Source: Sinomonas sp. P10A9
Lineage (GTDB): Bacteria; Actinomycetota; Actinomycetes; Actinomycetales; Micrococcaceae
Assembly: GCF_041022165.1 (NCBI RefSeq)
Contig: NZ_CP163302.1
Span: forward strand, 2,418,001-2,482,000
Length of the DNA stretch: 64,000 nucleotides
Reading direction: 5' to 3'
Shown: positions 1 to 64,000 of the stretch, one piece after another
How positions within the stretch are numbered: position 1 is the stretch's first letter
Layout: each line of letters begins with the position of its first letter
The notes under the pieces: generated by a model
What the model was told of the DNA's origin: nothing
Databases searched by the model: none
What the model saw: only the letters and a program-made list of their open reading frames with translations
Made by a program: the position numbers and the translations under genes

Positions 1-1
1 C

Positions 2-820
2 CTCGCCCTCGAGGGGCGCGCGGGCTACTACGACCGCGCCGGCGCGCTCCGGGACATGATCCAGAGCCACCTGCTGCATGTGCTTGCGATCATCGCGATG
101 GACGCGCCCGCACGGCTCGACGAACGCGACCTGCGCGATGGCATCAGCTCCGTACTGCGCGCAGCCCGGGTGGAGGCGCCGTTCACCGGCTCGACGCGCC
201 GTGCCCGCTACACGGCCGGGAACCTCGCCAGCCGCGACGTCCCGGACTACACGTCGGAACCCGGAGTCGACCCGTCCAGGGGCACGGAGACGCTCGCCGA
301 GATCACCGTGACCCTCGCGAGCTGGCGTTGGGCGGGGGTGCCGTTCATCCTCCGCTCCGGCAAGGCCCTCGGGACCAAGCGCAAGGAGGCCGTGGTCACG
401 TTCAAGCCCGTGCCGCACCTGCCCGAAGGATTCCGTGGTGTCGACGAGCCGAACCGCCTCCGCATCGGGTTCGGCCCTGACGTCCTCCAGCTCGACGTCG
501 ACGTCAATGGACCCGGCGACGTCCTGAACCTCAACCGGGTCACACTCGACGCCGACCTCGGCGAGACCGATCTCCTCCCCTACGGCGAGGTCCTCGACGG
601 CGTGCTGAACGGCGACCCCCTGCTCTCCGTGCGCGGTGACACCGCCGAGAGCTGCTGGCGCGTCGTCGAGCCCGTTCTCAACGCGTGGGCCGCTGACGAG
701 GTGCCGATGGATGCCTACCCGGCCGGCAGCGGTGGTCCAGCGGGCTGGGCCACCTCGGCGAAGGGCGAGGACGGAACCGAGGGAGGGCTCAAGGGCCCGA
801 CGTCGGGCGACGACGCCTGA
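2..820 (+). CDS. zwf: Glucose-6-phosphate dehydrogenase, C-terminal part (cut by window edge)
   Basis: Oxidises glucose 6-phosphate to 6-phosphogluconolactone with NAD(P)+, the first step of the oxidative pentose phosphate pathway in the cytosol. The open frame runs in from the left edge, so about 272 of the usual roughly 510 residues are visible and the N-terminal nucleotide-binding half is missing. Recognisable G6PDH stretches are GRAGYYDRAGALRDM near the start and RSGKALGTKRKEAVVTFK further on. The tail after the conserved VEPVLNAWAADEVPMDAYPAGS segment is a short Gly/Glu/Lys-rich extension. It converges on the first glnB gene, with a strong hairpin between them. The family call is firm; the real start lies outside the window. 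Confidence 0.93.
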   Translation, partial: LALEGRAGYYDRAGALRDMIQSHLLHVLAIIAMDAPARLDERDLRDGISSVLRAARVEAPFTGSTRRARYTAGNLASRDVPDYTSEPGVDPSRGTETLAEITVTLASWRWAGVPFILRSGKALGTKRKEAVVTFKPVPHLPEGFRGVDEPNRLRIGFGPDVLQLDVDVNGPGDVLNLNRVTLDADLGETDLLPYGEVLDGVLNGDPLLSVRGDTAESCWRVVEPVLNAWAADEVPMDAYPAGSGGPAGWATSAKGEDGTEGGLKGPTSGDDA

Positions 821-860
821 AGCGCTGCGTGCGCCTCCGGCCCCTGACGGCAGGTCAAAG

Positions 861-903
861 GCGGGCGGACGACGGCGGGCTGGTCCCGCCGTCGTGCGCC
901 CGC
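861..903. terminator. Bidirectional hairpin between zwf and glnB1; REP-like palindrome copy
   Basis: The inverted repeat has an 11-bp inner stem (ACGACGGCGGG against CCCGCCGTCGT) with a 5-nt loop, continued by about 7 more pairs after one mismatch. It lies between two convergent genes, so it probably stops transcription from both sides, although neither side has a good U-tract. The inner stem belongs to a palindrome family that recurs in this window. Confidence 0.6.
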
Positions 904-959
904 CTCGCCGCGGGACTGCTCACGGGCACCGCGAAGGGGCACCGCCCAGGAAGTCGGCC

Positions 960-1298
960 TCAGATGGCTGAGGCGCCGCGCTCCCCGGTGCGGACGCGAA
1001 CCGCGTCCTGGACCTCGACGACCCAGATCTTGCCGTCGCCCTGGGAGCCGGTCGAGGCCGCAGTGATCATGGATTCGAGGATCTCCTCCGCCTGCTCGTC
1101 CGTGGAGAGGACCTCGATCCGGATCTTGGGGATCAGGTCCACGCTGTACTCGGCGCCGCGGTACACCTGGACGTAGCCGCGCTGGCGGCCATAACCGCTC
1201 GCACCACTCACGGTCAGGCCCTGGACGCCCTCGGACTCGAGCTGTTCACGGATGGCGTCGAGCTTCTCGGGCCGGACGATGGCGGTAATGAGCTTCAC
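960..1298 (-). CDS. glnB: PII nitrogen regulatory protein (copy 1)
   Basis: Trimeric PII signal protein of 112 residues. It senses ATP/ADP and 2-oxoglutarate and, when paired with amt, is expected to gate the neighbouring ammonium transporter. The N-terminus MKLITAIVRPEKL, the T-loop with RGAEYSVDL carrying Tyr51 (the residue modified by uridylylation or adenylylation) and the C-terminal RTGERGASAI are all intact. The start is GTG at 1298, overlapping the amt stop as GTGA, so translation is probably coupled. About 70-75% of residues match the second PII gene downstream of the other amt. Whether it should be called GlnB or GlnK cannot be decided from sequence; linkage to amt favours GlnK. Confidence 0.93.
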   Translation of the reverse strand: MKLITAIVRPEKLDAIREQLESEGVQGLTVSGASGYGRQRGYVQVYRGAEYSVDLIPKIRIEVLSTDEQAEEILESMITAASTGSQGDGKIWVVEVQDAVRVRTGERGASAI

Positions 1299-2728
1299 GG
1301 GCCAACAGTACCTGCCGGAACCATTCCGGCGAGCACCCCCTCTGAATGTGCTGCAGTGCGCGTCACACCAGGCTGGTGGAGCTTCTCGAGATGCTGTTCG
1401 AGGATCGTCTCGACGGTGTGGCGCACACCCAGCGGGTGGAAGCCGCCGCCCACACCGGCCGGAACTGCATGCGCGGCGTACGCCGTCTCGGCGTGGATCA
1501 CGAGGTCGACGCCGGCCTCCTCGACATCCCGGGCCACCCGGAAGCCCATGACCGCCTTGATCGCGAGGCCGAGTCCGAGGGCCACACCGAAGGAGTAGAC
1601 GAGGACGGCACCGGTTCCGAGGGCCTGGGTCCCCAAGAGGGCGAAGCCGCCGCCGTAGAACAGGCCCTGGCCGGGCACTGGAGCAGCCGGATCTGCCGCG
1701 AGGCCGATGAAGAGCGTGCCGACGATGCCGCCGACGAGGTGCACACCCACCACGTCGAGCGAGTCGTCGAAGCCGAGGCGGTACTTCAGACCCACGGCCA
1801 GTGCGCAGACCCCGCCGGCGACGATGCCGAGCACGATCGCCCACAGGGGGTCGATCGTGGCGCACGACGGCGTGATCGCGACGAGGCCCGCGACCGCACC
1901 GGAAGCGGCGCCGAACGAGGTGGCGTGCCCGTCGCGCACCCGCTCGACCACCAGCCACGAGAGCACGGCGGCGCATGGGGCAACGAGCGTGTTGATCCAG
2001 GCAAAGCCCGCCTCGCCGTTGGCGGCGAGGGCCGAACCGGCGTTGAAGCCGAACCAGCCGAACCACAGGAGGCCGGCGCCCAGCATGACGAGCGGGAGGT
2101 TGTGGGGGCGGTGCTCGGGGTCCTTGCCGAACCCGACGCGCTTGCCGAGCACGAGGGCAAGGGCGAGGCCCGCGGCGCCGGCGAGGACTTCGACGGCTGT
2201 GCCGCCCGCGAAGTCGATGAGGCCGAGGTGGTTGAGCCAGCCGCCGATGAACGTGCCCGAGGCGTCCTTCTTCGAGTCGAACACCCAGTGGGCCACGGGG
2301 AAGTAGACGAGCACGGCGAACAGACCCGCGAAGACCATCCACGAGCCGAACTTGGCGCGGTCGGCGATGGCGCCCGATACGAGGGCCACCGTGACGGTCG
2401 CGAAGACGCCCTGGAACCCGACGAACACGATCTCGGGAATCGTGCCGACGAGCGGCATCGAGCCGTCCGTCGCGAGGAGGTTGTGCAGGCCGAAGTCCTC
2501 GAACGGGTTGCCGAAGAGGCCTCCTCCAGCGTCCGTCCCGAACGCGATCGAGTACCCGAACAGCACCCACAGCACACCGACGAGGGCGAGGGCCCCGAAG
2601 CTCATCATCATCATGTTGAGCATCGACTTCACCCGGGTCATGCCCCCGTAGAAGATGGCCAGTCCCGGAGACATGAGGAGCACGAGGGCAGCCGAGACGA
2701 GGACCCAGGCTGTGTCGCCAGTGTTCAT
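1295..2728 (-). CDS. amt: Ammonium transporter, Amt family (copy 1, variant pore residue)
   Basis: Polytopic membrane protein of 477 residues that conducts ammonium, with about 11 membrane segments. Family marks are FYGGMTRVKSMLNMMMMSFG near the N-terminus, the phenylalanine-gate region GFQGVFA, WFGFNAGSAL and the second pore histidine at His330 in DVVGVHLVGG. The first pore histidine of the twin-His pair is replaced by glutamate: residue 180 reads AVEVLAG, where copy 2 has AVHINAG. Some fungal Mep transporters carry the same change and differ in transport properties. The gene is followed by glnB with a 4-nt overlap. The ATG at 2728 has an AAAGG ribosome site. A nitrogen-type promoter element lies about 90 bp upstream. 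Confidence 0.93.
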   Translation of the reverse strand: MNTGDTAWVLVSAALVLLMSPGLAIFYGGMTRVKSMLNMMMMSFGALALVGVLWVLFGYSIAFGTDAGGGLFGNPFEDFGLHNLLATDGSMPLVGTIPEIVFVGFQGVFATVTVALVSGAIADRAKFGSWMVFAGLFAVLVYFPVAHWVFDSKKDASGTFIGGWLNHLGLIDFAGGTAVEVLAGAAGLALALVLGKRVGFGKDPEHRPHNLPLVMLGAGLLWFGWFGFNAGSALAANGEAGFAWINTLVAPCAAVLSWLVVERVRDGHATSFGAASGAVAGLVAITPSCATIDPLWAIVLGIVAGGVCALAVGLKYRLGFDDSLDVVGVHLVGGIVGTLFIGLAADPAAPVPGQGLFYGGGFALLGTQALGTGAVLVYSFGVALGLGLAIKAVMGFRVARDVEEAGVDLVIHAETAYAAHAVPAGVGGGFHPLGVRHTVETILEQHLEKLHQPGVTRTAAHSEGVLAGMVPAGTVGP

Positions 2729-2816
2729 GTTCGCGTGGCCTTTCGACGGGACTGGAGCAGTTACTCAAGAATCCCGTCCCGGTGTTTCCTTCCCGCACCG
2801 CCCATGTTGCCCTCGC

Positions 2817-2852
2817 GTTACAGGATCGGGCCCATTGTTAAGTGCCGGTCAC
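2817..2852 (-). promoter_or_regulatory. GlnR-like nitrogen-control element upstream of amt copy 1
   Basis: On the minus strand there is GTGAC-N6-TTAAC followed after 15 bp by GTAAC. The same three pieces with exactly the same spacing occur upstream of amt copy 2. The half-sites resemble GlnR boxes of actinobacteria (GTnAC-N6-GnAAC). The match is by eye; which regulator binds is inference. Confidence 0.5.
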
Positions 2853-2925
2853 GCAAAGGTTAACGCCATGTTTCGCGGACCCCCTCGCTGACCCCTTCCG
2901 GTCCGTCTCCGCGCCCCCACCCAAG

Positions 2926-2958
2926 CGGACGACGGCGGGTGGAACCCGCCGTCGTCCG
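2926..2958. terminator. 15-bp hairpin downstream of glnB2; REP-like palindrome copy
   Basis: A perfect 15-bp stem with a GGA loop, built from the recurrent core ACGACGGCGGG/CCCGCCGTCGT. It lies just beyond the stop of the second PII gene and upstream of amt copy 1. The T-rich flank is on the plus-strand side, so as a minus-strand terminator it lacks a clear U-tract. Confidence 0.55.
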
Positions 2959-2986
2959 TCTTATTTCTCTTATCCCTGTGGGGCCG

Positions 2987-3325
2987 CTAGATCGCTGCCG
3001 CCCCGCGCTCACCGGTCCTGACCCGAATCGCCTCGTGGACGTCCACGGTCCAGACCTTGCCGTCCCCGGCCCGTCCGGTGTTGGACGTCGTGATGATCAC
3101 ATCGAGGATGTCATCGGTCTGATCGTCCGTGGCGAGGACTTCGATGCGGATCTTCGGGAGGAGGTCCACGCTGTACTCGGCGCCGCGGTAGACCTCGGTG
3201 TAGCCGCGCTGCTGGCCATAGCCGCTCGCCGCACTCACCGTGATTCCCTGGACCCCGTAGGCCTCGAGGGCTTCCCGGATCACGTCGAGCTTCTCGGGTC
3301 GGACGATCGCCGTGATGAGTTTCAT
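2987..3325 (-). CDS. glnK: PII nitrogen regulatory protein (copy 2)
   Basis: Second 112-residue PII protein, again starting MKLITAIVRPEKL and ending RTGERGAAAI, with Tyr51 in the T-loop RGAEYSVDL. Its role should be to bind and gate the adjacent Amt according to nitrogen status, and possibly to touch other nitrogen enzymes. Its ATG at 3325 overlaps the amt2 stop as ATGA, which implies coupled translation. It differs from copy 1 mainly in helix 1 and in the segment after the T-loop (DDQTDDILDVIITTSNTGRA), so the two trimers may not be interchangeable and could even mix. No defect is visible in it. Confidence 0.93.
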   Translation of the reverse strand: MKLITAIVRPEKLDVIREALEAYGVQGITVSAASGYGQQRGYTEVYRGAEYSVDLLPKIRIEVLATDDQTDDILDVIITTSNTGRAGDGKVWTVDVHEAIRVRTGERGAAAI

Positions 3326-4722
3326 GCGTTGATCTTCTTTCCGGTCTGCTTGCCTGATGGCCGAGCCAGGAGGTCGTCTGCGTTGAACGCGTCGACCTCG
3401 GCCTGGGCCTTGGAACCGAGCGGGTGGAAGCTCGCGCCCGTCGAGCCTGCCGTGCCGGCCGAGTAGGCCGTCTCGGCGTGGAGCGCGATGTCGACGCCGG
3501 CCTCCTCCGCCTCGGTCGAGACCCGGAAGCCCATCGTCTTGGAGATGATCCAGCCGATCACGAGGGAGAGGACGAACGAGTACACGAGCACCGAACCCGC
3601 GCCGATAGCCTGCTTGCCGAGGAGTTCGAAGCCGCCGCCGTAGAACAGGCCCTGGCCCTTGGACGGGGCACCGGGTCCGGCCGCGAGGCCGATGAAGAGC
3701 GTGCCGACGATGCCGCCGACGAGGTGGACGCCCACCACGTCAAGCGAGTCGTCGTAGCCGAACCGGTACTTGAGGCCCACGGCGAGGGCGCAGACCGCCC
3801 CGGCGAGGAGACCGAGCACGATGGCCCAGAGCGGCGAGATCGCGGCACACGCGGGGGTGACGGCCACGAGGCCGGCCACTGCGCCCGAGGCCGCACCGAG
3901 GGATGTCGCATGGCCGTCGCGCAGCTTCTCCACGATGAGCCATCCGAGCACCGCCGCGCAGGGGGCCACGAGCGTGTTGATCCAGGCAAACGCGGCCACG
4001 CCGTTGGCCCCGAGGGCCGAGCCGGCGTTGAAGCCGAACCAGCCGAACCACAGGAGGCCCGCGCCGAGCATCACGAACGGGAGGTTGTGCGGACGGTGGT
4101 TCGGGTCCTTGCCGAAGCCGTTGCGCTTGCCCAGGATGAGGGCGAGCGCCAGACCGGCCGCGCCGGCATTGATGTGGACGGCGGTGCCGCCGGCGAAGTC
4201 AATCACGCCGAGACCGTTGAGCCAGCCGCCGATGAAGTTGCCGTTGGCGTCCTTGTTGGCGTCGAACACCCAGTGGGCAACCGGGAAGTAGACGAGGATC
4301 GAGAAGAAGAACGCGAAGACCATCCAGGCGCCGAACTTGGCGCGGTCGGCGATCGCGCCGGAGATCAGCGCGACGGTGATGATCGCGAAGACGCCTTGGA
4401 AGCCCACGAAGGCCAGTTCGGGGATCGTCCCGGCCAGCGCCATGTCGTCGCCGGTCGAGAGCGTCCCGTGCAGGGCGAACTTGTCGAAGTTGCCCACGAG
4501 GCCGCCGAACCAGTCGGTGCCGAAGGACATCGAGTATCCGATGAGCACCCAGAGCACGCCCACGAGGGCGATTGCACCGAAGCTCATCATCATCATGTTC
4601 AGGACTGACTTGGCGCGCGTCATGCCGCCGTAGAAGAACGCGAGCCCGGGCGTCATCAGCAGCACAAGCGCCGCCGCGGCGAGCACCCAGGCGGTGTCTC
4701 CAGCGCTGAAGGTGGTGGTCAT
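3322..4722 (-). CDS. amt: Ammonium transporter, Amt family (copy 2, canonical twin-His)
   Basis: Ammonium channel of 466 residues with the canonical pore: His183 in DFAGGTAVHINAG and His333 in DVVGVHLVGG. The N-terminus is FYGGMTRAKSVLNMMMMSFG, as in copy 1, and the two copies are clearly paralogous. The chosen start is the ATG at 4722, preceded by GAAAGG, which gives the short N-terminus MTTTFSAGDTAW. The longer open frame upstream to 4842 has no family resemblance. Compared with copy 1 it has a longer C-terminal tail (SFHPLGSKAQAEVDAFNADD and beyond), the cytoplasmic part that contacts PII proteins. It overlaps glnK by 4 nt and has its own upstream nitrogen-type element. Confidence 0.94.
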   Translation of the reverse strand: MTTTFSAGDTAWVLAAAALVLLMTPGLAFFYGGMTRAKSVLNMMMMSFGAIALVGVLWVLIGYSMSFGTDWFGGLVGNFDKFALHGTLSTGDDMALAGTIPELAFVGFQGVFAIITVALISGAIADRAKFGAWMVFAFFFSILVYFPVAHWVFDANKDANGNFIGGWLNGLGVIDFAGGTAVHINAGAAGLALALILGKRNGFGKDPNHRPHNLPFVMLGAGLLWFGWFGFNAGSALGANGVAAFAWINTLVAPCAAVLGWLIVEKLRDGHATSLGAASGAVAGLVAVTPACAAISPLWAIVLGLLAGAVCALAVGLKYRFGYDDSLDVVGVHLVGGIVGTLFIGLAAGPGAPSKGQGLFYGGGFELLGKQAIGAGSVLVYSFVLSLVIGWIISKTMGFRVSTEAEEAGVDIALHAETAYSAGTAGSTGASFHPLGSKAQAEVDAFNADDLLARPSGKQTGKKINA

Positions 4723-4853
4723 GGGATTGCCTTTCGGGGGGTGGACGGAACTGCCAGGCCCCTTCGGTTGCTGTTCCCAGCTCCCGCTCGGGCCTTCTGG
4801 AACCAGAGTCCTCCGGAGGTGTTTCGATGAGGCGCGGGCCACATTGCGGCACC

Positions 4854-4889
4854 GTTACAACTCCCAGCGGTGTGTTAAGGCTCGGTCAC
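4854..4889 (-). promoter_or_regulatory. GlnR-like nitrogen-control element upstream of amt copy 2
   Basis: The minus strand carries GTGAC-N6-TTAAC, then 15 bp, then GTAAC: the same arrangement and spacing as at amt copy 1, while the bases between are not conserved. It sits about 130 bp upstream of the amt2 start, inside the region shared with the divergent MFS gene at 4926. Confidence 0.5.
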
Positions 4890-4925
4890 ACGAGTGTTTC
4901 GGGGACATTTCGTTAAGGTGGAGCC

Positions 4926-6146
4926 ATGCCCAGCCGCTCTCCGCGATCTCCGGTGCCCCGCGACGTCTGGGTGCTCATCACCGCTGCGTTCGTCATTGCC
5001 CTCGGCTTCGGCCTCGTCGCCCCCGTGCTGCCCCAGCTGGCCACGAGCTTCGGCGTCGGGGCCACGGCAGCCTCGGTGATCGTGAGCGCCTTCGCGCTCG
5101 CCCGTCTCGTCCTCGCCCCCACTGCGGGTTCGCTCGTGGACCGGCTCGGGGAGCGGCCTGTGTACGTTGCCGGGCTCCTGCTCGTCGCGGCCTCGAGCGC
5201 TGCCTGCGCGTTCGCGCCCGACTATTGGACCCTCCTGGCCGTCCGGGGCCTCGGCGGGATCGGCTCGACCATGTTCACGATCTCGGCGTCCGGGCTCATG
5301 GTCCGGCTCGCCCCGCCCGACGCCCGGGGCCGTGTGAGCGGGCTCTACGCGGGGTCCTTCCTGCTCGGCAACATCGCAGGGCCCGTCATCGGCGGCCTCC
5401 TGGCCGGCTTCGGGCTGCGGGTGCCGTTCATTGTCTACGCCGTCGCGCTCGTGGTGGCGGCCGCCGTCGTGCACCTCCTGTTGGGCCGAGCCTCCGGGGG
5501 GCAGCGCACGACGGCGGCCGCGCGCCCGCCGCTCGACCTCACCGAGGCGCTCGGCCAGGCCCCCTACCGAGCGGCCGTCGGATCGAACTTCGCGAACGGG
5601 TGGGCCGCCTTCGGGATCCGCATGGCGCTCGTGCCCTTGTTCGCCTCGGCGGCCCTCGGCGCGGGGCCCCAGGCCGCGGGACTCGCGCTCGCGCTGTACG
5701 CGGCCGGGACTGCAACGGCCCTCACCTTCTCTGGGCGGCTTGCGGACCGCTGGGGCCGTCGGCCGGTGGCCGTGCTCGGCCTCGTCGCCACCGCCGTACC
5801 GACGGCTTTCCTCGGCTTCAGCGGCTCGGAAGCAGTGTTCTTCGCGCTCTCCGTGGCCGCGGGATTCGGCGCGGGCTTCCTCGGACCGTCGCTTCAGGCG
5901 ACGGTCGCGGACACCATCGGCTCGGACCGCAGCGGAGGCCGGCCCCTGGCCGTGTTCCAGATGTCCTCCGATGTGGGCAGCATCCTCGGCCCGCTCGCGG
6001 CGGGCGCGCTCGCCGACGGCGTCGGCTATGGGTGGGCGTTCGCGGTTTCCGGTCTCTGCCTGCTCGCGGCCCTGCCGCTGTGGACGTGGCGGGCAGCGGC
6101 CGCGTCGGAGCGCCAGCTCCCGATCCGCGAGAGCGACGTGACCTGA
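4926..6146 (+). CDS. MFS transporter, drug/metabolite exporter type
   Basis: Major facilitator protein of 406 residues with about 12 membrane segments. It starts with the basic stretch MPSRSPRSPVPRDVW, followed by helix 1 (VLITAAFVIALGFGLVAPVLP). The MFS loop 2-3 signature reads AGSLVDRLGERPVYV, and the matching loop in the second half is SGRLADRWGRRPVAV. The composition of helix 1 (GLVAPVLPQLA) is typical of Bcr/TetA-like exporters, but no substrate can be inferred. It is divergent from amt2 over a 203-bp intergenic region, with GGTGGAG before the ATG. The central cytoplasmic loop contains a perfect 16-bp inverted repeat of the window's REP-like family. Confidence 0.85.
   Translation: MPSRSPRSPVPRDVWVLITAAFVIALGFGLVAPVLPQLATSFGVGATAASVIVSAFALARLVLAPTAGSLVDRLGERPVYVAGLLLVAASSAACAFAPDYWTLLAVRGLGGIGSTMFTISASGLMVRLAPPDARGRVSGLYAGSFLLGNIAGPVIGGLLAGFGLRVPFIVYAVALVVAAAVVHLLLGRASGGQRTTAAARPPLDLTEALGQAPYRAAVGSNFANGWAAFGIRMALVPLFASAALGAGPQAAGLALALYAAGTATALTFSGRLADRWGRRPVAVLGLVATAVPTAFLGFSGSEAVFFALSVAAGFGAGFLGPSLQATVADTIGSDRSGGRPLAVFQMSSDVGSILGPLAAGALADGVGYGWAFAVSGLCLLAALPLWTWRAAAASERQLPIRESDVT
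5457..5521. repeat. REP-like inverted repeat inside the MFS gene
   Basis: GCGGCCGCCGTCGTGC at 5457-5472 is the exact reverse complement of GCACGACGGCGGCCGC at 5506-5521, with 33 bp between. The arms carry the core CGCCGTCGT/ACGACGGCG seen in intergenic hairpins of this window. They encode the end of helix 6 and the start of the central loop, where extra residues are tolerated. Confidence 0.55.
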
Positions 6147-6178
6147 CGCGCCACCCGGTCGAGGCGGTCAGGGCCGGA

Positions 6179-9100
6179 TCAGCCGTGTCTGAGCACCACG
6201 GCCGCAGCGAGCCACGTGGTGCGCGCTCCGGTCGTGAACGCAGCCGACGGGGTTGCCCCGGCGGCCGGGAGCTGGTCCTCGACCACGAACTCCATGTCTT
6301 GGGTGGACGAGACGTTGACCCGCTGGGTGAAGCCGACGCCCGGGCCCAGAGCGTCACCGAACCCGGAGTCGGCGTAGAACCCGATCGCGAGCTCATTCGC
6401 ACCGGAGACGGCTGTGGTGGCGCCGGAGGCGACGGACCCGCCGGAGCTCCCCGTGGTCCCGGTCGCGTGGGCCTGGACGTCGAGCGCTCCAGAGCCGGCG
6501 GCCGTGGAGAGCCCGGCGTACTCGAGCACGCCGACTCCGACGTCCGCAGGCGCCGTCGTCGACGCCGTGACGCTCACCGGTGACGCTCCGCCGCCCGTGA
6601 TCGGGGCACTCCAGACGCTCAGCTCGGTGTGATCCGAGGCCGTGAAATGCGTCAGTTCGGTGTAGGTGTTGCCGGCCGAGTCCGTCACCCCGCTCGCCGT
6701 CGGCGACCCCGGGCCCCAGACCCCGACCTCGACGACGAGCCTGTCGCCGGAGCGCACCGGCTGGCCGGTGGACACTGTCGCCGACGAGACGTTGGCGACG
6801 TGGGTGGAGGCCTGCTGGACGAACGCGGGCACGACGGCCACGGACGGCGTGACGCTGTTCGAGGGCGCCGATGCCGCAGACGTGCCAGCCGCGTTGGCCG
6901 CCGTGACCGTGAACGTATACGCTGTTCCGTTGGTCAATCCGGTCACGTTAGCGGTGGTCGGGACCGGGCTGCCCGTCACCGTGGTTGGAGCCAGGGGCGA
7001 TCCGGCGGTCCACGGGGTGACGGTGTAGGACGTGATGGGGGATCCGCCATTGTCAGGAGCGGTCCAGCCGACGATGGCCGACGCATTGCCGGCCGTGGCC
7101 TGAACAGCCATGGGCGCCGCGGGGACTGAGGGCTGCGGTCCGATGTGCACGGTCGCCGCCATGGACGGCACCCCGCTGCTGTTGACGATGAACAGCATGT
7201 AGTCCCCCGGCGGCGTCATTCCTCCGTTCGCCGGCGCTTGGACGCTCAGCGCCCCGGGCCCGGCCGTGAAGGTCAGGGGCACAAAGTGCTGGTCCATGTC
7301 CGCCTGGTGGGTGTCCGCGCCGAACGAGACGAGGTTGACGGCCGAGATCGATGCCGCGTCCTGAGTGCCCACACTGAAGGTGGTCCCGTAGTAGGCGGCG
7401 GCCGGCGTCTGGCTGATCGCCGGCCTCGCCCCGGATTGCAGGTACGACGGCGAGTACACCTGGGCGCTGTACTGTCCCGGATTGCTGAGGGAGTCCTCGT
7501 GCCCGCCCCCGGCCACGAGGACGCTCCCGTCGGGCTGCAGCACTGCAGTCGAATGGTAGGTGCGGGCGGCGGCGAGCGAGCCGATGACGCTCCACGCGCC
7601 CGTGGCCGGGTCCCAGATCTCCGCAGGCAGGACGCCAGTCGTCACCTGGGTCTGGTCAGAGCTCGGCGCACCGCCCACGGCGAGCACCCGGCCGTCGGCA
7701 AGCGTCACGAGGGTGTGGTAGACGCGGGGATAGTGCATCGGTGCGATCGGCGTCCAGGCGGGTGACGCCGATGTCAGGTCGATTGTTGCCGCCCCGGCGC
7801 GGGCCGGTGTCGTCGTGATCACGCTCTGGGCGCCGCCCGTGTAGAGGATCCTGCCGGGCCGGTACATGACCGCAGACCCATTCGTGATCCCGCTCGCCCC
7901 GACCGGGGTCCAGGTCAGGGCGGAGGCGTCAAGCCAGTAGGACACGTCCTCAGCCGGGCCGATTGTGAAGACCTTGCCGTTGGGCGCAAGGAAGGAGAAG
8001 GGGTACTCCTCCTCGTGGATCTGAGGGGTGCTGATCTTGGACAGGGAGGTCCACGTGTTCGCCGCAGGGTCATAGACCTCCGGGGTGTCCGCCCATGCCG
8101 AGGCACTGGAAGAATTCCCGCTGATCGCCACGAACCTTCCATCGGGGAGCTCGACGAGGTCCGGATACCACCGCGGCGAGTTCATGCTGGCCACCCGGTT
8201 CCAGGTCTGGCCCGCTGGGTCGAACACGCTCGCGTCCGTCAATCCGAGATTGCCGGTCGTCGTGACGCCGTAGCCGCCCGCCACGAGCACCCTCCCGTCC
8301 GGGAGTTTCGCGTTGCCCGAGCAGAAAATGCTCGAGGGCGCGGTCACGGTGGTGAACGTCTTCGCCGCGGGGTCGTAGACCGACGTCGGCTCGGGTGTCT
8401 CCCAGCCGTCCCACACGAGGAGCTTGCCGGAATCGAGGACTACGGAGTGGACGGCGACGACCGGCCAGGTCGCCAGGGCGCTCCACTGGCCGTTGGTAGT
8501 GGTGCTCGGGATGACCGCGTTCGAAGGTGCCGATGCGGGCCCGGTGCCGACCGCGTTCGTGGCGGTGACCGTGAACGTGTAGGACGTGCCGTTTGTGAGG
8601 CCCGCGATCTGGACCGAGGTGGCCGGCGGGGCGCCGCTCACCGTTGTGGGAGTCTGCGCCACGCCGCCGGCAAGGGGCGTGACCGTGTAGGAGGAGATCT
8701 GCGAGCCGCCGTCAGGGGGCGCGGTCCAGGACACCGTGGCCGCGGCGTTGCCGGCAGTCGCTGCTACGCCGGTCGGTGCGGCCGGGGCGGTGGGGTTCGC
8801 TGCGCTGGCAGGCCGGAACACAATCGTGGCCGCGAGCCACGTGGTGTTCGCCGCGGTCGTGAATGCCGCGTTCTCAGCGACGCCCGCGCCCACGGCGGCA
8901 TCCTCGACGGCGAGCTCCATGTCGGAAGCATTGGAGATGGCCGTCCGGAGCGTGAACCCGGAGCCGCCCCCGAGGGTTGCCCCGAAGCCCGAATCCGCGT
9001 AGAAGCCCACTGCGAGTTCGCCGTCTCCGGACGTGGCGGGGGTGGGCCCGGACGCGACCGTGCCGGCCCCCGACGTCGTCCCCGACGTCTGGGCGTGCAC

Positions 9101-9550
9101 ATCCATCGCGGCGACCCCGGCCGCCGTCGAGAGTCCTGAGTACTCGAGGACGGCGAGGCCGACATCGGCCGTGGACGTCGGCTTGACCGTAACCGTCGGC
9201 TTGGTCCCGCCGCCCGCTGTGATGGGCGCGCTCCACACGCTCAGCTCGGTGTGCTCGGATGCTGCGAAGTGGATAAGCTCGGTGTAGGTGTTTCCGGCCG
9301 TATCGGTGACGCTGGCGGCGGTCGCCGAAGAGGAGTTCCAGATCCCCACCTCGACGATGAGGCGGTTCCCCGCGGTGACAGCCGAGGCAGGGGTGACGGC
9401 CAGGGAGGCGGCCCCACCCTTGTGGGCGGACCCCTGCTGCACAAAGGCGGGCGCCGAGGCGGCGTGCGCCGGGACAGCCACCAGGCCGAACGATGCGATG
9501 AGGGCCGCGGTCGCGGCGGCGAGGACGGACGTTCGGCGGGCGAAGAGCAT
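6179..9550 (-). CDS. Secreted galactose/glyoxal oxidase-like copper radical oxidase with FN3 and duplicated flanking domains
   Basis: Exported protein of 1123 residues. A Sec signal peptide (MLFARRTSVLAAATAALI, cleavage after AHA at about residue 30) is followed by a roughly 215-residue domain, FN3 (about 255-348), a kelch/galactose-oxidase body (about 355-690), a DUF1929-like C-domain (about 700-805), a second FN3 and a second copy of the N-terminal domain to the end. The galactose oxidase active site appears complete: Cys410 (SSIFCSGNAKLPDG), Tyr462 (RWYPDLVELPDG), Tyr665-His666 (ARTYHSTAVLQPDG) and His748 (FGADTHQADMDQH). The first two would form the Tyr-Cys cofactor. The protein would oxidise a primary alcohol or aldehyde with O2 to give H2O2; the substrate is unknown. 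AGGAGGAG precedes the ATG. It stands alone, converging on the MFS gene. Confidence 0.85.
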   Translation of the reverse strand: MLFARRTSVLAAATAALIASFGLVAVPAHAASAPAFVQQGSAHKGGAASLAVTPASAVTAGNRLIVEVGIWNSSSATAASVTDTAGNTYTELIHFAASEHTELSVWSAPITAGGGTKPTVTVKPTSTADVGLAVLEYSGLSTAAGVAAMDVHAQTSGTTSGAGTVASGPTPATSGDGELAVGFYADSGFGATLGGGSGFTLRTAISNASDMELAVEDAAVGAGVAENAAFTTAANTTWLAATIVFRPASAANPTAPAAPTGVAATAGNAAATVSWTAPPDGGSQISSYTVTPLAGGVAQTPTTVSGAPPATSVQIAGLTNGTSYTFTVTATNAVGTGPASAPSNAVIPSTTTNGQWSALATWPVVAVHSVVLDSGKLLVWDGWETPEPTSVYDPAAKTFTTVTAPSSIFCSGNAKLPDGRVLVAGGYGVTTTGNLGLTDASVFDPAGQTWNRVASMNSPRWYPDLVELPDGRFVAISGNSSSASAWADTPEVYDPAANTWTSLSKISTPQIHEEEYPFSFLAPNGKVFTIGPAEDVSYWLDASALTWTPVGASGITNGSAVMYRPGRILYTGGAQSVITTTPARAGAATIDLTSASPAWTPIAPMHYPRVYHTLVTLADGRVLAVGGAPSSDQTQVTTGVLPAEIWDPATGAWSVIGSLAAARTYHSTAVLQPDGSVLVAGGGHEDSLSNPGQYSAQVYSPSYLQSGARPAISQTPAAAYYGTTFSVGTQDAASISAVNLVSFGADTHQADMDQHFVPLTFTAGPGALSVQAPANGGMTPPGDYMLFIVNSSGVPSMAATVHIGPQPSVPAAPMAVQATAGNASAIVGWTAPDNGGSPITSYTVTPWTAGSPLAPTTVTGSPVPTTANVTGLTNGTAYTFTVTAANAAGTSAASAPSNSVTPSVAVVPAFVQQASTHVANVSSATVSTGQPVRSGDRLVVEVGVWGPGSPTASGVTDSAGNTYTELTHFTASDHTELSVWSAPITGGGASPVSVTASTTAPADVGVGVLEYAGLSTAAGSGALDVQAHATGTTGSSGGSVASGATTAVSGANELAIGFYADSGFGDALGPGVGFTQRVNVSSTQDMEFVVEDQLPAAGATPSAAFTTGARTTWLAAAVVLRHG

Positions 9551-9645
9551 CGCTCCTCCTAGTGCTCAGGCCAGGAATGGAACGCGCCCCGCCCCAATAC
9601 GGTGCTCCGTGCCGAACACCCGTGTCAAGGTCCCGCGACGTGACC

Positions 9646-9664
9646 GCGGCGTGCGCTACGCCGC
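9646..9664 (-). terminator. Small hairpin just after ftsY
   Basis: GCGGCGT and ACGCCGC pair as a 7-bp stem around a 5-nt loop, immediately beyond the ftsY stop codon. No U-tract follows, so this is a weak terminator call. Confidence 0.3.
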
Positions 9665-9665
9665 C

Positions 9666-10889
9666 TCAGGCGAGGATCGCGTCGACGAACGCCTCGGGGT
9701 CGAAGGGCGCGAGGTCGTCGGGGCCCTCGCCAAGACCCACGAGCTTGACGGGGACACCGAGCTGCTTCTGGATGGCGACGACAATGCCGCCCTTCGCGGT
9801 GCCGTCGAGCTTTGTCAGGACGATGCCCGTGATGTCAACGACTTCACCGAAGACCTTGGCCTGCGTGAGGCCGTTCTGGCCGGTGGTCGCGTCGAGGACG
9901 AGGAGGACCTCGTCGACCTCGGCCTGCTTCTCGATGACGCGCTTGACTTTGCCGAGCTCGTCCATGAGCCCGACCTTGTTCTGCAGCCGCCCAGCGGTGT
10001 CGATCATGACCACGTCGACCTCCTGCTCGATGCCCGCCTTGACCGCCTCGAAGGCCACTGAGGCCGGATCGGCGCCGTCGACATCGGACTTCACGGTCGG
10101 CACGCCGACGCGCGCGCCCCACGTGGCGAGCTGCTGCGCTGCGGCGGCGCGGAACGTGTCGGCCGCGCCGAGGAGCACATCCTTGTCCTCCGCGACGAGG
10201 ACGCGGGCCAGCTTGCCCACCGTCGTCGTCTTGCCGACGCCGTTCACACCGACCACGAGGACCACGGCGGGCTTGCCGTCCACGCGCGAGATCCTGAGCT
10301 CGCGGTCCATGCCCGGATCGACCAGCTTGACGAGCTCCTCGCGAAGCATCGTCTTGACGTCCTCAGGGCTGCGGGTACCCATGACCTTCACGCGGTCGCG
10401 CAGCGTGCCGACGAGCTCGAGGCTCGGCTCGGTGCCGATGTCTGCGAGCAGGAGGGTCTCCTCGACCTCGTCCCACACGTTCTCGTCGATGGTGTCGCTC
10501 GAAAGGAGGGCGAGCAGCCCCTTGCCGAACAGGCTGTTGCTCTTGACGAGCCGTTCGCGCAGGCGCTGGAGCCGACCCGCGACAGGCGCGGGGGTCTCGG
10601 TCGGAACGCGCTCGGCGACCGCCTCGTCAAGGACGTCCTCCTCGGGCGCGCCAGCCTGCGGCTCCGCCGGGGCCGGGAGCGTTCCGACGCCGGCTCCCGG
10701 CGCGGGTTCGCCGTCGACGGCGCCGCGCGGGGGCGCCGGGGCGACGGTCTGGTCGTTCGCGTCGCGCGGGCCGGTGTAGGTGGTCTTCTTCCGGCGTCCG
10801 CTCACGAGGCCGATGACGATCCCGGCAACGATCAGGACCACGATCCCGACGATGATGATGATGGGCAGCAGGGCGGAGAGGTCTGTCAC
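9666..10889 (-). CDS. ftsY: Signal recognition particle receptor FtsY
   Basis: SRP receptor GTPase of 407 residues that delivers ribosomes translating membrane proteins to the translocon. It begins with a real membrane segment (ALLPIIIIVGIVVLIVAGIVIG), then a basic and acidic linker to about residue 100, as is common in actinobacterial FtsY, then the NG domain. Nucleotide motifs are GVNGVGKTTTVGKLA (about 205-220), DTAGR and TKLDGTAKGG. The start is GTG at 10889. In related actinobacteria ftsY directly follows smc; here about 4.8 kb of unrelated genes separates them. Confidence 0.96.
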   Translation of the reverse strand: MTDLSALLPIIIIVGIVVLIVAGIVIGLVSGRRKKTTYTGPRDANDQTVAPAPPRGAVDGEPAPGAGVGTLPAPAEPQAGAPEEDVLDEAVAERVPTETPAPVAGRLQRLRERLVKSNSLFGKGLLALLSSDTIDENVWDEVEETLLLADIGTEPSLELVGTLRDRVKVMGTRSPEDVKTMLREELVKLVDPGMDRELRISRVDGKPAVVLVVGVNGVGKTTTVGKLARVLVAEDKDVLLGAADTFRAAAAQQLATWGARVGVPTVKSDVDGADPASVAFEAVKAGIEQEVDVVMIDTAGRLQNKVGLMDELGKVKRVIEKQAEVDEVLLVLDATTGQNGLTQAKVFGEVVDITGIVLTKLDGTAKGGIVVAIQKQLGVPVKLVGLGEGPDDLAPFDPEAFVDAILA

Positions 10890-10914
10890 GCCCCTAGCTT
10901 CTCACAGGGCGGCG

Positions 10915-10925
10915 ATGTGCATGAG
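10915..10925 (+). promoter_or_regulatory. Candidate operator shared with the CoA-transferase promoter
   Basis: ATGTGCATGAG here is the exact reverse complement of CTCATGCACAT at 13456-13466 in the LysR/CoA-transferase intergenic region. A further GCACAT lies at 10960-10965. It is upstream of the MHS permease gene, with a TTGACA at 10972-10977 that could be a -35 box, although no good -10 follows. The LysR protein encoded between the two sites is the natural candidate to bind both. Confidence 0.35.
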
Positions 10926-11040
10926 CGTTCATCGGGTCTGCGATAACCATCATTGTTCTGCACATTTGCCGTTGACATACTCGGGACGTCTGGCGTGGCG
11001 GAGATCACATCAGGGAATCGGCAGTCAAAGGGAGACATCC

Positions 11041-12432
11041 ATGAGCGTGCAGCACGGCACCGGTGAATCAGTGGCGAAAGGGCTGAGGAGGGTCGTCGGC
11101 GCATCCATGGCCGGGACCGTCGTGGAGTGGTACGAGTTCTTCCTCTATGCGACGGCGGCCAACCTCGTCTTCGGGAAGCTCTTCTTCCCCAACGCCCACT
11201 CCGAACTCGACGGGATCATGGACGCGTTCCTGACCTATGCGGTCGGCTTCGTGGCCAGGCCCGTCGGGGGCCTTGTGTTCGGGCACTTCGGTGACAGGTT
11301 CGGCCGGAAGAAGCTCCTCCAGCTCAGCATCGTGCTCGTCGGCACCGCCACCTTCCTCATGGGCTGCCTTCCCGGATTTGCACTGTGGGGCTATGGGGCG
11401 CCGATCACCCTGGTGGCCCTGCGGTTCCTGCAGGGGTTCGCGGTGGGAGGCGAGTGGGGCGGAGCGGCCCTCCTCGTCGCCGAGCACAGTCCCAACCGCT
11501 CACGCGGCTTCTGGGCGTCCTGGCCGCAGGCGGGGGTGCCGCTAGGCAACCTGCTTGCGACCGCGGTTCTCCTCGTCCTCTCGGCGACCCTCAGCCCGGA
11601 GTCCTTCCTGGGCTGGGGATGGCGCATCGGCTTCTGGCTCTCCGCGGTCATCGTGGTGATCGGCTACTACATCCGGACCAAGGTGAGCGACGCACCGATC
11701 TTCCTCGAGGCGGCGTACGACGACGAGTCGGCCGAACGCTCGGGCGTGCTCGAGGTCGTGCGGCGCTATCCCCGACAGATCCTCACCGCGATGGGCGTCC
11801 GCTTCGCAGAGAACGTCATCTACTACCTCGTCGTGACCTTCTCCATCACATACCTGAAGATCATCGTCAACGTCGATACCTCCCGCATCCTCCTCCTGCT
11901 CCTCGTAGCGCACGCGATCCACTTCTTCATGGTCCCGGCCGCGGGGCGGCTCTTGGACACGTGGGGGCGCAAGCCAACGTACTTCCTCGGTGCGGTCGCC
12001 GGCGCGACGTGGGGATTCCTCGCCTTCCCGATGATGGACACCGGTAACGACGTGCTCATCCTGTGCGCCATCCTGTTCGGACTCGCGTGCCACGCGCTCA
12101 TGTACTCCGGGCAGCCATCGATCATGGCCGAGATGTTCCCCACGAGGATGCGCTACTCCGGGCTGTCGATCGGGTCACAGGTGACCTCCATCGCCTCGGG
12201 ATCGGTGGCCCCGATCATCGCTACGGCCCTGCTGGGCACCTACCAGTCATCGACACCGATTGCCCTGTATCTCCTCGGCTCGTGCGCTGTCACGGCGGTC
12301 GCGGTGCTGGCACTCAAGGAGACACGCGGCATCGACCTCCGCGAGCTCGATGTGCAGGACGCCGCGCTGCGTGGTGCATCCCCCGCTGCGGAGGCGCAGG
12401 CGGCCCCTCTGGACGGGGCACAGGCCCGCTGA
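11041..12432 (+). CDS. MHS-family (metabolite:H+ symporter) MFS permease
   Basis: Inner-membrane proton symporter of 463 residues in the MHS branch of the MFS (ProP, KgtP, shikimate and citrate carriers). Typical MHS marks are ASMAGTVVEWYEFFLYATAA in helix 1, then GFVARPVGGLVFGHFGDRFGRKK (about 75-97) and RFLQGFAVGGEWGGA. Its likely cargo is an organic acid or a zwitterion, which cannot be fixed from sequence. The ATG at 11041 is preceded by AAAGGGAGA. It converges on the LysR gene and is followed by a strong terminator. Linkage to a CoA-transferase and a crotonase-family enzyme suggests uptake of a carboxylic acid that is then activated as a CoA ester. Confidence 0.88.
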   Translation: MSVQHGTGESVAKGLRRVVGASMAGTVVEWYEFFLYATAANLVFGKLFFPNAHSELDGIMDAFLTYAVGFVARPVGGLVFGHFGDRFGRKKLLQLSIVLVGTATFLMGCLPGFALWGYGAPITLVALRFLQGFAVGGEWGGAALLVAEHSPNRSRGFWASWPQAGVPLGNLLATAVLLVLSATLSPESFLGWGWRIGFWLSAVIVVIGYYIRTKVSDAPIFLEAAYDDESAERSGVLEVVRRYPRQILTAMGVRFAENVIYYLVVTFSITYLKIIVNVDTSRILLLLLVAHAIHFFMVPAAGRLLDTWGRKPTYFLGAVAGATWGFLAFPMMDTGNDVLILCAILFGLACHALMYSGQPSIMAEMFPTRMRYSGLSIGSQVTSIASGSVAPIIATALLGTYQSSTPIALYLLGSCAVTAVAVLALKETRGIDLRELDVQDAALRGASPAAEAQAAPLDGAQAR

Positions 12433-12436
12433 GCCC

Positions 12437-12480
12437 ACGCAGCTGCGCGGCCGGGACCACTCCCGGCCGCGCAGCTGCGT
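12437..12480. terminator. Perfect 20-bp stem-loop between MHS permease and LysR gene
   Basis: A 20-nt arm beginning ACGCAGCTGCGCGGCC is repeated exactly in inverse after a 4-nt CCAC loop. It lies between two convergent genes (stops at 12432 and 12491) and should terminate both. There is no U-tract, as is often the case in high-GC actinobacteria. Confidence 0.7.
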
Positions 12481-12490
12481 GCCGACGCGG

Positions 12491-13429
12491 TTATGCCTCC
12501 TCCTCGTCCCAGATCCTCGGAGGAGGAAGAAGCTGGTGCCGGCGGCGCTGGGCCTCCTCAAGGAGGTACGAGACCACCGCACGGACGGCGGGCGAGCGCA
12601 TCGACTCCGATCGTGCAGCCGCCCAGAAGCGGACGTGGCGCTCGAACTCATGGTGGAGCACGGGCACGAAGTCGCTGTGGCCCCGGACCACGTACTCGGG
12701 GAGAAGCCCGATTCCGGCGTTCGCACGGACGGCCTCGGCCTGGGGGAAGATGCTCGTCGCCTGGAAGGCAGCCGGCTCATCGGTGATGCTCTGCCGGCCG
12801 TAGGCGAGTTCAGCGACTTGGAGCGCCGATTCGGCGTACCCCACGAACGCGTGGCCGGTGAGCTCCTCAAGGGAGTGCGGCATGCCGCGCCTGCGCACGT
12901 ATCCCCTGCCTGCGTACAGCCGACGTACGTGGTCTGTCACGACGACGGCCTGGACGCGGGGCGCCTCCGCCGTGCCCGGGACGATCTCGAGATCGAAGCC
13001 CGAGCGGTTCTGGCTCAGACGCCTGGTCGCCGTCACGAGCTCCAGGCGCAGGAGCCGATGCTCCTCCTGCAACCGCGCGAGGGCTGGGGCCACGATCAGC
13101 GCACCGAACGCATCCGACGCGCCGACCCTCACGTGGCCGGTGAGGGACTCGTCCTTATTCGCCATGCTCGCGGAGAGGTCGCCGAGGCTCGATTCGATGC
13201 CCTCAGCGGCTGCAACCGCACGCCGTCCTAGTTCGGTCAGCTCCCACCCATGGGGTGTCCGGGCGAGCGTCCGCCCGCCGAGCCTCCTGTCGAGCGCGGC
13301 GATCCGCCGAGAGACCGTCGTGTGCGTGGTCTCGAGCGCCTCTGCGACAGCCGTGAAGCGCCCGAGCCGCGCCACCGTGAGGAGGATGAGCAGATCATCC
13401 GGACTCGGCAGCCCCTTGAACTCGACCAT
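12491..13429 (-). CDS. LysR-family transcriptional regulator (catabolic island)
   Basis: DNA-binding regulator of about 312 residues. The N-terminal winged helix-turn-helix reads LLILLTVARLGRFTAVAEAL, then ETTHTTVSRRIAALDRRLGG, followed by the linker helix and a LysR substrate-binding domain. The start is placed at ATG 13429 (MVEFKGLPSPDD) because GGGAGGG lies 3-9 nt upstream; the longer frame to 13456 has no ribosome site. It is divergent from the CoA-transferase gene and convergent with the permease, the usual position for a LysR activator of a neighbouring catabolic operon. The inducer is unknown. Confidence 0.85.
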   Translation of the reverse strand: MVEFKGLPSPDDLLILLTVARLGRFTAVAEALETTHTTVSRRIAALDRRLGGRTLARTPHGWELTELGRRAVAAAEGIESSLGDLSASMANKDESLTGHVRVGASDAFGALIVAPALARLQEEHRLLRLELVTATRRLSQNRSGFDLEIVPGTAEAPRVQAVVVTDHVRRLYAGRGYVRRRGMPHSLEELTGHAFVGYAESALQVAELAYGRQSITDEPAAFQATSIFPQAEAVRANAGIGLLPEYVVRGHSDFVPVLHHEFERHVRFWAAARSESMRSPAVRAVVSYLLEEAQRRRHQLLPPPRIWDEEEA

Positions 13430-13448
13430 CGGCCCTCCCTGCCCATTG

Positions 13449-13466
13449 ATGTGCACTCATGCACAT
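13449..13466. promoter_or_regulatory. Inverted repeat, candidate LysR operator
   Basis: ATGTGC-ACTCAT-GCACAT is a dyad with 6-bp arms between the LysR gene and the CoA-transferase gene. Its right half, CTCATGCACAT, also occurs in reverse upstream of the MHS permease. LysR proteins usually bind such short interrupted palindromes. No binding data are implied. Confidence 0.4.
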
Positions 13467-13592
13467 GCATTCTGCCCTATCTGTTCTTGCCTGCACTGTA
13501 TCAAGGCTGTGATCGTGGAAGGGCCCGGGGCTGGACGCCCTGGGATCCCAGCGCCAGATGCACGCAGCACCGCATCCCAAGGAGTCCTCACG

Positions 13593-14849
13593 ATGAACCA
13601 CACACCACGGCCAGACTCGGTCCACGCCGGGAAGGCACTGCCTCTGGACGGCATTCGGATCCTCGACCTCAGCCGCGCCCTTGCTGGTCCTTGGGCGACT
13701 GCGCTGCTCGGGGATCTCGGCGCCGAGATCATCAAGGTCGAGAGCTCCCGAGGGGGCGACTCAAGCCGTTCGTGGCCGCCCTTCGAAGGCGAGCACAGCC
13801 TCTACTTCGATTCTGCAAACCGGAGCAAGCAGTCGGTCGCCGTCGACCTCTACACCGACGAAGGCCGAACGATCGTCTGGGACCTTGCGATGAGCTCCGA
13901 CGTGGTCGTCGAGAACTTCCGGCCGGGCGTCCTGAGCAGCATGGGACTCGACCCGGACGCGCTCCGCCAGGCCAAGCCGGGGATCATCATCGCGTCGGTG
14001 AGCGGATTCGGCGCGACGGGTCCGCTCAGCCAGTCGGCAGGCCTCGACCAGGTGGCCCAGGGAATGTCGGGGCTCATGTCTGTCACGGGCGAGGACGCTG
14101 AGCATCCCCTGCGCGTGGGCGTTCCCATCATCGACATGGTCTCCGGGATCTATCTCGCCCTCGGCGTCGCTGCCGCGCTCTGCGGCCGTGAACGCTCGTG
14201 CGGCGGGCGCGAGGTCTCCACGTCCCTCCTGGAATCCGCCCTGTCCCTCTCGGCCTTCCAAGGCCAGGCCTACCTCAGCGCCGGCACCGTGCCCGAGCCC
14301 CAGGGCAACAGTCACCCCGTTCTCGCGCCTTATGGCGTCTTCCAGACGGCAGACCTGCCGATCATCGTGGCGGTGGGGACCGAACGCCAGTGGGAGCAGC
14401 TGTGCTCACTGGTCGGGGCACCCGAGCTCGCCTCCGATCCCGCCTATTGCACCGGGGCGCTGCGGAGCCAGAACAGGTCAAGTCTCTCAGTCGCCCTCGA
14501 AGAGAAGCTCCGCGCACAGCCTGGGAACCATTGGCTCGCCGTCCTGCGAGAAGCCTCGATCCCCACCGGCCCCATCTACACCTACGCCCAGGCCTTCGCC
14601 GACGAGCAGGTCAAGCACCTCGCAATGGTCACGTCGGTCCGTCGCGCGGACGGCTCGCATCTTCCGCTCCTACGCGGGCCGCTCTCGCTCGACCGCTCGC
14701 CGCTCGCGGTGCGGAAGGCTCCCCCGGCCCTCGGCGAACATACGAGGGATGTCCTCGAGGAGCTCGGGCTCCCCCCGCGACGCGTGACGGCGCTGATCGA
14801 CGCCGGCGTCATCCTCACAGCCGACGGGCGAGAGCAGGCAGTCGCATGA
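13593..14849 (+). CDS. CaiB/BaiF-type (family III) CoA-transferase
   Basis: Enzyme of 418 residues that moves CoA between carboxylic acids through an aspartyl-CoA thioester intermediate. Seen are LDLSRALAGPWATALLGDLGAEIIKVE at the N-terminus, the NRSKQSVAVDL segment, VENFRPGVLSSMG and PIIDMVSGIY, whose Asp aligns with the catalytic aspartate of the family. The start is the ATG at 13593, with AAGGAG nine bases before it; the longer open frame upstream overlaps the regulator and is not coding. It overlaps the next gene as ATGA. The acyl group is unknown; with the crotonase partner it probably activates an organic acid for a short degradation route. Confidence 0.88.
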   Translation: MNHTPRPDSVHAGKALPLDGIRILDLSRALAGPWATALLGDLGAEIIKVESSRGGDSSRSWPPFEGEHSLYFDSANRSKQSVAVDLYTDEGRTIVWDLAMSSDVVVENFRPGVLSSMGLDPDALRQAKPGIIIASVSGFGATGPLSQSAGLDQVAQGMSGLMSVTGEDAEHPLRVGVPIIDMVSGIYLALGVAAALCGRERSCGGREVSTSLLESALSLSAFQGQAYLSAGTVPEPQGNSHPVLAPYGVFQTADLPIIVAVGTERQWEQLCSLVGAPELASDPAYCTGALRSQNRSSLSVALEEKLRAQPGNHWLAVLREASIPTGPIYTYAQAFADEQVKHLAMVTSVRRADGSHLPLLRGPLSLDRSPLAVRKAPPALGEHTRDVLEELGLPPRRVTALIDAGVILTADGREQAVA

Positions 14850-15715
14850 AGGCCGAAGTCCTGAGGCACATCGACGCCGTCAACACGCCTTCGGCCCGCG
14901 AGCAGGGCCAAGGTCCGGGGCGGCTCAGGATCGAGCGGGAAGGACCGATTGCCCGGCTCGTGATCGACAATCCGGGGCGCCGCAACGCTCTCTCGCGCCA
15001 CATGTGGCAAAGCTTCGCGCCAGCCCTAGCAGGGCTTGAGCGCGATCCAGACATCAAGGTCCTCATCGTTCAGGGGGCAGGCGGGACGTTCTCGGCAGGT
15101 GCCGACATCCGCGAGGTCGAGGCCATCCTCCGCGGAGACTCGGAGACCAGCGAGGGCGGCGACCTCACTGTCGCCGAAGAGGCCCTCGCAGGCTTCAGGA
15201 AGCCGACCATCGCCGCGATTGACGGCCACTGCGTCGGCGGCGGGTGGGAACTCGCGGGTGCGTGCGACCTCCGCGTCGCCACTGAGGACGCCATGATCGG
15301 CATTACCCCCGCACGACTGGGCATCGTCTACCCGCTCTCGGGAATCGCGCGCCTCGTGCGGCTAGTGGGTCCGGCGACTGCGAAGCGCCTTCTCCTCACG
15401 GGCGACCTCATCACTGCGCCCGAAGCACAGCGTGCCGGTCTCCTGAGCGCCACCGTGCCACGGGCGACACTCCGACACGAGGTCGACGGACTCGCACACC
15501 GGCTCGCGGATGGCTCGCAGTTCTCAGCCTGGGCGCATAAGTCGCTCATCGACGAGATCGCGGCAGGCTCCCACGGCCTCGCGGAGCTCAGCTCCTACTG
15601 GCAGCGCGAGATGGCACACAGCCCCGACGCGGCCATCGGCGTCCGCGCCTTCCTGGCCAAGGAACGGCCGGCGTTCGCGTGGCGAGGGCCATGGAGCAGC
15701 GCGGCCCAGATCTAG
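14846..15715 (+). CDS. Enoyl-CoA hydratase/isomerase (crotonase) family protein
   Basis: Crotonase-fold protein of 289 residues acting on a CoA thioester. The oxyanion-hole motifs are present (FSAGADIREV and DGHCVGGGWELAGACDLRVA). The first catalytic Glu of hydratases is retained in GGGWELA. The second, usually in a PE pair of the next motif (GxPExxLG), is replaced: the protein reads ITPARLGI, with Ala. It is therefore more likely an isomerase, hydrolase or decarboxylase of the superfamily than a standard hydratase. It is translationally coupled to the CoA-transferase (ATGA overlap) and ends 15 bp before the convergent smc stop. Confidence 0.85.
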   Translation: MKAEVLRHIDAVNTPSAREQGQGPGRLRIEREGPIARLVIDNPGRRNALSRHMWQSFAPALAGLERDPDIKVLIVQGAGGTFSAGADIREVEAILRGDSETSEGGDLTVAEEALAGFRKPTIAAIDGHCVGGGWELAGACDLRVATEDAMIGITPARLGIVYPLSGIARLVRLVGPATAKRLLLTGDLITAPEAQRAGLLSATVPRATLRHEVDGLAHRLADGSQFSAWAHKSLIDEIAAGSHGLAELSSYWQREMAHSPDAAIGVRAFLAKERPAFAWRGPWSSAAQI

Positions 15716-15730
15716 CCTGACCCGACTCGC

Positions 15731-18700
15731 TCACGCCTCGACGCGCTCGAGCTTCTGGCTGATCACCGTCGAGACTCCGTCGCCGCGCATCGAGACGCCG
15801 TAGAGCGCGTCCGCGACCTCCATGGTGCGCTTCTGGTGGGTGACCACGATGAGCTGGCTCGATTCGCGCAGTTCCTCGAAGATCATGATGAGGCGTCCCA
15901 GGTTCGTGTCGTCGAGGGCCGCCTCGACCTCGTCCATGACGTAGAACGGCGAGGGTCGGGCCTTGAAGATCGCCACCAGCAAGGCGACGGCCGTGAGCGA
16001 TCGCTCGCCGCCGGAGAGGAGGGAGAGTCGTTTGATCTTCTTTCCGGCCGGGCGTGCCTCTACCTCGAGGCCAGTGGTGAGCAGGTCGTCGGGATCCGTC
16101 AGGACCAGCCGCCCCTCCCCGCCCGGGAAGAGCCGGCCGAACACACGCTCGAACTGGACGGCCGTGTCCGTGTACGCCTCGGCGAAGACCTTCTGGACCC
16201 TCTCGTCGACCTCGGCGATGATCTGCAGCAGGTCCTTGCGGCTCTTCTGCAGGTCATCGAGCTGGGTGGCGAGGAAGCGATGCCGCTCCTCGAGGGCGGC
16301 GAACTCCTCGAGGGCGAGCGGGTTGACCCTGCCGAGGGCGGCCAGGTCCCGCTCCGCCTTCCGCAGCCGCTTCTCCTGCTCGGCCCGCACAAAGGTGATC
16401 CCGCCCTCGAGCGGACGGCCGTCGTCGTCGACCGCGACGCGCAGGGCGGCCCACTTGTCGTCGCCTTCCTCGGCGGGGACCGGAACGGGGCGATCGGGGC
16501 CGAACTCACGCACCAGATCGTCGGCCGAAAGGCCGAGTTCATCGACGGCCCGCTCGGCGAGGGCCTCGAGCCGGAGCCGCTGTTCGGCCCTGGCGAGATC
16601 ATCCCGGTGGGCCGCGTCGTTGAGGCGGCCGAGTTCCCCGGCGAGCTCGTCATTGCGGCGGCGCAGCACAGCGAGTCTCTCGTCGAGCTCGGACCGGCGC
16701 GCCTCGGCCTCCTCGCGCTCGGCATCGGCCGCGGCCACGGCCTCGTCCATGCGGGCCAGCCCGATCCTCGCCGCCGAGACCACGGACGCCGCCCGGGCCG
16801 CCTCGCGTGCGCGCCGCTCCGCCCGGCGGCGGGCCTCCTCGGCGGCCCGGCGCTCCGACTGGGCTGCTCGCTCGAGGGACTGCACGCGTCCCTCGAGCGA
16901 GCGGTGCTGTTCCTCCGCGGCGCGCAGGGCGAGCCGCGCCTCGAGCTCCCGCGCCCGCGCGCCGGCGGCCTGGGCCTGGAGCCGGTCGCGGTCACCCGAG
17001 TCAGGTTCTTCGGCGTCCGGGGCGTCCTCGGCGAGCTCGAGCCGCTCGGCCACAGCCTCGAGCGCCACCTGTTCGGCCTCGAGCTGCGCACACGCGGCGT
17101 CGAGGGCGGCGCGCTGGCGCTGCTCTTCGGCCGACGCGCTGCGCAGCTGCGTCCCGAGAGCCGCGAGCTTCTCGGCGACGGCCGCGAAGCGCGCGTCAGA
17201 GTCGTTCAGTGCTGCCAGCGCCGCGTCCGCACGCTCCCGGGCCTCATTCTCGCGCTCCTGCGCGCCCGCCAGAGCGAAACCGCATCGCTCGTTCTCCGCT
17301 TGGGCGGCCGCGTGCTCGGCGCGGGCCGCGTCGACGAGCCCCTGCAGCTCGATCGTCGACGGCGCCCCCGGCGATCCCCCGCGCAGGCCCGCGGCGGTGA
17401 CCAGATCGCCGTCGTGCGTCGCGGCGGTGAGCTCGGGGCAGGATGACGTCAGCGCGATCGCCTCGCCGAGCGTCCGCACGACGGCGGCGCCGCGCAGCAC
17501 ATGGGCAACCGCACCGGCGATGCGTGGATCGGGTTCGACGACGTCCGCGAGCCATTGTGCGCCCGCCGGCAGTTCCACCCTCACCCACTTCTCCGTCTCG
17601 GGTATGGATCTCGCGCCCGATTCGCCGTCTCCGGTATGGATCTGGCGCCTCATCTGCCCCTCCGGATACGCAGGCGCACCAGCCCCGTGTGCGCCAACGA
17701 GCAGTGCCGCCTGCCCGGCGTCGTCCGTCTTGAGGTCGGACAGTGCCTCCGCTGCGGCCTCAGCGTCAACCAAGGCGAGGCCCTCAGCAAACGGTCCGAG
17801 CACGGCGGCCGCCGCGGCCTCGAAGCCCGCAGCGACCCGCACGAGGTCTGCGACCCTCCCGAGCACACCCGAGGCCGAGCCCGCAACGGTGCCCGTGGCG
17901 TCCCGATCCTTGAACCCTGCGGTCAATGCGTCGATGCGCGCCTCGAGCGCCTGCTTCCGAGCTGAGGCCCGGCGACGGCGCTCGAGCAGGCCCTCCCGCT
18001 CGGCTTCGGCGGCCGCCAGCTCCGCCGCCGCCTGCTCGTAGGCGGTGTCGAGGTCCTCCTCCCCTGCCTCGACGCCGGCGATCTGCGACTCGAGGGCCAC
18101 GTAGTCGCTCTTGGCGGCTCGCTCTCGCCCCGCCGCGCCGGCGAGGGTTTCGCGCAGTCGGCCGATCTCACCCTCGGCCGACTCCACGCGGCTCCGCGCA
18201 GCCGCAACCTGCCCTGCGAGCCGAGCGAGCCCTTCCCGATGGTCCGCCTGCGCCCGAAGCAGCGCGGTGTGCCGGCGGTCCTCGGCTGTGGCGGCCTCTT
18301 CCGCTGCGAGGCGGCTCTCCTCGGCCTCTGTCAGTGCCTCGACACGCAGCTCCACGGCATCGGTGACCGCCTCGAGTTCGAGGCGTAGGTCGCCGGCCTG
18401 CTGCTCAAGTGCCTCCGGATCGCGGCCGCGGGAGGGCGGATCCGAGGATCCGAGCAGCCTGCGCCGCTCCTCGGCGAGCGCCGCAAGCGCGCGGAGCCGT
18501 TCGCGTCCCTGGGACAGCCTGTACCAGGTCTCGCGTGCAGCATTCACGTGCGGCGTCGCTGCGGCAGCCGACCGCTCGACTTCTCCTTGGGCCCTTCGGC
18601 CCGCATCCAGCTCCCCTTGTGCGGCGGCGCGGCGGGCACCGAGGGCGCTCTGGTCCGCCTCCTCCTTCTCCATGGCTGCGCGCAGGCCCGCGATGTCGTC

Positions 18701-19393
18701 CGCGAGAAGCCGCGCCCGGGCGTCGCGGACGTCGGCTTGGATCGTCTGGGCCCGGCGTGCAACCTGTGCCTGCCGCCCGAGCGGTCCCAGCTGCCGGCGG
18801 AGCTCGGCCGTGAGATCGCTGAGCCGGGCAAGGTTCGCCTGCATCGCCTCGAGCTTGCGGACCGTGCGCTCCTTGCGCCGGCGGTGCTTGAGGATTCCGG
18901 CGGCCTCCTCGATGAACCCACGCCGGTCCTCGGGAGTCGCGTGGAGGACGCGGTCAAGCTGCCCCTGACCGACGATCACGTGCATCTCGCGGCCCAGGCC
19001 CGAATCCGACAGGAGCTCCTGGATGTCAAGCAGACGGCACGGACTGCCGTTGATCGCGTACTCGGAGCCGCCCGAGCGGAAGAGCGTGCGCGAGATCGTG
19101 ACCTCGGCGTACTCAATGGGCAGCGCGCCGTCGGCATTGTCGATGGTGAGCGAGACGTGCGCACGGCCGAGGGGCGGGCGGCCCGAGGTCCCGGCGAAGA
19201 TGACGTCCTCCATCTTGCCGCCGCGCAGCGTCTTGGCGCCCTGCTCCCCCATGACCCACGCGAGCGCATCCACGACGTTCGACTTCCCGGAACCGTTGGG
19301 GCCGACAACGGCCGTCACGCCAGGTTCGAATTCGAAGGTCGTGGCAGAGGCGAAGGACTTGAAGCCTCGGATCGTCAGGGTCTTGAGGTGCAA
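15731..19393 (-). CDS. smc: Chromosome segregation protein SMC
   Basis: Condensin ATPase of 1220 residues that compacts and segregates the chromosome with ScpA and ScpB. The N-terminal ATPase half carries Walker A GPNGSGKSN at 31-39. Long coiled coils rich in Ala, Glu and Arg flank a hinge around residues 500-660. The C-terminal half has the signature LSGGERSLTAVALL and Walker B FYVMDEVEAALDD. The start is a TTG at 19393 (MHLKTLTIRGFKSFA), with AGGAGG about 11 nt upstream. It follows mutM in the same direction after 79 bp. The length is normal for actinobacteria. Confidence 0.97.
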   Translation of the reverse strand: MHLKTLTIRGFKSFASATTFEFEPGVTAVVGPNGSGKSNVVDALAWVMGEQGAKTLRGGKMEDVIFAGTSGRPPLGRAHVSLTIDNADGALPIEYAEVTISRTLFRSGGSEYAINGSPCRLLDIQELLSDSGLGREMHVIVGQGQLDRVLHATPEDRRGFIEEAAGILKHRRRKERTVRKLEAMQANLARLSDLTAELRRQLGPLGRQAQVARRAQTIQADVRDARARLLADDIAGLRAAMEKEEADQSALGARRAAAQGELDAGRRAQGEVERSAAAATPHVNAARETWYRLSQGRERLRALAALAEERRRLLGSSDPPSRGRDPEALEQQAGDLRLELEAVTDAVELRVEALTEAEESRLAAEEAATAEDRRHTALLRAQADHREGLARLAGQVAAARSRVESAEGEIGRLRETLAGAAGRERAAKSDYVALESQIAGVEAGEEDLDTAYEQAAAELAAAEAEREGLLERRRRASARKQALEARIDALTAGFKDRDATGTVAGSASGVLGRVADLVRVAAGFEAAAAAVLGPFAEGLALVDAEAAAEALSDLKTDDAGQAALLVGAHGAGAPAYPEGQMRRQIHTGDGESGARSIPETEKWVRVELPAGAQWLADVVEPDPRIAGAVAHVLRGAAVVRTLGEAIALTSSCPELTAATHDGDLVTAAGLRGGSPGAPSTIELQGLVDAARAEHAAAQAENERCGFALAGAQERENEARERADAALAALNDSDARFAAVAEKLAALGTQLRSASAEEQRQRAALDAACAQLEAEQVALEAVAERLELAEDAPDAEEPDSGDRDRLQAQAAGARARELEARLALRAAEEQHRSLEGRVQSLERAAQSERRAAEEARRRAERRAREAARAASVVSAARIGLARMDEAVAAADAEREEAEARRSELDERLAVLRRRNDELAGELGRLNDAAHRDDLARAEQRLRLEALAERAVDELGLSADDLVREFGPDRPVPVPAEEGDDKWAALRVAVDDDGRPLEGGITFVRAEQEKRLRKAERDLAALGRVNPLALEEFAALEERHRFLATQLDDLQKSRKDLLQIIAEVDERVQKVFAEAYTDTAVQFERVFGRLFPGGEGRLVLTDPDDLLTTGLEVEARPAGKKIKRLSLLSGGERSLTAVALLVAIFKARPSPFYVMDEVEAALDDTNLGRLIMIFEELRESSQLIVVTHQKRTMEVADALYGVSMRGDGVSTVISQKLERVEA

Positions 19394-19472
19394 AGGTCTG
19401 TTGGCCTCCTGATTTCTGTGGGCAGCCCGTCGTGTGGCCTCATTGTGCCATTGAGGGCCGACAGAACTGGTG

Positions 19473-20432
19473 CTACCAGCGGGCGTTGCGCGGAACCGGC
19501 TGGCACACGGTGCACCGATAGGAGGATCGGTTCATGAACGGTTCCCGCACGATGACGCCTGGCCGCCCCTCCTGCGCGCACCGTCGGCACCGGAGCCCGA
19601 CACGGCCGTAGGCGTCGAGCGAGCGCGAGAAGTACCCCGAGGCGCCGTTGACGTTGACGTACAGGGAGTCGAAGCTCGTGCCGCCGGCCGCCAGCGCGCG
19701 GTCCATGACATCACGGACGGCGTACACAAGCCGCGCGCTCTCCGGACGGCGCAGCGTCTCGGTCGGCCGGGCGTAATGGAGTCGGGCGCCCCACAGGGCT
19801 TCGTCGGCGTAGATGTTGCCGATCCCGGACACGAGCGTCTGGTCCAGGAGCGCCCGCTTGATTCCGGTGCGCCTGGCCCGCAGGCTCGTGTGGAAGGCAT
19901 CCGGATTGAAGAGGGGGTCCAGGGGATCACGGCCGATGTGCGCGACCTCTGCCGGGACGAGCGGGAAGGGAATCTCCGCGCGGCCCCCCGCGCCGCCGTC
20001 GTGCGTTGGGGCGAGCGGCACGACGGCGAGCCCGCCGAAGATCCGCTGGTCCACGAAGCGCAGTTCCGCCGGCAGGTCCGGGGAATCGCTGAGCCGCAGC
20101 CGCACCTTGAGGTGCTTCTCGTCCGGCTGGGAGGAGTCTTCGACCAAGAGCTGGCCGCTCATGCCGAGATGCGCGAGGAGTGCCGTGTGCGGGGCGTAGC
20201 CGGGGTCGGCGAGGTCGTCGTCCGGGTCCGCGAGCGGCATCCACAGGTACTTTCCGCGGCGAACGGCATCCAGGACGAGGGCGCCCTCGAGCTGCCCGGA
20301 GAAGTCCTCGGGTCCGAGCCGATGCCGCCGCACCGAGCGGGGATCCACGACGTCGGCACGCTCAATGCGCCGGCCGGCGACCCACGAGGCGAGGCCTCGG
20401 CGGACGACCTCGACTTCGGGCAGCTCGGGCAT
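19473..20432 (-). CDS. mutM: Formamidopyrimidine-DNA glycosylase
   Basis: Base-excision repair enzyme (Fpg) of 319 residues that removes 8-oxoguanine and formamidopyrimidines and nicks the DNA. The catalytic N-terminus PELPEVE follows the start Met, HLGMSGQLL is the DNA-contact loop, and a C-terminal zinc finger has Cys pairs CRRC and CTVC. At 319 residues it is longer than the usual 270-290. Part of the excess is a Gly-rich loop around [11 protein letters not shown] that is encoded by an inverted repeat of the window's REP-like family. Two nucleotides separate it from the upstream rnc gene. Confidence 0.95.
19994..20028. repeat. REP-like inverted repeat inside mutM
   Basis: CGCCGTCGTGC at 19994-20004 and its exact complement GCACGACGGCG at 20018-20028 form an 11-bp stem with a 13-nt loop. 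They lie within mutM and encode part of a loop not conserved in Fpg proteins. Confidence 0.55.
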
Positions 20433-20434
20433 CT

Positions 20435-21136
20435 CTACTCAGTGGCTGCGAGCGTCGCGTCAGGCCCGAGGACCTTCCACGCGTTCGCCGCGGACTGCTG
20501 CTCGGCTTCCTTCTTGGAGTTGCCGGTCCCGGTGCCGTACGCCGTTCCGCCGATGAGCAGCGTGGCCGTATAGGTGCGGGCATGGTCGGGGCCTTCGCCC
20601 ACCACGGCATAGTGGATGGTGCCGAGCTGTCGGTTCGCGGCCAGCTCCTGGATGTGGGTCTTCCAGTCGGTGCCCGCGCCGAGCACGGCTGCATCGGCGA
20701 GGAGAGGCTTGACCAAGCCGACGACGAACTGCCGGGCGGCTTCGAGCCCGCTGGAGATGTAGGTGGCGCCGATGAGCGCCTCCATCGTGTCCGCGAGGAT
20801 GGACGACTTGTTCTTGCCGCCCGTCACCTTCTCGCCCTGACCGAGGAAGATGAAGTCGCCCACGCCGAGGCGGCGGGCAATCCCGGCGAGGGCACGGGTA
20901 CTCACGACGGCGGCGCGCCGCTTCGCGAGATCGCCTTCGGCGAGGCCGGGGTACTCCCGGTACAGCAGTTCTGTCACCGAGAAGCCGAGGACCGAGTCAC
21001 CGAGGAACTCGAGCCGCTCGTTGGTCGGTATGCCGCCGTTCTCGTAGGCGTAGGAACGATGGGTCAGGGCAAGACGGAGCGTCTCGGCGTCGATGTCGAC
21101 GCCGAGACGCTCCAGAAGCTCGTCCTGAGGGACCAT
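20435..21136 (-). CDS. rnc: Ribonuclease III
   Basis: Endonuclease of 233 residues that cleaves double-stranded RNA in rRNA precursors and some mRNAs. The catalytic motif [20 protein letters not shown] is at about 38-57 and a second acidic region ([14 protein letters not shown]) at about 112-125. A double-stranded RNA-binding domain ([16 protein letters not shown] to [16 protein letters not shown]) fills the C-terminal third. It lies in the conserved order rpmF-rnc-mutM-smc, 16 bp after rpmF and 2 bp before mutM, so it is probably transcribed with them. Confidence 0.96.
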
Positions 21137-21152
21137 TCGAGAATCGACCGAC

Positions 21153-21356
21153 TCAGACGTCGGCGACCTTGCGGCCCTTGTACTCGAGGAACAGCTCGGT
21201 ACCGGCGGAGTCGGTGACGACCTTCGCCTGGTGCGGGAGGCTGTACGTCACGCGGCCGTTCTCGACGGTCTTGACCAGGGTCGGAACCGAGGCCTTCCAC
21301 TGGGAGCGACGGGCGCGGGTATTCGAGCGAGACATCTTCCGCTTGGGAACAGCCAC
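21153..21356 (-). CDS. rpmF: 50S ribosomal protein L32
   Basis: Ribosomal protein of 67 residues starting [21 protein letters not shown], the standard L32 N-terminus. It has no cysteine, so it is the zinc-free form. It sits between the DUF177 gene and rnc, the usual neighbourhood of rpmF in bacteria, where it follows the YceD/DUF177 gene. Confidence 0.96.
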
Positions 21357-21386
21357 GGCTAACTCATTTCTCTAAAGTGCCAACAC

Positions 21387-21941
21387 TTACTCATCGTCGT
21401 GCCGGTCTGGCTTCGCCAGATCCGCCAAGGCGGCCCACCGGGGGTCGACGACCTCATGGTGGTGCCCCGGCTCGTCCGCGAGGCGAACTCCGCATTCGGA
21501 GCACAGGCCTTCGCAGTCTTCCCGGCACACCGGCTGGAACGGCAGCAGCGGTACCACTGCGTCCCGCAACACCGGCTCAAGATCGATGGAATCGTGCTCG
21601 ACTCGACGTTGCTCTTCATCATCTTCTCCATTCGGGGACCCGAGGCCCTCGAAGAAGAAAAGCTCTTGCACCTCGGCATCGAGTCCGTACTCGATGGGAT
21701 CCAGGCAGCGGCCGCATTCGCCCGTCACAGTGACGTGCGCCGTTCCCGAGACCAGGATCCCCTCGTGCACCGACTCGAACCTCAGGTCCAGATCCACAGG
21801 GGACCCTTCGCTGACGCCGATGAGTGCTACACCGAGGCCACCCGGTGCGGGTACATGCTCCGTCAGGGTCCGCATTGTCCCCGGGCTGCGCCCGAGGTCC
21901 TTGACATCGAACGCCAGAGGCGAACGTGCTTCGCGCTTAAT
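21387..21941 (-). CDS. DUF177 (YceD-like) protein with a probable ATT start
   Basis: Protein of 184 residues of the DUF177 family, linked to 23S rRNA and L32 metabolism in other bacteria. The zinc-type Cys clusters CGRCLDP and CREDCEGLCSECG are visible. The first ATG in frame (21875) would remove the conserved start SPLAFDVKDLGRSPGTM. Upstream in frame there is no ATG, GTG or TTG before a TAG stop. An ATT codon at 21939-21941 sits exactly 5 nt after AGGAG (21947-21951) and yields the N-terminus (M)KREARSPLAFDVKDLG. ATT is therefore the best start, a rare usage otherwise known from infC. It leads the rpmF-rnc-mutM group. Confidence 0.82.
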   Translation of the reverse strand: MKREARSPLAFDVKDLGRSPGTMRTLTEHVPAPGGLGVALIGVSEGSPVDLDLRFESVHEGILVSGTAHVTVTGECGRCLDPIEYGLDAEVQELFFFEGLGSPNGEDDEEQRRVEHDSIDLEPVLRDAVVPLLPFQPVCREDCEGLCSECGVRLADEPGHHHEVVDPRWAALADLAKPDRHDDE

Positions 21942-22099
21942 GAGAACTCCTGTAGAACATAGACCGACACACTATCCTAGCCTCTGCGGCGGCAGGCCCC
22001 AAACCGGGCACACAGCCACGGCGGACAGCGTTCACCCGACAGCGGCCTGCTGGCGGCGCCCGGCCATTCTACCCGTTCGCGGTGCCCAACGCTCCGAGG

Positions 22100-22582
22100 T
22101 CAGCGTTCGGGGCGTGTCTCGGCTAGCCGGACGAAGACCGAGCGCGGGACGTACTCCGAGACGTCGCCTCCGAGGTCGTGGACCTCTTTGACAAGCGTCG
22201 AGGACAGGTGGACGTAGTGCGACTCGGCGGCGAGGAACACCGTCTCGACGCCCGTGAGCTGACGGTTCATGATCGCCATCGGCAGCTCGTAGTCGAAGTC
22301 CGACGACGACCGGAGCCCCTTGACGATCGCGCTGGCCCCGCGCTCCCGGCAGTACTCCGCGAGCAGCCCGTCCCCCATCGGCTCGACGAGGATCCCGCTG
22401 ATGGCTCCTAGCGTGCGCCGGGCCATGGTGAGCCGCTCCTCGAGGTCGAACCGGTACTTCTTGGCATAGTTCGTCGACACGGCCACGATGACTTCGTCGA
22501 AGAGGTTCGCGGCCCGCGCGATCACCTCGAGATGCCCATTGTGGATGGGATCGAAGGAGCCGGGGCATACCGCGCGTCGCAT
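22100..22582 (-). CDS. coaD: Phosphopantetheine adenylyltransferase
   Basis: Enzyme of 160 residues making dephospho-CoA from 4'-phosphopantetheine and ATP, the penultimate step of CoA synthesis. It has the nucleotidyltransferase motif CPGSFDPIHNGHLEVI at the N-terminus, VKGLRSSSDFDYELPMAIMN in the middle and HLSSTLVKEV near the end, as in other CoaD proteins. The start MRRAVCPGSF at 22582 matches the family; an in-frame ATG six codons upstream has no better ribosome site. In many actinobacteria rsmD is immediately upstream; here about 2.6 kb of other genes intervene. Confidence 0.95.
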   Translation of the reverse strand: MRRAVCPGSFDPIHNGHLEVIARAANLFDEVIVAVSTNYAKKYRFDLEERLTMARRTLGAISGILVEPMGDGLLAEYCRERGASAIVKGLRSSSDFDYELPMAIMNRQLTGVETVFLAAESHYVHLSSTLVKEVHDLGGDVSEYVPRSVFVRLAETRPER

Positions 22583-22673
22583 ACGGCCAAGATACTGCAT
22601 GGCGCATGTCACGATGCGGCGCTGCTGTGCCGCGCCGCTGCGCCGTGCCGCGGGGCGCCGATAGCATGGCGGG

Positions 22674-23900
22674 ATGACACCTGATGCACAGCGGCGCGGG
22701 CCGCGGGGATCCGCGTGGCAGCGCACGGCAGCCGGGGCGAACCTCCTCGGCGCGGACGGCAAGCTGGGCCTGACGATCTTCGAGGAGATGACCTCGCTCG
22801 CCGTCAAGCATGGGGCGATCAACCTCGGCCAGGGATTCCCCGACGAGGACGGCCCCGCCGAGATGGCGGAGGCCGCGCGCGCCGCGATCCTGGCCGGCGC
22901 GAACCAGTACGCCCCGGGTCAGGGCATCCCGCGCCTGAGGGAGGCCATCGCCGCCCACCAGAAGCGCTTCTACGGCCTCGAAGTCGACCCGTGGCGCGAG
23001 GTCATCGTGACCACCGGTGCCACGGAGGGGATCGCCGCGGCCGTCCTCGCGCTCGCGGGACCCGGCGACGAGGTCATCACGTTCGAGCCTTTCTACGACT
23101 CCTACGGCGCCATGATCGGGCTAGCGGGAGCGGAGCACGTCACGGTGCCCCTGCATGCACCGACGTTCCAGCCCGATCTCGTCGAACTCGAGGCGGCGTT
23201 CAGCGCGAAGTCGCGCCTCGTCGTCGTCAACAACCCGCACAACCCGACGGGCGCGGTGTTCGGCCGGGAGGTGCTGTCCCGGATCGTCGAGCTCGCCGCG
23301 GCGCACGACGCGGTCGTCGTCACCGACGAAGTCTACGAGCACCTCGTGTTCGGCGAACCGCATCTTCCCGTCGCCTCGTTGCCGGGTGCGGCCGAGCGCA
23401 CGCTGACGATCTCCTCAGCGGGGAAGACGTTCTCCTTCACGGGCTGGAAGATCGGGTGGGTCACCGGCCCCGAGGAGCTCGTGGGCCGCGTCCGCACCAT
23501 CAAGCAGTTCCTCACCTACAGCTCGGGCACGCCCTTCCAGGAGGCGGTGGCGCTCGGCCTCGGCTACCCCGACGAGTTCTTCCGCGGCATTGCGACCACC
23601 CTCAAGGCGAAGCGGGACCTCCTCTCGGACGGCCTGCGCGCCGCCGGGTTCGAGGTGTTCTCGCCCGCTGGCACCTACTTCATCACAGCGGACACCAGGG
23701 CCCTCGGGTTCGACGACGCCGCGGACCTCGCTCGGCGGCTTCCCGAGCTCGTCGGGGTCGCGGGTATCCCCGTCTCCGTCTTCTGCCATGCCGACGGCGC
23801 CCGACGGACGCGTTCGCTCCTGCGCTTCGCGTTCTGCAAGAAGGAGCCTCTTCTGGCCGAAGCCGCCAACCGGCTCGCACGTCTCACGGACCTCGTGTGA
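22674..23900 (+). CDS. PLP-dependent aminotransferase, class I/II
   Basis: Aminotransferase of 408 residues, fold type I. The cofactor lysine is in SSAGKTFSFTGWKIGW, the PLP-phosphate and ring contacts include NNPHNPTG and TDEVYEHLVF, and the substrate arginine lies near the C-terminus (RSLLRFAF). The sequence resembles the YbdL, kynurenine aminotransferase and DapC group (INLGQGFPDEDGP; NQYAPGQGIPRLREAI), so methionine, aromatic or succinyl-diaminopimelate substrates are all possible. It starts 91 bp from the divergent coaD start and overlaps the next gene by 4 nt (GTGA). Confidence 0.88.
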   Translation: MTPDAQRRGPRGSAWQRTAAGANLLGADGKLGLTIFEEMTSLAVKHGAINLGQGFPDEDGPAEMAEAARAAILAGANQYAPGQGIPRLREAIAAHQKRFYGLEVDPWREVIVTTGATEGIAAAVLALAGPGDEVITFEPFYDSYGAMIGLAGAEHVTVPLHAPTFQPDLVELEAAFSAKSRLVVVNNPHNPTGAVFGREVLSRIVELAAAHDAVVVTDEVYEHLVFGEPHLPVASLPGAAERTLTISSAGKTFSFTGWKIGWVTGPEELVGRVRTIKQFLTYSSGTPFQEAVALGLGYPDEFFRGIATTLKAKRDLLSDGLRAAGFEVFSPAGTYFITADTRALGFDDAADLARRLPELVGVAGIPVSVFCHADGARRTRSLLRFAFCKKEPLLAEAANRLARLTDLV

Positions 23901-24685
23901 GCGCGCACGACGGCGCGCGGACCACCCGGTACCTCCGCGGCATCGGGGCCCACGCGAGCGTCGAGCCCGATGTGCACGTTCCCGGAGCGTACGTCCTCTC
24001 CATCGCCGGCGCCGAGCAGTCCCACGTCGACCTGGCCGATCCGGCCCGCGTCTTCTATGCGTACCTGCGCCGCATCGCCAACGTCGTCGACCTCATCGCC
24101 CCCGCCGGCTCGCCCATCCGCGCGCTCCATCTCGGCGCCGGCGCACTGACTCTCGCGCGGTACATCGCGGCGACCCGGCCCGGATCGGTCCAGGCCGCCG
24201 TCGAGCTCGAACGCGAGCTCCTCGACTTCGTGCTCGAGCAGCTGCCTCTCGCGCCCGGAACGGATCTGACGCTTCACCTCGGCGATGCCCGCTGGGAACT
24301 CCCCGCCGTCGCCGAGCAGGGGCCGTTCGAAGTGATCGTGTTGGACATCTTCTCCGGTCCGGAGGCACCGGGGCACATCGCGCACCCGGACTTCTATCGG
24401 GAAGCGGCGGGGCTCCTCTCGCCCCGCGGTGCCCTCCTCGTGAACATCGGCGACGATCCGCCGCTCACTCTGGTGCGCTCGCAGCTGCGCGCAATGCGCT
24501 CCGCCTTCGACGAGGTCGCAGTGCTGGCCGAGCCGGACATGTTCACGGCGCGGTTCCCGGGGAACATCGTGGCGATCGGGCTCCGGGCACCTTGGCCCGA
24601 GGAGTGGACGGCAGCCCTGCCCGCAGCCGGACCCCACCCGACACGGCTCGCGCGCGGCGTCGACCTCGATCCGCTCGCGGGATGA
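23897..24685 (+). CDS. Spermidine synthase-like methyltransferase-fold protein
   Basis: Protein of 262 residues with a Rossmann methyltransferase fold of the spermidine synthase group. It shows a glycine-rich LHLGAGALTLARYIAA, the acidic end of strand 2 in AVELERELLDFV, then LHLGDARWEL and VIVLDIFSG. Such actinobacterial homologues lack the full polyamine site, so the activity is uncertain. The GTG start at 23897 overlaps the aminotransferase stop. The first codons contain a GCACGACGGCG arm like that of the REP-like repeats. It converges on the 73-residue ORF with only 3 bp between the stops. Confidence 0.72.
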   Translation: MSAHDGARTTRYLRGIGAHASVEPDVHVPGAYVLSIAGAEQSHVDLADPARVFYAYLRRIANVVDLIAPAGSPIRALHLGAGALTLARYIAATRPGSVQAAVELERELLDFVLEQLPLAPGTDLTLHLGDARWELPAVAEQGPFEVIVLDIFSGPEAPGHIAHPDFYREAAGLLSPRGALLVNIGDDPPLTLVRSQLRAMRSAFDEVAVLAEPDMFTARFPGNIVAIGLRAPWPEEWTAALPAAGPHPTRLARGVDLDPLAG

Positions 24686-24688
24686 CCG

Positions 24689-24910
24689 TCAGCTCGCGAG
24701 CTTCTGCTCCGCAAGGCGCTTGACCCATTCCGGTGTCGGCCGCTTGAGCCTCTCGTCGAGGACCACGCGCAGCTTGGCCGCGGCGATCTGGACCCTGCGG
24801 TCCGACGCCCCGGGGCGTCGCTCGAGCGTCTGCTCCGCGTCGGTCTCACCGGTGTCCTTGCCCTCGCCCTTGCCGGGGAGCGCGGCCTTGCCTTCGGCGT
24901 CCTTGCTCAC
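24689..24910 (-). CDS. Small charged protein, unknown function
   Basis: A 73-residue ORF with a GTG start at 24910 that overlaps the previous gene's stop as GTGA. The first 30 residues are low-complexity (Lys, Gly, Glu, Asp). The rest forms a likely helical segment, ASDRRVQIAAAKLRVVLDER followed by PTPEWVKRLAEQKLAS. I do not recognise the family. The tight overlap at the end of the rsmD chain and the reasonable codon use support its being translated. It may work with the 82-residue membrane protein encoded just before it. Confidence 0.6.
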   Translation of the reverse strand: MSKDAEGKAALPGKGEGKDTGETDAEQTLERRPGASDRRVQIAAAKLRVVLDERLKRPTPEWVKRLAEQKLAS

Positions 24911-25155
24911 AGCATCTCCTTCCCTGCCTGCAGGTACGAGCGCTGGCGGATCGTGCTGAGCCCGACGATCGCCGCGACGACAGCGGCCGCGAGCGTCCCG
25001 ACCGGTGCGAGGGCCGCGACGATCTCCCACCAGAACGGCACAGACGCCGCGGCGGTGTCCGCGCTGGCAACATCCGCGCCGACCACATCCGTGCTGGCTA
25101 TATCCGTGCTGGATACCTGCGTGCTGAACGCAATGGCCGAGCCCGGGAGCATCAT
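24907..25155 (-). CDS. Small membrane protein with N-terminal pentapeptide repeat
   Basis: An 82-residue ORF whose ATG at 25155 overlaps the rsmD stop (ATGA) and whose stop overlaps the next GTG (GTGA), so it is locked in an overlapping chain. Residues 10-38 are made of five-residue units (FSTQV SSTDI ASTDV VGADV ASADT AAASV) encoded by a 15-bp minisatellite. One membrane segment follows (PFWWEIVAALAPVGTLAAAVVAAIVGL), then a short basic tail. The family is not recognised. The repeat could be an extracytoplasmic spacer. The repeat count is a likely site of length variation between strains. Confidence 0.62.
   Translation of the reverse strand: MMLPGSAIAFSTQVSSTDIASTDVVGADVASADTAAASVPFWWEIVAALAPVGTLAAAVVAAIVGLSTIRQRSYLQAGKEML
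25040..25130 (-). repeat. 15-bp in-frame minisatellite
   Basis: About five to six imperfect 15-bp units with core GCCAGCACGGAT (variants GTCGGCGCGGAT, GCCAGCGCGGAC, TTCAGCACGCAG), in frame with the 82-residue membrane protein. The units are diverged, so the array is not a fresh duplication. Confidence 0.6.
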
Positions 25156-25790
25156 GGAGCCAGGCTATCGGGGGAATCCGACACGTCTGCGTCCCCAGCG
25201 CGCCCCGCACCCACTTCAGTTTGAGGCGCCGGCTCCGCAAACCACAGATGCGTCTCACCGTACTTGCGGTCGGCATAGTGGGCGAGGCCCGCGGGCCACA
25301 CCGGCTCGGGCGAGCGCGTGGACCGCTCGACGACGACGATCGCGTCCTCGGCGAGGTGGGGCGCCAGCAGCGTGAGCACCTGGGCCAGCTGGTCCTCTGC
25401 GAGAGGGTACGGAGGGTCCATGAAGACGAGGTCCCAGTGACGCCCTGGAAGGGTTGCCGCGAGGAAGGCACCGACCTTGCCGCGGTGCACGGTCACCGCA
25501 CGCCGGCCGACGGCGTCGTTGACGGTGCGCGCGTTGCGCTGGCACACTGCCACGGCCTTCGTGTCCGATTCGACGAGCTCGGCCGTGGAGGCCCCGCGGC
25601 TCACCGCCTCGACGCCCAGTGCCCCGGAGCCTGCGTACAGGTCGAGGACGCGTGCCCGGGAGATCATCCCGAGCGCCTCGAGCCTCGAGAAGAGCGCCTC
25701 TTTGACCCGGTCCGTGGTCGGGCGGGTGCCCGAACCGGCGACGGAGGCGAGGGTGGTACCGCCGGAGATCCCAGCGATGATCCTGCTCAT
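25152..25790 (-). CDS. rsmD: 16S rRNA (guanine966-N2)-methyltransferase
   Basis: SAM-dependent methyltransferase of 212 residues that modifies G966 of 16S rRNA in the 30S subunit. It begins MSRIIAGISGGTTLASVAGSGTRPTTDRVKEALFSRLE in the typical RsmD manner, though the usual basic RG(R/K)-rich N-terminal loop is lengthened with small residues. SAM-site residues are in LDLYAGSGALGVEAVSRGA, and the catalytic motif is VFMDPPYPL. It is coupled by 4-nt overlaps on both sides (a small repeat ORF upstream, the membrane ORF downstream). Confidence 0.93.
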   Translation of the reverse strand: MSRIIAGISGGTTLASVAGSGTRPTTDRVKEALFSRLEALGMISRARVLDLYAGSGALGVEAVSRGASTAELVESDTKAVAVCQRNARTVNDAVGRRAVTVHRGKVGAFLAATLPGRHWDLVFMDPPYPLAEDQLAQVLTLLAPHLAEDAIVVVERSTRSPEPVWPAGLAHYADRKYGETHLWFAEPAPQTEVGAGRAGDADVSDSPDSLAP

Positions 25791-25924
25791 CGGGCGATCC
25801 GAATCATCTCGGCTATGCCGGCGGCCTGGGCCACCCTCGTTGTCTGTGCCACACGGATGGGCTCGGCCACGCCGGTTGTCGGGGGCATGCCGTTGGCCTC
25901 AGCCACGCCCGTTGTCTCAGCCAC
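25787..25924 (-). CDS. Candidate 45-residue hexapeptide-repeat ORF between recG and rsmD
   Basis: Frame from GTG 25924, overlapping the last codons of recG by 8 nt, to TGA 25787-25789, which overlaps the rsmD ATG as ATGA. Its product is built almost wholly of six-residue units: VAETTG VAEANG MPPTTG VAEPIR VAQTTR VAQAAG IAEMIR IAR. The pattern of a small aliphatic residue every sixth position recalls left-handed beta-helix hexapeptides, but seven turns alone would be very small. AAGGAGG inside recG lies about 12 nt before the GTG, a rather long spacing. It may instead be a non-coding minisatellite, or mainly a device coupling recG to rsmD. Unrecognised. Confidence 0.4.
   Translation of the reverse strand: MAETTGVAEANGMPPTTGVAEPIRVAQTTRVAQAAGIAEMIRIAR
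25790..25924 (-). repeat. 18-bp minisatellite between recG and rsmD
   Basis: Seven imperfect 18-bp units on the minus strand with core GTGGC(C/T)GAG and a frequent ACAACGGGC tail, filling the whole gap from the recG stop to the rsmD start without a stop codon in the frame that ends at rsmD. The unit length is a multiple of three and the reading frame is kept throughout. Confidence 0.65.
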
Positions 25925-28142
25925 GCTCGAGGAACACCTCCTTCTCCGGTTCGAGGTACGCATCAATGGCGGCGCGCAGTGCGCCATGCCGTTCCAAGCC
26001 GGGGTCGTCGGCGACGATCTCGAGGGCATCGGCGCGGGCGCGCTCGATGACCTCGGCATCGCGGAGGACCCTCAGGAGCCGCAGGGTCGAACGGCGCCCG
26101 GACTGCGTGGCTCCGAGGATGTCGCCCTCGCGGCGCTGCTCGAGGTCCTTCTGGGCGAGGACGAATCCGTCGGTGCTCGCGGCGACCGCCTCGAGGCGCG
26201 CACGGCTCGGGTGCCCCGGTTCGAGCGAGGTCACGAGCAGGCACGTTCCCGGATACCCGCCGCGGCCCACACGCCCTCGGAGCTGGTGGAGCTGCGCGAT
26301 ACCGAACCTGTCGGCGTCGAGGATGACCATGAGGGTCGCATTCGGAACGTCGACGCCCACCTCGACGACCGTCGTCGCGACGAGCAGGTCCGTGGCCCCG
26401 GAGGCGAAGTCCTCCATCGCGGCGGTCTTCTCAGGGCCGGCCAGACGGCCGTGGAGCACTCCGATGCTGGACCCGGCAAGGGCCGGCTCCTCCGCAAGCT
26501 GGGCCACGGTGGCCCCGACTGAGACTGCGGGCTTCCGGGCCTCGCCCGGTCCTAGCGCGGTTCCGCCCCACGTGGCCTCGTCGAGCGACTCGAGGTCTCC
26601 CTCGTCCTCGCCGGACTCGCCGATCGCGGGGCAGACGACGTAGACCTGGCGTCCGGCGTCGACCTCCTCCCGCGCTCGGGCCCAGATGCGGCGCCCCCAC
26701 GCGGGGTTCTCGAGGAGCCCGACAACGTGCGTGGCGATCGGCGAGCGGCCCGCGGGAAGCTCGCGCAGAGTCGACGTCTCGAGGTCGCCGAACACCGTCA
26801 TGGCGACGGTGCGGGGAATCGGTGTCGCGGTCATGACGAGCAGGTGCGGCGTGGCGAGGCTCTTGGCCCGGAGGGCATCGCGCTGCTCGACGCCGAACCG
26901 GTGCTGCTCATCCACGACCACAAGCCCGAGATCGGCGAACTGCACATTCTCAGACAGGAGCGCATGGGTGCCGACGACGATCCCCGCGCCTCCGCTCGCG
27001 GCCGCGAGGAGCGAACGGTTCCGTTCCCCGGAGCTCTGCGAGCCAGTGAGCAGGACAACCTCGACGCCATCCGCGGCTCCGAGGATCCCCTCCCGGGCCA
27101 GCTTCCCCAACGACCGGCGGATAGATTCGTAGTGTTGGCCCGCGAGCACCTCGGTGGGCGCAAGGAGGGCTGCCTGCCCGCCGTCGTCGACCACCTGCAG
27201 CATGGCTCGGAGGGCAACCACCGTCTTGCCCGAGCCCACCTCGCCCTGCAACAGGCGGTTCATGGGATGGTTCAGCGCGAGCTCCGCGGCAAGCGTCTCC
27301 CCCACCTCACGCTGGCCCTCGGTGAGGGTGAAGGGCAGCTGGGCGTCGAAGGCATCGAGCAGTCCGCCCCGGCGGGCAGGGCTGGGGCGGGACGGCAGCT
27401 GAGCGTGCTGGGCCTTGCGCCGAGCAAGCGCGGTCTGCAGCACGAGGGCCTCCTCGTACTGGAAGCGCCGTCGCGCCACGGCCCACTCCTGCGCCGTGGC
27501 GGGGGTGTGGATCATGCGGTAGGCGTCGGAGAGGCCGGGCAGCCGGTACTTCCCACGGAGTGCCGACGGGAGCGGATCGGGGAGCGAGGCGAGGTCGAGC
27601 TGCCCGAGGAGAGTCGCGGCGGACTGGGCGACCTTCCAGCTGGGCAGCTTGGCAGTGGCCGGGTAGACCGGGATGGGCTTATTGGCCAGTTCCTCGGCGC
27701 TTGCGCCGTCCGCGGCATCGTCGTCGAGCAGCACGTAGTCGGGATTGGTGAGCTGGAGCCGGCCGCGGTACGCACCGACCCGTCCGGAGAACATCGCGAC
27801 AGTGCCCGGCGTGAGCTGCTTGGCCGCGGCGAACGAGTTGAAGAAGGTGAGACTCATCGTCTCGAGCGCGCCGTCGATGCCGTCGCTGACCACGACCTCC
27901 GTGATGCGGCCCTTGCGAGTGGTCATCGTCCGGCTCGTGGCCTTCACCACGCGCGCGAGGAGCGTCACGTCAGTGTCAATCGGAAGCTCGGCGATGCGCG
28001 TGAGCTCGCCGCGTTCCGCATACCGGCGGGGGAAGTAGTCGAGGAGTTCGCCCGCCGTCGCCAGGCCGAGATGGTCCTTGAGCTTCTTGGCCGAGGCTCC
28101 GCCGAGGAGCCTGGACAGGTCGAGGTCACGCTGTGCGGCCAC
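25917..28142 (-). CDS. recG: ATP-dependent DNA helicase RecG
   Basis: Branch-migration helicase of 741 residues that remodels stalled forks and Holliday junctions. The N-terminal wedge domain (about 1-180) is followed by two RecA-like domains with Walker A GEVGSGKTVVALRAM, the DEQH box (VVDEQHRFGVEQR), MTATPIPRT, VATTVVEVGVDVPNA and HQLRGRVGRGG. The start is GTG at 28142, inside the end of the upstream DAK2 gene (17-nt overlap). The C-terminal EKEVFLERG runs into the 18-bp minisatellite. The length is normal. Confidence 0.96.
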   Translation of the reverse strand: MAAQRDLDLSRLLGGASAKKLKDHLGLATAGELLDYFPRRYAERGELTRIAELPIDTDVTLLARVVKATSRTMTTRKGRITEVVVSDGIDGALETMSLTFFNSFAAAKQLTPGTVAMFSGRVGAYRGRLQLTNPDYVLLDDDAADGASAEELANKPIPVYPATAKLPSWKVAQSAATLLGQLDLASLPDPLPSALRGKYRLPGLSDAYRMIHTPATAQEWAVARRRFQYEEALVLQTALARRKAQHAQLPSRPSPARRGGLLDAFDAQLPFTLTEGQREVGETLAAELALNHPMNRLLQGEVGSGKTVVALRAMLQVVDDGGQAALLAPTEVLAGQHYESIRRSLGKLAREGILGAADGVEVVLLTGSQSSGERNRSLLAAASGGAGIVVGTHALLSENVQFADLGLVVVDEQHRFGVEQRDALRAKSLATPHLLVMTATPIPRTVAMTVFGDLETSTLRELPAGRSPIATHVVGLLENPAWGRRIWARAREEVDAGRQVYVVCPAIGESGEDEGDLESLDEATWGGTALGPGEARKPAVSVGATVAQLAEEPALAGSSIGVLHGRLAGPEKTAAMEDFASGATDLLVATTVVEVGVDVPNATLMVILDADRFGIAQLHQLRGRVGRGGYPGTCLLVTSLEPGHPSRARLEAVAASTDGFVLAQKDLEQRREGDILGATQSGRRSTLRLLRVLRDAEVIERARADALEIVADDPGLERHGALRAAIDAYLEPEKEVFLERG

Positions 28143-29214
28143 GCCCGGTGTCCTCCACGAAATGCTCCGCCGGCTGGCCGTCCGACCCCGGGGTATCGGA
28201 CCGCAGCTCGGTGAGGGCCAGACGTTCCGGCTCGCCCACCGTGCGGATCAGCTCCAGGGTGCTGTCCGGGTCCGTGACGTGGACGTGCACACGCCACCGG
28301 CACGCACCGGCGACGTCGTCGAAGGCACCCACCGGGCTCATGATCACGGAATCCCCCACCTCATCGAGGCGCCGTCTGAGGTCGGCGGCATCGAGGGGGC
28401 TGAGGGTGATCGTGCACATGATCTCGACCCCCTGGGTCTCGGGCTGGTCGCCGTGGATGTGCGGGTCCTGTACGCGGAATCCATGGAGTGTCTCGAGGGT
28501 GTCCTCCGGGATGCCTTCCCCGAGGACTGCGGTGCGCAGCGCGGCGAGGACGAGGAGCAGGCCGACCCCCCCGGCGTCGACCACACGCGCCTTGGTGAGG
28601 ACGCCGAGCTGGGTCTCGGTTGCCACGACCGCACCCAGTGCGGCCTCGACGACGGCGTCGAGCGCCGCGGCCAGGGCAACGTTGCTGTCCTCATGGGCCG
28701 CCCTCCCGGAAACCGAGGCCGCGCCGTCGGCCGCAGCCTCGAGGACCGAGAGCATCGTCCCGCCGACAGGCTCGCTGAGGGCGGACCACGCGCGGATCTG
28801 GGCACGGTGAAGAGCCCTCGCAAGCAGGGGCGCGCTCAGCCTCTGGTGTCCGGCGAGCGAGGCGGCAAAGGCGTCGAGGAACACGGCGAAGAGAGTCCCG
28901 GAGTTGCCCCAGGCGTCCTCCATCGCGGCCTGGCCCGCAGCGGCGAGCAGGGTTCCGACGTCGTTTCCGGGCGCTTCTGCCGCGGCAGCGGAGGCGGCAC
29001 AGACCGTGTGGTACAGATTGGTGCCGGTATCGCCGTCGGCCACCGGGAAGATGTTGATCGCGTTGAGGCGGTCGCTGTGGTTGGCCAGCACGGTCTCGGC
29101 ATCCGCGAGCCACCGGCGCATGGCGGCGGCGTTCGAGGCGATCTTAGCGTGCAAAGTGATCCCATCCGCTCGGTTGCGCGGGACGCCCAGCGACGGCGAC
29201 TCCGCCCGGCCCAC
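28126..29214 (-). CDS. DAK2-domain protein (dihydroxyacetone/fatty-acid kinase-like)
   Basis: Protein of up to 362 residues. The first about 200 residues form a DAK2/DhaL helical ATP-binding domain, with FPVADGDTGTNLYHTV carrying the Mg-ATP aspartates, and the rest resembles the C-terminal part of FakA-like proteins. FakA phosphorylates fatty acids bound to FakB/DegV partners; no DegV gene is seen nearby, so the substrate is open. The frame can start at GTG 29214, which overlaps thiL by 71 nt. A TTG at 29154, overlapping thiL by 11 nt, is an alternative with GGGA before it and seems more economical. It lies between thiL and recG, as in mycobacteria. Confidence 0.82.
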   Translation of the reverse strand: MGRAESPSLGVPRNRADGITLHAKIASNAAAMRRWLADAETVLANHSDRLNAINIFPVADGDTGTNLYHTVCAASAAAAEAPGNDVGTLLAAAGQAAMEDAWGNSGTLFAVFLDAFAASLAGHQRLSAPLLARALHRAQIRAWSALSEPVGGTMLSVLEAAADGAASVSGRAAHEDSNVALAAALDAVVEAALGAVVATETQLGVLTKARVVDAGGVGLLLVLAALRTAVLGEGIPEDTLETLHGFRVQDPHIHGDQPETQGVEIMCTITLSPLDAADLRRRLDEVGDSVIMSPVGAFDDVAGACRWRVHVHVTDPDSTLELIRTVGEPERLALTELRSDTPGSDGQPAEHFVEDTGRGRTA

Positions 29215-30163
29215 CGGCCGGAGGCACCACCGAGCCTATCGCAGTGAAGCCATGAGGCAGCTGTGATGTTGCGGGAAATGCCGCGAGGAGTCCGTGGTCC
29301 TCTCCCCCGCCCAGGACCCAAGGGAGCGGGTCCGCCCCCAGAACCTCTGCCGGCCCCCTGAGGAGCGCCGCGTGATCCCCGATCGCCGCCTCATCGAGGT
29401 CGAGCACGACGCCGCTCGCCCGGCCCATGCGGTCGCCGTCTTTGAGGAGCCCGTCCGAGAGGTCCATGAGCGCCGTCGCGCCGGCACGAGCGGCGGCGGG
29501 GCCGGCCGCGAGCGGTGGAATGGGACGGCACTGGCTCTGGACCACGTCGCGGAGATCCGCGTCCAGTACGCCGTACGCTGGCCCGTGCTCGAGGAGCGCG
29601 AGGCCCGCGGCCGCCGAACCGATCCGCCCGGCCACGGCGAGCACGTCACCGGATCGGGCGCCTGAGCGGAGCACTGGAGCCCGGCCCTCAAGGCTCCCAA
29701 GGACCGTGACCGTCACCGAAAGCTCACCGCCTCTCCCGAGGTCACCTCCGGCCACCGTGCAGCCCTTGGCTCCGAGGGCTCGGATGGCCTCGACGAGCCC
29801 GTCGGCGAGGCCTTCGACCCATCCAGCCTCTGTCTCGGCGGGGAGGGTGAGGCTCACGACCATGCTCGTCGCGACGGCGCCCATCGCATTGATGTCGCTC
29901 AGGTTCTGGGCGGCCGCCTTCCACCCCACGTCAGCGCCGGTCGTGCGGTATCCGTTCGGCCACTCGAACCGGAAGTCCTGTCCCTCGGTCTGGGTGTCGG
30001 TGCTGATGACGACGCGGCCGTCTGGGACTGAGACCACCGCGGCGTCGTCCCCGGGGCCGAGGATCGGCGAGCCCAGGACAGCCAAGCGGGGAAAGATCCG
30101 CTCAAGGAGCTCTCGCTCGCTCAGGTCGCATACGCGGGCCCTGCGCCGCTGGGAATCCGTCAC
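29144..30163 (-). CDS. thiL: Thiamine-monophosphate kinase
   Basis: Enzyme of about 339 residues that phosphorylates thiamine monophosphate to thiamine diphosphate. Family marks are ILGPGDDAAVV near the N-terminus, STDTQTEGQDF, VGWKAAAQNLSDINAMGA and LMDLSDGLLKD; the last ends a typical PurM-like ATP site. The start is unclear. The frame contains AAGGAGGTGA, a near-perfect anti-SD match, but its GTG (30161-30163) is part of that same motif and no other start codon follows at a proper distance. I place the start at this GTG with reserve. It is divergent from the DUF3515 gene. Confidence 0.88.
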   Translation of the reverse strand: MTDSQRRRARVCDLSERELLERIFPRLAVLGSPILGPGDDAAVVSVPDGRVVISTDTQTEGQDFRFEWPNGYRTTGADVGWKAAAQNLSDINAMGAVATSMVVSLTLPAETEAGWVEGLADGLVEAIRALGAKGCTVAGGDLGRGGELSVTVTVLGSLEGRAPVLRSGARSGDVLAVAGRIGSAAAGLALLEHGPAYGVLDADLRDVVQSQCRPIPPLAAGPAAARAGATALMDLSDGLLKDGDRMGRASGVVLDLDEAAIGDHAALLRGPAEVLGADPLPWVLGGGEDHGLLAAFPATSQLPHGFTAIGSVVPPAGGPGGVAVAGRPAQPSGWDHFAR

Positions 30164-30264
30164 CTCCTTAGCGTATCGGCAGCTTCTCGGCGTCGGCTCC
30201 GCAGCCGGCAGCGGTCCCCTGCAGCGGTAGTCTGGGGGGACCCCCAATCCCCGGATGGAGCAGC

Positions 30265-30879
30265 ATGCCCGCACGCAGCCTGACCCGCGCAGCCTGGATC
30301 GGCATCCCGCTGATGCTCGCGGTCCCCGCTCTCGCCCTCTCGGCCTGCTCGGCGCCTGTCACGGTCCAGCCCGCTCCGGGTGCCGCCAACCCCGCGTGCG
30401 CGCCGCTCATGCTTGCGCTCCCCGACTCGCTCGGCGATGCGTCACTGCGGAAGACCACGAGCCAGGCCACTGCCGCGTGGGGCGACCCCGCCGCCGTCGT
30501 GCTCCGGTGCGGTGTGGCGTCCCCTGGTCCCACGACCGACCGCTGCGTCAGCGTGAACGGCGTCGACTGGGTCATCAAGGAGACCAATGCCGGCGCGCCG
30601 GACGCAGGTCCGTCGTCGTCTTCGCCGAGCACGGCGTCCTCGGTGCCCTCGGCATCCGCGCCCTCGGCAGCATCCTCGCCACCGGCTGCGGCCACAGACG
30701 GCGGAACCTTCACCCTCACCACGTTCGGCCGAGAGCCCGCCACCGAGCTCCTTCTGGATTCTGGCCGGATCAGCTCGGCGACGGTGCTCGCGAGCCTCTC
30801 GGCCGCGGTGTCGAAGGTTCCCGCAACCAAGCACTGCGTGGGGCAGGAAGACCTCGCCAAGCTGCCCGCCAACGGCTGA
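30265..30879 (+). CDS. DUF3515 lipoprotein-like protein
   Basis: Secreted or membrane-anchored protein of 204 residues. The N-terminal signal segment GIPLMLAVPALALSACSAP ends in a lipobox-like LSAC, so it is probably a lipoprotein. Four further cysteines in conserved places (PACAP, LRCGV, DRCVS, KHCVG) could form disulfides. The region GAPDAGPSSSSPSTASS to SSPPAAATDGG is a Ser/Ala/Pro linker that splits the domain. DUF3515 proteins recur next to ddl and thiL in actinobacteria, as here, but their function is unknown. It converges on ddl. Confidence 0.8.
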   Translation: MPARSLTRAAWIGIPLMLAVPALALSACSAPVTVQPAPGAANPACAPLMLALPDSLGDASLRKTTSQATAAWGDPAAVVLRCGVASPGPTTDRCVSVNGVDWVIKETNAGAPDAGPSSSSPSTASSVPSASAPSAASSPPAAATDGGTFTLTTFGREPATELLLDSGRISSATVLASLSAAVSKVPATKHCVGQEDLAKLPANG

Positions 30880-30920
30880 GCATTGGCAGGCAGCGGCCCT
30901 CGCTCTGGAGGGCGGGCGAG

Positions 30921-32048
30921 CTAACGGAGGCCTGTCGGCCGTGCGAGGGCAAGCTGGATGAGCTCGTCAATGAGCTCGCGGTAGCCGATCCCCGTCGCGG
31001 CCCACATGGCCGGATACATGCTGATGGGCGTGAAGCCCGGCATCGTGTTGATCTCGTTGATGACGAACTCTCCCTCGGGTGTGTAGAAGAAGTCCACCCT
31101 GCTCAGACCCTCGCCGGAGACGGCGTCGAACGCGGTCGCTGCGAGTTCGCGCACCCTGTCGATGGCCTCCTGCGGAAGGTCGGCGGGGCACGAGAGCGAG
31201 GCGGCATCGTTCTCGACGTACTTCGCCTCGAAGTCGTAGAACGCATGCTGCCCTCCCTGCACGACGATCTCGCCTGGCAGCGAGGTGCGGGGCGCGTCGC
31301 ACCCGCGGCCCTCGAGCACGCCGCACTCGATCTCCCGGCCCGTGATGCCCGCCTCGATGACGAGCCGCAGGTCGTGCCGGCGTGCCTCCGCGATTGCGGC
31401 GTCGAGTCCCTCGGGACCGTCCACCTTGGAGATGCCCACTGAGGAGCCCGCGCGGCACGGCTTCACGAACACGGGGAATCCGAGGCGGCCGACGGCGTCA
31501 CGCACCGCTTGGGGGTCGCGGCGCCACTCCTTGTCGGTCACCGTGACGTACGGCCCGACGCTGAGACCGGCCGCCTCGAAGGCCACCTTCATGAAATGCT
31601 TGTCCATCCCGACCGCGGACGCGAGGACACCGGCCCCCACGTAGCGGACGTCGGCGAGTTCGAGCAGGCCCTGGACCGTGCCGTCTTCGCCGAAGGCACC
31701 GTGGAGGAGTGGGAAGACGACGTCGACGTCGCCGAGCTCCCTCGGCACCTGGTTCGGCTCGGTCACCACGAGGTGGGCTGCGCCGTCGGATTCGGAGAGG
31801 CGCACCGTCTCACTGCTTGGCTCGACCTCGGGCGGGTGGCCAGCGTTGAGCGCCCACCGGTGCCAGTCTCCGCGCGAGAGGACCCACTGGCCTTCGCGGG
31901 TGATCCCGATCGGGACCACCTCGTACTTCTCAGCGTCGATGGCGCCCATCACTCCAGCGGCCGTCACACAGCTCACGGCGTGCTCGCTCGAGCGCCCCCC
32001 GAAGAGAAGTGCGACTCTCGTCTTTGTGCTCTTCCTGGTCTCTGTCAC
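30921..32048 (-). CDS. ddl: D-alanine--D-alanine ligase
   Basis: ATP-grasp enzyme of 375 residues that joins two D-alanines for peptidoglycan precursors. Visible are VALLFGGRSSEHAVSCVTAAGV at the N-terminus, PVFVKPCRAGSSVGISKV for ATP binding, and EGLSRVDFFYTPEG followed by VINEINTMPGFTPISMYP, where the metal ligands and substrate loop lie. The start is GTG at 32048, 4 bp after the gpsA stop. It is the last gene of the chain murA-plsC-gpsA-ddl, which joins cell-wall and phospholipid precursor enzymes. Confidence 0.95.
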   Translation of the reverse strand: MTETRKSTKTRVALLFGGRSSEHAVSCVTAAGVMGAIDAEKYEVVPIGITREGQWVLSRGDWHRWALNAGHPPEVEPSSETVRLSESDGAAHLVVTEPNQVPRELGDVDVVFPLLHGAFGEDGTVQGLLELADVRYVGAGVLASAVGMDKHFMKVAFEAAGLSVGPYVTVTDKEWRRDPQAVRDAVGRLGFPVFVKPCRAGSSVGISKVDGPEGLDAAIAEARRHDLRLVIEAGITGREIECGVLEGRGCDAPRTSLPGEIVVQGGQHAFYDFEAKYVENDAASLSCPADLPQEAIDRVRELAATAFDAVSGEGLSRVDFFYTPEGEFVINEINTMPGFTPISMYPAMWAATGIGYRELIDELIQLALARPTGLR

Positions 32049-32052
32049 GCTT

Positions 32053-33123
32053 CTAGTCGCCTTCTGACTTGAGCTGCCGCGCCAGCAGCAGCGGTTCGAG
32101 CTGGTCTACGGGGAGTTCCCCCCTGAGCACGGCCACCACGGCGGCCGTGATGGGCATGTCGACCCCGACCCGCTGGGCGAGCTCGAGCACAGCGGGCGCC
32201 GACTTGATTCCCTCGGCGACCTGGGTCATCCGGGCGCCCACCTGATCGGCGTCCAGTCCCTGGCCCAGGAGGCTCCCCGCAGTGTGGTTTCGGGAGAGCT
32301 TGGACGAGCAGGTTGCAACGAGGTCACCGAGGCCTGCGAGCCCGGCCATGGTCGTGAGATCGCCTCCGAGGGCTACGGCCAGGCGGGTCGTCTCGGCGAG
32401 TCCACGCGTGATGACGGTGGCCTTCGTGTTGTCCCCCATCTCCTTGCCCTCACAGATGCCGACGGCGAGGGCGATCACGTTCTTCACGATGCCGCCGATC
32501 TCGACGCCGACGACGTCGGTGCTCATGTAGGGGCGGAAGTACGGCGCGGTGCACGACTCGGCGATCCATTGGGCGGTCTCGTGGTCGGTGCACGCCACGA
32601 CCGACCCCGTGGGCTGGGAGCGGGCGATCTCGAGGGCGAGGTTCGGGCCCGAGAGCACCGCGATCTGGCCCTGCGGCAGGCCCGTGAGCTCGGCGATCAC
32701 CTCGCTCATGCGCTTGTCGGTGCCGAGCTCGAGCCCCTTCATGAGGGAGAGCACCACGGCGTCCCGGGGGATGTGGGCGCCCCAGTCGGTCAGCTGGGCG
32801 CGCAGCGACTGGGCGGGTATGGCAAGAACGACGACCTGGGCACCCTCGAGCGCCTCGGCGGGACTCATCGTCGCGGTGATGCTTTCGGGCAGCGCAATGT
32901 CCCCGAGGTACTTGGTGTTGCGATGCCGGCCGAAGTCGGCGACCACGTCCGTGGTGCGCCCCCAGATGCGGATGCTGCGCTCGATCCCATGGCTTGCGGC
33001 GGCGTCGCCGAGGACCTTGGCGAACGTGGAGCCCCAGCTCCCCGCCCCCATCACCGCGATCTGCCGCAGCGGCCCGCGCGCCGTCCCAGTGCCGGGCGCG
33101 CCAGCCTCGTTTCCAGTCGTCAC
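32053..33123 (-). CDS. gpsA: Glycerol-3-phosphate dehydrogenase [NAD(P)+]
   Basis: Cytosolic enzyme of 356 residues that reduces dihydroxyacetone phosphate to sn-glycerol 3-phosphate for phospholipid synthesis. The nucleotide-binding motif is MGAGSWGSTFAKVLGD. The substrate Lys appears in GIVKNVIALAVGICEG, and the C-terminal NHTAGSLLGQG region is typical. The GTG at 33123 overlaps the plsC stop as GTGA. The N-terminus is about 20 residues longer than in many homologues (MTTGNEAGAPGTGTARGP), so an internal start is possible, but the overlap favours this one. Confidence 0.95.
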   Translation of the reverse strand: MTTGNEAGAPGTGTARGPLRQIAVMGAGSWGSTFAKVLGDAAASHGIERSIRIWGRTTDVVADFGRHRNTKYLGDIALPESITATMSPAEALEGAQVVVLAIPAQSLRAQLTDWGAHIPRDAVVLSLMKGLELGTDKRMSEVIAELTGLPQGQIAVLSGPNLALEIARSQPTGSVVACTDHETAQWIAESCTAPYFRPYMSTDVVGVEIGGIVKNVIALAVGICEGKEMGDNTKATVITRGLAETTRLAVALGGDLTTMAGLAGLGDLVATCSSKLSRNHTAGSLLGQGLDADQVGARMTQVAEGIKSAPAVLELAQRVGVDMPITAAVVAVLRGELPVDQLEPLLLARQLKSEGD

Positions 33124-33908
33124 GCGGACTTCCCGCCCCGCTCGACGTCCCGTCCGTGGGTGCTCTGCTGGTGCTGCGACGGGTCCCAGCGCTGGGCCGG
33201 CGGCTGCTCGCCGCGCAGTTCGGCCACGAGCGCCGTGATCGCGTCCATGATGCGCTCGGTGGCCTCGACGAGCGTTGACTTGTCGAGAGGGCGACCCGCA
33301 AGGTCGCTCAGATCCACCGGGTCACCGACGAGGACGACGGCCTTCTTCCGGGGGAACGGGTAGAGCCGCTTGGCATACCGCGGGAAGAGCTCGTGGTCGC
33401 CCCAGTGGGCGATGGGGACGACGGGCGCTCCGGTCTTGAGCGCGAGCCTGGCCGCACCGGTGTGGCCCTTCATGGGCCAGAGTCCGGGGTCGCGCGTGAG
33501 GGTCCCCTCGGGGTAGACGATGATCGCCCCACCCTCGTCGATGACCTCGCGCGCAACTTCGAGCGAGGCCCCCGCGCCCGTCCCGCCTCGGTCGACAGGG
33601 ACCTGTTTGGTCCCGCGCATGAGTTGGCCGAGGACCGGGGGCTTGAACAGACCGGCCTTGGCGAGGAAATGCGGCGGGCGGCCCTGGTTGTAGAGCATGT
33701 GGCCGACCGTGAGGGGGTCGAGCTCAGTGCAATGGTTGGGGCATGCAATGAAGCCGCCCCGGCCGGGGAGGTCCTTGAGCTTCTCCGTGCCCTGCCACTC
33801 CTTGCTCATGAGGAGGTTCATGATGGGCCGGACGACGGCGGCCGCGATGGCGAACGCGACCTTCTCGCCCGTGCTCTCGCGAGCCCCCTCGCGGGGCGAT
33901 GTGCTCAC
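33120..33908 (-). CDS. plsC: 1-acyl-sn-glycerol-3-phosphate acyltransferase
   Basis: Membrane-associated acyltransferase of 262 residues that forms phosphatidic acid. The catalytic HX4D motif is NHCTELDP, and the phosphate-binding motifs are VPVDRGG and YPEGTLTRDP. The product of gpsA next to it feeds the first acylation step. The C-terminal 20 residues (QRWDPSQHQQSTHGRDVERG) are low-complexity. The GTG at 33908 overlaps the murA stop as GTGA. The first-step acyltransferase is not in the window. Confidence 0.92.
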   Translation of the reverse strand: MSTSPREGARESTGEKVAFAIAAAVVRPIMNLLMSKEWQGTEKLKDLPGRGGFIACPNHCTELDPLTVGHMLYNQGRPPHFLAKAGLFKPPVLGQLMRGTKQVPVDRGGTGAGASLEVAREVIDEGGAIIVYPEGTLTRDPGLWPMKGHTGAARLALKTGAPVVPIAHWGDHELFPRYAKRLYPFPRKKAVVLVGDPVDLSDLAGRPLDKSTLVEATERIMDAITALVAELRGEQPPAQRWDPSQHQQSTHGRDVERGGKSA

Positions 33909-35230
33909 TTCGTCTCCTCGAGGTCGAAGTCCGCGCCGAGGGCGCTGAGCTTCTCGGTGAAATGCTCATAGCCGCGACGGATGATGCCGACCCCGGTAGC
34001 CCGCGACACGCCGTCGGCCGCGAGAGCCGCGATGACGTGGCTGAATCCGCCCCGCAGGTCGGGGATGTCGAAGTCGGCGCCGTGCAGCGGCGTGGGGCCG
34101 GAGATGACCGCCGAATGCAGGAAATTGCGCTGGCCGAAGCGGCACGGAACGCTGCCGAGGCACTCGCGATGGAGCTGGATCGTGGCACCCATGCGGCCGA
34201 GCGCCTCGGTGAAGCCGAAGCGGTTCTCGTACACGGTCTCGTGCACGATCGACACGCCCTCAGCCTGCGTGAGGGCCACGATGAGCGGCTGCTGCCAGTC
34301 GGTCATGAAGCCCGGATGGACGTCCGTCTCGAGGACCAGCGGGGAGAGCTTGCCCCCGGGATGGTAGAAGCGGATCCCCTCGTCGGTGATCTGGAGGCCG
34401 CCTCCGATCTTCCGGTAGACGTTCAGGAAGGTCATCATGTCCCGTTGGCTCGCACCTTCGACGAAGATGTCGCCGTGGGTCGCGAGCGCCGCCGACGCCC
34501 AGGAGGCCGCCTCGTTGCGGTCTGGGAGGGCGCGGTGGGTGTAGCCGCCGAGCTCGGGAACGCCTTCGATCCGGATCGTCCGGTCGTTGAGGACCGCGAT
34601 GATCGCACCCATCTTCTGCAGGACGGCAACGAGATCGATCACCTCGGGCTCGATCGCGGCACCCTTGAGCTCCGTGACGCCCTCCGCGCGGGTTGCCGAC
34701 AGGAGCACCTGCTCCGTGGCGCCCACACTCGGGTACGGCAGCGAGATCCGTGCGCCCTTGAGTCCGCGGGGAGCCGAGATGCTGATGCCGCCTGGACGCT
34801 TGTCCACCACGGCGCCGAACTGGCGCAGCACGTCGAGGTGGTAGTCGATGGGGCGGTCGCCGATACGGCAGCCCCCGAGGTCCGGGATGAAGGCCTCGCC
34901 GATCGCGTGGATGAGCGGGCCGCAGAACAGGATCGGGATCCGCGAGTCACCGGCGTGGGCATCGATGTCCGCCACGGCCGCGGTCTTGGCGTTGGTGGGG
35001 TCGAGAGTCAGATCGCCCGTGGCGGTGTCCCGGTTGACCGAGACCCCGTGGAGCTGGAGCAGGCTCGTGACGATGTCGACGTCTTTGATCTCCGGCACGC
35101 TGCGGAGCGTGGACGGTTCGTTGCCCAGGAGCGCGGCCACCATGGCCTTGGGAACGAGGTTCTTGGCACCACGGACCGCCACCCGTCCCGAAAGGGGGAC
35201 GCCGCCTCGGATGGTCAGGACACTGCTCAT
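33905..35230 (-). CDS. murA: UDP-N-acetylglucosamine 1-carboxyvinyltransferase
   Basis: First committed enzyme of peptidoglycan synthesis, 441 residues; it transfers enolpyruvate from PEP to UDP-GlcNAc. GAKNLVPKAMVAALL carries the conserved Lys-Asn, and the loop with catalytic Cys121 reads DLGGCRIGDRPIDYH, so the enzyme should be fosfomycin-sensitive in principle. The internal pseudo-repeat of the EPSP-like fold is intact. The start is ATG 35230, with AAAAGG upstream; the longer frame to 35506 runs through the terminator of leuD. It begins the murA-plsC-gpsA-ddl operon. Confidence 0.95.
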   Translation of the reverse strand: MSSVLTIRGGVPLSGRVAVRGAKNLVPKAMVAALLGNEPSTLRSVPEIKDVDIVTSLLQLHGVSVNRDTATGDLTLDPTNAKTAAVADIDAHAGDSRIPILFCGPLIHAIGEAFIPDLGGCRIGDRPIDYHLDVLRQFGAVVDKRPGGISISAPRGLKGARISLPYPSVGATEQVLLSATRAEGVTELKGAAIEPEVIDLVAVLQKMGAIIAVLNDRTIRIEGVPELGGYTHRALPDRNEAASWASAALATHGDIFVEGASQRDMMTFLNVYRKIGGGLQITDEGIRFYHPGGKLSPLVLETDVHPGFMTDWQQPLIVALTQAEGVSIVHETVYENRFGFTEALGRMGATIQLHRECLGSVPCRFGQRNFLHSAVISGPTPLHGADFDIPDLRGGFSHVIAALAADGVSRATGVGIIRRGYEHFTEKLSALGADFDLEETK

Positions 35231-35304
35231 CTGCACCTTTTCCTCACTGGCCCCCATAGCCTCGGTCAGTACCCCGCCGGCACGGGACCCTGCTAAGCAT
35301 AGAA

Positions 35305-35340
35305 GCTCGCGTCCGGGGAGGTGAAAACCCGGGCGCGAGC
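35305..35340 (-). terminator. Hairpin after leuD
   Basis: GCTCGCG at 35305-35311 pairs with CGCGAGC at 35334-35340; inside, CCGGG and CCCGG can extend the stem. It lies between the leuD stop and the murA start, both on the minus strand. Confidence 0.55.
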
Positions 35341-35372
35341 CCTCAGTGCCGTGGTGCGCGAACTGCGCGCGC

Positions 35373-35972
35373 TCAGGTCCTGGCGGGGAGGGTCGTGGGC
35401 TTGAACGCCGGACGCCCAGCCTCGTACGCCTCGATCTCGTCCTCGTGCTGGAGCGTGAGGCCGATGTCGTCGAGGCCCTCGATGAGGCGCCAGCGCGTGT
35501 AGTCATCGATCTCGAACGGGGCCACGATGTTGCCGCACGTGGCAGTCTTGGAGGTCAGGTCGACGGTGATCTGCGTGCCCGGGTGGTTCTCGAGCTCCTT
35601 CCAGATGAGCTCGATGTCATCCTGGGCCACGACCGCCGCCACAAGTCCCTGCTTGCCCGAGTTGCCGCGGAAGATGTCCGCGAACCGCGACGAGAGCACG
35701 GCCCTGAAGCCGTAGTCCTTGAGCGCCCACACCGCGTGCTCGCGGGACGAGCCCGTTCCGAAGTCGGGACCGGCCACGAGGACGGAGCCCCGGTTGAACG
35801 GCTCCTGGTTGAGGATGAACGACTCGTCCTTGCGCCAGCTGGCGAAGAGCGCGTCCTCGAAGCCTGTACGCGTGATGCGCTTGAGGAAGACGGCAGGGAT
35901 GATCTGGTCCGTGTCCACGTTGCTCTGGCGCAGCGGGACACCGATGCCGGTATGGGTGGTGAACTTCTCCAT
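35373..35972 (-). CDS. leuD: 3-isopropylmalate dehydratase small subunit
   Basis: Small subunit (199 residues) of isopropylmalate isomerase, which converts 2- to 3-isopropylmalate in leucine synthesis. Typical stretches are [20 protein letters not shown] and [22 protein letters not shown]. It pairs with LeuC, encoded 17 bp upstream; the two subunits form the aconitase-like active site. The start is ATG 35972. It ends the leuCD operon and is followed by a hairpin. Confidence 0.96.
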
Positions 35973-35989
35973 GGCTGGGTGGTCCTTCC

Positions 35990-37429
35990 TTAGGCAGCCG
36001 TGCCAGCGGCTTGGGAGTCGGGCACGGGATCGAGGTCTGCGGGCGACGAGAGTGTGCCACGGATCGCGGTCGCCGCCGCGACGACGGGCGAGACGAGGTG
36101 CGTGCGGCCACCCTTGCCCTGGCGGCCCTCGAAGTTGCGGTTCGACGTCGAGGCGCACCGCTCGCCCGGCTGGAGCTGGTCGGGATTCATGCCAAGGCAC
36201 ATCGAGCAGCCTGCAAAGCGCCACTCGGCACCGAAGTCCTTGAACACCTTGTCGAGCCCCTCGGCCTCGGCCTCGAGGCGCACTCGGGCAGACCCCGGGA
36301 CGACCAACATGCGGACCGTCGGGTCCTTGGCGCGGCCGCGGACGATCTCCGCGGCAGCCCGGAGGTCCTCGAGACGGGAATTGGTGCAGGATCCGAGGAA
36401 GACCGTGTCGACGCGGATCTCCTTCATCGGCGTTCCCGCACTGAGGCCCATGTAGTCGAGGGCACGGCGCGCGGTGGCCTTGGCGTTCTCGTCCGCGAAG
36501 TCGTCCGGATCCGGCACCGCCTGCGAGAGCGAGACGCCCTGGCCGGGGTTCGTTCCCCACGTGACGAACGGCTCGAGCGTGTCAGCGTCGAGGAACACCT
36601 CGGCGTCGAACACGGCGTCGTCGTCGGTCCGCAGTGTGTCCCAGTACTCGACGGCCGCATCCCACTCGGCGCCCTGCGGGGCGTGAGGGCGGCCCTTCAT
36701 GAAGTCGTAGGTGGTCTGGTCCGGCGCGACCATGCCTGCGCGGGCGCCCGCCTCGATGGACATGTTGCAGATCGTCATGCGCGCCTCCATTGAGAGGGCG
36801 CGGATCGCGGAGCCACGGTATTCGAGGACATAGCCCTGGCCGCCGCCGGTGCCGATCTTGGCGATAACGGCGAGGATGATGTCCTTGCTGCTCACGCCGG
36901 GCTTGAGCGTGCCCTCGACCGTGATGGCCATGGTCTTGAACGGAGTGAGCGAGAGCGACTGCGTGGCCATCACGTGCTCGACCTCGGATGTGCCGATGCC
37001 CATGGCAAGGGCACCGAACGCACCGTGCGTCGACGTGTGCGAGTCGCCGCACACGATCGTGAGCCCGGGCTGTGTGAGGCCGAGCTGCGGGCCAACCACG
37101 TGCACGATGCCCTGCTCGCGGTCACCGAGGGAGTGCAGTCGGACGCCGAACTCCGCGCAGTTGGCGCGCAGGGTCTCGATCTGCGTACGGCTCGTCGGAT
37201 CCGCGATCGGCTTGTCGATGTCGAGCGTCGGGGTGTTGTGGTCCTCGGTCGCAATCGTGAGGTCGGGTCGGCGCAGCCTGCGGCCGGCGAGCCGGAGGCC
37301 CTCGAACGCTTGAGGCGACGTCACCTCATGCACTAGGTGAAGGTCGATGTACAGCAGATCGGGCTGCCCATCCGCGCCCTTGCGCACCACGTGTGCGTCC
37401 CAGACCTTCTCGGCCAGTGTGCGTCCCAC
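35990..37429 (-). CDS. leuC: 3-isopropylmalate dehydratase large subunit
   Basis: Aconitase-family large subunit of 479 residues holding the [4Fe-4S] cluster. The cluster cysteines are in [12 protein letters not shown] and in the [11 protein letters not shown] pair, and the substrate-site serines are in [14 protein letters not shown]. The start is GTG 37429, with GGGAG 6-7 nt before it. It is transcribed away from the IclR-type regulator, and its promoter overlaps the regulator's promoter around a 15-bp palindrome, so the regulator very probably controls it. Confidence 0.96.
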
Positions 37430-37526
37430 GGCCTACTCCCTCCAGCTCGTGCCAGTTGTCTGGCCAGCCGCCATGGCTGTCTACGTACCAGTGCACCAGC
37501 GCCGCGGCCCTGCTGGCCACTCCGCC

Positions 37527-37558
37527 AACTTGCATCTCAGATACTGAGACGCCAATAT
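37527..37558. promoter_or_regulatory. Overlapping divergent promoters for leuCD and the IclR gene
   Basis: Plus strand: TTGCAT at 37530-37535, a 17-bp spacer, then CAATAT at 37553-37558, 6 nt before the regulator's ATG, so its mRNA would be leaderless. Minus strand: TTGGCG (complement of 37550-37555), a 17-bp spacer, then CAAGTT (complement of 37527-37532), directed to leuC. The spacing is canonical for both; the hexamers match consensus only partly. Confidence 0.5.
37535..37549. promoter_or_regulatory. 15-bp palindromic operator for the IclR/NdgR-type regulator
   Basis: TCTCA-GATAC-TGAGA, a perfect 5-bp-arm palindrome lying in the spacer of both divergent promoters. Related actinobacterial IclR proteins (NdgR, LtbR) control leuCD from the same divergent position, so this is the best candidate operator. 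Binding here would block both promoters. Confidence 0.6.
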
Positions 37559-37564
37559 CATCCT

Positions 37565-38284
37565 ATGGACAACTCTAGTGGCGTCGGCGTCATCGACAAG
37601 GCCGCCCTCGTGCTCGACGCCCTCGAGGCGGGGCCCACGACCCTCGCGCAGCTCGTAGCGGCGACCGGCCTCGCTCGGCCCACCGTCCATCGGCTCGCTC
37701 TCGCCCTCGTGCACCACCGGCTCGTGGCGCGGGACATGCAGGGTCGGTTCGTGCTGGGCTCGCGGCTCGTCGAACTCGCCTCCGCCGCGGGCGAGGACCG
37801 CCTCATCGCCGCTGCCGGCCCCATCCTCGTCCAGCTCCGCGACGCAACCGGCGAGAGCGCCCAGATCTTCCGCCGACAGGGCGACTGGCGCGTCTGCGTC
37901 GCCTCGGCCGAGCGCCCGGTGGGCCTGCGCGACACGATCCCCGTGGGCACCCAGCTCAGCATGAAGGCCGGCTCGGCGGCACAGGTGCTCGTAGCATGGG
38001 AAGACCACGACCGGCTCCTCGAGGGCCTGAACCAGGCGCGCTTCACGCCCACAGTCCTCGCGGGAGTACGACGCCGCGGCTGGGCCCAGTCGCTCGGCGA
38101 ACGCGAGCCCGGGGTCGCCTCCGTCTCCGCCCCGGTGCGGGGACCCTCCGGCCGGGTGATCGCAGCGGTGTCCATTTCGGGGCCCATCGAGCGCTTGACC
38201 CGCCAGCCGGGCCGCCAGCATGCTGAGGTCGTGTGCAATGCCGGACGGCTCCTGACGGAGGCCCTGCGCAAGGGCAACGACTAA
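37565..38284 (+). CDS. ndgR: IclR-family regulator of leucine biosynthesis (NdgR/LtbR type)
   Basis: Regulator of 239 residues. The N-terminal winged HTH reads LVLDALEAGPTTLAQLVAAT followed by GLARPTVHRLALAL, and the IclR effector domain covers about 80-235. It is the counterpart of NdgR (Streptomyces), LtbR (Corynebacterium) and mycobacterial Rv2989 by position next to leuCD. Those repress leuCD/leuB and influence other amino acid genes. The ATG at 37565 is 6 nt from a -10-like box, so translation probably starts on a leaderless mRNA; there is no ribosome site. Function is by homology and position. Confidence 0.88.
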   Translation: MDNSSGVGVIDKAALVLDALEAGPTTLAQLVAATGLARPTVHRLALALVHHRLVARDMQGRFVLGSRLVELASAAGEDRLIAAAGPILVQLRDATGESAQIFRRQGDWRVCVASAERPVGLRDTIPVGTQLSMKAGSAAQVLVAWEDHDRLLEGLNQARFTPTVLAGVRRRGWAQSLGEREPGVASVSAPVRGPSGRVIAAVSISGPIERLTRQPGRQHAEVVCNAGRLLTEALRKGND

Positions 38285-38321
38285 GCCGGCAGCACCGAGA
38301 CAAGGCGGACGAGGGGGGCCA

Positions 38322-38882
38322 GTGGCCGAGTACGCGGTGTTCCTGCGCGGCGTCAACGTAGGCGGCATCACGCTCAAGATGGCGGACGTCCGCGCGACTC
38401 TTGCGGCGCTGCCGGTCTCTGGCGTCAAGACGCTGCTCGCGAGCGGCAACGCCATTCTCTCTGCCGAGAAGACCACGAACGAGGTCAAAGACCTGGTCGA
38501 GCGTGCGCTGCGGTCCGATTTCGGCTACGACGCATGGGTCGTGGTGCTCCCGCGCGACGAGGTCGACTCGCTCGTTGCAGCCTGCCCGTACCCGGCCGAC
38601 GGACCCGCGGTCCATGCGTACATCACCCTCGCCTCGGACCCCACGGCGCTCGACGGCCTCCTTGACACCGCGGCGGCCCTCGCGGAATCGCGTCCGGAGA
38701 CCGGCAGCTCAGCCGAGACGGAGCACACGCGCCTCTCCCCGATGGCGCTCGCGTGGCGCTGCCCGAAGGGTTCCACCCTTGACGCGCCCATCTCCAAGGC
38801 CAGCGCCAAGCCGGCGTTCAAGGCCACGACCACGACGCGCAACCTCCGAACGCTCCTGAAGGTCCAGGCAGCCTTCGCGTGA
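38322..38882 (+). CDS. DUF1697 protein
   Basis: Protein of 186 residues of the widespread DUF1697 family, beginning YAVFLRGVNVGG, the family's most conserved motif, followed by VKTLLASGNAILSAE. Its biochemical function is unknown. The start is GTG 38322, preceded by GAGG. Its stop lies just before a strong bidirectional terminator facing the tRNA operon. It is probably transcribed alone or by read-through from the IclR gene, 37 bp upstream. Confidence 0.85.
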   Translation: MAEYAVFLRGVNVGGITLKMADVRATLAALPVSGVKTLLASGNAILSAEKTTNEVKDLVERALRSDFGYDAWVVVLPRDEVDSLVAACPYPADGPAVHAYITLASDPTALDGLLDTAAALAESRPETGSSAETEHTRLSPMALAWRCPKGSTLDAPISKASAKPAFKATTTTRNLRTLLKVQAAFA

Positions 38883-38904
38883 GGCCATCCAGTCCGAGAA
38901 ACGA

Positions 38905-38936
38905 AGGAGGGCCCGGTCCGAAGACCGGGCCCTCCT
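38905..38936. terminator. Bidirectional terminator between DUF1697 gene and tRNA operon
   Basis: Perfect 14-bp stem (AGGAGGGCCCGGTC and its complement) with a CGAA loop, between the DUF1697 stop and the 3' end of the convergent tRNA-Glu gene. Confidence 0.75.
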
Positions 38937-38942
38937 CTGAGG

Positions 38943-39015
38943 TGACCCCAGCGGGATTCGAACCCGCGTTACCGCCGTGAGAGGGCAGCGTACTAGGCCG
39001 CTATACGATGGGGCC
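38943..39015 (-). tRNA. tRNA-Glu (CUC), copy 1
   Basis: A 73-nt cloverleaf. Acceptor GGCCCCA/TGGGGTC, T-arm GCGGGTTCGAATCCCGC, anticodon loop CTCTCAC giving CTC. CCA is not encoded. It differs from copy 2 by one base in the anticodon stem, which makes a T-G pair here. It is last in a Gln-Glu-Glu operon. Confidence 0.96.
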
Positions 39016-39111
39016 CTGCACTGCGCCAGCCCGTTGCCGGACGGCGCTCCTGCCTTCCTGAGGAAGGCTCTTTCAGAAAGAGTCCCGGCGCAATTGCCAG
39101 CACCCTGTCCG

Positions 39112-39184
39112 TGACCCCAGCGGGATTCGAACCCGCGTTACCGCCGTGAGAGGGCGGCGTACTAGGCCGCTATACGATGGGGCC
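39112..39184 (-). tRNA. tRNA-Glu (CUC), copy 2
   Basis: A 73-nt cloverleaf like copy 1, with a fully paired anticodon stem CCGCC/GGCGG around CTCTCAC (anticodon CTC). The 96-nt spacer to copy 1 contains two small hairpins (GCCTTCC-TGA-GGAAGGC and CTCTTT-CAG-AAAGAG), probably processing signals. CCA is not encoded. Confidence 0.96.
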
Positions 39185-39250
39185 GTGGTACTTTACCGTG
39201 CTCACAAATGAGCATTCCTTTGATTCCGCACAACCGCGGAACATCAGGAG

Positions 39251-39322
39251 CTGGGATACCAGGACTCGAACCTAGAATGACGGTACCAGAAACCGTAGTG
39301 TTGCCAATTACACCATATCCCA
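39251..39322 (-). tRNA. tRNA-Gln (CUG)
   Basis: A 72-nt cloverleaf. Acceptor TGGGATA/TATCCCA with discriminator G, anticodon stem ACGGT/ACCGT around TTCTGGT giving CTG. CCA is not encoded. It is first in the minus-strand tRNA operon; a GCTCA-CAAA-TGAGC hairpin lies between it and the first tRNA-Glu. Confidence 0.95.
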
Positions 39323-39499
39323 CTGGCTATCGGGGCTCTGCTCGGCTCTTCGCGTCAACCTTGGTGGTCCACCCGAATGCTCCCGTGCCCCTCAGCACGA
39401 GTAATTACTCTACCCGATGCTCTGTCGGGCGCAAAATCCGCAACACGGTCACGGAACCCCTCGCGCACGTGATCCGTGTCATGTTCGCGCGATGGGAGC

Positions 39500-39600
39500 C
39501 TGACCAGAGACCCCGCAGCACAACGCCAGAGACCCTACAGCGTTGCGGGGTCTCTGGCAGGAGGTTGCGGGGTCTCTGGCAGGACGTTGCGGGGTCTCTG
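39500..39600. repeat. 22-bp tandem/inverted repeat cluster after the gltX-HAD operon
   Basis: GTTGCGGGGTCTCTGG occurs three times on the plus strand with a 22-bp period (39542, 39564, 39586). Two inverted versions precede it (AGAGACCCCGCAG and CCAGAGACCCTACAG). The inverted and direct copies can form an 11-bp stem GCCAGAGACCC/GGGTCTCTGGC. It lies directly after the HAD hydrolase stop, so it may serve as a terminator or an mRNA 3'-end stem. Confidence 0.65.
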
Positions 39601-39604
39601 AGCG

Positions 39605-40447
39605 TCAGAGGAGGCCGAGGATCCCCGGGATCTCGCCCAGGCTCGCAACCTGTTCGGGCACCAGCAGTGCGGCCGCGGGGTCGAGGACCGTCGAGCGGCG
39701 ATTGAGCCAGATCCCGCGGATTCCCGCGCCGGCCGCCCCGACGACGTCGTGCGCGGGGTTGTCCCCGACGTACACCGTCTGCTCGGCCGCCGTGCCGAGC
39801 CGGCGCAGTCCCTCACGGAAGATGGCCGGATCCGGCTTCGCAACGCCCACCGCATCGATGCCCACCAGGACGCTGATGCGCTCGAGACCGGCGACATCGA
39901 GCTTGGCCCGCTGGTAGTCGTGCACGTTGTTGCTGACGGCGCCGTAGGCGATCCCCGCGGCCTCGAGGGCATCGAGGAACGGGTGCACGTCGTCAAACGC
40001 CCGGACGTATGAGGGCTGCGCCGTCTCGTACTCGCTGAGCCACTGAGCAGCCTGGGCATCGGAGGCGAAACCCGTCCCGAAGTGCGCGAGGCACCGCTCG
40101 GCCCGCAGCACCCGCTGCTCGGCGAATGTGATCTCGTGCGCCATGTAGCGCTCATAGATGTCGTCGGACCCGCGCGTGAAGATGCGGCAGAACGTCACCC
40201 ACTCCGCCTCGGCCAGGCCGGGCAGGAGCGGAGCGCTGACTTCACGAAGCGCCCGGTCCATGGCGCCCTCGAGATCCACGAGAGTCTCGTCGATGTCCAG
40301 GAGCACGCCCTCCACCTGCGCCGTTCCGACCACGCCGGGCACGCGAACGACGGCGGGTGCGCGGCCGCCGTCGTGCGTCGCCGGCGTCGCGGGTCCTGTG
40401 CTCTCGGCCAGCGCCTCAGCCACGGTCGCAGTCACCGTGTCAGCCAC
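39605..40447 (-). CDS. HAD-family hydrolase
   Basis: Haloacid-dehalogenase-like phosphatase of 280 residues. Motif I is [10 protein letters not shown] (about 49-58), motif II GAVSNN, motif III and the acidic pair AKPDPAIF and VGDNPAHDV. The helical cap between motifs I and II is of the YjjG or phosphoglycolate-phosphatase type; the substrate is unknown. The GTG at 40447 overlaps the gltX stop by 8 nt (GTGGCTGA). The first about 45 residues are unlike HAD proteins and include [11 protein letters not shown], encoded by a REP-like palindrome, so the real start may be further inside. Confidence 0.82.
40344..40377. repeat. REP-like inverted repeat inside the HAD gene
   Basis: ACGACGGCGG at 40347-40356 pairs with CCGCCGTCGT at 40365-40374; two more pairs follow after a mismatch. 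It lies in the N-terminal extension of the HAD reading frame, between gltX and the conserved part of the protein. Confidence 0.55.
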
Positions 40448-41963
40448 GGAAGGCCTTGATGCGTGCGAGGGACGAGTCCTTGCCGAGGATGACCATGGAC
40501 TCGAAGAGCGGCGGCGAAATGCGGCGGCCGGAGATGGCCGTGCGGACTGGCCCGAACGCGAGGCGCGGCTTGATGCCGAGTCCCTCCACGAGGGCGCTGC
40601 GCAGGGCTGCCTGGATGTCCTCAGCCGACCAGTCCGTGACCGGCTCGAGGGCCGCGAGGGCGGCGTCGAGGACCTCGGGCAGGTTCGCGGGCATGCCCTT
40701 CAGTGCATCGTCGGCGATGCGGATCGCGGAGTCCTCGGCAAAGAGGAAGCCGAGCATCTCGGGGGCCTCGCCGAGGAGCGTGATGCGCTCCTGGATGAGC
40801 GGCGCGGCCTCAGTCAGGATCTCGTCCTGGCGCGGGGTGAGGGCCTCCCCCACGATGCCGGCCTCGCGCAGGTACGGGACCAGGCGCTCGCGGAAGTCGG
40901 CGGCCTCGAGCAGGCGCACGTGCGTGCCGTTGATCGCCTCGGCCTTCTTGAGGTCGAAGCGGGCCGGGTTGGGCAGCACGTCGGCGATGTCGAACGCGGA
41001 CGTGAACTGCTCCACCGTGAAGATGTCCTCGTCCGCCGAGATCGACCAGCCGAGCAGCGCGAGGTAGTTCAGGAGGCCCTCGGGGATGAAGCCGCGCTCG
41101 CGGTGGTGGAAGAGGTTCGACTCCGGGTCGCGCTTGGAGAGCTTCTTGTTCCCCTCGCCCATCACATAGGGCAGGTGGCCGAAGATCGGCATGTAGCTCG
41201 CAACGCCCACCGCGTGGAGCGCGTAGTAGAGCGCGACCTGGCGCGGGGTCGAGGACAGGAGGTCCTCGCCACGGAGCACGTGGGTGATGCCCATGAGAGC
41301 GTCGTCGACCGGGTTGACGAGCGTGTACAGGGGCGAGCCGTCCGCGCGCACCACGACGAAGTCCGGCACTGTTCCGGCCTTGAACGTGATCTCGCCGCGG
41401 ATGATGTCATTGAAGACCACGTCCTCCTCGGGCATGCGGAAGCGCAGCACAGGCTCGCGTCCCTCGGCACGGAAGGCTGCCTTCTGCTCGTCCGTGAGGT
41501 CTCGGTCCGAGTTGTCGTAGCCGAGCTTGGGATCCCGGCCCGCCGCCTTGTGGCGGGCCTCGATCTCGGCCGGCGTGGAGAACGACTCGTACAGGAACCC
41601 CGCGTCCTTGAGCTTCGCGGCGACGTCCTTGTAGAGGTCGAGACGACGCGACTGCCGGTACGGCTCGTGCGGGCCGCCGACGTCGATCCCCTCGTCCCAC
41701 GTCAGGCCGAGCCAGCGCAGGGCCTCGACGATCTGCTCGTAGCTCTCCTCGGTGTCCCGCTGCGCGTCGGTGTCCTCGATGCGGAACACGAACGTGCCGC
41801 CCGTGTGGCGCGCGTAGGCCCAGTTGAACAGGGCAGTGCGCACCATGCCGACGTGCGGCGTGCCCGTCGGAGAGGGGCAGAAGCGCACACGCACCGGCGT
41901 GTCGGGCACGACGGACGGGATGGAGGCGGGGTCGAGCAGGGGTGCTGGGGGCGAGGAAGTCAT
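40440..41963 (-). CDS. gltX: Glutamyl-tRNA synthetase
   Basis: Class I synthetase of 507 residues that charges tRNA-Glu (and often tRNA-Gln, which is then amidated). HIGH-like motif in [12 protein letters not shown] (about 29-40), KMSKS-like KLSKRDPES (about 265), and the discriminating stretch [14 protein letters not shown]. The tRNA-Glu and tRNA-Gln genes lie within 1.2 kb downstream. The start is ATG 41963. It is transcribed with the HAD gene and perhaps from the FAH gene upstream. Confidence 0.96.
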
Positions 41964-42022
41964 AGTGCCCCTATTCTAAGGGGCCTCTCCCTTGGCTCGG
42001 CTCGCGTCATCCCAGCTGTGGT

Positions 42023-42076
42023 GCGCACGACGGCGGGGTCCCTACCCGTGCGGGCCGGCCACGCGGCGTCGTGCGC
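42023..42076 (-). terminator. Long hairpin between FAH gene and gltX; REP-like arms
   Basis: GCGCACGACG at 42023-42032 pairs with CGTCGTGCGC at 42067-42076; the large GC-rich loop may fold further. It lies between the FAH stop and the gltX start on the minus strand, and its arms match the REP-like core. Confidence 0.45.
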
Positions 42077-42117
42077 GCCGCCGGGAAGCACACGGCATTC
42101 AGCCTGCGGCGCAGCGC

Positions 42118-42894
42118 CTACCGACGCACGACAGGGTTCGAGAGGACTCCGAGGCCCTCGATCTCGATCTCGACGCGGTCGCCCTCCTTCACGAGGCCCA
42201 CGCCGGCAGGGGTGCCGGTCATGATGACGTCGCCGGGCAGGAGGGTGAAGGCTGCGGAGACGGCAGCGACGAGCTCATTGACGCCGAAGACCATGTCTGC
42301 GGTGCTGCCGTCCTGCCTGACCTCGCCGTTGACCTTGGTGGAGAGGCGGAGATCCTCGACGTCGAGGTCGGTCTCGATCCAGGGTCCGAGGGGCTTGGAC
42401 GTGTCAAACGACTTGGCTCTCGCCCACTGGAGATCAGTGCGCTGCTTGTCGCGTGCCGTGAGGTCGTTGCCCACGGTGAAGCCGAAGATGACATCCCTGG
42501 CCTTCTCTGCTGGTACGTCCTTGCAGATGCGTCCGATCACGACGCAGAGCTCGCCCTCGTAGGAGACTTCCTCGGTCCACTCCGGCAGGACGACCGGGTC
42601 GCCGGGGCCCACCACTGCCGTGTTGGCCACGAGGAACATGGACGGCTCGGTGGGCAGGTCGTTGCCCATCTCCTTGGCGTGGTCCGCGTAGTTGCGGCCG
42701 ATCCCCACGACCTTGCTGCGGGGGATGATCGGCGCGAGGAGGCGCACGTCCTCGAGCGGGTGGGTGACGCCGGTCGGCTCGACGCCGTTGAAGAAGGGGT
42801 CACCCTTGATGACGGCGACGGTCTCGTGGCCGGGCTCCCCCTGGACCACGCCGTAGAAGGGTTCGGAGTCGAGTACACAACGGGCAATGCGCAT
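42118..42894 (-). CDS. Fumarylacetoacetate hydrolase (FAH) family protein
   Basis: Enzyme of 258 residues with the FAH fold, acting on a C-C bond or as an acylpyruvase, decarboxylase or isomerase on a 2-oxo acid. Metal ligands appear in VSYEGELCVVIG, and the conserved KSFDTSKPLGPW, GFTVGNDLTARD and LPGDVIMTGTPAGVG are present. The start is ATG 42894, with AGGGTGA before it. It has the same neighbour (gltX) in mycobacteria. The exact substrate cannot be given. Confidence 0.86.
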   Translation of the reverse strand: MRIARCVLDSEPFYGVVQGEPGHETVAVIKGDPFFNGVEPTGVTHPLEDVRLLAPIIPRSKVVGIGRNYADHAKEMGNDLPTEPSMFLVANTAVVGPGDPVVLPEWTEEVSYEGELCVVIGRICKDVPAEKARDVIFGFTVGNDLTARDKQRTDLQWARAKSFDTSKPLGPWIETDLDVEDLRLSTKVNGEVRQDGSTADMVFGVNELVAAVSAAFTLLPGDVIMTGTPAGVGLVKEGDRVEIEIEGLGVLSNPVVRR

Positions 42895-42960
42895 GGGGTT
42901 CACCCTATCGTGACCGGGCGGGTGGCCTGGCGGCACCGTGAGGGGCAGCCTCCGACAGCG

Positions 42961-43003
42961 CGTCCCTGGGCAGGCAGGCGGGATGCCCGCCTGAGCCGGG
43001 GAC
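42961..43003 (-). terminator. Hairpin after ilvE
   Basis: CAGGCGGG and CCCGCCTG form an inner stem, enclosed by CGTCCC and GGGGACG as an outer stem. It lies between the ilvE stop and the FAH start. A lone GCCGTCGTGCGC arm follows at about 43007. Confidence 0.5.
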
Positions 43004-43100
43004 GCGCCGTCGTGCGCAGCACAGCGGAAGCCCGGTGCCGCGGAACCTCGGTTTCGGCTCCGCTCAATCGGCGTCTTCGGGTCCGCTCGATCAGCGCAGG

Positions 43101-44213
43101 CTACGCGAGCTGCGTAAGCCAGCCGTGCAGGTCCTCGACCGTGCCGGTCTGGATCCCGAGGAGCTGCTCGCGGATGCTCATCGCGACCGACTCGCCCTTG
43201 AGCTCGGGCGTCACGAGGGAACCGTCGGCGGTCTTGAGCTCGCCGATGGGCGTGATGACGGCCGCGGTGCCGCAGGCGAAGACCTCGGTGAGCGTCCCGT
43301 CGGCGACGGCCTGACGCCATTCGTCGATCGTGATCTTGCGTTCCTCGACCGTGAGCCCGCGGTCGCTCGCGAGCTGCAGGACAGAGTCGCGGGTGACGCC
43401 GTGGAGGATGTTGCCGTTGAGCGCCGGCGTGACGAGGGTGTCGCCGTTGAACACGAAGAAGATGTTCATGCCGCCGAGCTCATCGACAGCGAAGTCGTTG
43501 GTCGGGTCGAGGAACAGGACCTGCTTGCACCCATTCGCCTCGGCCTCAAGCTGGGCCGCGAGCGACGCCGCGTAGTTGCCGCCGCACTTCGCCTCCCCCG
43601 TGCCGCCGTGGCCTGCACGCGCATAGTGCTCGGAGAGCCAGATCGAGACAGGCTTGAGCTCGCCGCCGAAGTAGTTGCCCGCGGGCGAGGCGATGACGCG
43701 ATACGAGACCTCACGGGCCGGACGGACGCCCAGGAACGCCTCGGTGGCAATCATGAACGGGCGCAGGTACAGGGCCTCGCCGTCGCCGTTCGGCACCCAA
43801 TCCTTGTCCGCGGACACGATCTGCCGCAGAGACTCGATGAAGACCTCAGTCGGCAGCTCGGGCAGCGCGAGGCGCTGGGCCGACTTGTTGAAGCGGTGAG
43901 CGTTCGCCTCGGGACGGAACGTCCAGACGGTGCCGTCGGCGTGGCGGTACGCCTTGAGGCCTTCGAAGATCTCCTGGCCGTAGTGCAGCACCGCGGCGGC
44001 CGGATCCATCGCGATCGGGCCGTACGGCTCGACCCGCGCGTTGTGCCAGCCGCCCTTCCCCTCGGGATCGACCTTCCAGTCGACGACGACGGTGTGGTCA
44101 GTGAAATAGTCGCCGAACCCGGGGTTCTCCAGGATCGCCGCACGCTCCTCGGCGCTCTTCGGGGTCTCCGAGAGCCGCCGTGCGAATTCAACGCTGAGAG
44201 CGTTCTGAGTCAT
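43101..44213 (-). CDS. ilvE: Branched-chain amino acid aminotransferase
   Basis: Class IV PLP enzyme of 370 residues making the final step of leucine, isoleucine and valine synthesis. PLP Lys is in GEAKCGGNYAASLAA, and GNILHGVTRDSVLQLA and VFACGTAAVITPIGEL are typical. The N-terminal YGPIAMDPAAAVLHYGQEIFEGLKAY is standard. It begins at ATG 44213, 155 bp after leuB. It works with the ilv and leu genes of the same window. Confidence 0.96.
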   Translation of the reverse strand: MTQNALSVEFARRLSETPKSAEERAAILENPGFGDYFTDHTVVVDWKVDPEGKGGWHNARVEPYGPIAMDPAAAVLHYGQEIFEGLKAYRHADGTVWTFRPEANAHRFNKSAQRLALPELPTEVFIESLRQIVSADKDWVPNGDGEALYLRPFMIATEAFLGVRPAREVSYRVIASPAGNYFGGELKPVSIWLSEHYARAGHGGTGEAKCGGNYAASLAAQLEAEANGCKQVLFLDPTNDFAVDELGGMNIFFVFNGDTLVTPALNGNILHGVTRDSVLQLASDRGLTVEERKITIDEWRQAVADGTLTEVFACGTAAVITPIGELKTADGSLVTPELKGESVAMSIREQLLGIQTGTVEDLHGWLTQLA

Positions 44214-44313
44214 GATTCCTCCACATCGATCGGGCGGACGGCCTCACTGCCGTCAGGCCCGGGGCCTGCAAGTGCGTCCAGCTTACGCCTGCGCACCCGT
44301 CGGGATTCGGTGC

Positions 44314-44349
44314 GAGGACGACGGCGGGGTGGCACCCGCCGTCGTCCTC
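44314..44349 (-). terminator. Perfect 15-bp hairpin after leuB; REP-like copy
   Basis: The arm GAGGACGACGGCGGG and its exact complement surround a 6-nt loop between the leuB stop and the ilvE start. It has the same core as the other REP-like hairpins. Confidence 0.65.
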
Positions 44350-44368
44350 CTTCCTTCGGTGCGGCGCG

Positions 44369-45421
44369 CTAGAGGCGCGCCGCGACGGCGTCCCCGACGG
44401 CAGACGTCGTGCGCGCCTCGCCCGGGGTGCGGGACTCGACATCGGCCCGCACGGCAGCCTGGATGCGCGCAGCTGCCTCGGGCTGGCCGATGTGGTCAAG
44501 CAGGAGCGCGGCCGAGAGGATCGCGGCGGTCGGGTCGGCCTTCTGCTGGCCGGCGATGTCGGGGGCCGATCCGTGGACGGGCTCGAACATGCTCGGCGCG
44601 GTGCGGTCGATGTTGATGTTGCCGCTTGCGGCGAGGCCGATGCCGCCCGTTACTGCACCCGCGAGGTCCGTGAGGATGTCGCCGAACAGGTTGTCGGTGA
44701 CGATGACGTCGAACCTGGAGGGGTCGGTGACGAGGAAGATCGTGGCCGCGTCGACGTGCAGGTAGTCGTGCTCGACGCCCGGGAACTCGGCGGCGACGGC
44801 CTCGACGGTGCGCTTCCACAGGTGGCCCGCGTACACGAGGACGTTGTGCTTGTGGACGAGCGTGACCTTGTTGCGCCGCTGGGTGGCGCGGCGGAAGGCG
44901 TCGCGGACCACGCGCTCGACCCCGAAGGCCGTGTTGACGGAGACCTCCGTGGCAATCTCCTGCGGCGTGCCGACCCGCAGGGCGCCGCCGTTGCCCGTGT
45001 AGGGGCCCTCGGTGCCCTCGCGCACCACAACGAAATCGACCTGCCCCGGGTCCGCGAGCGGGCTGGGAACTCCCGCGTAGAGCCGGGACGGTCGCAGGTT
45101 GACGCAGTGGTCGAGGCTGAAGCGGAGCTTGAGGAGGATCTCGCGTTCGAGGATGCCCGAGGGGATGCGTGTGTCACCGGGGGCGGCACCGACGGCGCCG
45201 AAGAGGATGGCATCGCGGCCGCGGATGTCCGCAAGGGTCTCCTCGGAGAGCGTCTCCCCCGTCGCGAGCCAGTGCTCCGCGCCGAGGCTGTAACGCGTCT
45301 CCTTGACTTCGAGGCCCGATCCCTCGAGCGCCTTGTGGAGGACCTTGAGGGCCTCTGCCGTCACTTCGGGGCCGATGCCGTCTCCGGGAATCACTGCAAG
45401 ATCGAGCTGCGTCTGGGTCAT
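44369..45421 (-). CDS. leuB: 3-isopropylmalate dehydrogenase
   Basis: NAD-dependent oxidative decarboxylase of 350 residues in leucine synthesis. It has [13 protein letters not shown] at the N-terminus, [20 protein letters not shown] for substrate binding, and [17 protein letters not shown] with the metal-binding Asp residues. The start at ATG 45421 ([13 protein letters not shown]) fits homologues. No ribosome site precedes it, and a possible -10 (TAGTCT) is 7 nt away. The upstream 21-bp repeat array begins about 65 bp from the start. Confidence 0.95.
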
Positions 45422-45428
45422 GATCGAA

Positions 45429-45458
45429 AGACTAACGCGATCATCCACATGCTGGTCA
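45429..45458 (-). promoter_or_regulatory. Possible leaderless promoter of leuB
   Basis: On the minus strand there is TGACCA, 18 bp, TAGTCT, then 7 nt to the leuB ATG. With that spacing transcription would begin at or next to the ATG. This fits the missing ribosome site. Confidence 0.3.
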
Positions 45459-45485
45459 CATTGGTCTCACACTTCGGACGCCATA

Positions 45486-45607
45486 GCGCCGAAGTCACCC
45501 CCGGCGGGCGCGACGTCACCCCCTGTGGACGCGACGTCACCCCCCTGTGGGCGCGAAGTCACCCCCTGTGGGCGCGAAGTCACCCCCTGTGGGCGCGAAG
45601 TCACCCT
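45486..45607 (-). repeat. 21-bp tandem repeat array, left flank of DUF559 gene
   Basis: Six units of about 21 bp. On the minus strand the unit reads CACAGGGGGTGACTTCGCGC plus one base, with variants GACGTC in place of GAAGTC on the plus strand. The three units nearest the gene are identical or nearly so; the outer ones are diverged. It lies between the leuB start and the DUF559 gene. Its core GGTGACTTCG matches the array on the other side of that gene, in reverse orientation. Confidence 0.8.
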
Positions 45608-45694
45608 GGTGCTGCAGGCGCGCGACCCTTTGAGTTATCCACATACAAGGTCGGCGACGCTGCGGATGACGAGTCGGGACGGGAGACTCCCACC

Positions 45695-46666
45695 ATGGAC
45701 CTCGACCTCGACCTCACTCCCCACGCCCGGGACCGGATTGGTGATCTGGCCGCCTCAGCGGCTTCCCCCGTCCCCATGCTCACGAGAAGTCAGCTTCGCT
45801 CCGCCGGTCTCGACGACCAAACCATCCGGAGCCTCACCGACTCTGGCGACCTGTCCCGACAGGGACGCGGTGTCTATGCGCCGATGGGGGTTGGCACTCC
45901 TGATCCCATGATCATCAGAATCTGCGCGCACCATGCCGCCTCGACCGGTGCTTCGCACGTATACACCCACACATCGGCGGCGCTGATCTGGGGCCTCCCG
46001 GTGTGGCGTGCGCGGCCGCTCGTACATGTCGCGCATGCTGGCCGTCGGGGAAACTCCGGTCCCGCGTGCGACATCGTGCGGCACAACCAACGAATCCCTG
46101 ACTCACAGGTCACGACCAGGGGCGGGCTCAGGGTGACCTCGTTGGAGCGGACCATCATCGACTGCGCGCGGTTGCTGCCCTTCGAGCTGGCCGTGATCAT
46201 CGCCGACTCCGGGCTCGCAAACGGCGCAGATCGTGAGACCATCCGTCGTCTCGTCGTCGAAGGCAGGGGCACGCGTGGAATACGGCGAGTCCGTGAGGCG
46301 CTGGCCGCCGCCAACGGGCTCTCGGAATCTCCGGCCGAGACACGCTTCCGTCTGCTTCTGGAGGAATGGAACCTTCCCGAACCAGAGCTCCAGCTCTGGA
46401 TCGCGACTGCGGGTGGTCGTGAACGCGTCGACTTCGCCTGGTCAGCGAGGCGGCTCGTCATCGAGGTTCATGGGTACGCGAAGTACTTCGACTACGGACC
46501 GCCGGACACGAAGGTTGTAGCGCAGCGTGAGCGCGAGGCACGGCTGGTCGCTGCTGGATGGCGCGTTCTCAACGTGTACTGGCCCGAGCTCGACGACGTC
46601 GAGGCTCTCCGCACCAAAGTGCGTGCCTTCCTCACGACGCCGCATGCCCTGTTCGACGTCGCGTGA
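45695..46666 (+). CDS. DUF559 (Vsr-like nuclease fold) protein with AbiEi-like N-terminus
   Basis: Protein of 323 residues. The N-terminal about 90 residues form a winged-helix resembling AbiEi-type antitoxins (LTRSQLRSAGLDDQTIRSLT, then SRQGRGVYAPMG), followed by a middle region with YTHTSAALIWGLP. The C-terminal DUF559 domain (about 210-320) has a PD-(D/E)xK-like set: Glu in SPAETRFRLLLEEW, Asp in RERVDFAW, the pair in VIEVHGYAKY and the closing REARLVAAGWRVLNVYW. The Lys of the classic motif is replaced by His. ATG 45695 has GGGAGA upstream. It has no partner gene. It is enclosed by inverted arrays of one 21-bp repeat. The function is unknown. Confidence 0.8.
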   Translation: MDLDLDLTPHARDRIGDLAASAASPVPMLTRSQLRSAGLDDQTIRSLTDSGDLSRQGRGVYAPMGVGTPDPMIIRICAHHAASTGASHVYTHTSAALIWGLPVWRARPLVHVAHAGRRGNSGPACDIVRHNQRIPDSQVTTRGGLRVTSLERTIIDCARLLPFELAVIIADSGLANGADRETIRRLVVEGRGTRGIRRVREALAAANGLSESPAETRFRLLLEEWNLPEPELQLWIATAGGRERVDFAWSARRLVIEVHGYAKYFDYGPPDTKVVAQREREARLVAAGWRVLNVYWPELDDVEALRTKVRAFLTTPHALFDVA

Positions 46667-46756
46667 GAGACACTGCCCAGACGCGTTGCGGACGGCGATG
46701 TTCAGTCGCCGCCGTGCCGCCGGATGACCGCGGCCACCGGGCGACCTCAGCGCCAG

Positions 46757-47030
46757 AGGTGACTTCGGCACCCCACCCGGTGACCTCGACACCACACCCC
46801 GTGACCTCGACACCCCACCCGGTGACCTCGACACCACACCCCGTGACCTCGACACCACACCCGGTGACCTCGACACCACACCCCGTGACTTCGGCACCTC
46901 ACCCGGTGACCTCAACACCCACCCGGTGACCTCGACACCACACCCGGTGACCTCGGCACCACACCCGGTGACCTCGGCACCACACCCGGTGACCTCGGCA
47001 CCACACGGGGTGACCTCGGCGGGCGGGAGG
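46757..47030 (+). repeat. 21-bp tandem repeat array, right flank of DUF559 gene
   Basis: About thirteen units of 20-21 bp with core CCGGTGACCTCGACACCACA (variants GGCAC for GACAC, CCCGTGAC for CCGGTGAC). It fills most of the 367-bp gap between the DUF559 stop and the convergent metG stop; the remaining 46667-46756 shows no other feature. The period and core (CACA...GGTGAC-TCG) equal those of the left array, in opposite orientation. Confidence 0.85.
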
Positions 47031-47033
47031 CGG

Positions 47034-48593
47034 TCAGGCCTCTGCGGGCTCCTCGTAGCGCGGGAAGACCGGCACGGGGGCGGGGAGCTGAGTGCCAGGG
47101 GCGATGGGGGTCGCGATGGCGGCGAACTGGCGGGATTCGCCCTCAGGCTGGCCGAGCACGTCCAACAGCTTCGCTGCGGATGCGGGCACCACCGGCTGCA
47201 CGAGGAGCCCCACCGTGCGGACCACATCGAGCGTCACGTACAGCACGGTAGCCATGCGGGCGGGATCCGTCTTGCGCAGAACCCACGGGGCCTGGTCAGC
47301 GAAGTAGGCGTTGGTGTCGCCGAGCACGGTCCAAATCGCCTCGAGTGCGCGCGAGAACTCCTGCTTGTCGAACGATGCCCGCACGGCCGCCAGCAGACCA
47401 GCCGTGGCATCGAGGATCGCCCGGTCCGCGTCGCTGAACTGCCCCGGCGAGGGCACGACTCCGTCCAGGTTCTTGGCCACCATCGAGAGCGACCGCTGGG
47501 CGAGGTTCCCGAGGTTGTTGGCGAGGTCCGCGTTCATGCGGCCCACGATCGCCTCGTGGCTGTAGCTGCCGTCGGCACCGTAAGGCACTTCGCGCAGGAA
47601 GAAGTAGCGGACGGAATCGAGCCCGTACTGGGCGATCATGTCCGCTGGCGCCACGACGTTGCCCAATGACTTGGACATCTTGACGCCGTTGTTCTGCAGG
47701 AACCCGTGGATCATCACCCGTTGGGGCAGCTCGAGCCCCGCGCTCATGAGGAACGCGGGCCAGTAGATCGCGTGGAAGCGCGAGATGTCCTTGCCGATGA
47801 TGTGCACGTCCGCGGGCCAGTACTTCCGGAAGGGCTCGGAGTCCGTGTCGGGGTAGCCCACGCCGGTGAGGTAGTTGGTCAGCGCGTCGACCCAGACGTA
47901 CATGACGTGGCCGGGGGCGTCCGGCACGGGAACGCCCCAGTCGAACGACGTGCGCGAGATCGAGAGGTCCTCGAGCCCGTGCTTGACGAAGGAGATGACC
48001 TCGTTGAACCGGTACTGCGGTGCGCCGAACTCGGGGTGGGACTCGTAGTACGCCAGAAGCCTGTCCTGATAGGCCGAGAGGCGGAAGAAGTAGCTCTCCT
48101 CAGCGGTCCAGGTGAGCTCGGTGTCGGTCTCCTTCGAGTACCGCACGCCGTCGCGCACCACGGTCTCGTCCTCGGTGTAGTACGCCTCATCGCGGACCGA
48201 GTACCAGCCCTCGTACTTGTCGAGGTAGATGTCCCCCGCGCCCTCCATGCGCTTCCAGAGATCGCTGGCCGCGGCGTAATGGTCCGAATCGGTCGTTCGG
48301 ATGAGGCGGTCGTAGCTCGTGCCGAGGAGTTCGTGCACGTCCCGGTACACCGCAGCCTGACGGTCGACGAACTCCTTTGCCGTGAGCCCCTCCTTCTCGG
48401 CGGTCTGGGCGATCTTGAGCCCATGCTCGTCGGTTCCGGTGAGGAAGAAGACGTCGAATCCGTCGAGTCGCTTGAAACGCGCCATCGCATCCGCGGAGAT
48501 GTACTCGTAGGCATGGCCGATGTGGGGCGCACCGTTCGGGTACGTAATGGCAGTGGTGAGGTAGAAGGGAACCTTCTCAGATGCGGACGTCAC
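47034..48593 (-). CDS. metG: Methionyl-tRNA synthetase
   Basis: Class I synthetase of 519 residues. HIGH motif in [12 protein letters not shown] (about 20-31) and KMSKS in [13 protein letters not shown]. The zinc-knuckle region lacks CxxC pairs, so it is the short, zinc-free type without the C-terminal tRNA-binding domain. ATG or GTG usage at 48593 is consistent with [20 protein letters not shown]. The stop lies next to the long 21-bp repeat array. Confidence 0.95.
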
Positions 48594-48675
48594 CCTACGA
48601 AATTACCGGATGCGGTGGACCGTGGCGAAAAGTGCCCGCTCCAGCCTCCACGTGAGCCGTCGGCGCCGAGGAGCG

Positions 48676-49137
48676 TTAGCGCCGCCGCCCGTTCCCGGCC
48701 CGGACCGCCGGCGCCCAGTCCGCAGCCCGCGGGAGCCAGGACACGATGCCGAGGAGCGCAAGGACGAGGATGAGCTCCACGCCGCCCGTGGCGAAGTAGA
48801 GGGCCTGCAGCCAGCTGAACCCTTGGATCATGACCGTCTCCGTGAGGATCCAGATCAGCATGGCGAACCCGGCAACGGCGGTCCACAGGAGGGCGGACGC
48901 GCGCCGGCCAATCAGGAGTACCGTCGCGAGCGTCTGGGTGCCACCGATGACGATCAGCAGGATGAGCGCCGGCACGAGGAACGAGTTGAAGGGACTGTTG
49001 TCCAGGAACGATCGGGGCATGCCCAGGCCATCCGTGAGCAGCATGCCGACTCCGCCCGCGACAGCCGACAGCGCATTGAAGACAGCCACTGCGATCAGGC
49101 CGCCCCGCGCAGCTCTGGTCAGTCCACTCGCGCGCAT
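48676..49137 (-). CDS. Small integral membrane protein, unknown
   Basis: Protein of 153 residues with four predicted membrane segments: GLIAVAVFNALSAVAGGVGML, FLVPALILLIVIGGTQTLATVLL, LLWTAVAGFAMLIWILTETVMI and ELILVLALLGIVSWL, with a basic C-terminus (NGRRR). It resembles unnamed actinobacterial membrane proteins; no function is known. It sits alone between metG and serA on the minus strand. Confidence 0.7.
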   Translation of the reverse strand: MRASGLTRAARGGLIAVAVFNALSAVAGGVGMLLTDGLGMPRSFLDNSPFNSFLVPALILLIVIGGTQTLATVLLIGRRASALLWTAVAGFAMLIWILTETVMIQGFSWLQALYFATGGVELILVLALLGIVSWLPRAADWAPAVRAGNGRRR

Positions 49138-49272
49138 GGTTCGCCTGCCTCTGAATCAGGAACATCCCTGATGACGACAGTAGGAGGGCTCGTTCCGCCG
49201 TGCCAGCGTCGAAAGTCCCCCGTCGGCGGATCTCGGCCGCCCTGCTGGGCGCCCACGGACTGCGGGCCACGG

Positions 49273-49313
49273 ACGACGGCGACCCCACCGCGTGCGGTGA
49301 GGGTCGCCGTCGT
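49273..49313 (-). terminator. Cruciform-like hairpin after serA; REP-like copy
   Basis: ACGACGGCGACCC at 49273-49285 pairs over 13 bp with GGGTCGCCGTCGT at 49301-49313; the loop carries its own stem ACCGC-GT-GCGGT. It lies just downstream of the serA stop. Confidence 0.65.
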
Positions 49314-49338
49314 GAGTCGTCGCCTGGGACGCGGCCGG

Positions 49339-50931
49339 TCAGTCCTCGAGGTCGACCTCGCGCAGCACCGTTGCGCCGATCTCGCGCTTGACGGTCTCGA
49401 GGACCGTCGGCGGAATCGCGGAGTCCACGGTGAGCAGCGCCATCGCGGTGCCCGTGGCGTCGGCCCGGGCCACCTGCATGCCCGCAATGTTGATCTCGTT
49501 CATGCCCAGAATGTGGCCGATCGTGCCGATCACGCCGGGGCGGTCCGAGTAGAACATCACCACGAGGTGTTCAGAGATCGGGATCTCGACGTCGTAGCCG
49601 TTGATGCCCACGAGCTTCTGGACCTGCTTCGGGCCCGTCAGCGTACCGGCCACCGAGACCTGCGTGCCGTCCTGGAGAAGGCCGCGGATGGTGAGCACAT
49701 TGCGGTAGTCCTCGGCCTCGGTCGTGGTGAGGAGGCGGACGGCAACACCGCGCTGCTCCGCCAGGACGGGCGCGTTGACGTAGGAGACCTTGTCGGACAC
49801 GACGTCCGTGAAGACGCCCTTGAGTGCCGCGAGCTCGAGGGCCTTGACGTCCAGGCTCGCGATCTCGCCTGCCACCTCGACGTCGATCTGGGTGACCGAG
49901 TCCTGCGCGAGCGCAGTGAAGATGCGGCCGAGCTTCTCGATGAGCGGGATGCCCGGGCGGATGTCCGGGGCGATGACGCCGCCAGCCACGTTCACAGCGT
50001 CGGGCACGAGCTCGCCTGCGAGGGCCAGGCGCACGCTCTTGGCAACGGACACCCCGGCCTTCTCCTGCGCCTCGTCGGTGGACGCACCGAGGTGCGGCGT
50101 GACGACGACGCTCTCGTGGCCGAAGAACGCGAGGTCCGTGCTCGGCTCCTTCGAGAATACGTCGACGCCGGCGCCGGCGATCTCGCCGTCCTCGAGCGCC
50201 CGGGCGAGGGCCTCCTCGTCGATGAGACCGCCGCGGGCCACGTTGACCACATAGGCGGTCTTCTTCATCTTGGCGAACGCGTCCTTGCCCAGCATGCCCA
50301 CGGTCTCTGGCGTCTTGGGCATGTGGATCGTGATGAAGTCGCTCTGCGCGAGGAGTTCGTCGAGGGTGACGAGCTTGACGTTCAGCTGGGCCGCGCGAGC
50401 CGCCGTCACGTAGGGATCGAAGGCGAGGACCTCCATCTCGAACGCCTGCATGCGTGCGGCGACGAGGGCGCCGATGCGTCCGAGGCCGATCACGCCGAGC
50501 TTCTTGTCGAGAAGCTCGGTGCCCGCGTACTTGGCACGCTTCCACTTGCCGCCCTTGAGCGAGATGTTCGCGGCGGGGATGTTGCGGGCGAGGCTCAGGA
50601 TGTGGCCGCACGTCAGCTCGGCGGCGGAGACGATGTTCGAGGTCGGGGCGTTCACGACCATGACACCGGCCTGCGTAGCGGCCTTGATGTCGACGTTGTC
50701 GAGGCCGACGCCAGCGCGGGCGATGACCTTGAGCTTCTTGGCGGCGGCGATGGCCTCGGCGTCCACCTGGGTTGCGGAGCGGACGAGGATCGCATCCACG
50801 TCCGCGATCGCGGGCAGGAGCTGGGCGCGGTCGGAGCCGTCGGTGTAGCGGATCTCGAAGTCCGGGCCGAGTGCGGCAATCGTGGCGGGAGAGAGTTCTT
50901 CGGCGAGGAGGACGACGGGCTTGGTGGTCAC
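49339..50931 (-). CDS. serA: D-3-phosphoglycerate dehydrogenase
   Basis: NAD-dependent enzyme of 530 residues that starts serine synthesis. The catalytic and nucleotide domains (about 1-315) show LGVIGLGRIGALVAARM and VNVARGGLIDEEALARAL. The intervening ASB domain and a C-terminal ACT domain (DRPGVIGTIGHILGMNEINIA) make it the long actinobacterial type that serine can inhibit. The GTG start at 50931 gives MTTKPVVLLAEELSPATI. It follows ilvC after a hairpin. Confidence 0.96.
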   Translation of the reverse strand: MTTKPVVLLAEELSPATIAALGPDFEIRYTDGSDRAQLLPAIADVDAILVRSATQVDAEAIAAAKKLKVIARAGVGLDNVDIKAATQAGVMVVNAPTSNIVSAAELTCGHILSLARNIPAANISLKGGKWKRAKYAGTELLDKKLGVIGLGRIGALVAARMQAFEMEVLAFDPYVTAARAAQLNVKLVTLDELLAQSDFITIHMPKTPETVGMLGKDAFAKMKKTAYVVNVARGGLIDEEALARALEDGEIAGAGVDVFSKEPSTDLAFFGHESVVVTPHLGASTDEAQEKAGVSVAKSVRLALAGELVPDAVNVAGGVIAPDIRPGIPLIEKLGRIFTALAQDSVTQIDVEVAGEIASLDVKALELAALKGVFTDVVSDKVSYVNAPVLAEQRGVAVRLLTTTEAEDYRNVLTIRGLLQDGTQVSVAGTLTGPKQVQKLVGINGYDVEIPISEHLVVMFYSDRPGVIGTIGHILGMNEINIAGMQVARADATGTAMALLTVDSAIPPTVLETVKREIGATVLREVDLED

Positions 50932-51019
50932 TGGGCGGGGCCTCTCCAGTTCAGGCGGGGTAACGGCGGGAGTAGCGGTGCTGAGGAATGCGGGTAGGTG
51001 AGGCGATCCGCCCCAGAAG

Positions 51020-51056
51020 CCGCGGCGGCAGGCGCTCAGGTCGCCCGCCGCCGCGG
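51020..51056 (-). terminator. Hairpin after ilvC
   Basis: CCGCGGCGG at 51020-51028 pairs with CCGCCGCGG at 51048-51056, about 10 bp downstream of the ilvC stop on the minus strand. Confidence 0.5.
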
Positions 51057-51066
51057 TCGGCGGGGG

Positions 51067-52173
<1,107 letters not shown>

Positions 52174-52686
52174 CTAGCCCGCGCGGAGGGCGCGGTCGCT
52201 CATCGACCTGGAGCCGCGGCCGACCGCGAGCGTCCCGGACTGGACGATCTCGCGAATGCCGAACGGCTCGAGGACACTCAGCAGGGCCTGGATCTTCTCG
52301 GTCGTGCCGGTGGCTTCGACCACGACCGAATCGGTCGACACGTCCACGATAGACGCCCGGAACAGGTCCACGGCCTGGGTGACCTGGAGCCGGGTCACAG
52401 CGTCCGCACGGACCTTGATGAGCAGATGGTCCCGCTGGACCGAACTCTCCGGCTGGAGCTCGACAATCTTGATGACATTGACGAGCTTGTTCAGCTGCTT
52501 GGTGACCTGCTCCAGGAGGTCGCCCTCGGCGTTCACCACCACGGTCACCCGCGAGACGCCCGGGACTTCGGTGGGTCCCACCGCGAGCGAGTGGATGTTG
52601 AACGCGCGGCGGGCGAAGAGACCGGCAACGCGGGTGAGGACGCCGGGCTTGTCCTCGACCAGCACGGACAGGGTGTGGCGCGACAT
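52174..52686 (-). CDS. ilvN: Acetolactate synthase regulatory subunit
   Basis: Small subunit of 170 residues that activates IlvB and confers valine feedback inhibition. The N-terminal ACT domain is clear (LSVLVEDKPGVLTRVAGLF and RAFNIHSLAVGPTE), and the second ACT-like domain follows. ATG 52686 lies 2 bp after the ilvB stop. The last residues (SRSMSDRALRAG) are basic. Confidence 0.96.
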   Translation of the reverse strand: MSRHTLSVLVEDKPGVLTRVAGLFARRAFNIHSLAVGPTEVPGVSRVTVVVNAEGDLLEQVTKQLNKLVNVIKIVELQPESSVQRDHLLIKVRADAVTRLQVTQAVDLFRASIVDVSTDSVVVEATGTTEKIQALLSVLEPFGIREIVQSGTLAVGRGSRSMSDRALRAG

Positions 52687-52688
52687 GC

Positions 52689-54563
52689 TCAGTCCTCCTC
52701 TTCCCAGTCGGGAGTGGAATTGCGGGCGACCTGGATAAGGTCATTGCTGACGCCGGAGGGCACCATGGGCCAGACCATGGCATTGGGGCTGACCACGAAG
52801 TCGATGACCACCGGCCGGTCGTTGATCTCGAGCGCCTTCTGGATCGTGGCGTCGATGTCCTCCTCGCGCTCGACGCGGAAGGACGCGCAGCCGTAGGCCT
52901 CGCCGAGCTTGACGAAGTCGGGGATGCGGACCGTGTCGGCGCCCGTCTGGAGGTCAGTGTTGGAGTAGCGGCCGTCGTAGAAGAGCGTCTGCCACTGCCG
53001 GACCATGCCGAGCGAGGAGTTGTTGATGATCGCGACCTTGATCGGGATGTTGTTCAGCGCGCATGTCGCGAGTTCCTGATTGGTCATCTGGAAGCAGCCG
53101 TCGCCGTCGATCGCCCAGACCACCCGGTCCGGATTGCCCACCTTGGCGCCCATCGCGGCCGGCACGGAGTAGCCCATCGTGCCGAGGCCGGCCGAGTTGA
53201 GCCACGCGTGCGGCCGCTCGTACTTGATGAACTGCGCAGCCCACATCTGGTGCTGCCCGACGCCGGCGACGTACACGCCCTCCGGACCGGTGAGCTCACC
53301 GATCCGCTGGATGACGTGCTGCGGTGAGAGGAGTCCGTCCTCCGGCTCCGTCCAGCCGAGGGGGTAGTCCTCGCGCAGCTTGTTCAGGAACGACCACCAT
53401 GCGGTGAGGTCGGGCGCGCCGTCCTTCTCGTAGCTGGCCTTCACGGTCTCCGCGAGCTCGGGGAGGATCTCCTTGACCGAGCCTACGATCGGCACGTCGG
53501 CCGTGCGGTTCTTCGAGATCTCGGCCGGGTCTATGTCGGCGTGGATCACGGTCGCGTTCGGAGCGAAGGTGCTCAGGACGCCGGTCACGCGGTCGTCGAA
53601 CCGCGCGCCGAGGGTGATGAGCAGATCGGCCTGCTGAAGGGCCGTCACCGCGGCGACGCCGCCGTGCATGCCCGGCATGCCGAGGTGCTGGGGGTGCGAA
53701 TCGGGGAATGCGCCACGGGCGGTCAGGGTCGTGACGACGGGGGCACCGGTCACCTCTGCAAGCGCAAGCAGCTCCGCCGAGGCATGGGCCTTGACGACGC
53801 CGCCGCCCACGTACAGCACGGGCTTGGACGCGGCGGCGATGAGCTTGGCTGCCTCGCGGACCTGCTTGCTGTGGCCGCGGGTCACGGGCCGGTAGCCCGG
53901 CAGGTCGATCTTCGGCGGCCAGCTGAAGACCGTCTTGGCCTGCTGGGCGTCTTTCGCAACGTCGACGAGGACGGGTCCTGGGCGGCCTGTCGAGGCAAGG
54001 TGGAAGGCCTCGGCGAGGACCTGGGGGATGTCCGCCGGATTCGTCACCAGGAAGGAGTGCTTCGTGATGGGCATGGTGATGCCCACGATGTCCGCTTCCT
54101 GGAAGGCGTCCGAGCCGATCACGGAGCTTGCGACCTGACCGGTGATTGCAACGAGGGGGACGGAGTCCATGTGCGCGTCGGCGATCGCGGTCACCAGATT
54201 GGTGGCTCCCGGACCTGACGTCGCAATGCAGACTCCCACACGCCCTGTGACCATCGCGTACCCTTGGGCCGCGTGGCCTGCGCCCTGCTCGTGGCGCACG
54301 AGAATGTGGTTGATCTTCGAAGCCATCAGAGGGTCGTAGGTCGGCAGGATCGCGCCGCCCGGTAGACCAAAGACATCGTCCACGCCCAGTTCCTCGAGCG
54401 AGCGGACAATTGCTTCAGATCCAGTCATCTCTGTGGGCTCAACAACACGGTTGGGCCCCAGGACGGCAGAGGCAGAGTCGACTGTGTCGACAGGATCCGC
54501 GGCCTTGGCCGAGGACGGCTTCGAAGCCATCAGCGATGGGCTGATTGGCGTTCCTTTGCTCAT
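52689..54563 (-). CDS. ilvB: Acetolactate synthase large subunit
   Basis: Thiamine-diphosphate enzyme of 624 residues forming acetolactate or acetohydroxybutyrate. The catalytic Glu region is [14 protein letters not shown], the ThDP-Mg motif is [19 protein letters not shown] to [14 protein letters not shown], and the FAD-like domain lies between. The N-terminal 45 residues ([20 protein letters not shown] onward) are an unconserved extension. It is the first gene of ilvBNC and is controlled by the attenuator immediately upstream. Confidence 0.96.
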
Positions 54564-54606
54564 CAGTCTCTTCCTTAGGATCTTCGTGGCGAAGGTTGTG
54601 TGCTCA

Positions 54607-54647
54607 GAAACGAAAAACCCCTCGGCCGCCTGGCGTCTCGAGGGGTT
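54607..54647 (-). terminator. Attenuator terminator in the ilvB leader
   Basis: AACCCCTCG at 54616-54624 pairs with CGAGGGGTT at 54639-54647 around a 14-nt loop. On the minus strand the stem is followed by TTTTTCGTTT. This is a rho-independent terminator placed between the leader peptide and ilvB, where it must be read through for expression. Confidence 0.85.
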
Positions 54648-54674
54648 GCGCGTGACAGATCGTGCCAGACGGAC

Positions 54675-54740
54675 TCAGTGAGCCACGCGCTTGGCAAGGA
54701 CGACGACATCGAGCACTCTGCTCGTCGGAACGGTCTGCAT
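54675..54740 (-). CDS. ilvB leader peptide (attenuation), 21 residues
   Basis: Short ORF from ATG 54740 to TGA, coding for a 21-residue peptide with six Val and two Leu; the core is RVLDVVVLAKRV. This is the composition expected for a ribosome-sensed leader of ilvBNC, stalling when valyl- or leucyl-tRNA is scarce. It has no ribosome site, but a promoter-like pair lies at a distance that would put the first transcribed base at the ATG, so the peptide would be read from a leaderless end. Terminator and ilvB follow. Confidence 0.72.
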   Translation of the reverse strand: MQTVPTSRVLDVVVLAKRVAH

Positions 54741-54746
54741 GCGGAC

Positions 54747-54776
54747 AGTCTTGCCAATCTCGCTCTGGCGTGTCAA
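54747..54776 (-). promoter_or_regulatory. Promoter of the ilvBNC leader
   Basis: On the minus strand there is TTGACA (complement of 54771-54776), an 18-bp spacer and AAGACT (complement of 54747-54752), then 6 nt to the leader ATG. The -35 is perfect; the -10 keeps A2 and T6 of the consensus. Confidence 0.55.
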
Positions 54777-54853
54777 TCTGGCCCGCGCCCGTCTCAATAT
54801 ACGGACGCTTATCCAGCACGTGAGACTCAGGGGCGCGGTCACCCGCAGAGGGG

Positions 54854-56626
54854 TTACCCGAGGACGGCGCCCTCACTCGCCGAGTGGACGAGCTTGGCGT
54901 ATTTCGACAGTACTCCCCTCGTGAACCTGGCCGGCAGCGGCGCCCAGCCCTCGCGGCGCGACGCGAGCTCCGCGTCGTCGACCAGGAGGTCGATCCTCCG
55001 CTGCGGGATGTCAACGCGGATGCGGTCGCCGTCGCGCACGAAGGCGACCGGGCCGCCGTCGACCGCTTCCGGGGCCACGTGGCCGATGCAGAGCCCCGTC
55101 GTCCCGCCGGAGAATCGGCCGTCGGTGAGGAGGAGGACGTCCTTTCCGAGGCCGGCTCCCTTGATCGCGCCCGTGATCGCGAGCATCTCGCGCATGCCCG
55201 GGCCGCCCTTGGGCCCCTCGTAGCGGATGACGACGACGTCCCCCGCCGCGATCTGGCCGTTGTCGAGCGCATCCAGCGCGGCCTGCTCGCGCTCGAAGAC
55301 GCGCGCGGTGCCCTCGAACACCTCGGCGTCGAAGCCTGCCGTCTTCACGACAGCGCCGTCCGGAGCGAGCGAGCCGTGCAGGATCGAGAGCCCGCCGGTG
55401 CGGTGGATCGGGTTGTCCATCGCGCGCACGATCTTGCCGTCGAGGTCCGGGGGTGCGATCTCGGCGAGGTTCTCCGCGACCGTCCTGCCGGTGACCGTGA
55501 GGGCGTCGCCGTGCAGGAGACCGGCGTCGAGCAGGGCGCGCATGACGACGGGAACCCCGCCCACCCTGTCGAGGTCGTACATGACATACCGGCCGAACGG
55601 CTTGAGGTCTCCCAGATGCGGAACCCTGTCCCCGACCCTGTTGAAGTCCGCGAGCTCGAGCTCGACCTCGGCCTCGCGGGCGATCGCCAGGAGGTGCAGC
55701 ACCGAGTTGGTCGATCCTCCGAACGCCATCGTCACGGCGATCGCATTCTCGAACGCCTCGCGCGTGAGGATGTCGCGTGCGGTGATGCCCTGCTTCAGCA
55801 GATTCACGACGGCCTCCCCCGAGCGGTGGGCAAACATGTCCCGCCTCCGGTCTGCGGACGGCGGGGCGGCCGAGCCCGGCAGGGACATGCCGAGCGCCTC
55901 GGCGGCGCTCGCCATGGTGTTCGCGGTGTACATGCCGCCGCAGGCGCCCTCGCCCGGGCAGATGGCCCGCTCGATCCGGTCCAGGTCCCCGGTGGACATC
56001 CTGCCCGCCGCGCAGGCGCCGACCGCTTCGAAGGCGTCGATGAGCGTGACGTCCTTCTCGGTGCCGTCCTCGAGCTTGACCCAGCCCGGCATGATCGAGC
56101 CTGCATAGAGGAAGACGCTGGAGACGTCGAGGCGCGCGGCGGCCATGAGCATGCCGGGCAGCGACTTGTCGCAGCCCGCGAGGAGCACCTGCCCGTCGAT
56201 CCGCTCGGCCTGCATGACCGTCTCGACCGAGTCGGCGATGATCTCGCGCGAGACCAGCGAGAAGTGCATTCCCTCGTGGCCCATGGAGATGCCGTCGGAG
56301 ACGGAGATCGTCCCGAACTGCATCGGGAATCCACCCGCGGCGTGGACGCCCTCCTTGGCGGCCTTGGCGAGGCGGTCGAGGGAGAGGTTGCAGGGGGTGA
56401 TCTCGTTCCACGAGCTCGCAATGCCCACCTGCGGCTTGGCGAAGTCCTCGTCGCCGAAGCCGACCGCACGCAGCATGCCGCGCGCGGGGGCAGCGTGGAT
56501 GCCGTCCGTCACCACGCGGCTCCGCGGCTTGGGGTCGACCGGCGTCGAAGGGGCCGCCGACCCCGAACGAGCCGTCGACGCTGAAGGATCCGCTGACACA
56601 GTCTGGGCCATGCTCTGCTCGGTCAT
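54854..56626 (-). CDS. ilvD: Dihydroxy-acid dehydratase
   Basis: Iron-sulfur enzyme of 590 residues making the 2-oxo acids for valine and isoleucine, 68 bp or more upstream of the ilvB leader. Cluster cysteines are in [35 protein letters not shown] and [12 protein letters not shown], and [18 protein letters not shown] is typical. The first 33 residues ([15 protein letters not shown] onward, Ser/Ala/Pro) are an extension; an internal ATG (MAQTV) could also serve. It is transcribed in the same direction as ilvB but has its own spacing. Confidence 0.96.
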
Positions 56627-56696
56627 GGCGCACAGTCTAGGACCGGAGGGTGAGGCAGATCACGGGTCCGGGAGGTGCAATCGCGAGCGGGTCCCT

Positions 56697-57626
56697 TCAC
56701 CCGCGCAGGAGGTCGTCGTGCAGGACTCGGCGCGCTTCAGCGTGGACCATGTCCATGACGCTGCGCACCGTGGGCCGCGCGGCCACCTCGGCGCGCGCAA
56801 GGAGCACGATGCTACGACCCGCGTGGACTCCCGTGAGCGGCCGCAGAACGAGTCCGCTCGCGAGCGCCCCACGCGCGGTGAAACGCGGGAGGAGGCTCAG
56901 TCCGTGCCCGCCCCGCACGAGGGCCTCCATGGCCCTGAGGTCCGGCATGAGCTGCGTCCGCTCGATGACATGGCCCGCCTGCAGCTCGACCTGCCGCAGC
57001 ACGGTGTCGAAGGGGAACCCCGACGGCACGCCGATCCACGGATAGCTGGCCACATCGGAGGGTTCGAGCGCTGCCTTGGCTGCGAGCGGATGGGCCGCGG
57101 GGAGCGCAACGTCGAGCGGCTCCTCGAGGAGGAGCTCGACCACGAGGCCGGGCCTCGCGAACTCGGCGGGCCCGTTGACCGAGTGGGCCACCACGACATC
57201 CACATCCGCCGCGAGGTCGATGAAGCCCTGTACGTTCGGATCCTCGAGCCGAGCATCGAGGCGCAGGCCCTCACGCTCCGCGACCCGGTCCAGCAGGCCG
57301 GGAAGCAGCATCTCAGCCGAGCTTGGGAAGAAAGCGGCCGTCACGATCGCCTGTTCCCCGCGGCGGTAGCCATCGGCCGTGGCCTCCGCGCGGGCCATGG
57401 CGACGGCCACTCCGGCCGCGGCAGCCGCCATCGCCTCCCCTGCCTCGGTGAGCCGCACGCCGCGGCCCTGGCGCTCGAGGAGGACGATCCCGAGTTCCTC
57501 CTGGAGGAGCTTGAGCTGCTGCGAGACGGCCGACGGCGTGATCCCGAGGGCGTCGGCCGTCGCGCCGACGGTGCGGCGATCGGCCAGTTCCCGCAGGAGC
57601 AGGAGTCTGCGGAAGTCCATGCGCAC
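56697..57626 (-). CDS. LysR-family transcriptional regulator
   Basis: Regulator of 309 residues. The N-terminal HTH reads RRLLLLRELADRRTVGATAD followed by ALGITPSAVSQQLKLLQEEL, and the effector domain includes ARAEATADGYRRGEQAIVTA and PADVDVVVAHSVNG-like strands. It lies 70 bp before ilvD in the same direction, but the link need not be regulatory. MDFRRL at 57620 is an alternative start two codons in; neither start has a strong ribosome site. It starts 77 bp from the divergent small gene at 57704. Confidence 0.85.
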   Translation of the reverse strand: MRMDFRRLLLLRELADRRTVGATADALGITPSAVSQQLKLLQEELGIVLLERQGRGVRLTEAGEAMAAAAAGVAVAMARAEATADGYRRGEQAIVTAAFFPSSAEMLLPGLLDRVAEREGLRLDARLEDPNVQGFIDLAADVDVVVAHSVNGPAEFARPGLVVELLLEEPLDVALPAAHPLAAKAALEPSDVASYPWIGVPSGFPFDTVLRQVELQAGHVIERTQLMPDLRAMEALVRGGHGLSLLPRFTARGALASGLVLRPLTGVHAGRSIVLLARAEVAARPTVRSVMDMVHAEARRVLHDDLLRG

Positions 57627-57703
57627 AGGCTACTGGGCCGGGCCGCCGTCCGGCCCCGCCACCAGACGGGATACGTAGACTGTCCACGGTGAAAGGAGCA
57701 TGA

Positions 57704-58162
57704 ATGAGCAGCACAGCCGCCGGAGACGTTCCCGGCTCGGACGTTGCGTTGAAGGCAGCGCTCCACCATGTCTTCGATACCCAGATACCCAACTACGGCG
57801 ACTACAACCTCGTATGCGCCTCGGAGTGCGGCGGGACAGTGACGGGCCGGCGCCCGGCCGCACCTGTCCCGGCGGGCATCATCGTCGGGTACCGTCGCAG
57901 GCCTGTCGAGCTGATCCTGACCCCGTTCAACCGCGCGACGCTCGCGGCGCTCGACCGGCCGGTTGCCATCGACCTCTCCAATCTCGCCTTCGTCGCCGAG
58001 GCCGCCCCCAGCGCCTTCGACATTGCCATGAGCACGGGCCGCATCATCACCCTCACCCTGCGCGCGACCTGCGTCCTGGGCCCCCATTCGGCCAGCACGC
58101 TCTCACAGGACGAGGATGCCGCCGATCTCGCCTCCTTCCTGCGCGATCTCGCGGACCTCTAG
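57704..58162 (+). CDS. Conserved hypothetical protein, 152 residues
   Basis: Cytosolic protein without signal or membrane segment. AAAGGAGCATGA precedes the ATG, a strong translation signal. The central part IIVGYRRRPVELILTPFNRATLAAL followed by AIDLSNLAFVAEAAP looks like an alternating beta-strand domain with a C-terminal helix (ADLASFLRDLADL). I do not recognise the family. It is divergent from the LysR gene, which may control it. Confidence 0.7.
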   Translation: MSSTAAGDVPGSDVALKAALHHVFDTQIPNYGDYNLVCASECGGTVTGRRPAAPVPAGIIVGYRRRPVELILTPFNRATLAALDRPVAIDLSNLAFVAEAAPSAFDIAMSTGRIITLTLRATCVLGPHSASTLSQDEDAADLASFLRDLADL

Positions 58163-58239
58163 GCACTGGACTCCGGCTGGGCACGAGTCGTTCAATAGGC
58201 ACATCCGTCCACAGCGACGGGACCTTCACGGAGGCTGCC

Positions 58240-58404
58240 ATGGACGTGGTGCTGATCGGGATCTCGGGCGCCATCGCGCTCGCCCTTGCCGTATGGACGG
58301 TCGTCCGCGAAGATGCCTCGACGGCGCGTCGCGGACGGCATCGTGGATCTCTCCGGACGCTCACCTCGGCATCCGCGGTGCCTCGCGGTCCGGCCTCGGC
58401 CTGA
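58240..58404 (+). CDS. Small single-span membrane protein, 54 residues
   Basis: A 54-residue ORF with GGAGG 6 nt before its ATG. The N-terminus VVLIGISGAIALALAVWTVV is one membrane segment, followed by a basic Arg/Ser/Thr tail (DASTARRGRHRGSLRTL). A terminator follows immediately. The family is not recognised; its position after the 152-residue gene suggests co-transcription. Confidence 0.5.
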   Translation: MDVVLIGISGAIALALAVWTVVREDASTARRGRHRGSLRTLTSASAVPRGPASA

Positions 58405-58408
58405 ACGC

Positions 58409-58447
58409 ACTGAGGGCCCCGGCGTCAGCCGGAGCCCTCAGTTTCTT
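58409..58447 (+). terminator. Rho-independent terminator
   Basis: CTGAGGGC at 58410-58417 pairs with GCCCTCAG at 58434-58441, with an inner CCGGC/GCCGG, followed by TTTCTT. It ends the plus-strand small genes and faces the 3' end of tRNA-Lys. Confidence 0.8.
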
Positions 58448-58450
58448 CCG

Positions 58451-58523
58451 TGCGCCCCCCGGGACTCGAACCCGGAACCCATTGATTAAGAGTCAATTGC
58501 TCTGCCAGTTGAGCTAGAGGCGC
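58451..58523 (-). tRNA. tRNA-Lys (CUU)
   Basis: A 73-nt cloverleaf. Acceptor GCGCCTC with GGGGCGC (one G-T wobble), T-arm CCGGGTTCGAGTCCCGG, anticodon stem ATTGA/TCAAT around CTCTTAA giving CTT. CCA is not encoded. Confidence 0.95.
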
Positions 58524-58703
58524 ATTGTCGCTGCAGGAAGATTTTGACGATCCGTTTGGATCATCTCCGTGCCCCGCAACGACATGAAACTCTACAGGAG
58601 TCCCTTCGAAAAACGAAATCGGCGCCGAGCCTTTCCGGCGTGAGCTCGGCCACCGCGTCGACGGCTGCCCTGTCGCTCTACGGGGGCCGCTAGGCTCGTC
58701 GTC

Positions 58704-59198
58704 GTGACCACTTCTGGACCTGTACGCCGCCTCACCGCGGGCGATGCTGCCCCTGCCTTCTCCCTCCCGGATTCCGAGGGAGGCACGACGTCGCTCGCGG
58801 ACCTCGCAGGCGAGCGCACGATCCTGTACTTCTTCCCCCAGGTGGACACGCCTGCGTGCACCCAGGAGGCATGCGACTTCCGCGACAGCCTTGCGGGCCT
58901 GAACGGGGCCGGACTGAGGGTGGTTGGTGTCTCCCCCGATCCGGCCGCAGACGTGCGGAAATTTGCCGCCGCGCAGCATCTGGGGTTCCTCCTGCTCGCG
59001 GACGAGGACCACGCGGTCGCCGAGGCCTACGGCACGTGGGGCGAGAAGGTCAACTACGGGCGCGTCTACCAGGGGCTCATCCGGTCGACCTTCGTGATCG
59101 GCACCGACGGGCGGATCGACGTTGCGCAGTACAACGTCCGCGCGAAGGGGCATGTCGCCAAGCTCCACCGGGACCTGAAGATCCTGCCGGTAGACTGA
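58704..59198 (+). CDS. bcp: Thioredoxin-dependent peroxiredoxin (Bcp/PrxQ type)
   Basis: Peroxidase of 164 residues that reduces hydrogen and organic peroxides using thioredoxin. The active-site stretch is DTPACTQEACDFRD, with peroxidatic Cys52 and resolving Cys57 in the five-residue PrxQ spacing. YFFPQVDTP and VVGVSPDPAADVRKFA also fit. The GTG start at 58704 has no clear ribosome site (AGGCTC...GTG). It stands alone between tRNA-Lys and tRNA-Leu. Confidence 0.93.
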   Translation: MTTSGPVRRLTAGDAAPAFSLPDSEGGTTSLADLAGERTILYFFPQVDTPACTQEACDFRDSLAGLNGAGLRVVGVSPDPAADVRKFAAAQHLGFLLLADEDHAVAEAYGTWGEKVNYGRVYQGLIRSTFVIGTDGRIDVAQYNVRAKGHVAKLHRDLKILPVD

Positions 59199-59225
59199 TC
59201 GGGTTGCCCCGCCGTGGCGGGGTCC

Positions 59226-59307
59226 GCGCGAGTGGTGGAATTGGCAGACACGCAGGATTTAGGTTCCTGTGTCCTAGGACGTGAGGGTTCAAGTCCCTCC
59301 TCGCGCA
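59226..59307 (+). tRNA. tRNA-Leu (UAG)
   Basis: An 82-nt type II tRNA. Acceptor GCGCGAG/CTCGCGC, discriminator A, anticodon stem CAGGA/TCCTG around TTTAGGT giving TAG, a variable arm TGTCCTAGGACG and T-arm GAGGGTTCAAGTCCCTC. CCA is not encoded. Confidence 0.95.
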
Positions 59308-59427
59308 CTGCCTCCGGCCCAGTCCCGCCGTTGCGGTCGACCCGGCCAGCGGTTGATCCGGCCGAACAGGTCGACACCCAGTCATGAGGGCGCCGGGCAT
59401 GCGGCGGAAGCGAAAGGCAAAGAAGTC

Positions 59428-61092
59428 GTGAGCCGTTCACGGACCATCGGGCGCAGGGAACTGCTCCAGGCTGCAGCGACAGCAGCGCTGCTCGCCGGCT
59501 GCACGCCGTCGCCCTCCCCGGCACCGTCGCCCACCCCGAGTGGCTCAGCGGGCCCCACCGCCAAGTTCACGTTCGCGACCCCGGCGCCGCCGATCGCCCT
59601 TGACCCGGCGGTGACACCGGACATCGAGTCATCGCGCATCACCCGGCAGGTCCTCGAGTGCCTCCTGACCACCGATCCGGACACAGGGGCGCCGGCGCCC
59701 GCCCTCGCGACCGCGTGGACCCAGAGCTCGGACCTCCTCTCCTGGACGTTCACCCTCCGCAGCGGCGTGAAGTTCCACGACGGAACGCCCTTCAATGCCG
59801 CGGCCGTCAAGGCCAACTTCGACCGCTGGTTCGCGTTCACCCCGCAGTTCCGCGCCTCGCACCCGGGCCTTCCCTTCACCGCGGTGTTCAAGGCGCACGC
59901 GGATCAGGCAGCGCTCTCCCTGTACAAGGGCTGCACCGTCCTGGGCGACCACGAGGTCCGCATCGACCTGACGCAGCCGCTCACGAGCTTCCTGGCGGCC
60001 ATGACTGCGCCGGGCTTGGCGATCTCCTCCCCTGCTGCCCTCACGGCCAGCACCGCGGACGTGGAGGACCAGACCTCGTCCGGGGTCCCGATCTCGCGCT
60101 ACGCCCAGCATCCCGTGGGCACCGGGCCCTTCCGGTTCCGTGCATGGACCAAGGACGCTGTGGTCGTCGAGTCTTCACCGGACTACTGGGGGGAGCGGGG
60201 ACAGATATCCCAGCTCTCGTTCGTCGTCTACGACACTCCCCAGAGCCGGCTCCAGGCGCTCGTCGCGGGCACGATCGACGGGTACGACGCCGTGACCGTG
60301 GCGAACATCGAGACGCTCGTCCGCAAGGGCTTCCAAGTGGTCCGCCGCGACCCGTTCTCCGTCATGTATGTGGGGATGAACCAGTCGGTGCCGCTGCTGC
60401 AGAACGACAAGGTGCGCCAGGCGATTGCGATCGGCATCAACAAGGATGCGGTGATCAAGCCGTTCTTCCTCGAGGACACGAAGACGGCGTCCCAGTTCGT
60501 TCCGCCCAAGCTCAGCGGCTTCAACACCTCCGGCGGCTTCCCCGGCTACGACCCCCAGAAGGCCAAGCGCCTGCTGAGCGAGGCCGGCTACAAGGGCGAG
60601 GAACTCCCCTTCTACTACCCGCTGAACGTGGCCCGCCTCTACCTGCCGAGCCCCGAGAAGGTCTACGCGGAGATCGCCTCCCAGCTGACGCTGCTGGGCC
60701 TGAACATCAAGCCCGTGCCGGTGGACTGGTCCGACGGATATCTGCAGAAGGTCACTTCCCCCGGGGACCACGCCTTCCACCTTCTGGGCCGGTACGGCAC
60801 GTACGCCGACCCCGATGACTTCCTCGCTCCGCTCTTCGGCGCCAAGAACGGCGAATTCGGGATGTTCGACGCCCAGATCTTCAGCAAGATCGAGCGCGCC
60901 CGAGGCCTCCCTGACGGCACCGACCGGACGCAGGCGTACCAGAACATCAACGGCCAGATCGGCTCGACGGCGCCCGCGGTGCCTATCGCCTACCCGATCT
61001 CGGCGGTTGCAGTCTCGGCGCGGGTGGCGAGCTATCCGACGTCGCCCGTGCTCAACGAGACCTTCAATCATGTGACCCTTGTCTCAGCCTAG
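59428..61092 (+). CDS. ABC transporter substrate-binding lipoprotein, family 5 (peptide/nickel type)
   Basis: Extracytoplasmic binding protein of 554 residues. The N-terminus SRSRTIGRRELLQAAATAAL ending in LLAGC combines a twin-arginine-like motif with a lipobox, so it is probably a Tat-exported lipoprotein. Family-5 signatures are LSWTFTLRSGVKFHDGTPFN and HPVGTGPFRFRAWTKD. Its substrate is an oligopeptide or similar solute. The GTG start at 59428 (AAGTC before) is chosen because it gives the signal peptide directly. No permease or ATPase genes are adjacent, so it is an orphan binding protein. Confidence 0.86.
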   Translation: MSRSRTIGRRELLQAAATAALLAGCTPSPSPAPSPTPSGSAGPTAKFTFATPAPPIALDPAVTPDIESSRITRQVLECLLTTDPDTGAPAPALATAWTQSSDLLSWTFTLRSGVKFHDGTPFNAAAVKANFDRWFAFTPQFRASHPGLPFTAVFKAHADQAALSLYKGCTVLGDHEVRIDLTQPLTSFLAAMTAPGLAISSPAALTASTADVEDQTSSGVPISRYAQHPVGTGPFRFRAWTKDAVVVESSPDYWGERGQISQLSFVVYDTPQSRLQALVAGTIDGYDAVTVANIETLVRKGFQVVRRDPFSVMYVGMNQSVPLLQNDKVRQAIAIGINKDAVIKPFFLEDTKTASQFVPPKLSGFNTSGGFPGYDPQKAKRLLSEAGYKGEELPFYYPLNVARLYLPSPEKVYAEIASQLTLLGLNIKPVPVDWSDGYLQKVTSPGDHAFHLLGRYGTYADPDDFLAPLFGAKNGEFGMFDAQIFSKIERARGLPDGTDRTQAYQNINGQIGSTAPAVPIAYPISAVAVSARVASYPTSPVLNETFNHVTLVSA

Positions 61093-61206
61093 TGAAGGCC
61101 GGAAAAATATCCTTCAAGGGGCTTGACTGACCGGCACCGGAGGATTTAGCGATCCGGCCATGGCGGGGATATTCTGCCACTGGTCCAATTGTGCAGGGAG
61201 ACTTCA

Positions 61207-62697
61207 GTGACCTTCATTTCCACCACCCGATCTGCCGACGTCGTTCTGATCGGCGGGGGCATCATGAGCGCCACCCTCGGCGCCTTCCTCAAGAAGCTAG
61301 AGCCCAGCTGGAGCATCGTCCTCTTCGAGCGCCTCGACGATGTGGGGCTCGAGAGCTCGGACCCCTGGAACAACGCGGGCACGGGGCACGCGGCGTACTG
61401 CGAGCTGAACTACTCGCCCCAGGCCAAGGACGGCTCGGTGAGCCCCGCGAAGGCGCTGGGGATCAACGAGGGCTTCCAGCTCTCGCGCCAGTTCTGGTCG
61501 CACCTCGTCAACGACGGCAGCATCGGCGCGCCGTCGAACTTCATCCACACGGTGCCGCACATGAGCTTCGTGATCGGCGACGCCCACGCGGACTTCCTCA
61601 AGGCCCGCTACGAGGCGCTCCACCCGAACGCGCTCTTCTCCTCGATGGAGTACAGCGAGGAGCCTGCGCAGATCGCCGAGTGGGCACCGCTCGTCATGGG
61701 CGGCCGCGGCGCCGGCCGCGTCGCCGCAACCCGCGTGGCCGAGGGCACCGACGTCGACTTCGGCCGCCTCTCGAGGGAACTCGTAGGGTTCCTCGCGGGC
61801 AACGGAGTCGAGGTCAACTACGGCACCGACGTGACCAACCTCGAGCGCTCCCGCGGGGGCTGGAGCGTCGCGACCAAGCACAAGGCCTCGGGCGAGCGTG
61901 GCGGAATCCACGCCAAGTTCGTGTTCGTCGGCGCCGGCGGCGGTGCGCTGCACCTCCTTCAGGCCTCCGGGATCGCGGAGAGCAAGGGCTACGGCGGCTT
62001 CCCCGTCTCGGGCCAGTTCCTGCGCAGCACCGATGAGTCGGTTGCCGCCCAGCACAACGCGAAGGTGTACGGCCAGGCGTCCGTCGGGGCCCCGCCCATG
62101 TCGGTCCCGCACCTGGACACGCGCTACGTCAACGGCAAGCGCTCGCTCCTGTTCGGCCCGTACGCGGGCTTCTCGACGAACTTCCTCAAGAACGGCTCGC
62201 TCTGGGACCTCCCCGGCTCGATACGCCTTGGCAACATCATCCCGATGCTCGCCGTCGGCAAGGACAACATGGACCTCACGGCCTACCTCATCAAGGAAGT
62301 CGCCAAGAGCCGCGATGCGAAGGTCCAGGCCCTGCGTGAGTACTTCCCCGAGGCCGCAGGCGACGGCTGGGAACTCATCACCGCGGGCCAGCGCGTGCAG
62401 ATCATCAAGAAGAGCGCCTCCAAGGGCGGTGAGCTCCAGTTCGGCACCGAGGTCATCACGGCCCGCGACGGGTCGATCGGTGCCCTCCTCGGAGCCTCGC
62501 CGGGCGCTTCCACGGCCGTGCCGATCATGCTGGAGCTCATGCAGCGCTGCTTCCCGAAGAACTTCAAGGGATGGGAACCCAAGTTCAGCGAGATGATGCC
62601 GGGCTACGGCCTCAAGCTCAACGAGAACGCGGACCTCGCTGCCGAGATCGCCGCCGACACCGCGACGTCCCTCGGCCTCGCGGCCCCGGCCCGCTAA
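61207..62697 (+). CDS. mqo: Malate:quinone oxidoreductase
   Basis: Membrane-associated FAD enzyme of 496 residues that oxidises malate to oxaloacetate and passes electrons to menaquinone or ubiquinone in the TCA cycle. FAD motif [20 protein letters not shown] at the N-terminus, then [21 protein letters not shown] and [17 protein letters not shown]. The GTG at 61207 has GGGAGA upstream; the frame before it is not conserved. It has its own transcription unit. Confidence 0.95.
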
Positions 62698-62801
62698 GGC
62701 GGTCCCTCCTCGGCCCGTGACCTCTTCAAGGAGGACGCGGGCCGTTCGCTACCCGTCCACCTCTTCCCGGCTCGGCCGGGATCCCTGCGAAAGGGCCACT
62801 G

Positions 62802-64000
62802 ATGTTCCGGCTCGCCCGACTGTCCATGGCGAACAGGGCGCTGATCGCGCTCATCATGGTGTTCGCCTCGGTCTTCGGCGTCATCACTGCGGGAAGCCTC
62901 AAGCAGGAACTCATCCCGTCCATCGAGTTTCCCCAGCTCACGGTCGTCACGGCGATGGCCGGCGCGTCGCCGGACGTCGTGGACAAGCAGATCGGCCAGC
63001 CGCTGGAGAAGTCGCTCCAGGCCGTCGAGGGCCTCGAGAGCAGCGCATCGACGTCCCGCACCGGGGTCTCGACGATCCGCCTCTCGTTCCAGTACGGGAC
63101 GAACCTCGACCGCGCGCGCAACCAGATCGACCGGGCGATCTCCAACGTGAAGTCCCAGCTGCCCGCCGATGCCTCGCCGAACACCCTCGCGGGCAGCATC
63201 AGCGACTTCCCGATCGTCTTCATCGCAGTCTCCTCGGACAAGCGGCTCAGCGAGCTCGACACCCAGCTGATCCAGCAGGCGGTCCCGAAGCTCACGAAGA
63301 TCGACGGAGTCCGCAGCGTGGACGTGACCGGGGGCGCGACGCAGCACCTCCAGATCCAGCCGGACCAGGCGGCCATGGCGAGCCGCGGCGTCGACATCGG
63401 TTCGATCCGCACGGCCCTGCAGAACAGCGGTTCGCTCGTCCCGATCGGCACGGTGTCCGAGCAGGGCAAGACCCTCTCCCTCCAGGCCGGGAGCCCCGTC
63501 GACTCGACGGATGCGGTCAAGGGCCTGCCGCTCACCGGCGCGAAGCAGCCGACCACCATCGGCGACGTCTCAGCCGTCACAATCGAGGACGACGCCCCGA
63601 CGTCGATCACCCGCACCGACGGCAAGCCCACTCTCGCGCTGTCCGTGACGAAGAAGCCGGAGGGCGACACCGTGGCGGTCTCGCACGCCGTGCGCGACGC
63701 GCTCCCCCAGCTGGCCTCGGACCTCGGCTCGAACGCGAAGATGACCGCCGTCTTCGATCAGGCGCCGTTCATCGAGAAGTCCATCCGCGACCTCGCGACC
63801 GAGGGACTCCTGGGACTCGGATTCGCCGTCCTGACGATCCTCGTCTTCCTCCTCTCCGTCCGCTCGACCCTCGTCACGGCCGTCTCCATCCCCCTCTCGC
63901 TCCTCATCACGTTCATCGGGCTGTACGCCTCGAAGTACTCGCTGAACATCCTCACGCTCGGGGCGCTCACGATCGCGATCGGCCGCGTCGTCGACGACTC
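62802..64000 (+). CDS. RND-family efflux permease, N-terminal part (cut by window edge)
   Basis: The first about 399 residues of an AcrB/SwrC-like proton-driven exporter; the usual length is over 1000. ATG 62802, with AAAGGG upstream, gives MFRLARLSMANRALIALIMV, and the first membrane segment is followed by the large periplasmic porter domain (GASPDVVDKQIGQPLEKSLQ, then DFPIVFIAVSSD). Membrane segments 2-4 follow. The last visible residues GALTIAIGRVVDD hold the paired Asp of helix 4 that carries protons. It begins 104 bp after mqo. No periplasmic adaptor gene is seen upstream. Confidence 0.9.
   Translation, partial: MFRLARLSMANRALIALIMVFASVFGVITAGSLKQELIPSIEFPQLTVVTAMAGASPDVVDKQIGQPLEKSLQAVEGLESSASTSRTGVSTIRLSFQYGTNLDRARNQIDRAISNVKSQLPADASPNTLAGSISDFPIVFIAVSSDKRLSELDTQLIQQAVPKLTKIDGVRSVDVTGGATQHLQIQPDQAAMASRGVDIGSIRTALQNSGSLVPIGTVSEQGKTLSLQAGSPVDSTDAVKGLPLTGAKQPTTIGDVSAVTIEDDAPTSITRTDGKPTLALSVTKKPEGDTVAVSHAVRDALPQLASDLGSNAKMTAVFDQAPFIEKSIRDLATEGLLGLGFAVLTILVFLLSVRSTLVTAVSIPLSLLITFIGLYASKYSLNILTLGALTIAIGRVVDD

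What the first reader, a model, noticed from the sequence alone, without database searches (positions are those of the whole stretch)
45486..47030. Two inverted arrays of one 21-bp repeat family enclose a DUF559 gene
Left array: six units (GGTGACTTCG core on the minus strand). Right array: about thirteen units (GGTGACCTCG core on the plus strand). They have the same 21-bp period and the aligned skeleton CACA...GGTGAC-TCG, but opposite orientation. They directly flank a gene with a PD-(D/E)xK-like DUF559 domain and an AbiEi-like HTH, inserted among branched-chain amino acid genes. A nuclease-like protein bracketed by its own repeat family suggests a selfish or recognition system, such as a repeat-targeting endonuclease or an element that spreads with the repeat.
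Basis: partly seen in the sequence, partly recalled or inferred. Interest (0 to 1): 0.72.

Follow-up and report, generated by a model that had tools for sequence, protein, structure and literature searches.

The report
Repeat arrays with their own nuclease
In soil bacteria of the genus Sinomonas, dozens of short DNA repeat arrays scattered through the genome appear to depend on one nuclease-like gene that sits between two of them, and the repeats change their sequence from species to species together with that gene, which points to an unrecognised kind of genome-colonising repeat system.

Summary
The two inverted 21-bp arrays are real (6 units at 45490-45606, minus; 13 at 46758-47018, plus), but they belong to a genome-wide family: 37 arrays in the regions fetched. 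The enclosed gene (45695-46666) encodes an AbiEi-like DNA-binding module fused to an EDxHD/Vsr homing-endonuclease-like domain.

In 15 Sinomonas genomes the gene goes with array load: 8 of 8 carriers are array-rich and bracket the gene with arrays at one syntenic site; 7 of 7 non-carriers have few or none (four independent contrasts, too few for significance by sign test). The start of the repeat core is a species dialect (GGTG, CCCG or CCCC before AYYTCG). Orthologous arrays carry different dialects, and in the one informative conflict the dialect follows the gene tree, not the species tree.

The link is general: of 30 homologues from 22 other genera, 21 share a strong repeat between both flanks, against 4 of 422 control genes; many elements are REPIN-like palindromes.

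Best reading: a REPIN/RAYT-like duo whose partner is an unrelated nuclease. Binding, cutting and copying are inferred. No report of it was found in the open-licence library searched.

The parts
45490..45606 (-). Left array: 6 units of 21 bp, core GGTGAC[T/G]TCG read on the minus strand, in the spacer between leuB and the partner gene
45695..46666 (+). Partner gene, 323 aa: AbiEi-like module (residues 10-207) plus EDxHD/Vsr-like nuclease domain (212-318)
46758..47018 (+). Right array: 13 units of 21 bp, core GGTGACCTCG, pointing at the stop codon of metG
44369..45424 (-). leuB, left neighbour (conserved synteny)
   Evidence: Iso_dh
47034..48593 (-). metG, right neighbour (conserved synteny)
39505..39605 (.). 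Inverted 22-bp repeats (CGTTGCGGGGTCTCTGGC) of the family that stands beside another AbiEi/DUF559 paralogue of this genome (G000:C1:2056160); a dispersed copy of a sister system

Best explanation
The arrays are dispersed REPIN-like genomic repeats and the enclosed gene is their dedicated partner. The AbiEi-type winged helix reads the variable half of the 10-bp core (GGTG, CCCG or CCCC before A-Y-Y-TCG). The EDxHD/Vsr-like domain cuts or nicks at or near the core, and host repair or replication adds and copies units, so arrays expand, are renewed and spread, mostly to gene ends, while the gene stays single-copy. When the protein's specificity changes or the gene is replaced, arrays are rewritten to the new dialect; when the gene is lost, arrays decay. 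Shown: the genome-wide family, joint presence of gene and arrays, bracketing, dialects, different dialects at orthologous sites, a gene tree that follows dialect against the species tree (one case), the fold, and the same bracketing by other repeats in other genera. Inferred: binding of the core by this protein, cleavage, copying, and whether the pair is selfish or domesticated.
For: Carriers against non-carriers in 15 genomes: ACNTCG x3 hits 16-128 against 0-7, G006 with its own dialect 95 hits. Arrays on both sides of the gene in 8 of 8 carriers; relic units at empty sites of G037 and G175. Four independent pairs, array richness follows in 4 of 4. Dialects; orthologous arrays with different dialects at 9 sites among the loci fetched. 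Species tree rejects G104+G006 (p-AU 0.0003); gene tree joins them (100/99.7) and rejects the species grouping (p-AU 0.0015). Winged-helix part is the fastest-changing. Fold of AbiEi plus EDxHD homing endonuclease; E215, D246, E257 invariant in 21 relatives. 21 of 30 homologues in other genera share a strong flank repeat against 4 of 422 control genes. Dispersed copies of the flank elements of two of six homologues in a 320-kb sample of genome G024.
Against: No experiment; binding and cutting are unproven. The sign test with four contrasts gives p 0.125 at best. The conflict between gene tree and species tree is one case, and G104 has CCCG as well as CCCC units. Two carriers, G006 and G207, have no array at the second site read. 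Minority units of other dialects exist in G121 and G006. Non-carriers G175, G084 and G037 keep a few short arrays, read here as relics. 5 of 30 homologues and 4 of 9 relatives in this genome (scores 24-35) show no strong shared flank repeat.
Confidence: 0.6

Rival explanations
1. Regulatory or architectural system: the protein has become a DNA-binding factor that does not cut; arrays are its binding platforms at gene ends (roadblock, insulator or transcript-end element) and are kept by selection for binding.
For: Cores point at the stop codon of the next gene in 19 of 28 (G000) and 17 of 23 (G006) arrays judged intergenic, often within 36 bp; a 21-bp period is two helical turns (inference); the dialect-gene link would follow as well.
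Against: 9 of 28 and 6 of 23 face a gene start, and 6 of 34 and 7 of 30 arrays lie inside predicted genes. A separate terminator-like hairpin stands beside the arrays at the second site. Arrays are missing in many relatives at the same gene ends. E215, D246, E257 are kept in 21 of 21 relatives. Flanking of the gene itself is not explained.
Confidence: 0.2
2. Toxin-antitoxin or defence gene with operator repeats: an AbiEi-type repressor that binds repeats at its own promoter; the other arrays are decoys or by-products.
For: AbiEi fold and Pfam/PADLOC hits; the left array lies upstream of the gene.
Against: No AbiEii-like toxin gene beside it: neighbours are leuB, ilvE and metG. Arrays also stand downstream of the gene and at dozens of unrelated places. 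An operator does not predict genome-wide dialect change.
Confidence: 0.1
3. Passive satellite: arrays grow and homogenise by slippage and unequal recombination alone; the gene merely lies between two of them and the link with array load is phylogenetic coincidence.
For: Unit number varies between near-identical genomes (6 and 13 here, 4 and 7 in ASV486); spacers are alike within an array; only four independent contrasts exist.
Against: The core is kept across arrays whose spacers differ, differs as a set between species at orthologous sites, and follows the gene tree. Unrelated repeats bracket homologues in other genera far above control.
Confidence: 0.07

Closest known systems
REP/REPIN sequences with RAYT transposases (REPtrons)
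   Same: Dispersed short extragenic repeats; inverted copies bracket a single-copy partner gene; genomes with the gene hold more repeats; several families can coexist (passages of PMC8049555 and PMC3733652)
   Different: Partner is an AbiEi plus EDxHD nuclease, not an HUH tyrosine transposase; no GTAG tag; the arms are tandem 21-bp arrays here; species dialects follow the partner gene
EDxHD homing endonuclease I-Bth0305I and Vsr mismatch endonuclease
   Different: N-terminal part is AbiEi-like; the gene is not in an intron or intein and shows no spread of its own; no mismatch or Dcm link seen
AbiEi antitoxins of AbiE type IV toxin-antitoxin systems
   Same: Residues 10-207 share the fold of 6y8q and Rv2827c
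   Different: No toxin gene beside it; fused to a nuclease domain
DNA uptake sequence dialects of Neisseriaceae (recalled, from no call)
   Same: Short genome-wide word with species dialects
   Different: Here the word comes in tandem arrays tied to one nuclease-like gene; single copies are not clearly over-represented

Membership tests
REPIN/RAYT (REPtron) | Partner is an HUH/Y1 tyrosine transposase of the IS200/IS605 group | tested here: not met
   Sequence profile and model match AbiEi and EDxHD/Vsr structures over residues 10-318; no Pfam transposase hit at E<=1 in 21 relatives
REPIN/RAYT (REPtron) | Partner gene flanked by the repeats | tested here: met
   8 of 8 Sinomonas carriers; 25 of 30 homologues of other genera above the 99th percentile of mispaired flanks
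REPIN/RAYT (REPtron) | Repeats dispersed, mainly extragenic, often inverted pairs | tested here: met
   37 arrays in the fetched regions; 10 of 10 loci with two opposed arrays have minus left, plus right; 28 of 34 intergenic by ad hoc gene calls
REPIN/RAYT (REPtron) | Genomes with the partner gene hold more repeats | tested here: met
   15 of 15 genomes agree, four independent contrasts
REPIN/RAYT (REPtron) | GTAG tag at one end of each repeat | tested here: not met
   Arrays read in full show no GTAG; outer core is followed by GCG in 27 of 36
REPIN/RAYT (REPtron) | Partner copies or moves the repeats | not testable with these tools
   needs an experiment
EDxHD homing endonuclease | Catalytic-domain fold and acidic residues | tested here: met
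EDxHD homing endonuclease | Gene invades alleles that lack it | tested here: inconclusive
   One site in 8 carriers, apparent transfer between G006-like and G104 lineages, no invasion seen
EDxHD homing endonuclease | Site-specific DNA cleavage | not testable with these tools
   needs purified protein
AbiE toxin-antitoxin system | AbiEii nucleotidyltransferase toxin beside AbiEi | tested here: not met
   Neighbours are leuB, ilvE, metG in the window and leuB or metG in the other carriers
DNA uptake sequences | Single copies strongly over-represented | tested here: inconclusive
   11 GGTGACYTCG per 400 kb of G000 against permuted words mean 3.2 (rank 0.037), but 7 per 320 kb in a genus without these arrays

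The most novel reading that the evidence does not exclude
AbiEi-EDxHD ('DUF559') proteins, annotated today as antitoxins or Vsr-like repair enzymes, are a family-wide class of repeat-partner nucleases unrelated to RAYTs. Each paralogue has its own REPIN-like or array family, reads it through a fast-evolving winged helix, and keeps rewriting the genome's copies to its current dialect, so that several such systems run side by side in one chromosome.
Probability: 0.55. Interest if true: 0.92.

Novelty: new variant of a known kind. Interest (0 to 1): 0.85.

Why it matters
REPIN populations with their RAYT partner are the standard bacterial example of a repeat population tied to one single-copy gene. 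An unrelated nuclease in the same role would mean that this way of life arose more than once, would explain many short repeats of actinobacterial genomes, and would give a function to a common 'AbiEi/DUF559' annotation. The natural dialects make protein-DNA co-evolution directly testable: exchange the gene and see which arrays are bound, nicked or rewritten.

Tried and rejected
My first view was that the arrays had nothing to do with the gene: 30-odd arrays lie elsewhere, most of the 9 relatives of the gene in this genome are not beside them, and L033 and L034 seemed to have the gene without arrays. Reading those two by eye showed arrays with another core, which turned the case round.

Rejected or set low: coding heptapeptide repeats (28 of 34 arrays judged intergenic); terminator as the main role (a separate terminator-like hairpin beside the arrays); uptake signal (inconclusive); AbiE pair.

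Dropped: a count that first suggested many dispersed copies of the L066 element. Most of those hits fall on a hairpin that recurs at gene ends (for example window 2930-2959), not on the element; one hit to the element remains (L285). The control gene with flank score 304 (window 1295-2728) lies between two similar copies of neighbouring genes, to judge from the sequence. A search for older CCCG units at the inner end of arrays gave 6 of 36 inner against 3 of 36 outer: too weak.

Limits of counts: GANNTCG undercounts G006 (8 hits, within the range of non-carriers, 5-13) because its core has no GA, and counts some arrays on both strands; ANYTCG was run on G006 and G104 only (95 and 33 hits; by eye about 7 and 5 look like coding chance hits). 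Of the 16 ACNTCG hits of G104 at least 4 look like chance, as does at least 1 of 7 in G175. Places in G000 were listed for 100 of 113 hits, so sites beyond about 3.78 Mb were not looked at. One search left out L056 (one array), hence 36 there against 37. Control genes were not matched for the length of their spacers. The mispaired null has one outlier at 308 and the first run wrongly placed the flanks of loci near contig ends; one search corrects it. In G197 the leuB side of the site was not in the stretch fetched. RNA-family and promoter scans were not run.

Literature: (listings, titles and abstract starts); passages of PMC8049555, PMC3733652, PMC12306157, PMC3943268. No paper was read whole. 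No listed title ties DUF559 or AbiEi proteins to genomic repeats; the library holds open-licence papers only.

Full report
THE OBSERVATION. The window is G000:C1:2418001-2482000 of a 4.29-Mb genome. The nearest named relative, 99% identical in the gene, is Sinomonas sp. ASV486, where the two arrays have 4 and 7 units. In the whole genome the two-unit pattern occurs 113 times, the reversed control 0 times. In 27 regions fetched around listed hits I count 37 arrays (one region, L053, has none by that scan). At 10 of 10 loci with two opposed arrays the minus one is on the left and the plus one on the right.

GENE AND ARRAYS GO TOGETHER. In 15 Sinomonas genomes the orthologue (E<=1e-60) is in 8. 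Three-unit ACNTCG hits in carriers: G000 89, G226 73, G135 128, G121 86, G186 60, G207 24, G006 21, G104 16. In non-carriers: G175 7, G037 7, G084 5, G197 3, G216 3, G162 1, G150 0. With GANNTCG six carriers have 92-173 hits and G104 23, but G006 has 8, inside the non-carrier range of 5-13, because its core lacks GA; with ANYTCG it has 95 (run on G006 and G104 only). In the other genera of the family the GTGACNTCG pair pattern has one hit in 7 of 280 genomes and none in the rest. In 8 of 8 carriers arrays stand on both sides of the gene, next to leuB; in G135 and G121 other genes lie between the right array and metG. Without the gene, leuB follows metG directly in G037, G162 and G216; G037 and G175 keep relic units; G084, G175 and G150 have other genes there; in G197 the site was not resolved. 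On a metG+serA tree there are four independent pairs that differ in the gene, and array richness follows in four of four; with four pairs the sign test cannot fall below p 0.125.

DIALECTS. Minority units exist: CCCG and GGCG in G121, CCCG in G006, and three places with GGTG-type units in G006. Among the loci fetched, arrays at seven orthologous sites are GGTG in G000 and CCCC (one mixed with CCCG) in G006, and one further site each differs in G104 and G186. A second site about 50 kb from metG was read in 15 genomes: GGTG in G000, G226, G135; GGCG/GGTG in G121; two CCCC units in G104; an inverted CCCG pair that makes a REPIN-like palindrome in G186; two-unit relics in the non-carriers G084 and G175; decayed traces in G037; none in the non-carriers G162, G150, G197, G216, and none in two carriers, G006 and G207.

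THE GENE TREE FOLLOWS THE DIALECT. The species tree rejects G104+G006 as a clade (p-AU 0.0003). The partner-gene tree joins them with 100/99.7 support and rejects the species grouping (p-AU 0.0015). The carriers nearest to G104 in the species tree (G135, G121, G000, G226) have GGTG, yet G104 has no GTGAC array pair in its whole genome. This is one informative case, though a genome-wide one. The winged-helix end changes fastest: 37-57% identity between species over residues 1-75 (75% for G006/G104) against 68-85% in the nuclease part.

PLACE AND SHAPE. By ad hoc gene calls, 28 of 34 arrays in G000 and 23 of 30 in G006 are intergenic; of these the core points at the stop codon of the next gene in 19 of 28 and 17 of 23, 13 of 19 within 20 bp and 13 of 17 within 36 bp; the others face a gene start. 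The last core before the gene is followed by GCG in 27 of 36 arrays against 56 of 166 other cores (p 9e-6), so the outer end seems to carry a constant tag.

GENERALITY. This genome has eight more relatives of the gene, several with their own repeats on both sides by eye. Flank-sharing scores of the nine are 103, 72, 51, 49 (this gene), 47, 35, 26, 25, 24. The 22-bp repeat beside the paralogue at 2056160 recurs as an inverted pair in this window at 39505-39605. One genome of each of 31 other genera was searched: 22 have homologues at E<=1e-8, 69 places. Of the 30 loci fetched, 25 share a repeat between the two 700-bp flanks above 31, the 99th percentile of 580 mispaired flanks (two flanks were shorter). 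Against 422 random genes of two genomes: above 31, 25 of 30 against 26 of 422; above 40, 21 of 30 against 4 of 422, p 2e-25. Many elements are palindromes of some 50-70 bp. In G024, five of six homologues score above 40; for two of the six, both flanks hit the same dispersed copies in a 320-kb sample: six places for one (three hit from both flanks; three of the six lie in the stretch next to the gene), one for the other. L241 of genus g25 (46% identity over the matched part) is flanked by GAAGTCACCCC...GGGGTGACTTC, this window's core as a palindrome.

HOW IT MOST LIKELY WORKS. Shown: a repeat family, a bracketed partner gene, joint presence, dialects that follow the gene, and a nuclease fold. 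Inferred: the winged helix reads the dialect half of the core, the nuclease nicks there, and repair or replication copies units, so that arrays are renewed and converted in carriers and decay in non-carriers. REPIN/RAYT pairs are described in similar terms (PMC8049555, PMC3733652, passages), but this protein is no RAYT and the repeats have no GTAG tag: it works like a REPtron and is not one. A protein that binds but does not cut explains the dialects too and is the main rival.

NOVELTY. In the library searched no listed paper ties DUF559 or AbiEi proteins to genomic repeats (listings and abstract starts). I file it as a new variant of the repeat-plus-partner kind; the bolder reading, a family-wide class unrelated to RAYTs, is in the section on the most novel reading.

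Noticed in passing
window 39505-39605: A second repeat family: inverted 22-bp repeats (GCGTTGCGGGGTCTCTGGCAGGA type), the same family as beside the AbiEi/DUF559 paralogue at G000:C1:2056160.
   Followed up: partly
L066 (G000:C1:248334 paralogue), about 650 bp on each side: A 60-odd-bp hairpin element (TTTCGGTCATTACCCCGGTC...GGGGGCGATGACCGAAA) stands on both sides of this paralogue; one further copy in L285.
   Followed up: partly
L063 (G000:C1:3161843 paralogue): Its flanking repeats of about 70 bp are in direct, not inverted, order, unlike most other members.
   Followed up: no
G000:C1 1,328,150-2,415,102: No listed array hit in about 1.1 Mb of the chromosome (one weak 3-unit array with one exact core in the sample L276). 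Cause unknown; perhaps the terminus half.
   Followed up: no
window 45695-46666: The partner gene has third-position GC of 75% and a weak score in a codon model trained on this genome (21.6 over 323 codons), as if foreign or fast-evolving.
   Followed up: no
G006:C15:20429, C16:10751, C7:105896: Three places with GGTG-type units (GTGACCTCGCAACGNTGGGAG) in a genome whose other arrays are CCCC: relics of another dialect or a separate family.
   Followed up: no
window about 960-3350: Two similar small genes on either side of an ammonium-transporter-like gene (a local duplication, by eye), which gave the highest control score.
   Followed up: no
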